From Candidatus Faecalibacterium intestinigallinarum (GTDB lineage: Bacteria > Bacillota > Clostridia > Oscillospirales > Ruminococcaceae): a stretch of DNA of 43,888 nt. The stretch is from contig DXHQ01000095.1 of assembly GCA_019113345.1 (NCBI GenBank), positions 1 through 43,888 on the forward strand, read 5' to 3'. The notes below the pieces were generated by a model. It did not search any database, was not told the origin of the DNA, and worked only from the letters and a program-made list of their open reading frames with translations. Below, in pieces: positions 1-43,888 of the stretch (position 1 is the first letter of the stretch; every line of letters begins with the position of its first letter). A program made the position numbers and the translations under genes.

Positions 1-43
1 ACAGCGGAGCGCCATAGATCTCAAATCTGTGGCGCTCTACTGT
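1..43. other. Inverted repeat / hairpin, possible terminator of an upstream gene outside the window
   Basis: agcgccatagat-ctcaa-atctgtggcgct (8-36), 12 bp with one G-U, plus outer acag/ctgt; no clear poly-T follows. Confidence 0.4.
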
Positions 44-248
44 TACTTATGGTGTCCCCCAGTCCCTCCATTTTCAGCCATTATTCAACGGACTTTCTGC
101 ACCGGTTTTTCTCAGGACTATTTCATGCACAGAAATGCCATTGGAATTTCAGTGCCATTCCCAATCAGGGGGACGTTGTCAACGGCTCGGCCGGAGATTC
201 GGCTGGCAGGGGCTCGGGGAGGCTTTACGGTAATATGTGCGACCGAGG

Positions 249-3314
<3,066 letters not shown>

Positions 3315-3342
3315 TCAAAAAACGGTGAAATTGGTAAGCCCA

Positions 3343-3370
3343 TTGTAGCCCACCCCCGGCTCCGTTGCAA
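3343..3370 (-). promoter_or_regulatory. Putative sigma-A promoter of lacZ
   Basis: Minus strand TTGCAA - ~16 nt - TACAAT upstream of the lacZ RBS. Confidence 0.45.
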
Positions 3371-3377
3371 CCGGCAA

Positions 3378-5996
3378 TTACCGGCGGAGGGATTTATAAA
3401 GCTGAATCAGCACCGTAGGCGTCAGGGCCAGCAGGGCCACCTGCCCCAGCTCCGCCAGACCGAAGGCCGGCGAGACCAGGAACAGGCTCTTGAGGCCGGG
3501 GGTGAAGAGGGCCAGCAGGAGCAGGGCGACGCCTGCCAGGAAGGCCCAGACCGAAGCGGGGTTGCTCCCCAGCCCCAGGCGGAAGAGGCTCTCCCGGCCC
3601 CGGCAGTTGAAGCCGTGGAACAGCCGGGCCAAGGTCAGAGTGGAAAAGGCCATGGTGGAGGCCAGGGCGGCGTCGCCGCCGCGGTAGCCCAGGTAGAAGC
3701 CAGCCATGGTGACCACGGCGATCAGCAGGCCCTGGATTCCGATGGCCGTCAGCAGGCCCCGGGAGAGAATGGACGCCTTGGGGTTCCGGGGCTTGCGGTC
3801 CAGCAGGCCCTGGCGGGCGGGCTCCATGCCGATGGCGATGGCGGGCAGCGAGTCGGTGAGCAGGTTGATAAACAGCAGGTGCACCGGCTGGAAGGGCACC
3901 GGCAGCGCCAGCAGCGAGGCATAGAGCACGCTGAAAATTCCCGCCGCGTTGCCTGAGAGCAGGAACTGGATGGCGTTTTTGATATTTTCATAGACGCTGC
4001 GGCCATTGACCACCGCTTTGACGATGGTGGCGAAATTGTCGTCGGCCAGAATCATGGAGGCGGCGTCCTTGGAGACCTCGGTGCCGGTGATGCCCATGGC
4101 CACGCCGATATCGGCCTGCTTGAGGGCCGGGGCGTCGTTGACGCCGTCGCCGGTCATGGAGACGATCTTTCCCCGCCGCTGCCAGGCGTGGACAATGCGG
4201 ATCTTGTGCTCCGGCGAGACCCGGGCATAGACCGACACCCGCTCCAGCACCGCGTCCAGCTCCCCGTCGGACATGGCGTCCAGCTCCACGCCGGAGAGGG
4301 CCAAGTCGCCGTCGCCGAAGATGCCCAGCTGCCGCGCAATGGCCGAGGCGGTGACCTTGTGGTCGCCGGTAATCATAATGGTGCGGATGCCGCCGCGCTT
4401 GGCGTCGGCCACGGCCTGGATGGCCTCGGGCCGGGGCGGATCGATCATGGAGATCAGGCCGAGGAAGGTGAAGCCCCGTTCGTCCTCCAGGGTCAGGGGG
4501 CGGACTGCCTCCAGAGTCCGGCAGCCGAAGGCCAGCACCCGCAGACCCTGGTTGGAGAGCTGGTCGTTGACGGCCAGAATCTCCGCCCGCCGGGCCTCGG
4601 TCAGCGGTACCGGTCCCTCCCGGGTCATCAGCTTGTCGGACCGGTCCAGCAGCACGTCGATGGCGCCCTTGGTGTAGAGGGTGGGGACGCCCTCCAGGTC
4701 GTGGAGCGTGCTCATCAGCTTGCGGTCGGAGTCGAAGGCCAACTCGCTCAGCCGGGGATGCTGGGCCCGGTAGTCCTCCTCCACCACGCCGAACTGCTCG
4801 CCCACCATCACCAGGGCCACTTCGGTGGGGTCGCCGATGGATTTGCCGGTGGTCTCGTCGTTGGTGGCGTCGCTGTCCAGGAGCGCCGCCTGGAGCATGG
4901 CCCGGTGGACGTCGTTGGCCAGCTCCAAACCGTTGGCCGCCACGAGGCTGCCGTCGGCCCAGAGGTGCTGGGGCGTCATCTTGTTCTGGGTCAGGGTGCC
5001 GGTCTTGTCGGAACAGATCACCGACACCGACCCCAGGCTCTCCACGGCCTTCAGGTCCTTGATGATGGCGTTCTGCCGGGCCATCTTCTTGGTGCCCATG
5101 GCCAGAACGATGGTGACGATGGAGGAGAGGGCCTCGGGAATGGCGGCCACGGCCAAAGCCACGGCGAACATCAGCGAGTCCAGCACGCCCATGCCCGTGC
5201 GGAAGATGGACAGGGCGAAGACCAGGGCGCAGACGGCCAGAATCACCACGGCCAGCTTGGCGCTGAAGCTGTCGAGATTTTGCTGGAGGGGCGTTTTGCG
5301 CTGCTGGGTGGCGTTCATCAGGGCGGCGATCTTGCCCAGCTCCGTATCCATGCCGGTGCCGGTGACCAGCACCGTGGCCCGGCCATAGGTCACCAGGGAG
5401 CCGGAGAAGACCATGTTCTTCTGGTCGCCCAGGGCCACTCGGTCGCCGGAGATGGGCTCGGCGGTCTTCTCCACACCCTCGCTCTCGCCGGTCAGGGAGC
5501 TCTCATTGACCTTGAGGGAGAAATTCTCCAGAATCCGGCCGTCGGCCACCACCATATCGCCGGCCTCCAGCAGCACGATGTCTCCGGGCACCAGCTCCGG
5601 TGAGGAGACCTCGGTCCGGACGCCGCTGCGCAGGACCTTGGCCGTGGGCGCGGACATGGCCTTGAGACTCTCCAGGGATTTCTCGGCCTTGACGTACTGG
5701 ACCGTGCCGAGGACGGCGTTGAGAATCAGCACGGCGAAGATCACCAAGGTGCTCTCCAGATTGTCCGAGAGGGCCGAGATTCCGGCGGCGATGATGAGAA
5801 TTACCACCAACAGGTCCTTGAACTGCTCCAGGAACACCTGGAATACGGTCTTCCGCTTCCCTTCGGAGAGCTTGTTGGGGCCGTACTGCGCCTGACGGCG
5901 GCTTACCTCTCCGGCGGAAAGGCCGGTGGGGGAGGCCTGCTGCCGGTCCAGGGCCTCCTGGACGGACTGGTTGAAATAGGGCGCTGACATGGGCAT
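3378..5996 (-). CDS. P-type cation-translocating ATPase (P2A Ca2+/Mn2+-type, 872 aa)
   Basis: DKTGTLTQNKM phosphorylation motif, AAIPEALSS in TM4, MTGDGVNDAPALKQADIGVAMG hinge; full length. Confidence 0.93.
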   Translation of the reverse strand: MPMSAPYFNQSVQEALDRQQASPTGLSAGEVSRRQAQYGPNKLSEGKRKTVFQVFLEQFKDLLVVILIIAAGISALSDNLESTLVIFAVLILNAVLGTVQYVKAEKSLESLKAMSAPTAKVLRSGVRTEVSSPELVPGDIVLLEAGDMVVADGRILENFSLKVNESSLTGESEGVEKTAEPISGDRVALGDQKNMVFSGSLVTYGRATVLVTGTGMDTELGKIAALMNATQQRKTPLQQNLDSFSAKLAVVILAVCALVFALSIFRTGMGVLDSLMFAVALAVAAIPEALSSIVTIVLAMGTKKMARQNAIIKDLKAVESLGSVSVICSDKTGTLTQNKMTPQHLWADGSLVAANGLELANDVHRAMLQAALLDSDATNDETTGKSIGDPTEVALVMVGEQFGVVEEDYRAQHPRLSELAFDSDRKLMSTLHDLEGVPTLYTKGAIDVLLDRSDKLMTREGPVPLTEARRAEILAVNDQLSNQGLRVLAFGCRTLEAVRPLTLEDERGFTFLGLISMIDPPRPEAIQAVADAKRGGIRTIMITGDHKVTASAIARQLGIFGDGDLALSGVELDAMSDGELDAVLERVSVYARVSPEHKIRIVHAWQRRGKIVSMTGDGVNDAPALKQADIGVAMGITGTEVSKDAASMILADDNFATIVKAVVNGRSVYENIKNAIQFLLSGNAAGIFSVLYASLLALPVPFQPVHLLFINLLTDSLPAIAIGMEPARQGLLDRKPRNPKASILSRGLLTAIGIQGLLIAVVTMAGFYLGYRGGDAALASTMAFSTLTLARLFHGFNCRGRESLFRLGLGSNPASVWAFLAGVALLLLALFTPGLKSLFLVSPAFGLAELGQVALLALTPTVLIQLYKSLRR

Positions 5997-6013
5997 TCAT
6001 CCTTTCCAAAGCA

Positions 6014-6065
6014 AAATAAAAAGGACTTTTCGGCCAAACCGCGCAATACGGCTGGCTGAAAAGTC
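6014..6065 (-). terminator. Intrinsic terminator in the 5' leader of the P-type ATPase gene (expression platform)
   Basis: Minus strand GACTTTTCAGCCA...TGGCCGAAAAGTC (13 bp, one G-U) followed by CCTTTTTATTTTG; lies between promoter and start codon. Confidence 0.85.
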
Positions 6066-6150
6066 TTGTTACCCGATCAGAGGGCGCGTACCGCCAGGTC
6101 CGGAGACCGAGCTGTTGACGGTACAGCTTTGAAACTACTCCCTTTAAAGC
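6058..6150 (-). ncRNA. yybP-ykoY-type manganese riboswitch aptamer
   Basis: Minus strand CTTTAAAGGGAGTAG...GTACCGTCAACAGCTCGGTCTCCGGACCTGGCGGTAC...GTAACAAGACTTTTC; matches the recalled family pattern AAAGGGGAGUAG ... stem with GUCAA internal loop ... AGCAAGACCUUU; its 3' P1 strand is shared with the terminator. Confidence 0.82.
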
Positions 6151-6156
6151 AAAGCT

Positions 6157-6185
6157 ATCGTACCATAGTTTGCCCCGTTCGTCAA
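6157..6185 (-). promoter_or_regulatory. Sigma-A promoter driving the riboswitch/ATPase transcript
   Basis: Minus strand TTGACG - 17 nt - TACGAT immediately upstream of the aptamer. Confidence 0.7.
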
Positions 6186-6309
6186 TGGGTGCTGCGGGAA
6201 AAATGGCGCGGTTGCCGCCGGAACGGCCGGATTGCCGAGACGCGCTACGCACCGAAGCCCGACGACTACCAGGAACTACAGCGGGAAACGGCAGCGAGTG
6301 CGTCTGTAG

Positions 6310-6330
6310 GGGCGGATTAAATATCCGCCC
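6310..6330. repeat. Short palindromic intergenic repeat (gtaggggcggat-N5-atccgccc family)
   Basis: gggcggat-taaat-atccgccc; relatives at 10639-10659 and 10712-10732. Confidence 0.7.
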
Positions 6331-6389
6331 GGGCAGGCCCGCGATTCCCGACGCGCCCGCGCCGAGCACCGTGGGGGGCGGACAGACAA

Positions 6390-6426
6390 ACCCGGGCGCG
6401 CTGCCTTGCAGGCGGCGCGCCCGGGT
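6390..6426. terminator. Strong GC-rich terminator hairpin downstream of the 6438-6960 gene
   Basis: acccgggcgcgc-N13-gcgcgcccgggt; T-tract on + side (ccctttttc), short TTT on - side. Confidence 0.65.
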
Positions 6427-6437
6427 CCCTTTTTCAT

Positions 6438-6960
6438 TCAGACAACCAAGAACTCGTTTTCCTGTTCGATATACCGGCAGAACACAAAGATTCCGCAGAG
6501 CTCCGCCGGAGAGAAGGCCTTCTTCGTTTCGATATCCCAGCCGCCGTTGAGACCCCGGTGCATGATCCGGACCAGCGTCTCGCCGGAGGACTGCTGGAGC
6601 TGATAATTCTGACTGTTCTGCATGACAAGCTCATAGTCGCCCTCCATCCGCACCTGGGCGTGGTCCACCCGGGGCGTCCGGCACACCGGCCAGCCCACGG
6701 TCTCGGGCTCGTCGCCCGCGGCGTAGTCCGGCTGGGCCCGGGCGATTTCCTTGCCCGCCGCATCCACCAGGCTGTAGCGCCGCTGGCGCACATCCCCCGG
6801 AGCCCGCCGGGGATCTTGCCCCCGCCCGAATCTCCGTTTGCAGCAGCAGATCGCCGTCCGCCGACACAATGCGCTTCTCCGGTCCGCTGAAGCAATTCTT
6901 GATCCGCGCCAGCATCCGGTCGTGGAGATAGAGCGCACCGGCTTTCAACGTGTATTCCAT
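6438..6960 (-). pseudogene. Hypothetical protein (~170 aa when reconstructed) disrupted by a single frameshift
   Basis: N-terminus MEYTLKAGALYLHDRMLARIKNCFSGPEKRIVSADGDLLLQTEIRAG lies in one frame; continuation QDPRRAPGDVRQRRYSLVDAAGKEIARAQ...FCRYIEQENEFLVV lies in another; switch at a C5/G5 run at 6819-6823. Confidence 0.7.
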
Positions 6961-6973
6961 GAAGCTCGCCTCC

Positions 6974-7537
6974 TCAGAACAGGGACTGGAGCGCTACGCC
7001 AAGGACGCCTGCTCCGCCCATCACATACATCGGGTTGACTTTCCATTTCCGCAGCACCACAAATCCGATCAGGAAAATGGCCACGGACACATAGCTGATT
7101 CCGCTGAGATCAGCCGGCAGCGTCTGGGCTCCGAAGAAAGCCAGCAGCACCAGTCCGATGCCCGCCGACGCGATCATCGAGACCACCGCCGGCCGCAGAC
7201 CGCCCAGCACGCCCTGGACCATGGTGAGATTGCGGAACCGGAAGTAGACGTAGGCCAGCGTCATCACAATGATGCACGAGGGGATCACGCAGCCCACCGT
7301 CGCGATGACGGCGCCGGGGATGCCTGCCACCTGGATGCCTACGAAGGTGGCCGAGTTGATGGCGATGGGACCGGGCGTCATTTCGGCAATGGTCATGATG
7401 TCGGCAAACTGGGTCATGGTCAGCCAGGGATGGAGTTCCACCACCTGGTGCTGGATCAGCGGCATGGCCGCGTAGCCGCCGCCAATGCTGAACAAGCCAA
7501 TTTGGAAAAAGCTCCACAGCAGCTGTAAGTAAATCAT
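6974..7537 (-). CDS. Chromate transporter (CHR family), short subunit
   Basis: MIYLQLLWSFFQIGLFSIGGGYAAMPLIQ...ADIMTIAEMTPGPIAINSATFVG, typical CHR motif; ATGA overlap with upstream gene. Confidence 0.9.
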   Translation of the reverse strand: MIYLQLLWSFFQIGLFSIGGGYAAMPLIQHQVVELHPWLTMTQFADIMTIAEMTPGPIAINSATFVGIQVAGIPGAVIATVGCVIPSCIIVMTLAYVYFRFRNLTMVQGVLGGLRPAVVSMIASAGIGLVLLAFFGAQTLPADLSGISYVSVAIFLIGFVVLRKWKVNPMYVMGGAGVLGVALQSLF

Positions 7538-8106
7538 GCCAATCCCGTTTCCTTTCTCCGGTGACTCTGCCGGATCGTGTCCAGGGCGCCCACGACACCG
7601 CAAATCACGATAATCAGAATAATGTTTACATCAAAGAAGTACGCTGCAATAAACGAAAGCACCATCACCGCCACCGGCAGGACCCGGTGCTGCTGGATCA
7701 CCGTCTTGCCCATGGTGCAGACCACATCGCAGATGACCGCCGCCACGCCGGCCGTCATGCCGGTCATGGCCATGTTGACGATGACATTGTCCCGGAATGC
7801 CGCATAGAACATCGAGATCACCGAGATGATGACCAGCGGCGGCAGCACTGCGCCCAGCACCGTCAGCAGCGCACCCGCCACACCGGCCACATGGTACCCC
7901 ACCAGAATGGATGCGTTCACCGCAATGGCCCCCGGCGAGGACTGGGCAATGGCGGTCAGGTCCAGCATCTCCTGCTCGTCGATCCAATGGAGCTCTTCCA
8001 CAAATTTCTTCCGCATCAGGGGAATGATGATGAAGCCGCCGCCAAAGGTGCAGGCACTGAGCTGTAAGGTGGATAAAAACAGCGTTCTCATTTTTTTCCC
8101 GTTCAA
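7534..8106 (-). CDS. Chromate transporter (CHR family), short subunit
   Basis: TLQLSACTFGGGFIIIPLMRKKFVEELHW...LTAIAQSSPGAIAVNASILVGYHVAG. Confidence 0.9.
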   Translation of the reverse strand: MNGKKMRTLFLSTLQLSACTFGGGFIIIPLMRKKFVEELHWIDEQEMLDLTAIAQSSPGAIAVNASILVGYHVAGVAGALLTVLGAVLPPLVIISVISMFYAAFRDNVIVNMAMTGMTAGVAAVICDVVCTMGKTVIQQHRVLPVAVMVLSFIAAYFFDVNIILIIVICGVVGALDTIRQSHRRKETGLA

Positions 8107-8169
8107 GTTCTCAGCCTCCTCTTGGTGATGCCTTCAGTATAGCACTTGTAATCAGATAAGAAAAATAAT

Positions 8170-8188
8170 ATAATTAAATCGAAATTAT
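8170..8188. promoter_or_regulatory. Candidate LysR-type operator between divergent chr and lysR genes
   Basis: ATAATT-N7-AATTAT interrupted palindrome containing T-N11-A in an AT-rich intergenic segment. Confidence 0.45.
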
Positions 8189-8216
8189 AATAAATTTGTT
8201 ATAAGGAGGCGAGGGC

Positions 8217-9131
8217 ATGACCATTCGCCATCTGAAAATCTTCCTGGCCGTGTGCGACGGCGGCTGCAACACCACCCGGGCGGCGGAGGCGCTGACCATG
8301 GCCCAGCCGGCGGTGAGTCTGGCGCTGAAGGAGCTGGAGCAATACTACGGCGTGGTGCTCTTTGACCGGGTGGGCCGTCATCTGCAGATCACCGCGGCCG
8401 GGAAGCGGCTGTGGGAGTATGCCTCCCATATCACGTCGCTCTTCGACGATATGGAAAAGGGCATGCGCGACTGGGACACCTTCGGTATTCTGCGGGTGGG
8501 GGCCAGTATCACCATCGGCTCTCAGTTTCTGCCCAACTACGTCAAGGCCTTCTACGCCCGCCATCCCGGCACGGAGATCCGGGCCGTCATCGAGCCCTCG
8601 GACCGGCTGGAGGCGCAGATTCTCAGCAGCGACCTGGATCTGGCGCTGATGGAAGGCATGTCCCACAGCCCGTCCCTGGAGTCCGAGGAGTACATGGAGG
8701 ACCATCTGGTGGTGATCTGTCCGGCCCGGGGCCGGTTTGTCCAGGGCCAGACCCTGACCCAAGAGGAATTCCGAAGCCAGAAATTTCTGCTGCGGGAGCC
8801 GGGCAGCGGAACCCGGGAGACCTTCCAGCGGGTCATGGAGGAGGCGGGACTCTCGGTGGAGCCCATCTGGGAGGCCATGAGCACCACGGCCCTGGTCAAC
8901 GCCGTCATCAACGGCCTGGGCATTACGGTCCTGCCCCACCGGATGGTCCTGGGGCCCCTGAGCAAGGGGCTGGTGGTCTCGGTGCGGGTGGAGGGGCTGG
9001 AGTTCCGGCGGAAATATTACATCGTCCGGCACCGGGCCAAATATCTGACCGCCTCCGCCCGGGCCTTCCTGGATCTGTGCCGGAGCTATGAGATGGATTA
9101 CCCCATGCCCCGATACAGCGGCCTATTTTAA
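8217..9131 (+). CDS. LysR family transcriptional regulator
   Basis: N-terminal HTH (MTIRHLKIFLAVCDGGCNTTRAAEALTMAQPAVSLALKELEQYYGVVLFDR) and substrate-binding domain; aaggaggcgag RBS. Confidence 0.93.
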   Translation: MTIRHLKIFLAVCDGGCNTTRAAEALTMAQPAVSLALKELEQYYGVVLFDRVGRHLQITAAGKRLWEYASHITSLFDDMEKGMRDWDTFGILRVGASITIGSQFLPNYVKAFYARHPGTEIRAVIEPSDRLEAQILSSDLDLALMEGMSHSPSLESEEYMEDHLVVICPARGRFVQGQTLTQEEFRSQKFLLREPGSGTRETFQRVMEEAGLSVEPIWEAMSTTALVNAVINGLGITVLPHRMVLGPLSKGLVVSVRVEGLEFRRKYYIVRHRAKYLTASARAFLDLCRSYEMDYPMPRYSGLF

Positions 9132-9287
9132 CGCCGCCCCGGCGGCGATCATGGGCGTCCGCCTGCTTCCGTGTGCAGGGGGCGGCCTTGAGCTCCCTGC
9201 ACGTTCAATAACCCGCCCGGCTGCCGCGCCAATGGGTTTGCCGCAGGGGATTGATGCACGCGCCCTGTCAAAATATCCTTCCAAACA

Positions 9288-9319
9288 CAGCGTGTCGAAA
9301 AAGTCTTTTCGCCACGCTG
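9288..9319. repeat. Stable hairpin in the lysR-thrC-like intergenic region
   Basis: cagcgtg t cgaaaa-agtc-ttttcg c cacgctg: 7 + 6 bp around one mismatch. Confidence 0.6.
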
Positions 9320-9404
9320 ACATACAGTATTCCCGCCCTTTTATAACTTTCGTATGAGGCAAAATCTTTGGCCGAATGCTCTTGCCAAATTGTGCGGTGC
9401 TGCC

Positions 9405-9433
9405 TTGACATTTTCCTTCCGCTGCCCTATGAT
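9405..9433 (+). promoter_or_regulatory. Sigma-A promoter of the threonine-synthase-like gene
   Basis: TTGACA - 17 nt - TATGAT. Confidence 0.75.
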
Positions 9434-9463
9434 TTTTGTAAACCATCACCAGGAGGGACTGCG

Positions 9464-10558
9464 ATGAATTTCCGATGCACCCGCTGCGGAGCCACCGCGC
9501 CTGTGGACACCCGCGCCTCACACTGCTCATGCGGCGGCCTTTGGCAGCTGGACTATACGCCTCCGGCCTTTGATCTGGACCTGATAGACCGGTCGGTCTG
9601 GGGTCTGTTCCGCTACCGCCGCTTTCTGCCTCTGACCGGCGATACCTGGCGGGACGTGACCCTGGGCGAGGGCATGACGCCCCTGGTCCCGCTGGACCAA
9701 GACGTGCTGCTGAAAATGGACTACTATATGCCCACCCTCTCCTTCAAGGACCGGGGCGCGGCGGTGCTGGTGGCCCATATGAAATCCATCGGCGTGGAAG
9801 TCGCCGTCCAGGACAGCAGCGGCAACGCCGGCAACAGCGTGGCGGCCTACTGCGGCCGGTGCGGCATCGCCTGCGATATCTACGTCCCCGAGGGTACGTC
9901 GCCGGGCAAGATCGCCATGATCCAGGCCCATGGGGCCACAGCCCATGTGGTTCCCGGCAGCCGGGACCACTGCGCCGACGTCTGCCGGGCCCAGGTGGAG
10001 CTGGAGGGAAAATACTACGCCAATCACGTCTATAATCCCTTCTTCTACCAGGGCACCAAGACGTATCTCTATGAGGTCTATGAGCAGCTGGGCCGGATTC
10101 CGGCGCATCTCTTTGTGCCCCTGGGCAACGGGACTCTGTTCCTGGGCGTAGTGCTGGCGCTGGAGGAGCTGCTGGCGGCGGGCTGCATCGACCATTTCCC
10201 GAAGGTCATCGCCATCCAGAGCGAGCGGTGCGACCCCTTTGTGAAGGCCGCGGCGGTCCACAGCTCCGACCCCGCCCCGGTGACGCCCACGCCCACCATG
10301 GCCGAAGGCATTTCCATCGGCGTGCCCATGCGCGGCCGGGAGATTCTCGAGGCCATTTACCGCTACGACATGGACCTGGTGACAGTCCCCGAGGACCGGA
10401 TTCTGGAGGCCCGGTCCTACCTGGCCCGCCGGGGAATCTACTGCGAACACACCACCGCCGCCAATCTGGCCGCCTACTGGCACTACTGCGACACCCACGG
10501 CAAAACCCCCGACAGCCTCCTGACCATGTGCGGCGCAGGCCTGAAGTCCGACCATTGA
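9464..10558 (+). CDS. thrC: Threonine synthase-like PLP-dependent enzyme with N-terminal zinc ribbon
   Basis: CTRCG...CSCGG zinc ribbon; SFKDRG PLP-lysine motif; SSGNAG; RBS aggaggg before ATG at 9464. Confidence 0.85.
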   Translation: MNFRCTRCGATAPVDTRASHCSCGGLWQLDYTPPAFDLDLIDRSVWGLFRYRRFLPLTGDTWRDVTLGEGMTPLVPLDQDVLLKMDYYMPTLSFKDRGAAVLVAHMKSIGVEVAVQDSSGNAGNSVAAYCGRCGIACDIYVPEGTSPGKIAMIQAHGATAHVVPGSRDHCADVCRAQVELEGKYYANHVYNPFFYQGTKTYLYEVYEQLGRIPAHLFVPLGNGTLFLGVVLALEELLAAGCIDHFPKVIAIQSERCDPFVKAAAVHSSDPAPVTPTPTMAEGISIGVPMRGREILEAIYRYDMDLVTVPEDRILEARSYLARRGIYCEHTTAANLAAYWHYCDTHGKTPDSLLTMCGAGLKSDH

Positions 10559-10590
10559 ACCATCGTACCCGGCAGAAATCGGGACCCGGT
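10557..10590 (+). repeat. Direct repeat copy 1 (gaaccatcgtacccggcagaaatcgggacccggt)
   Basis: 34 nt, closely matched by 10744-10778; begins inside the stop codon of the upstream CDS. Confidence 0.75.
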
Positions 10591-10638
10591 TGCGGGCGGC
10601 CGTGTCGGATGCACCATCGCCGGACGCACACATCGTAG

Positions 10639-10659
10639 GGGCGGATTATATATCCGCCC
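10639..10659. repeat. Short palindromic intergenic repeat
   Basis: gggcggat-tatat-atccgccc preceded by gta. Confidence 0.75.
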
Positions 10660-10711
10660 TGGCAGGCCAGCAATGTCGGACGCAGGCCCGGTGATCCCGG
10701 CGGTGCGGCAT

Positions 10712-10732
10712 GGGCGCATATACAATGCGCCC
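10712..10732. repeat. Short palindromic intergenic repeat, opposite orientation
   Basis: gggcgcat-ataca-atgcgccc followed by ctac; compensatory G/C swap relative to other copies. Confidence 0.75.
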
Positions 10733-10743
10733 CTACGGCGGTG

Positions 10744-10778
10744 GAACCATCGTACCTTGGCAGGAATCGGAACCCGGT
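10744..10778 (+). repeat. Direct repeat copy 2 (gaaccatcgtaccttggcaggaatcggaacccggt)
   Basis: Near-identical to 10557-10590. Confidence 0.75.
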
Positions 10779-10826
10779 CCGAGCGGCCATACAGGCCGCC
10801 CCTACAAGAAAACCGAAAGCGGGCCT

Positions 10827-10856
10827 GTATGGGCCGATGCCCACATCGGCCCATAC
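10827..10856. repeat. Perfect 13-bp inverted repeat
   Basis: gtatgggccgatg-ccca-catcggcccatac. Confidence 0.75.
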
Positions 10857-10875
10857 CAATAACACGGACAACACA

Positions 10876-10907
10876 AACACCGGCCGCCCTGTTGGGCGAC
10901 CGGTGTT
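10876..10907 (-). terminator. Intrinsic terminator of tpiA
   Basis: Minus strand AACACCGGTCGCCC-AACA-GGGCGGCCGGTGTT just after the tpiA stop. Confidence 0.75.
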
Positions 10908-10923
10908 CATTTGCAAAGCTGGA

Positions 10924-11700
10924 TTACACGGTGGGCTGGTTGGCAGCCTCGATGATCTTGACGAACTTCTCGGGGACCAGGGAAGCGCCGCCGATGAGGC
11001 CGCCGTCGATGTCGGGCTGGGCCAGCAGCTCGAAGGCGTTCTTCTCGTTCATGGAACCGCCGTAGAGGATGGAGGTAGCCCGGGCGATCTTGGCGCCGTA
11101 GAGCTTCCGGATCACGGTGCGGATGTGCTCGCAGACCTCCTCGGCCTGCTCGGGGGTAGCGGTCTTGCCGGTGCCGATGGCCCAGATGGGCTCGTAGGCA
11201 ATGATGATCTTGCGGATCTTCTCCTCGGCCACGCCGTTGAGGGCGGCCTTGATCTGCATGGTGATCCACTCCTCGGTGATGCCGATTTCCCGCTGCTCCA
11301 GGGACTCGCCCACGCAGAGGATGGGGATCAGCTCAGCGGCCAGAGCAGCCTGGACCTTGGCATTGACCTCGGCGTCGGTCTCGCCCATGGCGCGGCGCTC
11401 GGAGTGGCCGATGATGACGTACTTGCAGCCGGCGTCCACCAGCATGTTGGTGGCAATCTCACCGGTGTAAGCACCGGAAGCGTTGGCGTTGCAGTTCTCA
11501 GCGCCGATGCCCACGCGGGTCTCCCGCATGGCGCGGACGGCGGCAGGGATGCAGACGGCGGGCACGCAAATGGCCACATCGCACCAGCGGCCCTTGGGCA
11601 TCATGGCCTTGAACTCGGTCATAAAGGCCTTGGTGTCGGAGGGAGTCTTATTCATCTTCCAGTTGGCGGCAATGACCGTCTTGCGATACTTTCTGTTCAT
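10924..11700 (-). CDS. tpiA: Triosephosphate isomerase
   Basis: [60 protein letters not shown] motifs. Confidence 0.97.
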
Positions 11701-11749
11701 GGGGCTTGGTCTCCTATACTATAGTCTATTTTAATTTTGATGGATCTTC

Positions 11750-12958
11750 TTACTTATCCTGCAGGCAGGCGATGCCGGGCAGCTCCAGGCCTTCCAGGAA
11801 CTCCAGGGAAGCGCCGCCGCCGGTGGAGATATGGGTGATCTTGTCGGCGAAGCCCAGCTGCTCGCAGGCAGCCGCGCTGTCGCCGCCGCCGACGATGGTG
11901 ATGGCGTCGGACTCAGCCAGGGCCTGAGCCACGGCGATGGTGCCGGCAGCCAGGGTCGGGTTCTCAAAGACGCCCATGGGGCCGTTCCAGACAACGGTCT
12001 TGGCGGTACGGGCAGCGTCGCCGAAGAGCTTGCGGGTCTCCTCGCCGATGTCCATGCCTTCCATGTCGTCGGGGATGGCGTCCACATTGACGGTCTTCAC
12101 ATCGATGGGGCCGTCGATGGGGTCGGGGAAGTTGGCAGCAATGACGGTATCAACCGGCAGAAGGAGCTTGACGCCCTTCTCCTCGGCCTTCTTCATCATG
12201 TCCTTGCAGTAGTCAACCTTCTCGGCGTCAAAGAGGGACTTGCCGATGCCGTAGCCCTTGGCAGCCAGGAAGGTGTAGGCCATGCCGCCGCCGATGATGA
12301 GGGTGTCGACCTTCTCCAGCAGGTTGGAGATAACGTTCAGCTTGTCCGCGACCTTGGCGCCGCCCAGGATGGCGGTGAAGGGACGGACGGGGTCGTTGAC
12401 GGCGTTGCCCAGGTAGCGGATCTCCTTCTCCATCAGGTAGCCGACAGCGGTGTCCTTGATGTAGTCGGTGACGCCGGCGGTGGAGCAGTGCGCACGATGG
12501 CAGCTGCCGAAGGCGTCGTCCACATAGGCGTCGGCCAGGCTGGCCAGCTCTTCCGAGAAGGCGGCGACGTTCTTGGTCTCCTCCTTGCGGAAGCGGGTGT
12601 TCTGCAGCAGAACGACGTCGCCGTTGTTCATGGCGGCGACAGCGGCCTTGGCGTTCTCGCCCACGACGTTGTCGTCGTCAGCAAAGACAACTTCCTTGCC
12701 GAGCTTGGCGCTCAGGGCCTTGGCAACGGGGGCCAGGCTGAACTTGGCCTCGGGGCCGTTCTTGGGTTTGCCCAGGTGGCTGCACAGGATGACCTTGGCG
12801 CCATCGTTGACCAGCTTCTGGATGGTGGGCATGGCCGCATTGATGCGGTTCTCATTGGTGATGACGCCGTCCTTCATGGGGACGTTGAAGTCGCAGCGGA
12901 CAAGGACCTTCTTGCCGCAGTAATTCTCGTCGTCGATCGTCTTCTTACCTAAACCCAT
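11750..12958 (-). CDS. pgk: Phosphoglycerate kinase
   Basis: [50 protein letters not shown] motifs; full length. Confidence 0.97.
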
Positions 12959-13035
12959 TGTTCTAAACTCCTCTCAAATCTTTTTACTTGCCTGAAGTGA
13001 GTTTTGCATCGTCGGGTTTCCCCGTAGATACCTCT

Positions 13036-13064
13036 ATTATATACAATTCAAAGCTGCAAAGCAA
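13036..13064 (-). promoter_or_regulatory. Sigma-A promoter of pgk-tpiA
   Basis: Minus strand TTGCTT - 17 nt - TATAAT. Confidence 0.75.
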
Positions 13065-13117
13065 GGAGTTCTTTGCCATTTCCCTCACAAAGCTCAAATA
13101 AACAGCAAGAAACGCTC

Positions 13118-13147
13118 TTGCCACCGCCCGCCCTGCGGGGCTATAAT
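13118..13147 (+). promoter_or_regulatory. Sigma-A promoter of the nucleotidyltransferase gene
   Basis: TTGCCA - 18 nt - TATAAT. Confidence 0.7.
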
Positions 13148-13188
13148 AGGCGTATCAGAGCGCCCTTGCAGGCAAAGGAGGTCATTTT

Positions 13189-14100
13189 ATGGCAAAACCC
13201 GTATTGGTCGTACTGGCTGCCGGGATGGGCAGCCGCTACGGCGGCATGAAGCAGCTCGACCCGGTGGGCCCGGGCGGGCAGATCATCATCGACTATTCCA
13301 TCTACGACGCCCGGCGCGCCGGCTTTGAGAAGGTCATCTTCATCATCCGCAGGGAGAACGAGGCCGATTTCCGCGCGGTGATCGGGGACCGGCTGTCCCG
13401 TCTGATGGAGGTGGAATACGCCTTCCAGGCGCTGGACGACCTGCCCGCCCCCTACGCCGTGCCCGAAGGGCGGACCAAGCCCTTCGGCACCGGGCAGGCG
13501 GTGCTCAGCGCACGCAGCCTCGTCGACGGGCCCTTCGCGGTCATTAACGCCGACGACTACTACGGTCCTGAGGCCTTCCGGGAGGTCTACAACTACCTCT
13601 CCACCCACCAGGACGGCGACAAATACCAGTACTGCATGGTGGGCTACCAGGTCAAAAACACCGTCACCGCCAACGGCAGCGTCTCCCGCGGCGTCTGCGA
13701 GGTGGGGCCCGACGGGATGCTGGAGAGCGTCACCGAGCGGACCAAGATCGTGCAGGCGCCGGACGGCGCCATCCGCTACGCCGACGGCGACGCCTGGGTG
13801 GACCTGCCGGGCGACACCCTGGTCAGCATGGGCTGCTGGGGGCTGACCGCCAGCTTTATGCGGGAGGCCGAGGCGCGCTTTGCCGCCTTCCTGGCCGGGA
13901 ACCTGCCCTCGAACCCCCTCAAGTGCGAGTACTTCCTGCCCACCATCGTCTCCGACCTGATCGCCGAGGACAAGGCCCAGGTCAAGATGCTGCGCAGCCG
14001 CGACAAGTGGTACGGCGTCACCTACCGGGAGGACAAGCCCGGCGTGGTGGCCGCCCTCGCCCGCCTGACGGCCGAAGGGGTCTATCCCGAAACGTTCTAA
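13189..14100 (+). CDS. Nucleotidyltransferase family protein (sugar-phosphate NTP-transferase type)
   Basis: LAAGMGSRYGGMKQLDPVGPGG signature at N-terminus, NADDYYGPEAF; AAAGGAGG RBS. Confidence 0.88.
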   Translation: MAKPVLVVLAAGMGSRYGGMKQLDPVGPGGQIIIDYSIYDARRAGFEKVIFIIRRENEADFRAVIGDRLSRLMEVEYAFQALDDLPAPYAVPEGRTKPFGTGQAVLSARSLVDGPFAVINADDYYGPEAFREVYNYLSTHQDGDKYQYCMVGYQVKNTVTANGSVSRGVCEVGPDGMLESVTERTKIVQAPDGAIRYADGDAWVDLPGDTLVSMGCWGLTASFMREAEARFAAFLAGNLPSNPLKCEYFLPTIVSDLIAEDKAQVKMLRSRDKWYGVTYREDKPGVVAALARLTAEGVYPETF

Positions 14101-14116
14101 ATCGCCTGAAACAGAC

Positions 14117-14144
14117 AAAGCCCTGTGGAGACCCACAGGGCTTT
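14117..14144. terminator. Bidirectional terminator between convergent genes
   Basis: aaagccctgtgg-agac-ccacagggcttt with T-tract. Confidence 0.85.
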
Positions 14145-14148
14145 TGCT

Positions 14149-15774
14149 TTATCTGCGATGGGCCGCCAGAATTTCCTCGCAGCTCAGGCCGTATTTGCGG
14201 GCGATGTCCTTGGCGTAGCTCAGCCCGTCGGGGGTGGCGCGCAGCACCCGGTAGCTGCGGGTGCCGTCGGCGACGCTTTCCATCTGGGCGACCAGGTTGT
14301 CGATGCAGCCGGTGCGGCCGGGGGTGGCGTTGAAGCGGGCCACCTGCTGGGTCAGCTCGTGGATGTGGGTGACGTACACCCCGCCGCAGCCGATCACCGC
14401 AATGGCCGAGAGCACCTCCCCGGCGATGTAGCTGCCCTCGAGCAGGCTGGTCGAGCTGAAGCTCTCGTCCATCAAAAGCAGGTCGTCCCCCTCCAGCTGG
14501 GCCAGGATCTGGCTCATCCGGGCGCATTCGCTCTCGAGGCGGCCCTTGCCGTAGTTGTCCTCGTCCGAGGTGGGGAAGTGGGTGAAGATGCACCGCACCG
14601 GGCTCATGACGGCGGCTTTGGCCGGCACCAGCAGCCCCAGCTGGAAGAGGGCCTGCGCCATCCCCACCGAGTAGCAGAAGATGGACTTGCCCCCGTGGTT
14701 GGGTCCGGTGACGAGGTAAAAGCGGCCCCTGTCGTCGTAGGTGAAGTCGTTGGCCACCACCGTCTGGCCCTCGCTGCGCAGGACCAGCATGGGGTTGTAG
14801 ACGTCCTGCAGGCGGAGGGCGTGCTCGGCCATGGGTCGGATGGCGGGGCGGCAGAGGGCGCAGCCCTGCCCCTTCAGCTCGAGCAGGAAAGCCACCGCCG
14901 CCGACAGAAAGCGGAAGTCGTCCAGCAGGCCGATGAAAAAGGCGGTCTCATCCCGGAAGTACTGGTCGATGACCGGTTCCCAGCTGCGGATGGTCTTGGC
15001 AAAAGCGGTGTCCAGCGCCCGGCAGACGGCCTGGTCGAGGGCGTGCTTTTCCTCCTCGCGGGCGGTCTTGGCCAGGTTGGCAAAGCCCGAGATGCAGACC
15101 ATGGGGTCGCTCTTGTCCCGGCCCAGCAGCTTGTCCAGGACGCTGCCCTGCCGGTATTTTTCGGTGTTCAGGCCGAGCAGCCCCACGTCGGTCACCCGGA
15201 GGGTGCCGTCCAGATTGACCCCGAGGGCGATGCTCTTGACATGGCCGATCTGGTACTGGGTCTTTTCCAGCTGGGCGGTCAGGGCGCGGTAGCTCTCGCT
15301 CTGCCGCCGTTTTTCCACCTCGTCCCGCAGGGCGGCAAAGCCGGCGCTGCGGATGGGCGCCGCGGCAAGCCGGGCGTGGAACAGCTCCACCAGCTCGAGG
15401 TAGACCTCCAGATAGCGCACCGAGGCCAGGCTGCTCTCCACGGTGGAGGAAGAGCTGTTCAGCACCTTGCGCATCTCGGCGGCGTCCCGCAGCATGGGCA
15501 GGGCGTCCTTGATCAGGCTGCGCAGCGCCTCGCTCTCGACCAGGTCGGCCACCACGTCCAGCCGCCAGGCCAGCACGTCGGTGTCGGTGGTGAAAAACTG
15601 TTCCAGCCGCAGATCGGGCAGACCCCGCCAGCTCTCCCGCCGGACCGAGACCATCTGGTCGATCTGCAGGGTGTGGAAAAAGCTGGAATTGGGCAGCGAA
15701 GCCGCCCGGGTCCGGGTGTGCGGCGGATAGAGCAGCCGGAAACTTTCCCGCCCGCCCTGTGTTTTGTCTGGCAT
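14149..15774 (-). CDS. MutS-family ATPase (MutS-related, no mismatch-recognition domain)
   Basis: Walker A GPNHGGKS, Walker B LLLMDESFSSTS, YVTHIHEL; start at MPDKTQGG with aggggagg RBS, not the longer ORF start. Confidence 0.85.
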   Translation of the reverse strand: MPDKTQGGRESFRLLYPPHTRTRAASLPNSSFFHTLQIDQMVSVRRESWRGLPDLRLEQFFTTDTDVLAWRLDVVADLVESEALRSLIKDALPMLRDAAEMRKVLNSSSSTVESSLASVRYLEVYLELVELFHARLAAAPIRSAGFAALRDEVEKRRQSESYRALTAQLEKTQYQIGHVKSIALGVNLDGTLRVTDVGLLGLNTEKYRQGSVLDKLLGRDKSDPMVCISGFANLAKTAREEEKHALDQAVCRALDTAFAKTIRSWEPVIDQYFRDETAFFIGLLDDFRFLSAAVAFLLELKGQGCALCRPAIRPMAEHALRLQDVYNPMLVLRSEGQTVVANDFTYDDRGRFYLVTGPNHGGKSIFCYSVGMAQALFQLGLLVPAKAAVMSPVRCIFTHFPTSDEDNYGKGRLESECARMSQILAQLEGDDLLLMDESFSSTSLLEGSYIAGEVLSAIAVIGCGGVYVTHIHELTQQVARFNATPGRTGCIDNLVAQMESVADGTRSYRVLRATPDGLSYAKDIARKYGLSCEEILAAHRR

Positions 15775-15855
15775 GGCAATCCCCTCCCCTGTTCGCTTGG
15801 ATACAAACCTATTAAACACCCGCGGAGGCCAAAAGTCCAGCGCGGAGGCAACAAA

Positions 15856-15883
15856 AAGGGCCGCCGGTTTCCCGGCGGCCCTT
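15856..15883 (-). terminator. Terminator of gap
   Basis: Minus strand AAGGGCCGCCGG-GAAA-CCGGCGGCCCTTTTT. Confidence 0.85.
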
Positions 15884-15911
15884 GGTTAGCCCTTTGGTGT
15901 ACCCTCCGAAC

Positions 15912-16943
15912 TTAGCAGTTCTCGGCGAAGTACTTGATGGTGCGGACCATCTGAGAGGTGTAGCTGTTCTCGTTGTCGTACCAGGACACGACCTGAACCT
16001 GATAGGTGTCGTCGTCGATCTTGGCGACCATGGTCTGGGTAGCGTCGAACAGAGAGCCGTAGCGCATACCGATGACGTCGGAGGAGACGATCTGGTCCTC
16101 GTTGTAGCCGAAGGACTCAGAAGCGGCAGCCTTCATGGCGGCGTTGATGGACTCCTTGGTGACGTCCTTGCCCTTGACAACGGCGACCAGGATGGTGGTG
16201 GAGCCGGTGGGGACAGGCACACGCTGAGCAGAGCCGATCAGCTTGCCGTTCAGCTCGGGGATGACCAGGCCGATGGCCTTGGCAGCGCCGGTGCTGTTGG
16301 GCACGATGTTCTGGGCGCCGGCACGAGCGCGGCGCAGGTCGCCCTTGCGCTGGGGGCCGTCCAGGATCATCTGGTCGCCGGTGTAAGCATGAACGGTGGT
16401 CATGATGCCGGAGACGACGGGGTAGGTCTTGTTCAGGGTGTCGGCCATGGGAGCCAGGCAGTTGGTGGTGCAGGAAGCGGCGGAGATGACCTGATCTTCC
16501 TTGGTCAGGGTCTTCTCGTTGACCGAGTAGACGATGGTCTTCAGGTCGTTGCCGGCAGGAGCGGAGATGACGACCTTCTTGGCGCCGGCGGCGATGTGAG
16601 CCATGCTCTTGTCCTTGCTGGTGTAGAAGCCGGTGCACTCCAGAACGACGTCAACGTTCAGCTCGCCCCAGGGGCAGTCCTTGGCGTCCTTAATGGCGTA
16701 GATCTTGATCTCCTTGCCGTCGACGACGATGGAGTCCTCGGTGGAAGAAACGACGTGCTTGTTCTCGCCGATCTTGCCGCAGAAGGAGCCCTGAGCGGTG
16801 TCGTACTTCAGCAGGTGAGCCAGCATCTTGGGGCTGGTCAGGTCGTTGATAGCGACGACCTCGTAGCCCTCAGCGTCAAACATCTGACGGAAAGCCAGAC
16901 GGCCAATGCGGCCAAAACCATTGATAGCAACTCTTACAGCCAT
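15912..16943 (-). CDS. gap: Glyceraldehyde-3-phosphate dehydrogenase, type I
   Basis: [30 protein letters not shown] catalytic Cys motif, [16 protein letters not shown]. Confidence 0.97.
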
Positions 16944-17002
16944 TTTATAGTACCTCCTAAAATTATTACCCTTGGAATCCGGATAATTTTCACGGTGTCT
17001 TT

Positions 17003-17031
17003 ATTATAGAACAAAAATCCCAAACCTTCAA
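17003..17031 (-). promoter_or_regulatory. Sigma-A promoter of gap
   Basis: Minus strand TTGAAG - 17 nt - TATAAT. Confidence 0.75.
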
Positions 17032-17117
17032 GAGCCTGCCAAACAAATAACAAGCCATTTTCTATTTTTGTAAGTTTTATATTCTTTCCTTCAAGAATTT
17101 TCAGCAATTTTAGCCAA

Positions 17118-17891
17118 TCATCCAGCCGCGTGGGAACCGCGCTGTTTCGGGCTGGCGCAGAGCATCGCGCACGCCCCGCCCAGCAGCCCCAGCGCCACAA
17201 GGGCCCAGTCCCCCGGGCCGGCCGGCAGCAGGATGCAGCGGGGCAGCTGCCAGGCAAAGCAGAGGATATAGGCCAGCAGCCCGCAGCGGCAGACGCTCTT
17301 GGGGCTGGCCGCGCCGGGCAGGCAGACCGCCCGCAGCACAGCCGCCAGCAAAAGCAGGGCGGCCAGCTGCTGCCAGACCGCCGAAGTGGGGATGGTCCGG
17401 TGCCAGCTGGAGCCGTTGGTCATAAAGCTGGCCAGCACGTCCCAGACAAAGAGAAGGCTGCCCAGCACTCCCAGCCAGGCCGGGGGCTGAATCCGGCGCT
17501 GGCTGCCCAGCCCGGCCAGCAGCCAGTGCTGGCCCAGGCACTCCAGCCAGAGGGCGCACAGGACCCCCAGCGCCCCGTAGAGGAAGCTGCCGGCCAGGAT
17601 GTCCAGCAGCCCTCGTCCGAGATAGAACACCCCCGCCGTCAGGGCCGGGACGCTCAGAGCAAAAGCCGCGCTGCGCGTTTTGGGGGCAGTCAGCGGCGCG
17701 GCCGAGCCGGCGCTGGTATGCCCCACGGCCAGCGCCAGCGCCGCCCAGGCAAAGAGGACGGCGTACCGCAGCCAGACCTGCCCTTCGATCAGCAGCCCCG
17801 TCTCCAGGTCGGTAAAGAGGGCGAGGTCCGCAAAGCGGGCGGCACAGAATATCACGCCGGACACCAGAAAGCCGGCGACACTTTTACGCAT
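17118..17891 (-). CDS. Hypothetical multi-pass membrane protein
   Basis: 257-aa ORF with several hydrophobic segments, directly downstream of the citrate synthase gene; antisense ORFs less plausible. Confidence 0.65.
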   Translation of the reverse strand: MRKSVAGFLVSGVIFCAARFADLALFTDLETGLLIEGQVWLRYAVLFAWAALALAVGHTSAGSAAPLTAPKTRSAAFALSVPALTAGVFYLGRGLLDILAGSFLYGALGVLCALWLECLGQHWLLAGLGSQRRIQPPAWLGVLGSLLFVWDVLASFMTNGSSWHRTIPTSAVWQQLAALLLLAAVLRAVCLPGAASPKSVCRCGLLAYILCFAWQLPRCILLPAGPGDWALVALGLLGGACAMLCASPKQRGSHAAG

Positions 17892-17894
17892 CGT

Positions 17895-19253
17895 TTACCG
17901 CTCCTCCAGAGGCTTGTAGCGCTGCCGGACGCCCAGATACTTGTAGGCCGGGCGGATGATCCGGTTGGCAAAGACGACTTCTTCGATCCGGTGGGCGCAC
18001 CAGCCGGGCAGACGGGCAATGGCGAACAGCGGGGTGTACAGGTCCTCCGAGATGCCCAGCATCTGGTAGATCAGGCCGCTGAACAGGTCGACGTTGGCGC
18101 AGACCGGCTTTGAGCTGCCCTTCTCCTCGGCAAAGATGGCGGGGGCCAGCCGTTCGATGCTGCACAGCATATTGTACTCGGCCTCAAAGCCCTTTTCATA
18201 GGCCAGGTGGCGGGCACGCTCCTTGAGGATGACCTCGCGCGGGTCGCTGATGGTGTAGACGGCGTGGCCCATGCCGTAGATCAGGCCGCTGCCGTCGCCG
18301 GCCTGTTTGCGCAGGATGCGGCGCAGGTACTCCCGCACTTCGTCGTCATCGTCGTAGTTTTCAACGTGGGCCAGGATGTCCTTCAGCTGCCGGTTGACCT
18401 GCAGGTTGGCGCCGCCGTGCTTGGGGCCCTTCAGGGCGCCGATGCCGGCCGCAATGGCCGAGTAGGTGTCCGACCCCGAGGAGGACACCACCCGTGTGGC
18501 AAAGGTGGAGCAGTTGCCGCCGCCGTGGTCGGCGTGCAGCAGCAGGCAGGTGTCCAGCAGCTTGGCCTCTTCGTGGGTGAACTTCTGGTCCGGGCGGTAG
18601 GTGCTGAGGATGTGCTCGGCGGTGCAGTGGCCCGGCTGGGGCAGGTGGAAGAACATGCTCTGCTTGTCGTAGACCCGGCGCTTCATCTGATAGGCGTTGA
18701 CCATCATGGTGGGCATACAGCCGATCAGGGTGATGCTCTGGTGCAGCAGGTTTTCGAGGCTCAGGTCCTCGGCGTTGTCGTCGTAGGAGTACATGCCCAG
18801 CACGCAGCGCTGCATCTTGTTCATGATGTTGGGCGAGGGCGCGTTCATGGTGTCCATAAAGCCGTCGGGCAGGGCGCGGTGCCCGGCCAGGATCTGGCAG
18901 AAGCTGTCCAGCTGCGCCTTGTTGGGCAGGCTGCCGAACAGCAGCAGCCAGATGACCTCTTCAAAGACGAATCGGTCGTTGCGGTAGGCTTCCTCCACGA
19001 TCTCGTTGATATTGACCCCCCGGTAGATCAGCCGGCCCGGGATCGGGATGATGTGGCCCTCCTGATCCTTCCGGTAGCCCACGACGTCGCAGACGTTGGT
19101 CAGGCCGGCCAGCACGCCGGTGCCGTCCGGGTTGCGCAGGCCGCGCTTGACCCCCAGCCGCTCGCTGGTCTCGGGGTCAATGTAGTTGTTGGCCAGATAC
19201 TCCTCGCAGAGGGTCTTCATGGCTTCGTTCTCGTTGCGTTCCAAATTCATCAT
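17895..19253 (-). CDS. Citrate synthase
   Basis: LLHADHGGGNCSTFATRVVSSSGSDTYSAIAAGIGALKGPKHGGAN, GMGHAVYTISDPR, ANVDLFSGLIYQMLGI motifs. Confidence 0.93.
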   Translation of the reverse strand: MMNLERNENEAMKTLCEEYLANNYIDPETSERLGVKRGLRNPDGTGVLAGLTNVCDVVGYRKDQEGHIIPIPGRLIYRGVNINEIVEEAYRNDRFVFEEVIWLLLFGSLPNKAQLDSFCQILAGHRALPDGFMDTMNAPSPNIMNKMQRCVLGMYSYDDNAEDLSLENLLHQSITLIGCMPTMMVNAYQMKRRVYDKQSMFFHLPQPGHCTAEHILSTYRPDQKFTHEEAKLLDTCLLLHADHGGGNCSTFATRVVSSSGSDTYSAIAAGIGALKGPKHGGANLQVNRQLKDILAHVENYDDDDEVREYLRRILRKQAGDGSGLIYGMGHAVYTISDPREVILKERARHLAYEKGFEAEYNMLCSIERLAPAIFAEEKGSSKPVCANVDLFSGLIYQMLGISEDLYTPLFAIARLPGWCAHRIEEVVFANRIIRPAYKYLGVRQRYKPLEER

Positions 19254-19357
19254 GACAAATCCCCTTCCCTTCTCACTCGTCCGCGGCTGGCAGCCCGCGG
19301 CGGTCTGACATGTTCTCCTTGCTGGTGCAGTGTCCCCCCTTAACGGTAGATGGTTTT

Positions 19358-19386
19358 ATGATAGCGCTTTTGTTAAATAAATTCAA
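19358..19386 (-). promoter_or_regulatory. Sigma-A promoter of the citrate synthase gene
   Basis: Minus strand TTGAAT - 17 nt - TATCAT. Confidence 0.65.
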
Positions 19387-19546
19387 GCCAAAACTGTCCA
19401 AACCCGGCCTCAAATGCAAAATATTTTGATTTTGTTCGGATTTTATTCACATTTTGAGGTTTCTGTCCGGGCGGGTTTCGCCCCTTCCCGCAGGGGGGAG
19501 GTGGTATCCTGTCCCTGAACCCTTGCGAAAAGGAGGCTGTTCCGGC

Positions 19547-20584
19547 GTGAAAAAAGCCGTTGTTTTCCTGGCCGCCGCCCTGCTGGTGCTGGGCAGCGCC
19601 CTGCCCCTGGCAGGCTACTGGCTCACCCTGACGCTGCTGCGGCAGACCCCCGCGGCCGCTTCTTCCGATCCGGGCGGGCCCGGCGTTTCCTCCGTCCCGC
19701 CGGCCGAACCCGGCGCCCTACCCGCCGCCTCTGCGCCCCCGGCCGGCAGCGCCGGCGAGGTCCTGCTGCGGGACAGCGAGAGCGGCCAGACCTTCACCCT
19801 TTCGATGCGGGACTACCTCATCGGCGCAGTGGCGTCCGAGATGCCGGTCAGCTGGCCGGACGAGGCCCTCAAGGCACAGGCGGTGGCCTGCCACAGCTAC
19901 ATCCTCTACTGCCGGGACCACCGCGCGGACGAGAGCGCCCCCTGGCTGACCGTCGACCCGGCCCGGCGGCGGGGCTGCCTGACCGACCCGGTCCTGCGCA
20001 GCTACTGGGGCACCGCCTACCAGGCCAACTATGCCCGCCTTTCGGCCCTGGTGGACCAGGTGGCCGGGGCGGTGCTGTACTACGACGGCGCGCCGGCGGG
20101 GGCCAGCTACTTTGCCATCTCCAACGGGCAGACCGAGGCCAGCGAAAATGTCTGGGGCTCTCCCCTGCCCTACCTGCGGGCGGTGGACAGCAGCACCGAC
20201 CTCACCGCACAGGACTACGAGGTCACCGTCACCCTCTCGGCCGAGCAGGTCAGCGCAGCGCTGGCGGACACCCTCGGCATCCCGACCGCGGGCATCGACC
20301 CGTCGGCCTGGTTCGGGACCCCGAGTTATACCCCTTCGGGCTATGTCGACTCCCTGCCGGTCTGCGGCCAGACGGTGTCGGGCACCGCCCTGCGGTCGGC
20401 TCTGGGGCTGCGCAGCGCCTGCTTTGCCATCCGGCAGGAGGGCGGCGCCTTTGCCATCACCACCCGGGGCTACGGCCACGGCGTCGGCCTGAGCCAGTGG
20501 GGCGCCAAGGCTCTGGCCGAGCAGGGCCGGAGCTGGATCGAGATCCTGGCCCACTACTTCCCCGGCACCACCCTGGAAGGATAA
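19547..20584 (+). CDS. spoIID: SpoIID/LytB-domain protein (stage II sporulation protein D-like)
   Basis: GTG start after aaaggagg; N-terminal TM; ASEMPVSWPDEALKAQAVACHSYIL and GYGHGVGLSQWGAKALAEQG motifs. Confidence 0.88.
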   Translation: MKKAVVFLAAALLVLGSALPLAGYWLTLTLLRQTPAAASSDPGGPGVSSVPPAEPGALPAASAPPAGSAGEVLLRDSESGQTFTLSMRDYLIGAVASEMPVSWPDEALKAQAVACHSYILYCRDHRADESAPWLTVDPARRRGCLTDPVLRSYWGTAYQANYARLSALVDQVAGAVLYYDGAPAGASYFAISNGQTEASENVWGSPLPYLRAVDSSTDLTAQDYEVTVTLSAEQVSAALADTLGIPTAGIDPSAWFGTPSYTPSGYVDSLPVCGQTVSGTALRSALGLRSACFAIRQEGGAFAITTRGYGHGVGLSQWGAKALAEQGRSWIEILAHYFPGTTLEG

Positions 20585-20585
20585 A

Positions 20586-20621
20586 ACAGCCCCGGCGTAG
20601 TCAGGCAGGCGCCGGGGCTGT
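20586..20621. terminator. Bidirectional terminator between convergent genes
   Basis: acagccccggcg-N12-cgccggggctgt. Confidence 0.75.
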
Positions 20622-20639
20622 ATCCTATGCGTTTGAAAC

Positions 20640-21695
20640 TCAGAACAGCTTGTCCAGGAAAGCGCGCAGCTGGCTGCCCAGACTCTCGGACGGGGCGGGC
20701 TGTGCGGCGGGGGCAGGCTCTTCCTGCAGCATGGCCCCTTCGGGGTCCTGCACCGACCAGTAGCAGCCGTCCACCGCAGGGTTGTCCGACACGGTGAAGT
20801 CGGCCCCAAAGCAGAGGCTCTCGCCCGCGGTGTCCTCCGCGACGATGAGGTAGGTGTAGCTGCCGCGGGGCAGCTCGCCGAAGCGGATGGCGCTGTCGAT
20901 CTGGCGCAGGGACCAGCTGGCCTCGCTGCCGGTCAGGCCGGCCGCCGCGCTCATGACGGTGTTGCCGGCGGCGTCCTCGATCCACACCGCCACCTCGGCC
21001 AGGGCGCTGCCGTCCGAAGCGGTGACGGTGCCGTTCAGGCTCATGCCGCTGCCGGCCTGAACGTTGACGGGATAGGTCACCCCGGCCAGCTGCAGCTCGC
21101 TCGACTGCGACGCGCCGGCGGCGGCGTTGTTGTCCTCCGCGATGTACCAGTAGCAGGACGCGCCCGCGACCGAGACGCTGGCGCTGGAGATGGGCACCCG
21201 CCCGGCGCTGATGTTGCCGGCCGGGTCGGAGCAGTAAAAGACGCCGTCGGTGTAGTCGGTCAGCAGAATGGCGTGGGGCTGCCGCCGGTCATAGAGGACG
21301 ATGCCCTCGGGGTGAGCGGCCAGCAGGTCGATCAGGGTCTGGGTCTTGGCCCCGTTGTCGGCCGGCAGGGTGGCGTAGCGCACCTTCATGGCCTTGTATG
21401 TAAAGTTATGGGACAGGCCGTTGGCCCACGCGGCGGGCCGGACGCTGTTCTCGGTCACATCCACCCAGTCGGTCAGGCCGTCCAGATAGGCGCGGCGGCG
21501 CAGCATCATGGCGGCAGCCGTCAGGGTGCAGGTGCCGCTCCGGCTCTGTTTGAGGTAAAAGCCGGCGTCCACATTCAGGTCGGCGGCCAGCGCCCGGGGC
21601 ATACAGGGCACCAGCAGCAAAACGGTCAGCAGCAGCGCAGCCAGACGGCGGCGCCAGCCAGTTTGTGTTTCCAAGTTTGCCTCTTCCCTTCTCAT
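20640..21695 (-). CDS. Secreted papain-like / C39-like domain protein with C-terminal beta-sandwich (FnIII/Ig-like) region
   Basis: Signal peptide LAALLLTVLLLVPCMPRALAA; GFYLKQSRSGTCTLTAAAMMLRRRAYL (Cys motif), QPHAILLTDYTDGVFYCSDPAG (His/Asp region); 'MSLNGTVTASDGSALAEVAVWIEDAAGN' beta-sandwich-like. Confidence 0.72.
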   Translation of the reverse strand: MRREEANLETQTGWRRRLAALLLTVLLLVPCMPRALAADLNVDAGFYLKQSRSGTCTLTAAAMMLRRRAYLDGLTDWVDVTENSVRPAAWANGLSHNFTYKAMKVRYATLPADNGAKTQTLIDLLAAHPEGIVLYDRRQPHAILLTDYTDGVFYCSDPAGNISAGRVPISSASVSVAGASCYWYIAEDNNAAAGASQSSELQLAGVTYPVNVQAGSGMSLNGTVTASDGSALAEVAVWIEDAAGNTVMSAAAGLTGSEASWSLRQIDSAIRFGELPRGSYTYLIVAEDTAGESLCFGADFTVSDNPAVDGCYWSVQDPEGAMLQEEPAPAAQPAPSESLGSQLRAFLDKLF

Positions 21696-21960
21696 CCGGC
21701 GGGGTACATGGGAGGGGCCGCAGCATCCGGCCTCTCCGACGGACCTCGCTTCGTTTTTTTCTAAACATAGTTTAACCCATCTGTTACTGTTTTGTAAATA
21801 GTTCGAGGGCAAACTTTCACGATATTTTCGCATTCATTCCATAGTATGACCTTTGAATTTGTGTATATTTTACAATTTTCAGTCCTTTATTTTTTCACGT
21901 CAAGGGCTTGACAGGCAAAAAGAAAAGGCCCGCCGGCACGGGCGGACCAGTTTTCGTATT

Positions 21961-22362
21961 TTACTGAAAGCCCAGTCTGGCTTTCAATCCCTCCTGCAGC
22001 ACCTGCGAGAAGTTGACGTGCGCTTCCTCGGCAGCCATATTCAGCCAGGCGGGGATGGTCAGGGTCTTTTTGACCGAGACATTTTTGACACGGCTGCGGA
22101 CGACCGGCATCGATACATCAATCATGGTCACAATGCCGTTTTCTTCCGGGCGGATTTTCTCGAAGGGGGTGGGGTCGGGGATGGAGTCGCCGTCGTCCTC
22201 CATCCCGCACAGATGCAGCCCCATCGCCTCCCGCGCGCAACGGAAGGCCTCTTCGGTGGAATGCGCGCAGGTCAAACAACCCGGCAGGTCGGGAAATTCC
22301 ACCGAGACGCCGTCCTCGTCGTAATAGAAAATGGCAGGGTAAGAATAAAAATCTTTTCTCAT
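21961..22362 (-). CDS. hicB: HicB-family antitoxin
   Basis: YPAIFYYDEDGVSVEFPDLPGCLTCAHSTEEAFRCAREAMGLHL HicB fold plus C-terminal KKTLTIPAWLNMAAEEAHVNFSQVLQEGLKARL RHH-like segment. Confidence 0.9.
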   Translation of the reverse strand: MRKDFYSYPAIFYYDEDGVSVEFPDLPGCLTCAHSTEEAFRCAREAMGLHLCGMEDDGDSIPDPTPFEKIRPEENGIVTMIDVSMPVVRSRVKNVSVKKTLTIPAWLNMAAEEAHVNFSQVLQEGLKARLGFQ

Positions 22363-22393
22363 ATCGGGCAAGCTCCTCTCATAAAAAGCGGGG

Positions 22394-22591
22394 TCATTCA
22401 AAGTGCACCCCCGCCTGCCGCTCAATGCTTTTCAGCGTGCGGATTGGCATATCCTTGCGGGGATGAGGAATGGTCACCAGTCCGGCTCTTGCGGGGTGCC
22501 GGAACTGATGATGATCGCCGGCGCAGCGCACCTCGTACCATCCTGCCGCCTGCAATATCTGGATGACCTCTCTGGAAGAATAGCTTTTCAC
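22394..22591 (-). CDS. hicA: HicA-family mRNA interferase toxin
   Basis: 65 aa, SSREVIQILQAAGWYEVRCAGDHHQFRHPARAGLVTIPHPRKDMPIRTLKSIERQAG with catalytic His motif. Confidence 0.93.
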   Translation of the reverse strand: MKSYSSREVIQILQAAGWYEVRCAGDHHQFRHPARAGLVTIPHPRKDMPIRTLKSIERQAGVHFE

Positions 22592-22610
22592 GATACCACC
22601 TCACGCTGCA

Positions 22611-22639
22611 AGTATAACACGTATTGCAGCACGTGTCAA
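22611..22639 (-). promoter_or_regulatory. hicAB promoter with embedded operator palindrome
   Basis: Minus strand TTGACA - 17 nt - TATACT; spacer contains ACACGT-N8-ACGTGT. Confidence 0.8.
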
Positions 22640-22653
22640 CAGGGCCCGGGCAA

Positions 22654-22688
22654 AAGAAAAAGACCGCCAGCAAAAAGCTGACGGTCTC
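22654..22688 (-). terminator. Terminator of tRNA-Pro
   Basis: Minus strand GACCGTCAGC-TTTTT-GCTGGCGGTC (one mismatch) followed by TTTTTCTTTT. Confidence 0.8.
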
Positions 22689-22766
22689 TGGTCCGAGTGG
22701 CGAGAATCGAACTCACGGCCTCTTGAACCCCATTCAAGCGCGCTACCAAAACTGCGCTACACCCGG
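22689..22766 (-). tRNA. tRNA-Pro (anticodon GGG), CCA encoded
   Basis: Acceptor CCGGGTG/CACTCGG, anticodon stem CTTGA/TCAAG with loop ATGGGGT, T-loop GTTCGATTC, 3' ACCA. Confidence 0.92.
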
Positions 22767-22805
22767 ATATCGGCCCCGCCCGTTCAGAGCGGGGCGACGA
22801 ATAGT

Positions 22806-22834
22806 ATTATACTCACAAAAGGGCCGGATGTCAA
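22806..22834 (-). promoter_or_regulatory. Consensus sigma-A promoter of tRNA-Pro
   Basis: Minus strand TTGACA - 17 nt - TATAAT (perfect hexamers). Confidence 0.9.
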
Positions 22835-22843
22835 CCTCTTTTT

Positions 22844-25712
22844 TCAAATTTCTTCCGATTCTTCCCGGCGGGCCTGTTTGTCCCGCTCAAGCAGGGGTTT
22901 CAGGTACTGGCCGGTAAAGCTGCCGGGGACCTTCGCCACCTGTTCGGGGGTGCCGGCGGCAATCACCCTGCCGCCCGCGCTGCCTCCCTCGGGGCCGAGG
23001 TCGATGATATAGTCGGCGCATTTGATCAGGTCGAGGTTGTGCTCGATGACAATGACGGTGTTGCCGGCATCCACCAGCTTCTGCAGCACCTCGATCAGCC
23101 GGTGGACGTCGGCGATGTGCAGCCCGGTGGTGGGCTCGTCCAGGATATAGACCGTCTTGCCGGTCGAGCGGCGGGCCAGCTCGTTGGCCAGCTTGACCCG
23201 CTGCGCCTCGCCGCCCGACAGGGTGGTGGCGCTCTGCCCCAGGGTGACGTAGCCGAGGCCGACGTCCAGCAGGGTCTGCAGTTTGCGGGCGATCTTTGGC
23301 TGGTTGGCGAAAAAGACCACCGCTTCCTCCACCGTCATGTTCAGCACGTCGGCGATGGTCTTTTCCTTGTACTTGACCTCCAGGGTCTCGCGGTTGTAGC
23401 GGGCCCCCTTGCAGACCTCGCAGGGGACGTAGACGTCGGGCAGAAAGTGCATCTCGATCTGCAGAATGCCGTTGCCCTCGCAGGCTTCGCACCGGCCGCC
23501 CTTGACGTTGAAGCTGAACCGCCCCGGCCCGTACCCCCGCATCTTGGCGTCCTGGGTCTGGGCAAAGACGGCCCGGATGTCGTTGAACACCCCGGTGTAG
23601 GTGGCGGGGTTGGAGCGCGGGGTCCGCCCGATGGGCTGCTGGTCGATGCCGATCACCTTGTCGACGTATTCCAGCCCGTCCACCCCGTCGCTCTTGCCGG
23701 GGCGGCTGCGGGCGCCGTTCAGCTCGCCCGCCAGGGTCTTGTACAGAATTTCGTTGACCAGGCTGGATTTGCCGCTGCCCGAAATGCCGGTCACGCAGGT
23801 GAAGGTCCCGAGGGGGAACTCCACCGTGATACCGCGCAGGTTGTTCTCCCGGGCCTTGTTCACCCGCAGGCAGTGACCGCTGCCGGGGCGGCGGACGGCC
23901 GGCACCGCGATCCGCCTGCGGCCCGACAGGTAATCGCCGGTGACGCTCCGTTTGGCCCGGCAGATGTCTTTGACGCTGCCGGCGGCCACGATCTCGCCGC
24001 CGTGCACCCCCGCCCCCGGGCCGACGTCCACGATGTAGTCGGCGGCGCGGATGGTGTCCTCGTCGTGCTCGACCACGATCACCGTGTTGCCCAGGTCCCG
24101 CAGGTGCTTGAGGGTGGCGATCAGCTTGTCGTTGTCCCGCTGGTGCAGGCCGATGGAGGGCTCGTCCAGCACATACAGCACCCCCGACAGGGCGCTGCCG
24201 ATCTGGGTGGTCAGCCGGATGCGCTGGCTCTCGCCGCCCGACAGGGTGCCGGCCGAGCGGGCCAGGGTCAGGTAGTCGAGGCCGACGCTCTGCAAAAATT
24301 CCAGACGGGTCCGGATCTCTTTCAGAATCTGCCCGCCGATCTGGCGCTGCTTGTCGGTCAGCGGCTCCGCGCCCCGGCCTTCCTCGCTGGCCCGGATGAA
24401 GTCCAGCTCCTCCCGGATGGACATCTCGCAGAACTGACTGATGTTGACGCCCCCCACCGTCACCGCCAGCACCACCGGCTTGAGCCGCTGGCCCTTGCAG
24501 GCGGGGCATTTCACCCCCGACATCACCCCGGCGATCTCCTCTTTCATCCACTCGCTGCTGGTCTCGCGGAAGCGGCGCTCGAGGTTTTCGACGATGCCCT
24601 CGAACTCGCCGTAATACTGGCCGCTGCCGAACTCGTTGGTCCGGTGCAGCTCCAGCTTTTCGCCGTTGGTGCCGTAGAGCAGGGCGTTGCGCGCCTCGAC
24701 GGAAAAGTCCCGCAGCGGGGTGTCGAGGGTGAAGCCGTACCGCTTGCCCAGCGCGATGTAGTACATCTCGCTGACCGAGCCCTCGGCGTAGTACCACCCG
24801 CTGGCTTTGATGGCCCCCTGCCGGATGGACAGGCTGCGGTTGGGGATGATGCGGTCCTCATCCACCTTCATGAAGATGCCCAGGCCGGTGCACTTGTCGC
24901 AGGCGCCCTGGGGGTTGTTGAAGGAAAAGAGCCGCGGGGTCAGCTCGCTGATCGAGACGCCGTGCTCCGGGCAGGCGAAGTTCTGGCTGAAGGTCATGGT
25001 CTCCCCGCCGATCACCTCCACCTCGGCCACCCCGCCGGCCAGGTTCAGGGCCGTTTCCAGGCTGTCGGCCAGCCGGCTGCGCACCCCCTTGCGGATGACC
25101 AGCCGGTCCACCACCACCTCGACGGTGTGCTTGATGTTCTTTTCCAGGGCGATCTCCTCGTCCAGGTCGTACAGGCTGCCGTCCACCTTGACCCGGGTGT
25201 AGCCGGCCCGCCGGGCTGCGTCCAGCTCCTTCTGCTGGGTGCCCTTGCGCTGCCGGACCACCGGCGCCAGCACCTGAAAGCGGGTCCCCTCCTCCAGCTT
25301 CAGGACGGCGTCCACCATCTCGTCCACGCTCTGCTGGCTGATGACCCGGCCGCAGACCGGGCAGTGGGGCACCCCGATCCGGGCGTAGAGCAGCCGGAGG
25401 TAATCGTAGATCTCGGTCACGGTGCCCACCGTCGAGCGGGGGTTGTGGCTGGTGGTCTTCTGGTCGATGGAGATGGCCGGCGACAGGCCGGTGATCTCGT
25501 CGACGTCGGGCTTGTCCATCCGGCCCAGGAACATCCGGGCGTAGCTGGACAGGCTTTCGACATAGCGGCGCTGGCCGTCGGCATAGATGGTGTCGAAGGC
25601 AAGGCTGGATTTGCCCGACCCCGACAGCCCAGTCATGACGATGAACTTTTCCCGCGGGAGGGTCAGGCTGACGTTTTTCAGGTTGTGCTCCCGCGCGCCC
25701 TTGATGACGATC

Positions 25713-25726
<14 letters not shown>
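22844..25726 (-). CDS. uvrA: Excinuclease ABC subunit A
   Basis: Two ABC ATPase modules with [20 protein letters not shown]-like start, zinc motifs [26 protein letters not shown]; full length. Confidence 0.97.
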
Positions 25727-27770
<2,044 letters not shown>

Positions 27771-27873
27771 CGAGATCGTATTCCCCCTTTGCGCCATATT
27801 TTACAATCAATGGTTGTTGCTTCCGCGCTTATTATACCACATTCAATTTCTTTTGTATAGCCTTTATATAGTC

Positions 27874-28605
27874 TTATTCCTCCCGAAGCTGGAAGATCCG
27901 CAGCCGCTCGTTGCCGGCCTCCGGCAGCTCGCTGCGCTGACGGAGGGAGAGGTACTCGGTCTCGGTGACGATGATATGGTCGAGCAGCTCGATCCCCACC
28001 ACATACAGCCCGCGGGCCAGCTCGGCGGTGGCCTCGATGTCCTGCCGGGAGGGCAGGGCGCTGCCGCTGGGGTGGTTGTGGCAGAGCACCACCCACCGCG
28101 CCTTGAGCCGCACCGCCTGCGCGATGGCCTCCTTGATGGGCAGCTCGACCGAGTCGACGCTGCCGCTGCTCAGCCAGGCGGTGCAGGTGATCCGCCGCTG
28201 CCGGTCCAGGCAGACCAGCAGCACCCGCTCCCGGACCGCGCCCTTGAAGCGGGCCATCAGATACTCCCCCGTCTGTTCGATCGTCCGCAGCCGGCGGCGG
28301 TCCTTGGCCAGAACGTGGTGGTAATAGGCGCTGACCTGCGGCAGCAGGTGCAGAAACCGCGCCGAAGCCGGGCCCATCCCCTCCACCAGGCACAGCTCCT
28401 CCTCGTCGGCCTCCAGCACGCCGGCAAAATCGCCGAACCGCTCCAGCAGGGCGTGGGCGATGGGATTGGTATCCTTGCGCGCGTTGGTGAAATAGAGCAG
28501 ATATTCCAGCGCCTCGTGCTCGGCCAGGCTTTCCAGGCCGTATTTCTGCACCCGCTCGTGCATCCGCTGGCGGTGTCCCGCATGGATCTGTTTTTCTCCG
28601 GCCAT
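27874..28605 (-). CDS. radC: RadC family JAB-domain DNA repair protein
   Basis: VVLCHNHPSGSALPSRQDI metalloprotease-like motif and ELLDHIIVTETEYLSLRQRS. Confidence 0.92.
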   Translation of the reverse strand: MAGEKQIHAGHRQRMHERVQKYGLESLAEHEALEYLLYFTNARKDTNPIAHALLERFGDFAGVLEADEEELCLVEGMGPASARFLHLLPQVSAYYHHVLAKDRRRLRTIEQTGEYLMARFKGAVRERVLLVCLDRQRRITCTAWLSSGSVDSVELPIKEAIAQAVRLKARWVVLCHNHPSGSALPSRQDIEATAELARGLYVVGIELLDHIIVTETEYLSLRQRSELPEAGNERLRIFQLREE

Positions 28606-28692
28606 AGCCTTGCCTCCCCTCGTGGTCGTCCCTTTTAGGATACTTTTCTTTCCGCAAAAAGACAAGAGTTTCGGGCAAATTTTCTCCCGCGA

Positions 28693-28721
28693 TTGACTTG
28701 CACCCCAAAATCGTTTATCAT
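28693..28721 (+). promoter_or_regulatory. Sigma-A promoter of the RluA-family gene
   Basis: TTGACT - 17 nt - TATCAT. Confidence 0.65.
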
Positions 28722-28744
28722 TGTCTTAAAGTGAGGATACGACT

Positions 28745-29731
28745 ATGAAGCAATTTACCGCAACCGCCAACGACGAGGGGGTCCGGCTGTCCCGCTTTGT
28801 CCAGAGCGTGACGACCGGCCTGCCCACCAGTCTCTTATACAAGAGCTTCCGCAACAAGCGGATCAAGGTCAACGGCAAAAAGGCCGCCCCCGACGCCCGC
28901 CTTGCGGCCGGGGACTTGATCGAGCTGTACATCAACGACGAGTTCTTCCCGCCCGAGGCAAAGCCTGCCCGCCCGGCCAGGCCCGCAAAGCCCAGACAGC
29001 CCCGGGTGCAGGTGATCTACGAGGATGAGAACATCGCCGTCCTCTACAAACCCGCCCACCTGCTCTGCCACAGCGACCGCACCGGCGACGCCAATCTGGT
29101 GGACGCCTTCACCGCCTACCTGACCGAAAAGGGGGAATACGCCCCCGGCGGGGAGAACCGCTTTGTCCCCGCCCTCTGCAACCGGCTGGACCGCGGCACC
29201 GAGGGGCTGGTCATCGCGGCCAAGAACTACGCCGCCCTGCGGGACATGAACGAGATCATCCGCACCGACCGGCTGAAAAAGGAGTACTACACCATCACGG
29301 TGGGCATCCCGCCGCGGGGCCGCTTCACCGCCTGGTGGGAGCACGACGAGAAGGCGAACAAGGTCAGCATCCACGCCCACCCCGACCAGGCCGGCCGCCG
29401 CAAGCAGATCGTCACCGATGTGGACGTGCTGCGCACCGCCGGACCCTATGCGCTGTGCAAAATCGGCCTGATCACCGGGCGGACCCACCAGATCCGGGCC
29501 CATCTGGCCTATCTGGGCCGGCCGGTGCTGGGGGATATCAAGTACGGCAGCCGCAAAGCCAACGAGCGGGCCGGCGCCAAAACGCAGGCCCTCTGCGCGG
29601 TGCGGGTCAGCTTTCTGGACATCCCGGAGGAAAACACCCTCCACTACCTGACCGGCAAGATCATCAAGCTGAAGGACCCGCAGATCCTGCGGCAGTTCGA
29701 CGCGCTGGACAAATCAAAACAGGCGGATTGA
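28745..29731 (+). CDS. RluA family pseudouridine synthase with N-terminal S4-like domain
   Basis: NRLDRGTEGLVIAAKN catalytic motif, LITGRTHQIRAHLAYLGRPVLGDIKYG. Confidence 0.95.
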   Translation: MKQFTATANDEGVRLSRFVQSVTTGLPTSLLYKSFRNKRIKVNGKKAAPDARLAAGDLIELYINDEFFPPEAKPARPARPAKPRQPRVQVIYEDENIAVLYKPAHLLCHSDRTGDANLVDAFTAYLTEKGEYAPGGENRFVPALCNRLDRGTEGLVIAAKNYAALRDMNEIIRTDRLKKEYYTITVGIPPRGRFTAWWEHDEKANKVSIHAHPDQAGRRKQIVTDVDVLRTAGPYALCKIGLITGRTHQIRAHLAYLGRPVLGDIKYGSRKANERAGAKTQALCAVRVSFLDIPEENTLHYLTGKIIKLKDPQILRQFDALDKSKQAD

Positions 29732-29750
29732 CACGCGGAAAGGAGCGCCC

Positions 29751-31295
29751 ATGTACGCAGTATTGAACAGTTTCGGACTCAGCGGCCTGCAGGGCTTTGG
29801 GGTGGCGGTGGAGGCCGACGTCTCGGGCGGACTGGACGCCTTTACCCTGGTCGGCCTGCCCGACTCGGCGGTGCGGGAAAGCGCCGACCGCATCCGGGCG
29901 GCCGCCCGCAACCTCCACTTCCGCTGGCCGGGCGGCCGGGTGACCGCCAACCTGGCCCCCGCCGACGTCCGCAAGACGGGGCCCGTCTACGACCTGCCCC
30001 TGCTGCTGGCCGTCCTGGCCGCCGCCGGCCAGATCGAGCAGCCCCCGCGGGACACCGCCTTTTTGGGCGAAGTATCGCTGGACGGCGCCCTGCGGCCGGT
30101 GGCCGGGGTGCTGCCCATGGCCCTGACCGCCGCCGAACAGGGCATCAAAGCCCTCTACCTGCCGGCCGGCAACGCCGCCGAGGCGGCCGAAGCCTGCGGC
30201 GAGTCCGGGATGCAGGTCTACCCGGCCCAGCGGGTCACCGAGGTGGTGAACGCGCTGGCCGGCCGCGCCCCCATCCAGCCAGCCAAAGCCCCGCCCTTTG
30301 ACCCCGACGCGGGCTGGGCCGCCTACCCCGACTTTGCCGACGTGATGGGCCAGATGCTGGCCCGCCGGCTCATGGTCATCGCCGCGGCCGGCGGCCACAA
30401 CGTCCTGATGATCGGCGCGCCCGGCACCGGCAAGTCGATGCTGGCCAAGCGCCTGCCCGGCATCCTGCCGCCCATGACGCGGGAGGAATCGGTCGAGACC
30501 TCCAAGATCTACTCCATTGCAGGGCTTCTGCCCCGGGGCGGCGGGCTGATCTCCGCGCGGCCTTTCCGCAGCCCCCACCACTCAGCCAGCCCGGCCGCAC
30601 TGGCGGGCGGCGGCAGTACCTTCCGGCCCGGCGAGTGCAGCCTGGCCAACGCCGGCGTCCTCTTTCTGGACGAGCTGCCCGAGTTTTCGCGCGAGAGCCT
30701 CGAAGTCCTCCGCCAGCCGATGGAGGACGGCCAGATCACCATCAGCCGGGCCGCCGGCAGCGCCACCTACCCCAGCCGCTTCCAGCTCATTGCCGCCATG
30801 AACCCCTGCAAGTGCGGCTACTACGGCCACCCCAACCGGCCCTGCACCTGCAGCCTCAACGCGGTGTATCAGTACCGCAGCCGCATCTCGGGCCCGCTGC
30901 TCGACCGCATCGACCTGTGCGTCGAGATGGACCCCGTCTCCTTCAGCCAGCTGCACGGCACCGGCCCGGTCGAAACCAGCGCCCAGCTGCGCGAGCAGGT
31001 CCTGGCCGCCCGGGCCATCCAAACCTGGCGGTTTGCCAAACTGGGCTATCAGGGCGTCCACTGCAACGCCCAGCTGACGGCCGGGCAGGTGCGGCAGGTC
31101 TGCCGGCTGACGACCGGCGCCCAGCAGGTGCTGCGGCTGGCCTACGACCGTCTGGCCCTGTCGGCCCGCAGCCATGACCGCCTGCTGCGGGTGGCCCGCA
31201 CCATCGCCGACCTGGCCGGCACCGGCCTCATCGGCAAGGAGGCCCTCCTCGAAGCCTTGCAGTACCGGATGGAGAACAAGGTGGTCATCCGTTAA
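29751..31295 (+). CDS. YifB/ComM family Mg chelatase-like AAA ATPase
   Basis: GLPDSAVRESADRIRAA, GAPGTGKSMLAKRLPGILPP, RPFRSPHHSASPAALAGGG, LFLDELPEF, AMNPCKCGYYG. Confidence 0.95.
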   Translation: MYAVLNSFGLSGLQGFGVAVEADVSGGLDAFTLVGLPDSAVRESADRIRAAARNLHFRWPGGRVTANLAPADVRKTGPVYDLPLLLAVLAAAGQIEQPPRDTAFLGEVSLDGALRPVAGVLPMALTAAEQGIKALYLPAGNAAEAAEACGESGMQVYPAQRVTEVVNALAGRAPIQPAKAPPFDPDAGWAAYPDFADVMGQMLARRLMVIAAAGGHNVLMIGAPGTGKSMLAKRLPGILPPMTREESVETSKIYSIAGLLPRGGGLISARPFRSPHHSASPAALAGGGSTFRPGECSLANAGVLFLDELPEFSRESLEVLRQPMEDGQITISRAAGSATYPSRFQLIAAMNPCKCGYYGHPNRPCTCSLNAVYQYRSRISGPLLDRIDLCVEMDPVSFSQLHGTGPVETSAQLREQVLAARAIQTWRFAKLGYQGVHCNAQLTAGQVRQVCRLTTGAQQVLRLAYDRLALSARSHDRLLRVARTIADLAGTGLIGKEALLEALQYRMENKVVIR

Positions 31296-31370
31296 AGTCA
31301 TCCGTCAAAATACCAAAAGTCCCATCCAGCCGACCTGTGCGGATGGATGGGACACCGACAGGGAAATTTA

Positions 31371-31521
31371 GCGCAGAGAGTGTGTGAGGCCCCTTGGGCC
31401 GAGTGCGCGGTTCTGCGCTCAATTTTGTCTAAAAGGGGGATACCAGGGGGAAAGGATTTCTGACGCGCGACTGCGCGCAGAAATGGGTTCCCCCTGGAGC
31501 GTGGCGCTTTTGCGACACGCT
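31371..31521. ncRNA. Candidate structured RNA / palindromic element (three consecutive hairpins before a terminator)
   Basis: gcgcaga...tctgcgc with inner ggccc-ctt-gggcc; 31443-31497 ccagggggaa/ttccccctgg + atttctg/cagaaat + cgcgc-gact-gcgcg; 31498-31521 agcgtg g cgc-tttt-gcg a cacgct. Confidence 0.5.
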
Positions 31522-31555
31522 AAAAGGCCCGCTGCGTTGCTTGCAGCGGGCTTTT
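31522..31555. terminator. Terminator hairpin, probably bidirectional
   Basis: aaaag gcccgctgc-N7-gcagcgggc tttt. Confidence 0.8.
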
Positions 31556-31558
31556 GGT

Positions 31559-31963
31559 TTATTCGTCCTTGCCGGCGGTATCCTGCTTTTCTTCACTCTC
31601 AAGCTCTTTGCGCAGCTTGCGGATCCGCTTTTTCTCGCTGTCCACATGGCGCCAGGGCCAGGCATGACCCTCGTGCTCCTTGCACCAGCGGCTGAGGGGG
31701 TAGAAGGCGAAGGCCAGCCCGAACACGTACAGCAGCACGTACAAAAGGCCGTCCAGTGCGCCCAGCGCGTCCAGCGCGCCGATGATGCAGATGATGAAGC
31801 CAGCCTTCATGAAGAACAGGCCGTTCTGCTTGGCGTATTCCACAAAGTTTTCGGCCTTGACGCTCCGGCGGCCCTGGTCGCCCCAGACGCGGGGGTTCTT
31901 CATCACCGTGTAGCCGTAGTAGAGCAGCATCATGCCGCAGGTCAGCTGAAACCCAAAAAACAT
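31559..31963 (-). CDS. Small hypothetical membrane protein with charged C-terminal tail
   Basis: 134 aa, several hydrophobic segments then SEKKRIRKLRKELESEEKQDTAGKDE; directly downstream of lysA with terminator after it. Confidence 0.75.
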   Translation of the reverse strand: MFFGFQLTCGMMLLYYGYTVMKNPRVWGDQGRRSVKAENFVEYAKQNGLFFMKAGFIICIIGALDALGALDGLLYVLLYVFGLAFAFYPLSRWCKEHEGHAWPWRHVDSEKKRIRKLRKELESEEKQDTAGKDE

Positions 31964-31996
31964 TTTTCTTGCCTCGTTGCTTTGTCTGATGAAGGG

Positions 31997-33298
31997 TTAC
32001 TTGTTCTCCTCCTCGCCGGGGAACATCGCCTTGTAATAGGGGGTGAAGTCCAGGGTGGCGAAGTAGTCGCGCGGGGTCTCGGCCCGGCGGATCAGGGCGT
32101 GGCCGCCGTCCTCGCAGAGCAGCACCTCGGCGCTGCGCAGCTTGCCGTTGTAGTTGTAACCCATGGCCGAGCCGTGGGCCCCGGTGTCGTGGATATAGAT
32201 GATGTCCCCGATGTCGATCTTGGGCAGCATCCGGTCGACGGCAAATTTGTCGTTGTTTTCGCACAGGCCGCCCACCACGTCGTACTTGTGGTCGCAGGGG
32301 GCGTTCTCCTTGCCCAGCACCGTGATGTGGTGGTAGGCCCCGTACATGGCCGGGCGCATCAGGTTGGCGGCACAGGCGTCCAGGCCGATATACTCCTTGT
32401 AGATGTGCTTTTCGTGGATGGCGGTGGCGATCAGCGCGCCGTAGGGCCCGGTCATGAACCGGCCCATCTCGGTAAAGATGGCCACATCCCCCATCCCGGC
32501 CGGGACCAGGATCTCCTCAAACTTTTTGCGGACCCCTTCGCCGATGGCGTAGATGTCGTTTTCCCGCTGGCCGGGGCGGTAGGGGATGCCCACACCGCCC
32601 GACAGGTTGATATACCCGATGTGGACGCCGGCGGCTTTGGCCACCCGTACCGCCAGCGCAAAGAGGATGCCGGCCAGCTCGGGGTAATAGTCGTCCGAGA
32701 TGGTGTTGGACGCGAGGAAGGCGTGGATGCCGAAGTGTTTGGCTCCTTTGGCCTTGAGCTGCCGGAAGCTCTCGATCATCTGCTCCTCGGTCATGCCGTA
32801 TTTGGCGTCGCCGGGCTTGTCCATCACCTGGAAGCCCTCCTTGCTCTCGCCCAGGCTGAAGGTGCCGCCCGGGTTATACCGGCAGAAGACCGTCTCGGGC
32901 ACGCCGGCCACCCGCTCGAGAAAGCCCACCATGGTGGCGTCGTCCAGGTTGATGTAGGCCCCGAGGTCGTAGGCCTTTTTCATGTCCTCGCTGGGGGTCT
33001 GGTTGGAGGAGAACATGATTTCGTCCCCGCCAAAGCCGACCGCCTCGCTCAGCATCAGCTCGGTCAGGGAGGAGCAGTCCACCCCGCAGCCCTCCTCCCG
33101 CAGGATCTTCAAAATGGCGGGGTTGGGCAGGGCCTTGACCGCAAAGTATTCCTTAAAGCCCTTGTTCCAGCTGAAGGCCTCGTTGATCCGCCGGGCGTTG
33201 GCCCGGATGCCCTTCTCGTCGTAGATATGGAAGGGGGTGGGCACATCGGGCAGGATGTCCTGCACCTGCGCTTCGGTCAGGAATGGTTTCTTTTCCAT
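31997..33298 (-). CDS. lysA: Diaminopimelate decarboxylase (PLP, fold III)
   Basis: TPFHIYDEKGIRANARRINEAF, FAVKALPNPAIL, CGVDCSSLTELMLS, YINLSGGVGIPYRPGQ, VGGLCENNDKFA. Confidence 0.88.
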   Translation of the reverse strand: MEKKPFLTEAQVQDILPDVPTPFHIYDEKGIRANARRINEAFSWNKGFKEYFAVKALPNPAILKILREEGCGVDCSSLTELMLSEAVGFGGDEIMFSSNQTPSEDMKKAYDLGAYINLDDATMVGFLERVAGVPETVFCRYNPGGTFSLGESKEGFQVMDKPGDAKYGMTEEQMIESFRQLKAKGAKHFGIHAFLASNTISDDYYPELAGILFALAVRVAKAAGVHIGYINLSGGVGIPYRPGQRENDIYAIGEGVRKKFEEILVPAGMGDVAIFTEMGRFMTGPYGALIATAIHEKHIYKEYIGLDACAANLMRPAMYGAYHHITVLGKENAPCDHKYDVVGGLCENNDKFAVDRMLPKIDIGDIIYIHDTGAHGSAMGYNYNGKLRSAEVLLCEDGGHALIRRAETPRDYFATLDFTPYYKAMFPGEEENK

Positions 33299-33321
33299 GG
33301 TAGTTCACGTCCCTCTCTCGT

Positions 33322-35229
33322 TTACGATTTATGCTTGAGCTGCTCCCGCACCGGGGTAAAGGTGGGGATCATCTTCTGCAGCTGTTCCACCACGCCCTCG
33401 TCGTTGTGCTCGGCGGCATGGAACAGTTCCTGCAGCTGCTGATAGAACTCGTCCAGCTTGATGTTCCGCGGCGGCGCGACAAAGATCTTGTTGTGCTCGG
33501 TGCGGCGCATCTTGTCCTGCTCCTCGTCCATCATCAGCTCTTCGTAGAGCTTTTCGCCGGGGCGCAGGCCCACGATCTTGATCTCCATGTTGACCCCCGG
33601 CTCATAGCCGTAAAAGCGGATCAGCTGGCGGGCCAGGTCGATGATCTTGACCGGCTCGCCCATATCCAGCACATAGATGCTGCCGCTCTCGGCCAGCGCG
33701 CCGGCCTGCAGCACCAGCTGCGCCGCCTCGGGGATGGTCATAAAGTAGCGCTCGATGTTGGGGTCGGTCAGGGTGACCGGCCCGCCCTGCTTGATCTGCG
33801 ACTCAAACAGCGGGATGACGCTGCCGTGGCTGCCCAGCACGTTGCCGAACCGGACCGCCACGCACTTCATCTCGGTGTGCTGCGCAAAGGTCTGGATCAG
33901 CATCTCGCACAGCCGCTTGGTGCAGCCCATCACGCTGGTGGGGTTGACCGCCTTGTCGGTGGACAGCTGGACCAGCCGCTCCACCCCGTGCTCGCTGGCG
34001 CTGGTCAGCAGGTTCTTGGTGCCCATGACATTGTTCTTGACCGCCTCGGCCGGGCTGACCTCCATCAGGGGGACATGCTTATGGGCCGCGGCGTGGAACA
34101 CCACCTGCGGGCGGTAGGTCTCAAACACCTCGTCCAGCCGGCGCTTGTCCCGGATGGAGCCGATCAGCACCTCGATGGGGGCCTCGCGGCCGTACTTGCG
34201 CTGCAGTTCCATCTGCAGCTCGTAGGCGCAGTTCTCGTAGATGTCAAAGATCAGCAGTTTGGCCGGGGCAAAGCGCATCACCTGGCGGCACAGCTCGCTG
34301 CCGATGCTGCCGCCGCCGCCCGTCACCAGCACCACCTTGTCCTTCAGATAGCCGCTGATCTTCTCGGTGTCGAGGGTGACCTCGTCCCGCGAGAGGAAAT
34401 CGGCGGTGTTCAGCTCGCGGAAGGCGTGGGCCGGCGCACCGGCCGTGCCCACCGACTGCGGGTCGCTCAGGATCTGCACCTTGCAGTGGGTAGACATGCA
34501 CAGGTCGATGACATGGTTCAGCCGGCTGCCCCGCAAAGTGGGGATGGCGATGATGATGCCGTAGATGTTGTAGCGGGTGCACAGCTCGGGGATATCCTCC
34601 AGCGTGCCCTTGACCGGCACGCCGTGGATGGTCTGGTTCAGTTTTTCGGGCGCGTCGTCCGCCACCACCACCGGGTGGCCGTAGGTCTTGTTGGACTTAC
34701 AGACGTTGATGGCCCAGGCGCCGGCCTCCCCCGCACCCACGATCAGCATGGGGCGGTTGGGGTCGTTGCTGGTCACCCCGCGCAGCGCCGCCCCGAGGGG
34801 ATGGTCCAGGAACATCCGCCAGACCAGCCGGATGCCCCCCACAAACAGCAGGATGAAGATGGCCGCGATGCAGTTGGCCGAATTGAACAGCACCCCGTGG
34901 ACAAACAGCCGGTTGACAAAATAGACCGCCACCGTCGGCACGGCCACCATCACGCCCAGCCGGAACAGGTCCCGCTCGCCGGCATATTTCCACAGGATGG
35001 TATACAGCCCGCCCACCAGGAAGGACAGCATATACAGCGCCGCGATCCAGGGCAGGTTCTCATACAGCAGGGCGAGGTTGTGGGGCCACCAGACGTCGAC
35101 GTCCGGCGCGCCGTCGGCGCGGAGCAGCAGCCCCAGATAAAAGCTGAAGCAGACGAGCAGCAGGTCAATGAGGAACAGCAGCCCCCGCCGCAGCACAATC
35201 GCGCCCTTGCGCTTGGTTTCTTTTTTCAA
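33322..35229 (-). CDS. Polysaccharide biosynthesis nucleoside-diphosphate sugar epimerase/4,6-dehydratase (CapD/PglF-like)
   Basis: N-terminal TM region; VLVTGGGGSIGSELCRQVMRFAPAKLLIFDIYENCAYELQMEL, HAAAHKHVPLME, NVMGTKNLL, STDKAVNPTSVMGCTKR. Confidence 0.95.
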   Translation of the reverse strand: MKKETKRKGAIVLRRGLLFLIDLLLVCFSFYLGLLLRADGAPDVDVWWPHNLALLYENLPWIAALYMLSFLVGGLYTILWKYAGERDLFRLGVMVAVPTVAVYFVNRLFVHGVLFNSANCIAAIFILLFVGGIRLVWRMFLDHPLGAALRGVTSNDPNRPMLIVGAGEAGAWAINVCKSNKTYGHPVVVADDAPEKLNQTIHGVPVKGTLEDIPELCTRYNIYGIIIAIPTLRGSRLNHVIDLCMSTHCKVQILSDPQSVGTAGAPAHAFRELNTADFLSRDEVTLDTEKISGYLKDKVVLVTGGGGSIGSELCRQVMRFAPAKLLIFDIYENCAYELQMELQRKYGREAPIEVLIGSIRDKRRLDEVFETYRPQVVFHAAAHKHVPLMEVSPAEAVKNNVMGTKNLLTSASEHGVERLVQLSTDKAVNPTSVMGCTKRLCEMLIQTFAQHTEMKCVAVRFGNVLGSHGSVIPLFESQIKQGGPVTLTDPNIERYFMTIPEAAQLVLQAGALAESGSIYVLDMGEPVKIIDLARQLIRFYGYEPGVNMEIKIVGLRPGEKLYEELMMDEEQDKMRRTEHNKIFVAPPRNIKLDEFYQQLQELFHAAEHNDEGVVEQLQKMIPTFTPVREQLKHKS

Positions 35230-35275
35230 GATACGTCCTCTTATTCTCCGGCGGCAAGCCGCCGTTTATTGCAGG

Positions 35276-35306
35276 CTGCGGGGGAGCGCATCGCGCCCCG
35301 CCGCAG
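35276..35306 (-). other. GC-rich hairpin in the 5' leader of the epimerase gene
   Basis: Interrupted ctgcgg...ccgcag inverted repeat with inner gcgc/gcgc, followed on the minus strand by cggcgg-cttg-ccgccg. Confidence 0.5.
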
Positions 35307-35319
35307 GTACACATCCTAT

Positions 35320-35348
35320 ATTATACTCAGTTTCACAGCCTGTGTCCA
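35320..35348 (-). promoter_or_regulatory. Sigma-A promoter of the epimerase-lysA transcription unit
   Basis: Minus strand TGGACA - 17 nt - TATAAT. Confidence 0.7.
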
Positions 35349-36904
35349 GAACTTTCCGCTTTTCCTCCCATTCCCTGGGGGCGGCAGGCCTCCCGCAGCT
35401 CGGCCCCAAGGCCCAGCGGCCAGCCCGCCGCCAGACAGACCGCGCACATCCCCGCGCCGCCGGCGGCCACCGCCAGCAGCTGCACCCCGCGGTCCGCCGC
35501 CAGCGGGACGGCCAGCGCCTGCCGCAGCCCCCACCCGGCCAGCGCCGCCGCACCGGCGGCCAGAAGGGGCCCGGCCGCCCAGTCCAGCCAGTCGGGCCGC
35601 AGCCCGGCCGCCGCAAGCAGCCGCCGGGTGTTGGCAAGGCAGGTAAAGAGGCTGGAGAGGATCATCACCAGCAGAAAGCCCCGCATCCCCCATTTTGGCA
35701 GCAGCAGGGCCACCCCCGCGATCCGCAGGATCGAATCCCAGACGCCGTACCGGAAGGCGGCTTTCTGCTCCCCCATCCCCTTCATGGCGCCGTCCACCAT
35801 GCTCTCCAGATAGAGCAGCGGCATGGCCGGGGCCAGGATCTCGAGGTAGGCCCCCGCCTCGGCGCTGCCGTAGAGGGCGGCGGCCAGCGGACGCCCCCAG
35901 ACCCAGAACACCGCCCCGGCCAGCGCCGAGACGTACATGGTCAGCTTGAGCATCCGGCCCAGCAGCGCCTCCAGCCGGCGGCGGTCGTCGCGCAGATGGG
36001 CCCGGGCGATCTCGGGCATCAGCAGAACGCCCAGGCTGCCCAGCAGCCCGAACGGGAAGTTGACCAGCGGCAGGGCCATCCCCTTCAGATTGCCGTACTG
36101 GGTCACCGCCGCGCTCCGCTGCCCCAGATAGACGGTCAGGCAGGCGGGCACCAGCATATTTTCGGCGGTGTGCAGCGCGCTGGAAACGCACCGTCCGCCC
36201 CCCACCGGCCACAAAATCTCCCACAATCGCCGTCCGGCCTCCCGCGGGGGCTCGGCCCGGTCGTGCCCAAAGGCGCGGGGCGCTTCCCGCCGGCAGAACA
36301 CCGCCATCAGCACCGCGGACAGCGCCTCGCTTGCCGCCGTTGCCCCCAGCACCACCGCGCAGCGGACCCCCACGTCCCGCCCTTCGGTCAGGGTCAGGGC
36401 CGCCGCCATCACCCCCATGCGGAAGGCCTGCTCGGCCAGCTGGCTGGCCACGTTGGGGCCCACCCGCTGCCGCGCCACAAAAAAGCCGCGCAGCACCGCC
36501 GCCAGCGCCATGAACGGCATCCCGAAGGCGGCCGCCCGCAGCGCCAGAGCGGCCCGCGCGTCTCCCAGCCACCACCGGGCGGCCAGCGGCGCAAGGCACC
36601 ACTGCCCCGCCATGGCCGCCAGACCCAAAGCCAGCGCCGCGGCGCAGAGCCGGGCCAGCATCCCGCGGGCGCGGGCGGGTTTGCCGGCCAGTTCCTCGGC
36701 CATCAGCCGGGTGGAAGCTGCCGACACCCCTGCCGTCGCCACCGTAACAAAGAGGGAATAGACCGCCAGCACCAGCTGGTACAGGCCCATTCCCTCCCCG
36801 CCCAGGGCGTTGGCCAGATAGATGCGCAGCCCCATCCCGGCCAGCCGGAGCACGACGTCCGACCCGGTGAGCAGCGCGGCGTTTTTCAGGTAGCTCTGCC
36901 GCAT
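35333..36904 (-). CDS. Oligosaccharide/lipid II flippase family protein (MOP superfamily, SpoVB/MurJ-like)
   Basis: Start MRQSYLKNAALLTGSDVVLRLAGMGLRIYLANALGGEGMGLYQLVLAVYSLF; ~14 hydrophobic segments; 5' ORF extension to 37186 not supported. Confidence 0.88.
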   Translation of the reverse strand: MRQSYLKNAALLTGSDVVLRLAGMGLRIYLANALGGEGMGLYQLVLAVYSLFVTVATAGVSAASTRLMAEELAGKPARARGMLARLCAAALALGLAAMAGQWCLAPLAARWWLGDARAALALRAAAFGMPFMALAAVLRGFFVARQRVGPNVASQLAEQAFRMGVMAAALTLTEGRDVGVRCAVVLGATAASEALSAVLMAVFCRREAPRAFGHDRAEPPREAGRRLWEILWPVGGGRCVSSALHTAENMLVPACLTVYLGQRSAAVTQYGNLKGMALPLVNFPFGLLGSLGVLLMPEIARAHLRDDRRRLEALLGRMLKLTMYVSALAGAVFWVWGRPLAAALYGSAEAGAYLEILAPAMPLLYLESMVDGAMKGMGEQKAAFRYGVWDSILRIAGVALLLPKWGMRGFLLVMILSSLFTCLANTRRLLAAAGLRPDWLDWAAGPLLAAGAAALAGWGLRQALAVPLAADRGVQLLAVAAGGAGMCAVCLAAGWPLGLGAELREACRPQGMGGKAESSGHRL

Positions 36905-36964
36905 GGCGACCCCCTCCCTTCCCGACAGGATATGCGCCGGGCCGGACGGGTAGAACCAAAAAAT

Positions 36965-36988
36965 GCCCCTCCCATTGCTGGGAAGGGC
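36965..36988 (-). terminator. Terminator of the PASTA pseudokinase gene
   Basis: Minus strand GCCCTTCCCA-GCAA-TGGGAGGGGC-ATTTTTT. Confidence 0.85.
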
Positions 36989-36998
36989 GACAAAATGC

Positions 36999-38696
36999 TT
37001 ATTCAGCCGGCGGTTCGGCGCTGTCAGACGCGCTTTCGGTCTGGCTTTCCGCGCCCTCGGGCGGGGTGTCGGGGGTGGCGGTGATCTGGACGTCGCGGTC
37101 GGCCGCGATATAGACCACAATGGTGCTGCCCGCCTCGACCAGGGTGCCCGGCTCGACGCTGCAGGCCACCACGCAGCCCGAGGCATAGGAGCCGTCGTTC
37201 ACCACCATGAAGCAGCTGGGCACCAGCCCCCGGCTCTCCAGCTCCCGGATGGCCCCCTCCTGGGTGAAGCCGATGGTGTTGGGCATCTCGACCATCTCGG
37301 GCCCCTTGCTGATGACCAGCCGGATGGTGGGGTTATCCCCCTCGGTGATGGCCGAGCCGGCGGCCGGCTCCTGGGTCAGGACGGTGCCGGCGGGGGCGCT
37401 GTCGCTGTAGGCTTCGGTGACATAGAAGAGATAGATGCCGGTATACTGGCGGTTATTCTGGATCTGGGCGTAGCTCATCCCCACAAAGTCGGGCACATAG
37501 TGGACGGTCACCGCGCTGGGGGCGCTCTCGGCCTCGGAGGAGGCGGGGGCGCTCTCGGCGGGCGGCTGCGCCCGGCCCAGCAGGCTCCACAGGGTCAGCA
37601 GGGTGAGGACGGCCAGCAGGATCAGGATGCCGGTCAGGATGGCCGTCAGGCTGAGGGCAGGGCGCTTGCCCTTCAGGTCCCGGATGGCCCGCCGGCGGCC
37701 GGCGGCGTGGAGGGTGCGGGCCTCTTCCTCGGCGGCCTCGGGGGAGGCCAGGGCCCGGGCCAGCTGGGGCACCGTCTGGATGCGGCTGGCCGGGTCGAGC
37801 TGCAGCCCCAGGTCGAGCGCCTCCGACACATAGGCCGGCACCGCCGGGCAGACGCTGCGTGCGGCGGGGTTGGAATCGGTCACCAGCCGCTGGGCCGCCG
37901 GAACCGGGCTCTGCCCGCTCACCATCCGGTAAAAGACGGCCGACAGGCTGTAGACGTCGGTGTAGCGGCCCTCGAACTCGACGGCGGAGTACTGCTCGGG
38001 GGCGGAGTAGCCCTCGTAGAGCTGGCCGTGCAGGCCGCTGCCCGCCGTCCGCAGGCCGATGGTGGCGTAGCCGGTCAGCCGGGCGCGGCCGTTGTCCAGC
38101 ACCCGGATGTTTTCGGGGCAGATGCCCCGGTGGACCAGCCCCACCTGGTGCATGGCCGCCACCCCGTTGAAGACCGGCTGCAGCATGGCGCAGGCCGCCT
38201 CGGGGTCCACCGGCCTTTTCTGCCCCGCCAGCCACTGGTCGAGGGGGATGCCGCCCGGGTTTTCCAGCACGGCGTAGACGGTGTTATTAGCCTCCACCAC
38301 GTCCAGCACCGCTTCAAGGCCGGTGGCCGGGGTGATCCGCTGGATGGAGCGGTAGAGGTCCCCGAAATCCATCCGGGTGGTCTTGAGCAGCACCTCGCTG
38401 CCGGGTTTCGGGTGCAGCTGATAGTCGCTGCCCCGCTCGGCCGAGAGGGTGATGGGCAGGTATTCCTTGATGGTGACCCGGAAGCGGCCCCGGTTTTCCA
38501 CCCCGCGGTAGAGGATGCCCTCGCCGTCGATGCTCAGCATCTCCCCCACCGTATACCGGCCTGCCAGCAGGGTGCCCACCGGCAGGGCCCCCGCGGGGTT
38601 GCGCCCGGCAAAGCGGCGCTGACAGTGGGGGCAGCTCTCGGCCCCCGCCTGCAATTCCGCCTTGCAGTACGGGCAAAGGATCCTGTGCTCGTCCAT
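36999..38696 (-). CDS. Zinc-ribbon, protein kinase-fold, TM, PASTA-repeat protein (predicted pseudokinase)
   Basis: CPYCKAELQAGAESCPHCQRRF ribbon; kinase fold with VTIKEY but HRGICPENIRV and LTGYA; TM SLTAILTGILILLAVLTLLTLW; PASTA-like VPDFVGMSYAQIQ... and EMPNTIGFTQEGAIRELESRGL... Confidence 0.88.
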   Translation of the reverse strand: MDEHRILCPYCKAELQAGAESCPHCQRRFAGRNPAGALPVGTLLAGRYTVGEMLSIDGEGILYRGVENRGRFRVTIKEYLPITLSAERGSDYQLHPKPGSEVLLKTTRMDFGDLYRSIQRITPATGLEAVLDVVEANNTVYAVLENPGGIPLDQWLAGQKRPVDPEAACAMLQPVFNGVAAMHQVGLVHRGICPENIRVLDNGRARLTGYATIGLRTAGSGLHGQLYEGYSAPEQYSAVEFEGRYTDVYSLSAVFYRMVSGQSPVPAAQRLVTDSNPAARSVCPAVPAYVSEALDLGLQLDPASRIQTVPQLARALASPEAAEEEARTLHAAGRRRAIRDLKGKRPALSLTAILTGILILLAVLTLLTLWSLLGRAQPPAESAPASSEAESAPSAVTVHYVPDFVGMSYAQIQNNRQYTGIYLFYVTEAYSDSAPAGTVLTQEPAAGSAITEGDNPTIRLVISKGPEMVEMPNTIGFTQEGAIRELESRGLVPSCFMVVNDGSYASGCVVACSVEPGTLVEAGSTIVVYIAADRDVQITATPDTPPEGAESQTESASDSAEPPAE

Positions 38697-38722
38697 CTGC
38701 TCTCCCCCTTTTTGCCAAAAAG

Positions 38723-38742
38723 AGCCGGGTCACCGCCCGGCT
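38723..38742 (-). terminator. Terminator of yebC
   Basis: Minus strand AGCCGGG-N6-CCCGGCT-CTTTTT. Confidence 0.8.
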
Positions 38743-38753
38743 TGTGTTGTGTT

Positions 38754-39491
38754 TTATTCCGGTAAATCTTCCTCGTTCTCGAGGCTGTGCCAGACGTTCT
38801 GCACGTCGTCGTCATCCTCCAGCGCGTCCAGCAGCTTGCCCATCAGCTTGAGCTGGTCGGGGTCGGTCAGCCGGGTGGTGGTCATGGGCACCATGGCCAG
38901 GTCGGCCGAGATGAACTCGTACCCCTTGGCCTCCAGCGCGTTGCAGACGGCCGAGAAGCTGTCGGGGTCGGTGGTGATCTCGGCGGCGTCCTCGCCGGCA
39001 TCAAAGTCCTCGGCGCCGGCGTCGAGGGCGTCCATCATGGCCTCGTCGGCGTCCTTGTCCTCCAGCGAGATATCAATGACGCCCTTCTGGGTGAACAGGA
39101 AGCCCACACAGCCCAGTGTGCCCAGATTGCCGCCGTTCTTATCAAAGTAGTGGCGCAGGTCGGCGGCGGTGCGGTTGCGGTTGTCGGTCAGGGTCTCGAC
39201 CATGACGGCCACGCCGCCGGGGCCGTAGCCCTCGTAGTTGATGGCCTCGTACTCGGTCTTGTCGCCGCCCTCGGCCTTTTTGATGATGCGCTGGATGTTG
39301 TCATTGGGGACGTTCATCCGCTTGGCCTTGCTGATCAGGTCGGCCAGCTTGCCGTTGGAGGCGGGGTCGGGGCCGCCGTTGCGGACCGCCACGCTGATCT
39401 CGCGGCCGATCTTGGTAAAGACCTTGGCGCGGGCGCCGTCGGTCTTTTCCTTCTTGCGCTTGATGTTGTTCCATTTGCTGTGTCCAGACAT
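38754..39491 (-). CDS. yebC: YebC/PmpR family DNA-binding regulatory protein
   Basis: MSGHSKWNNIKRKKEKTDGARAKVFTKIGREI signature; YEGYGPGGVAVMVETLTDNRNRT. Confidence 0.96.
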   Translation of the reverse strand: MSGHSKWNNIKRKKEKTDGARAKVFTKIGREISVAVRNGGPDPASNGKLADLISKAKRMNVPNDNIQRIIKKAEGGDKTEYEAINYEGYGPGGVAVMVETLTDNRNRTAADLRHYFDKNGGNLGTLGCVGFLFTQKGVIDISLEDKDADEAMMDALDAGAEDFDAGEDAAEITTDPDSFSAVCNALEAKGYEFISADLAMVPMTTTRLTDPDQLKLMGKLLDALEDDDDVQNVWHSLENEEDLPE

Positions 39492-39569
39492 TGGGGTAAG
39501 CCTCCTAGCTGTATGTTTCACAAAGCCGCCCTGCCTGCGGGCGGCGCGTTGGATCAGACTGTCTTATTG

Positions 39570-39598
39570 ATTTTAGCACAAACGGGACGCGTATTCAA
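39570..39598 (-). promoter_or_regulatory. Sigma-A promoter of yebC
   Basis: Minus strand TTGAAT - 17 nt - TAAAAT. Confidence 0.65.
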
Positions 39599-39606
39599 GC
39601 GCTTTT

Positions 39607-41049
39607 TCAGCCCAGCAGCCGCAGGGCCTTGGGGTAGTGGTTCTTGATCCGCCCGCCCGAGACCTTGCCGCCCCCCAGCGGGCAGCCGTCCACCGTCACG
39701 CAGCACCAGCCGGCGCCGGCCGCGCGCGCCTCGATCTCCTGCCCCAGCAGCCAGGCGCGGCAGCGGGGGTCGTCCCGGGTCAGCGGCTCGGTGTTGGCGC
39801 ACAGGTTCCCATAGGCGGTGAAGAGATGGTGCCCCGGCACAAAGCGGCCCTTTTGGACCGTCCCGGCCAGCACCCCGGCCCGCAGGATGTGCAGCCCCAG
39901 CGGCGGGCAGGCCGGCGGCAGCAGGACGCTTTCTCCCAGCGCCACGGCCGGCTTTGCCGCCAGCGCGGGGAAGTTTTCCCACGCAAAGGCCCGCCAGACG
40001 TCCAGCATCTGGGCCGGGCCGGCGGTCTCCGGCTTTCTGCCCCGGGCGGGGCGGCGCTTTTCGGCCTGCGGGCGCTGCATACGGGCCAGCCAGGCGGCCT
40101 CTTCCGCTGCGCGGGCGGCGGGGTCGGGCGGCGTTCCCGCCTTGACCAGCCGGGCCATGAAGTGCCCCTCCCCGCCCTGGCAGGGCCAGATCCGGCGGAC
40201 CAGCGAGACGTCCAGCGGCAGGCCGCCGGTGCGGTTCGCCTCGCCGGGACTGCCGAAGGGGGCGAAGGCCCGCTCCATCACGTCGGCCAGCGCAAACTCG
40301 GGGTGCCGCGCCAGAAAGGCCGCCACCTGGCCCTCGTCCTCCTCGGGGGCGAAGGTGCAGGTGGAAAAAACGATCTCCCCGCCGGGCGCAAGGGCCTCCG
40401 CCGCGCTGTCCAGGATGGACGCGCCCAGCGCCGCGCACTGGGCCACCAGCGCCGCCGAGTGCTGCCGGACCGCCTCCGGCTCCTTGCGGAACATTCCCTC
40501 CCCCGAGCAGGGGGCGTCCACCAGAATGCGGTCGAAGAAGGCGGGCAGGGCCGCCGCGATCCGCTCGCCGCTCTCGTTCAGGACGACGGCGTTGGCCGCC
40601 CCCATCCGCTCGAGGTTGCTTTTCAGGATCTCGGCCCGGCCGGCGACGTACTCGTTGGCGACCAGCAGCCCCTCCCCCCGCAAAGCGGCGGCCAGCTGGC
40701 TGGTCTTGCCGCCGGGGGCGGCGCAGAGGTCCAGCACCCGCATCCCCGGCTCCACCCCCAGCAGCGGCGCGGCCGAGGAGGCCGACGGCTCCTGCGAGTA
40801 GAACACCCCCGCGTGGTGCCAGGGGTGGCGGCCGGGCTTCCAGTCGGGCTGGCGCACCAGAAAGCCCGCCCCGCAGAAGGGGGAGGGCTCGACCGCAAAA
40901 TCCGCCCCGGCCGCAAAGGCCTCCGGCGTCATCCGCAGGGCCGAGACGGTCACCCCGCGGGCTGCCTCGGCGTCGGGCGCGGCATACAGCGTCTCATAGC
41001 GGGGGCCGAGCAGGGCCCGCTCCCGCGCTTCAAAGTACTCGATGGGCAT
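39607..41049 (-). CDS. RsmF-like rRNA (cytosine-C5) methyltransferase
   Basis: LDLCAAPGGKTSQLAAAL, DAPCSGEGMFRK, ILDSAAEALAPGGEIVFSTCTFAPEEDEGQV; start MPIEYFEARERALLG. Confidence 0.92.
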   Translation of the reverse strand: MPIEYFEARERALLGPRYETLYAAPDAEAARGVTVSALRMTPEAFAAGADFAVEPSPFCGAGFLVRQPDWKPGRHPWHHAGVFYSQEPSASSAAPLLGVEPGMRVLDLCAAPGGKTSQLAAALRGEGLLVANEYVAGRAEILKSNLERMGAANAVVLNESGERIAAALPAFFDRILVDAPCSGEGMFRKEPEAVRQHSAALVAQCAALGASILDSAAEALAPGGEIVFSTCTFAPEEDEGQVAAFLARHPEFALADVMERAFAPFGSPGEANRTGGLPLDVSLVRRIWPCQGGEGHFMARLVKAGTPPDPAARAAEEAAWLARMQRPQAEKRRPARGRKPETAGPAQMLDVWRAFAWENFPALAAKPAVALGESVLLPPACPPLGLHILRAGVLAGTVQKGRFVPGHHLFTAYGNLCANTEPLTRDDPRCRAWLLGQEIEARAAGAGWCCVTVDGCPLGGGKVSGGRIKNHYPKALRLLG

Positions 41050-41117
41050 GAAAGTTCCCCTTTTCTTACCACAAAGTTTTCTTTCGCCAACCCGCCCGGC
41101 TCCCCGGAGGGCGCCGT

Positions 41118-41146
41118 GCATAAACGGCCGTCCGGCGGCCACACTA
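41118..41146 (+). promoter_or_regulatory. Possible sigma-G/F-like forespore promoter
   Basis: GCATA - 17 nt - CACACTA upstream of the 65-aa ORF; resembles B. subtilis sigma-G consensus but is not exact. Confidence 0.3.
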
Positions 41147-41207
41147 TCCTCAGCGGGGGCAACCGCCCCTGCAAAACCGATCATGAGCCCGAAAGGAGCA
41201 ATCACAC

Positions 41208-41405
41208 ATGGAAAACCGCAGCAACAACTGCAAGACCCAGTCGAATAACCGCACCGCCTCGAACAGCCGCAGCACCCACGCGGCCAACGCGGCCAACGAG
41301 CACAAGCACCCCAACCAGTACACCAAGGGCGCCGACGACGAGGGCGCCAAGAACAGCAAGACCATCGACAGCAAGAACGCCAAGGGCAGCAAAAACTGCC
41401 GCTGA
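41208..41405 (+). CDS. Small Asn/Ser/Lys/Ala-rich hydrophilic protein (65 aa)
   Basis: RBS aaaggagc 8 nt before ATG; strong GC at third codon positions; followed by a strong + strand terminator; opposing ORFs have no plausible product. Confidence 0.72.
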   Translation: MENRSNNCKTQSNNRTASNSRSTHAANAANEHKHPNQYTKGADDEGAKNSKTIDSKNAKGSKNCR

Positions 41406-41468
41406 CGCCGCGCGGCCATCCGGCCGCTGAATCGACCTTTTCCTGACCTTTTCCACAGACCGAAGAGG

Positions 41469-41506
41469 GGCCAGGCCGGATATGCAGCCGCATATCCAGC
41501 CTGGCC
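41469..41506. terminator. Strong terminator downstream of the 65-aa gene (and of mini-RNase III on the other strand)
   Basis: ggccaggccggatatgc-agcc-gcatatccagcctggcc followed by ttttcttttt. Confidence 0.88.
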
Positions 41507-41514
41507 TTTTCTTT

Positions 41515-41931
41515 TTATTCGCCCGGCGCGGCGGGGTCGTAGCCCGCCCACATGGCCTCGAACAGCTCCTGAATGCGGGCGGTGTCCCCCCGCAGGTAGA
41601 GCCAGCCCAGCAGGCACTCAAAGCCGGTGGAGGCCCGGTATTCCTCGGGGGTGGCGTGTTTGGAGACAGCCGTCCGGCTGGCGTTGCGCCCCCGCCGGAA
41701 CATATCCAGCTCCTCGGCGGTAAAGAGGGGCTCGAGCAGCTGCTCCTCCCGGAACTGCGCCCGGGCCGATACATACTTGATCTTTTCGGCGTTCAGCCGG
41801 CCGGGGGCCAGCCGGTGGTACTCCACCAGCCGCTGGCGGACCAGCAGTTCCAGCACGCTGTCCCCCACAAAAGCCAGGGCCAGGGGGCTCATTTCCCGCA
41901 GTTCCACCTTCTGCGCAGGGGTCTTGTCCAT
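41515..41931 (-). CDS. mrnC: Mini-ribonuclease III
   Basis: SPLALAFVGDSVLELLVRQRL, ASRTAVSKHATPEEYRASTGFECLLGWLYLRGD. Confidence 0.92.
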   Translation of the reverse strand: MDKTPAQKVELREMSPLALAFVGDSVLELLVRQRLVEYHRLAPGRLNAEKIKYVSARAQFREEQLLEPLFTAEELDMFRRGRNASRTAVSKHATPEEYRASTGFECLLGWLYLRGDTARIQELFEAMWAGYDPAAPGE

Positions 41932-41947
41932 CGTGCAGCCCTCCCGC

Positions 41948-43231
41948 TCAGAATATATAGTCAAATTGATAATCGCCGATCAGAATGGTGTCGTTTTCCT
42001 CGACGCCCTTTTCGACCAGGGCGTCCAGAATGCCGCTCTCGCCCAGCTGCCGCTGGAAGAACTGCAGGCTCTCATAGTCGTCCACGTTGCTGCCGTCCAG
42101 GATCCGCTCCAGCCAGGGCGCGTCGACCGACCAGCGGTGCGCTTCCAGCCTCGTGATGGCAAAGGCGCGGCCGTCCGGCTTGGCCTCCGGCTTTTTGTAC
42201 TCGGCCGCAAAGACCGGCACCGGCGGGATGTCCTTCAGCCGGTTGTAGACCAGGCCCGGCAGGGCTTTCACCCCCTGCATGGTGGCCGCCGAGATGGGGA
42301 GGAAGGTCAGGCCCTGCCCCTCGATATAAGCCCGGAAGTCCTCGATCTGCTCGGGGGTGGCCAGGTCGCACTTGTTGCCCACCACCATCTGGGGACGGGC
42401 GGCCAGCGCCGGGCTGAACCGGGCCAGCTCCTGGTTGATCTTTTCAAAGTCGTCCTTCGGGTCGCGGCACTCGCTGCCCGAGACGTCCACCACATGCAGC
42501 AGCAGCCGGCAGCGCTCGACGTGGCGCAAAAAGTCGTGCCCGAGGCCGACGCCCTCGCTGGCGCCCTCGATCAGGCCGGGGATGTCGGCGCAGACAAAGC
42601 TGGCCCCCTCCCCCACCGAGACGACGCCCAGGGTGGGCACCAGGGTGGTGAAGTGGTAGTTGGCGATCTTGGGCCGGGCCGCGCTGATGGTGGAGATGAG
42701 GGTCGACTTGCCCACATTGGGGAAGCCGATCAGCCCCACGTCGGCGATCAGTTTCAGCTCCAGGGTGACCTGGATGTCCTCGCCGGGCATACCGGGCTTT
42801 GCGAACTTGGGCACCTGGCGGGTGGGGGTGGCAAAGTGGGCGTTGCCATAGCCGCCCCGGCCGCCTTTGGCCACCACCACCGGCTCGTGGCTGGACAGGT
42901 CTGCAATGACCAGTCCGCTGGCGGTGTCCTTGATGACGGTGCCCATCGGCACCTTGATGACCAGGTCGGGGGCGTTGGCGCCGTGGCAGTTGCTGCCCCG
43001 GCCGTTGCCGCCGGCCTCGGCGGTATACTTGCGCTTATAGCGGAAATCCATCAGGGTGGACAGATGGTCGTCCACCACAAAGACGATGTCGCCGCCGCGG
43101 CCACCGTCGCCGCCGTCGGGGCCGCCGGCCGCCACGAACTTTTCCCGGTGGAAGCTGACCGCCCCGTCGCCGCCCTTGCCCGCATGGAGCCAGATGGTGG
43201 CGATATCAATAAAATTGGTTTGTGCTGCCAT
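41948..43231 (-). CDS. obgE: Obg family GTPase
   Basis: GGDGAVSFHREKFVAAGGPDGGDGGRGGDIVF, GFPNVGKSTLI, NYHFTTLVPTLG, DIPGLIEGASEGVGLGHDFLRH, C-terminal OCT domain. Confidence 0.97.
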   Translation of the reverse strand: MAAQTNFIDIATIWLHAGKGGDGAVSFHREKFVAAGGPDGGDGGRGGDIVFVVDDHLSTLMDFRYKRKYTAEAGGNGRGSNCHGANAPDLVIKVPMGTVIKDTASGLVIADLSSHEPVVVAKGGRGGYGNAHFATPTRQVPKFAKPGMPGEDIQVTLELKLIADVGLIGFPNVGKSTLISTISAARPKIANYHFTTLVPTLGVVSVGEGASFVCADIPGLIEGASEGVGLGHDFLRHVERCRLLLHVVDVSGSECRDPKDDFEKINQELARFSPALAARPQMVVGNKCDLATPEQIEDFRAYIEGQGLTFLPISAATMQGVKALPGLVYNRLKDIPPVPVFAAEYKKPEAKPDGRAFAITRLEAHRWSVDAPWLERILDGSNVDDYESLQFFQRQLGESGILDALVEKGVEENDTILIGDYQFDYIF

Positions 43232-43254
43232 GTGCTTCTCCTTATGACCGCAAA

Positions 43255-43280
43255 AGAGCCGGGCCCAACGGTCCGGCTCT
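43255..43280 (-). terminator. Terminator between rpmA and obgE
   Basis: Minus strand AGAGCCGG-N10-CCGGCTCT-TTTG. Confidence 0.7.
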
Positions 43281-43310
43281 CAGGTTTGCAGTTATCGGGT
43301 CCTGCCAGAG

Positions 43311-43562
43311 TTACAGCTTGACGCTGCACTTCTTGCCGGACTTGCCCACCCGCTCAAAACGGACGGTGCCGTCCACCAGAGCGAACAGGGTGTCATCGCT
43401 GCCCTTGCCAACGTTCTCACCCGGCATGATGTGGGTGCCGCGCTGCCGGACCAGGATGTTGCCGGCCAGAACCTTCTGCCCATCGGCACGCTTCACGCCC
43501 AGACGCTGGGCCATGGAGTCGCGGCCGTTCTTGGTGCTGCCTACGCCTTTCTTGTGTGCCAT
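43311..43562 (-). CDS. rpmA: 50S ribosomal protein L27
   Basis: [54 protein letters not shown]. Confidence 0.97.
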
Positions 43563-43576
43563 TTGTAACTTCCTCC

Positions 43577-43888
43577 TTAGCCGTTGATCGCAGTGATCTC
43601 AACCTTGGTGTAGGGCTGACGATGGCCCATGCGGCGAGCACTGTGCTTCTTGGGACGATAGGTGATGATGTTCAGCTTCTTGCCCTTGCCGTTCTTGATG
43701 ACCTTGGCAGAAACGGAAGCGCCCTCGACGACGGGAGCGCCCACCTTGACCGAGCCCTCCTCGCCCACAGCGAGGACCTGATCGAACTTCACTTCGGAGT
43801 CAGCTTCAGCGTCCAGCTTCTCAATGTAGACGATGTCGCCCTGCTCCACGCGGTACTGCTTACCGCCGGTAACGATGATTGCGTACAT
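43577..43888 (-). CDS. rplU: 50S ribosomal protein L21
   Basis: [25 protein letters not shown]...[30 protein letters not shown]; start codon at window edge. Confidence 0.97.

Follow-up and report, generated by a model that had tools for sequence, protein, structure and literature searches.

A P2-less leader of the yybP-ykoY (Mn2+) riboswitch type very probably controls a P-type ATPase gene of Candidatus Faecalibacterium intestinigallinarum

We analysed a stretch of 43,888 nucleotides from Candidatus Faecalibacterium intestinigallinarum (contig DXHQ01000095.1; hereafter the window), which carries on its minus strand a gene for a P2A-type cation ATPase of 872 amino acids (3378–5996). Judging by the Shine-Dalgarno spacing and the starts of its relatives, the ATG at 5990 is the likelier start codon, rather than that at 5996. 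A beta-galactosidase gene (249–3305, minus strand) lies downstream of the ATPase gene, and genes for a chromate transporter family protein (7534–8106, minus strand) and a LysR-type regulator (8217–9131, plus strand) lie upstream. The protein is a full-length P2 ATPase of the LMCA1/PMR1-like kind with one predicted ion site: its nearest solved structure is the Listeria Ca2+ ATPase LMCA1 (lmo0841), its best NCBIfam model is that of the PMR1-type Ca2+ ATPases, which it matched below the cut-off of that model, and its residues in M4–M6 read PEAL, SGNAAG, and NLLTD. The PEAL of M4, the NLLTD of M6, and an alanine in place of the SERCA site-I glutamate fit what we take to be a single Ca/Mn site. Specificity for Mn2+ or Ca2+ cannot be read from the ATPase sequence.

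Ahead of the ATPase gene, the minus strand from 6185 to 6013 contains, in this order, a promoter, a folded leader, and a terminator. The promoter (6157–6185) is of the sigma-A type and consists of a −35 element TTGACG (6185–6180), a 17-nt spacer, and an extended −10 element TACGAT (6162–6157) preceded by TG; it agrees with the consensus at 9 of 12 positions, a score that, with the TG, shuffles gave 0.1 times per region. This is the promoter that an earlier, sequence-only reading had claimed for the minus strand, and the strings which that reading had listed downstream of it are likewise all there, between 6145 and 6058: AAAGGGAGTAG at 6145–6135, GTACCGTCAACAGC...CGGTAC at 6124–6088, and AACAAGACTTTTC at 6070–6058. 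In the intrinsic terminator (6013–6065), the 5′ arm GACTTTTC (6065–6058) pairs with GAAAAGTC (6031–6024), which is followed by TTTTTATTTT; the stem spans 6065–6024, and the U-rich tail lies at 6022–6013. The GACTTTT strand does serve as the 5′ arm, as had been proposed, but the stem is longer than the 13 bp first described, with 8 bp followed by about 9 more. The leader together with its terminator folded better than 200 of 200 shuffles (z −3.45). The aptamer alone folded no better than shuffles in single-sequence folding (z −0.72), and we therefore do not regard single-sequence folding as decisive evidence.

The aptamer opens with the switch helix P1.1 (5′ strand, 6142–6150), in which AAAG (6145–6142) pairs with CUUU (6063–6060) and, beyond a UU/UC internal loop, GCU (6150–6148) pairs with AGC (6057–6055). 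The helix covaries in relatives; its inner part here has only 4 bp, and it is weaker than in most of them. The L1 5′ strand GGAGUAG (6141–6135) stands opposite (A/G)AGAC (6067–6063), with AAGA (6067–6064) as the L1 3′ strand, and is invariant or near-invariant in 34 aligned sequences. P1.2 is formed by GUU (6133–6135) and AAC (6070–6068), is closed by C6068 at the head of the aptamer 3′ side (6055–6068), and shows G-C/A-U and U-A/C-G covariation. A short unpaired linker (6126–6132) then occupies the place where the P2 hairpin would be. It is followed by P3a (UGUACCGUC, 6117–6125, with its partner at 6095–6087), which has two-sided changes in seven of nine pairs; by L3 (AACAGCUC, 6109–6116), whose AACA is invariant in 34/34 leaders; by the P3b hairpin GGUC-UCCG-GACC (6097–6108), assigned by folding; and by the P4 hairpin GCCC...GGGU (6071–6085), assigned by covariation. 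A near-identical strain (L032) retains the window leader except for one linker base.

We compared these residues with the Mn2+ site of the Xanthomonas oryzae aptamer through an alignment to its published numbering, made in this analysis. In that structure, the L1 residue A10 touches C44-G66 through an A-minor interaction, G8/G9 are paired with A94/G93, and the L3 sequence is A45 A46 C47 A48, with the N7 of A48 contacting Mn2+ (PMC6754395). G6141, G6140, and A6139 of the window align with G8, G9, and A10 (the Mg site and the A-minor contact), and A6064/G6065 stand opposite L1. The C6117-G6095 pair is followed by A6116 A6115 C6114 A6113, as C44 is by the L3 nucleotides in X. oryzae, and A6113 falls on the invariant adenosine that binds Mn2+ (A48 in X. 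oryzae, A41 in Lactococcus lactis). By this alignment, the window leader retains those nucleotides of L1 and L3 from which the X. oryzae Mn2+ site is built.

The orthologous ATPase genes carry the same leader, with the pattern AAAAGGGAGUAGUUnnAAG...GUCAACAUCACGG...CCUGGC...GCC...GGUAACAAGACUUUU. When we aligned 34 such leaders and tested a structure made up of P1.1, P1.2, P3a, and P4, 94.4% of cells were paired (80.2% in shuffled alignments), two-sided changes occurred in 16 of 23 pairs, and 0/500 shuffles reached any of five measures; sliding the partners against each other lowered pairing to 33–46%. A covariance model (R1) built from the aligned leaders had its sole match in the source genome in the window, with a score of 74 bits, and matched in 93/391 Clostridia genomes, 62/249 genomes of the phylum, and 48/250 genomes of a second class of the phylum. 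Among 82 model matches, in an alignment fitted to the covariance model itself, 94.1% of cells were paired, and 0/500 shuffles reached the covariation score, a stronger result than that of the 34-leader set. The P1, P3, and P4 helices thus covary, as they do in the yybP-ykoY family. That the region is an ordinary promoter and terminator that resemble a riboswitch by chance, with no sensor between them, is extremely improbable: the folding of the aptamer alone and the negative Rfam result described below would agree with it, but it is refuted by the covariation and by the recurrence of the leader before manganese-homeostasis genes in many genera.

A match to the Rfam family RF00080 (yybP-ykoY) had been proposed as the test of the riboswitch reading. 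With cmscan, we found no match to RF00080 in the window at the gathering score, none at E ≤ 10 in the 401-base stretch 5950–6350, and none over the cut-off across the source genome. The sole match to any other Rfam family at E ≤ 10 was that of a microRNA to the terminator hairpin, which we judged spurious. The expected match is therefore absent, and we let the comparative evidence overrule it, attributing the negative result to insensitivity of the Rfam 15 model. The RF00080 cut-off was exceeded in 0/148 Clostridia genomes, the P2-less relatives tested were missed by it, and those relatives visible to it, P2-containing or P2-less, scored only about 19–39 bits, below the cut-off of 45. The alignment printed for the model shows no pairing in the 5′ portion (L1, P1) and an extension into the poly-U, so that the switch helix is not used. 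These results indicate that the majority of clostridial manganese riboswitches escape RF00080 as it stands in Rfam 15, the probable reasons being that the model does not cover leaders without the arm and takes no account of the switch helix. The 45-bit cut-off leaves out nearly all the candidate Mn riboswitches seen here; with an improved model, R1 for example, manganese regulons would come to light in numerous gut bacteria.

In place of the four-way junction of the crystal structures, which includes the P2 hairpin, the short linker gives the window leader a three-way junction. Among 115 leaders, 96 lacked P2 and 19 had it, the linker lengths of the two groups being clearly separated by a gap; because the set was gathered with a P2-less model, the proportion is biased. 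On a FastTree tree of the ATPases, with P2 states of the leaders assigned by script, the state changed at least six times, and the window fell in a mostly P2-less clade. These repeated changes mean that P2 is not a constant feature of the yybP-ykoY family. In the second class of the phylum, 29 of 30 loci were P2-less by the script classification, and we dropped the idea that the form is specific to the lineage of the window or to Clostridia. We likewise gave up regarding a three-way junction as a novelty in yybP-ykoY, since the pneumococcal mgtA riboswitch is reported to have one (PMC9495176). P2-less forms are common in Bacillota, and the missing arm is unusual in comparison with the crystal structures, not with nature. 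It is conceivable, though in our view unlikely, that leaders without P2 make up a functional subtype, in which loss of P2 would loosen L1-L3 docking, or shift the metal threshold or the Mn2+/Ca2+ preference, with lineages toggling P2 to tune the sensor. P2 is repeatedly present before some orthologous genes and absent before others, a natural experiment that bears on which aptamer parts are required. We also note Clostridia ATPase leaders, such as L086 and L104, in which P2 is kept and P4 is seemingly absent, as in a complementary three-way junction; RF00080 did not match these either. Such leaders of orthologous ATPases resemble the window in gene, L1, switch helix, and terminator and differ from it in the two arms and in an L3 of the CGUCA type.

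The 3′ strand of P1.1 is reused by the terminator, which implies that the two exclude each other, as in transcriptional members of the yybP-ykoY family. A strict test, which asked for at least 7 of the 8 bases from GACUUUU to be paired in a terminator-like hairpin with a free energy of at most −12 kcal/mol, followed by a T tract, was passed by 113/115 leaders and by 32/575 with shuffled downstream DNA; it replaced a lenient test that shuffles often passed (417/1150). Free-energy folding of the window leader strongly favours the terminator (−51.1 versus −39.1 kcal/mol), and an enforced P1.1 carries an equilibrium penalty of about 12 kcal/mol, from which it follows that control must be kinetic, by cotranscriptional folding, and assisted by the ligand. 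In the L. lactis analogue, metal binding stabilises P1.1 and leads to readthrough (PMC11087558). By analogy with it, the window leader would be an ON switch for efflux. With little Mn2+, GACUUUUC would join the terminator, and transcription would stop ahead of the gene; with Mn2+ bound between L1 and L3, the two arms would dock and stabilise P1.1, which would hold GACUUUU, so that the terminator could not form and the pump would be made. This allele, with its weak P1.1, may have a raised threshold. The same weakness, together with the missing Rfam match, could instead be taken to mean that the leader, though it shares its ancestry with the riboswitches, no longer binds metal in this genome and acts as a constitutive attenuator; we think this very unlikely, as L1, L3, P1.2, P3a, and P4 are intact, the allele reaches its 74 bits, and strain L032 retains the leader.

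We then consider the genes that such leaders precede, the classes of which were checked with Pfam and NCBIfam. Behind 88 P2-less leaders we found 50 P-type ATPases, 14 TerC proteins (by BLAST), 12 GDT1 proteins, 5 Na/Ca exchangers, 1 MntP, 1 FtsH, and 2 others; three further downstream proteins, unmatched by BLAST (L213, L214, and L224), look TerC-like by eye. TerC/Alx, GDT1, and MntP are tied to manganese or divalent-cation homeostasis by their Pfam and NCBIfam names and in the abstracts of three reports (PMC13274385, PMC10550928, PMC7380456). Manganese-export or homeostasis families (P-type ATPase, TerC, GDT1, MntP, and Na/Ca exchanger) account for most of the downstream genes examined, and the leaders are thus located, as yybP-ykoY riboswitches are, upstream of manganese-homeostasis genes. 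R1 matches were also seen before genes unusual for Mn2+ riboswitches (L180, L152, L190, and L197): those for a carboxyltransferase, a zinc peptidase, FtsH, and a KUP potassium transporter, the leader of the last containing P2.

The composition of this regulon bears on whether the same RNA family might here sense Ca2+, or a mixture of Mn2+ and Ca2+, with the pump acting mainly as a Ca2+ exporter. The pneumococcal mgtA riboswitch is reported to bind Ca2+ more tightly than Mn2+, though Mn2+ activates it better (PMC9495176), and the kinship of the pump with LMCA1, its PEAL and NLLTD residues, and its PMR1-type NCBIfam model point in the same direction. P2-less leaders, however, also precede MntP, TerC, and GDT1 genes, and there is no variation in the L3 adenosine, the N7 of which favours Mn2+; we therefore regard a Ca2+ or mixed signal with mainly Ca2+ export as unlikely.

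Overall, we conclude that the leader at 6151–6013 (minus strand) is very probably a P2-less yybP-ykoY (Mn2+) riboswitch with a three-way junction and a transcriptional ON switch for the ATPase gene at 3378–5996, in which the RNA would bind Mn2+, the switch would turn the gene on, and the pump would export Mn2+ (or Mn2+/Ca2+). Counted against it are the missing RF00080 match, the short P1.1, the energetic advantage of the terminator, the absence of P2 relative to the crystallised four-way junction, and the resemblance of the ATPase metal-site residues to those of a Ca2+ pump. Among the family features compared, only the Rfam score and the P2 arm are lacking, and neither is constant in the family. 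The sequence-only reading of a yybP-ykoY riboswitch is upheld by the covariation, the conserved metal-site nucleotides of L1 and L3, the manganese-homeostasis regulon, and the overlap with the terminator; comparisons of sequence lend strong support to membership of the family, through structure, metal site, platform, and gene context alike. The riboswitch is ordinary in kind, in a form to which present Rfam annotation is blind. A likely annotation of the pump as a Ca2+ ATPase would accordingly be corrected towards putative manganese or Mn/Ca export.

The same ATPase family is riboswitch-linked in Clostridioides difficile, L. lactis, and Streptococcus pneumoniae. With the X. oryzae (6N2V) and L. 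lactis (4Y1I) aptamers, both of RF00080, the window shares GGAGUAG/AAGAC in L1, C-AACA with the invariant adenosine in L3, P3 with L3, and P4, and with L. lactis also a P1.1 that feeds a terminator; it differs from both in its linker and junction and in the lack of an RF00080 match. The S. pneumoniae mgtA riboswitch is reported to have a three-way junction and Mn2+-activated readthrough before a P-type Mn2+/Ca2+ ATPase (PMC9495176), and it is likened to the window by the description of its junction, readthrough, and downstream gene. In C. difficile, an Mn2+ riboswitch (CD2503) is predicted ahead of a YoaB-like P-type ATPase (PMC11477304); this clostridial case is compared by gene context.

Finally, some loci contain more than one copy. 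In Clostridium senegalense, two complete P2-less riboswitch-terminator units stand in tandem, about 270 bases apart, before one ATPase gene (L055:2541–2663 and 2813–2913), and two nearly identical copies, about 410 bases apart, precede a GDT1-like gene (L122:1953–2067 and 1543–1657, minus strand). At L006:571–672, another P2-less riboswitch of the Mn type, equipped with a terminator of its own, lies just upstream of an ATPase leader, before a P-loop kinase-like open reading frame, an unusual gene for this regulon.
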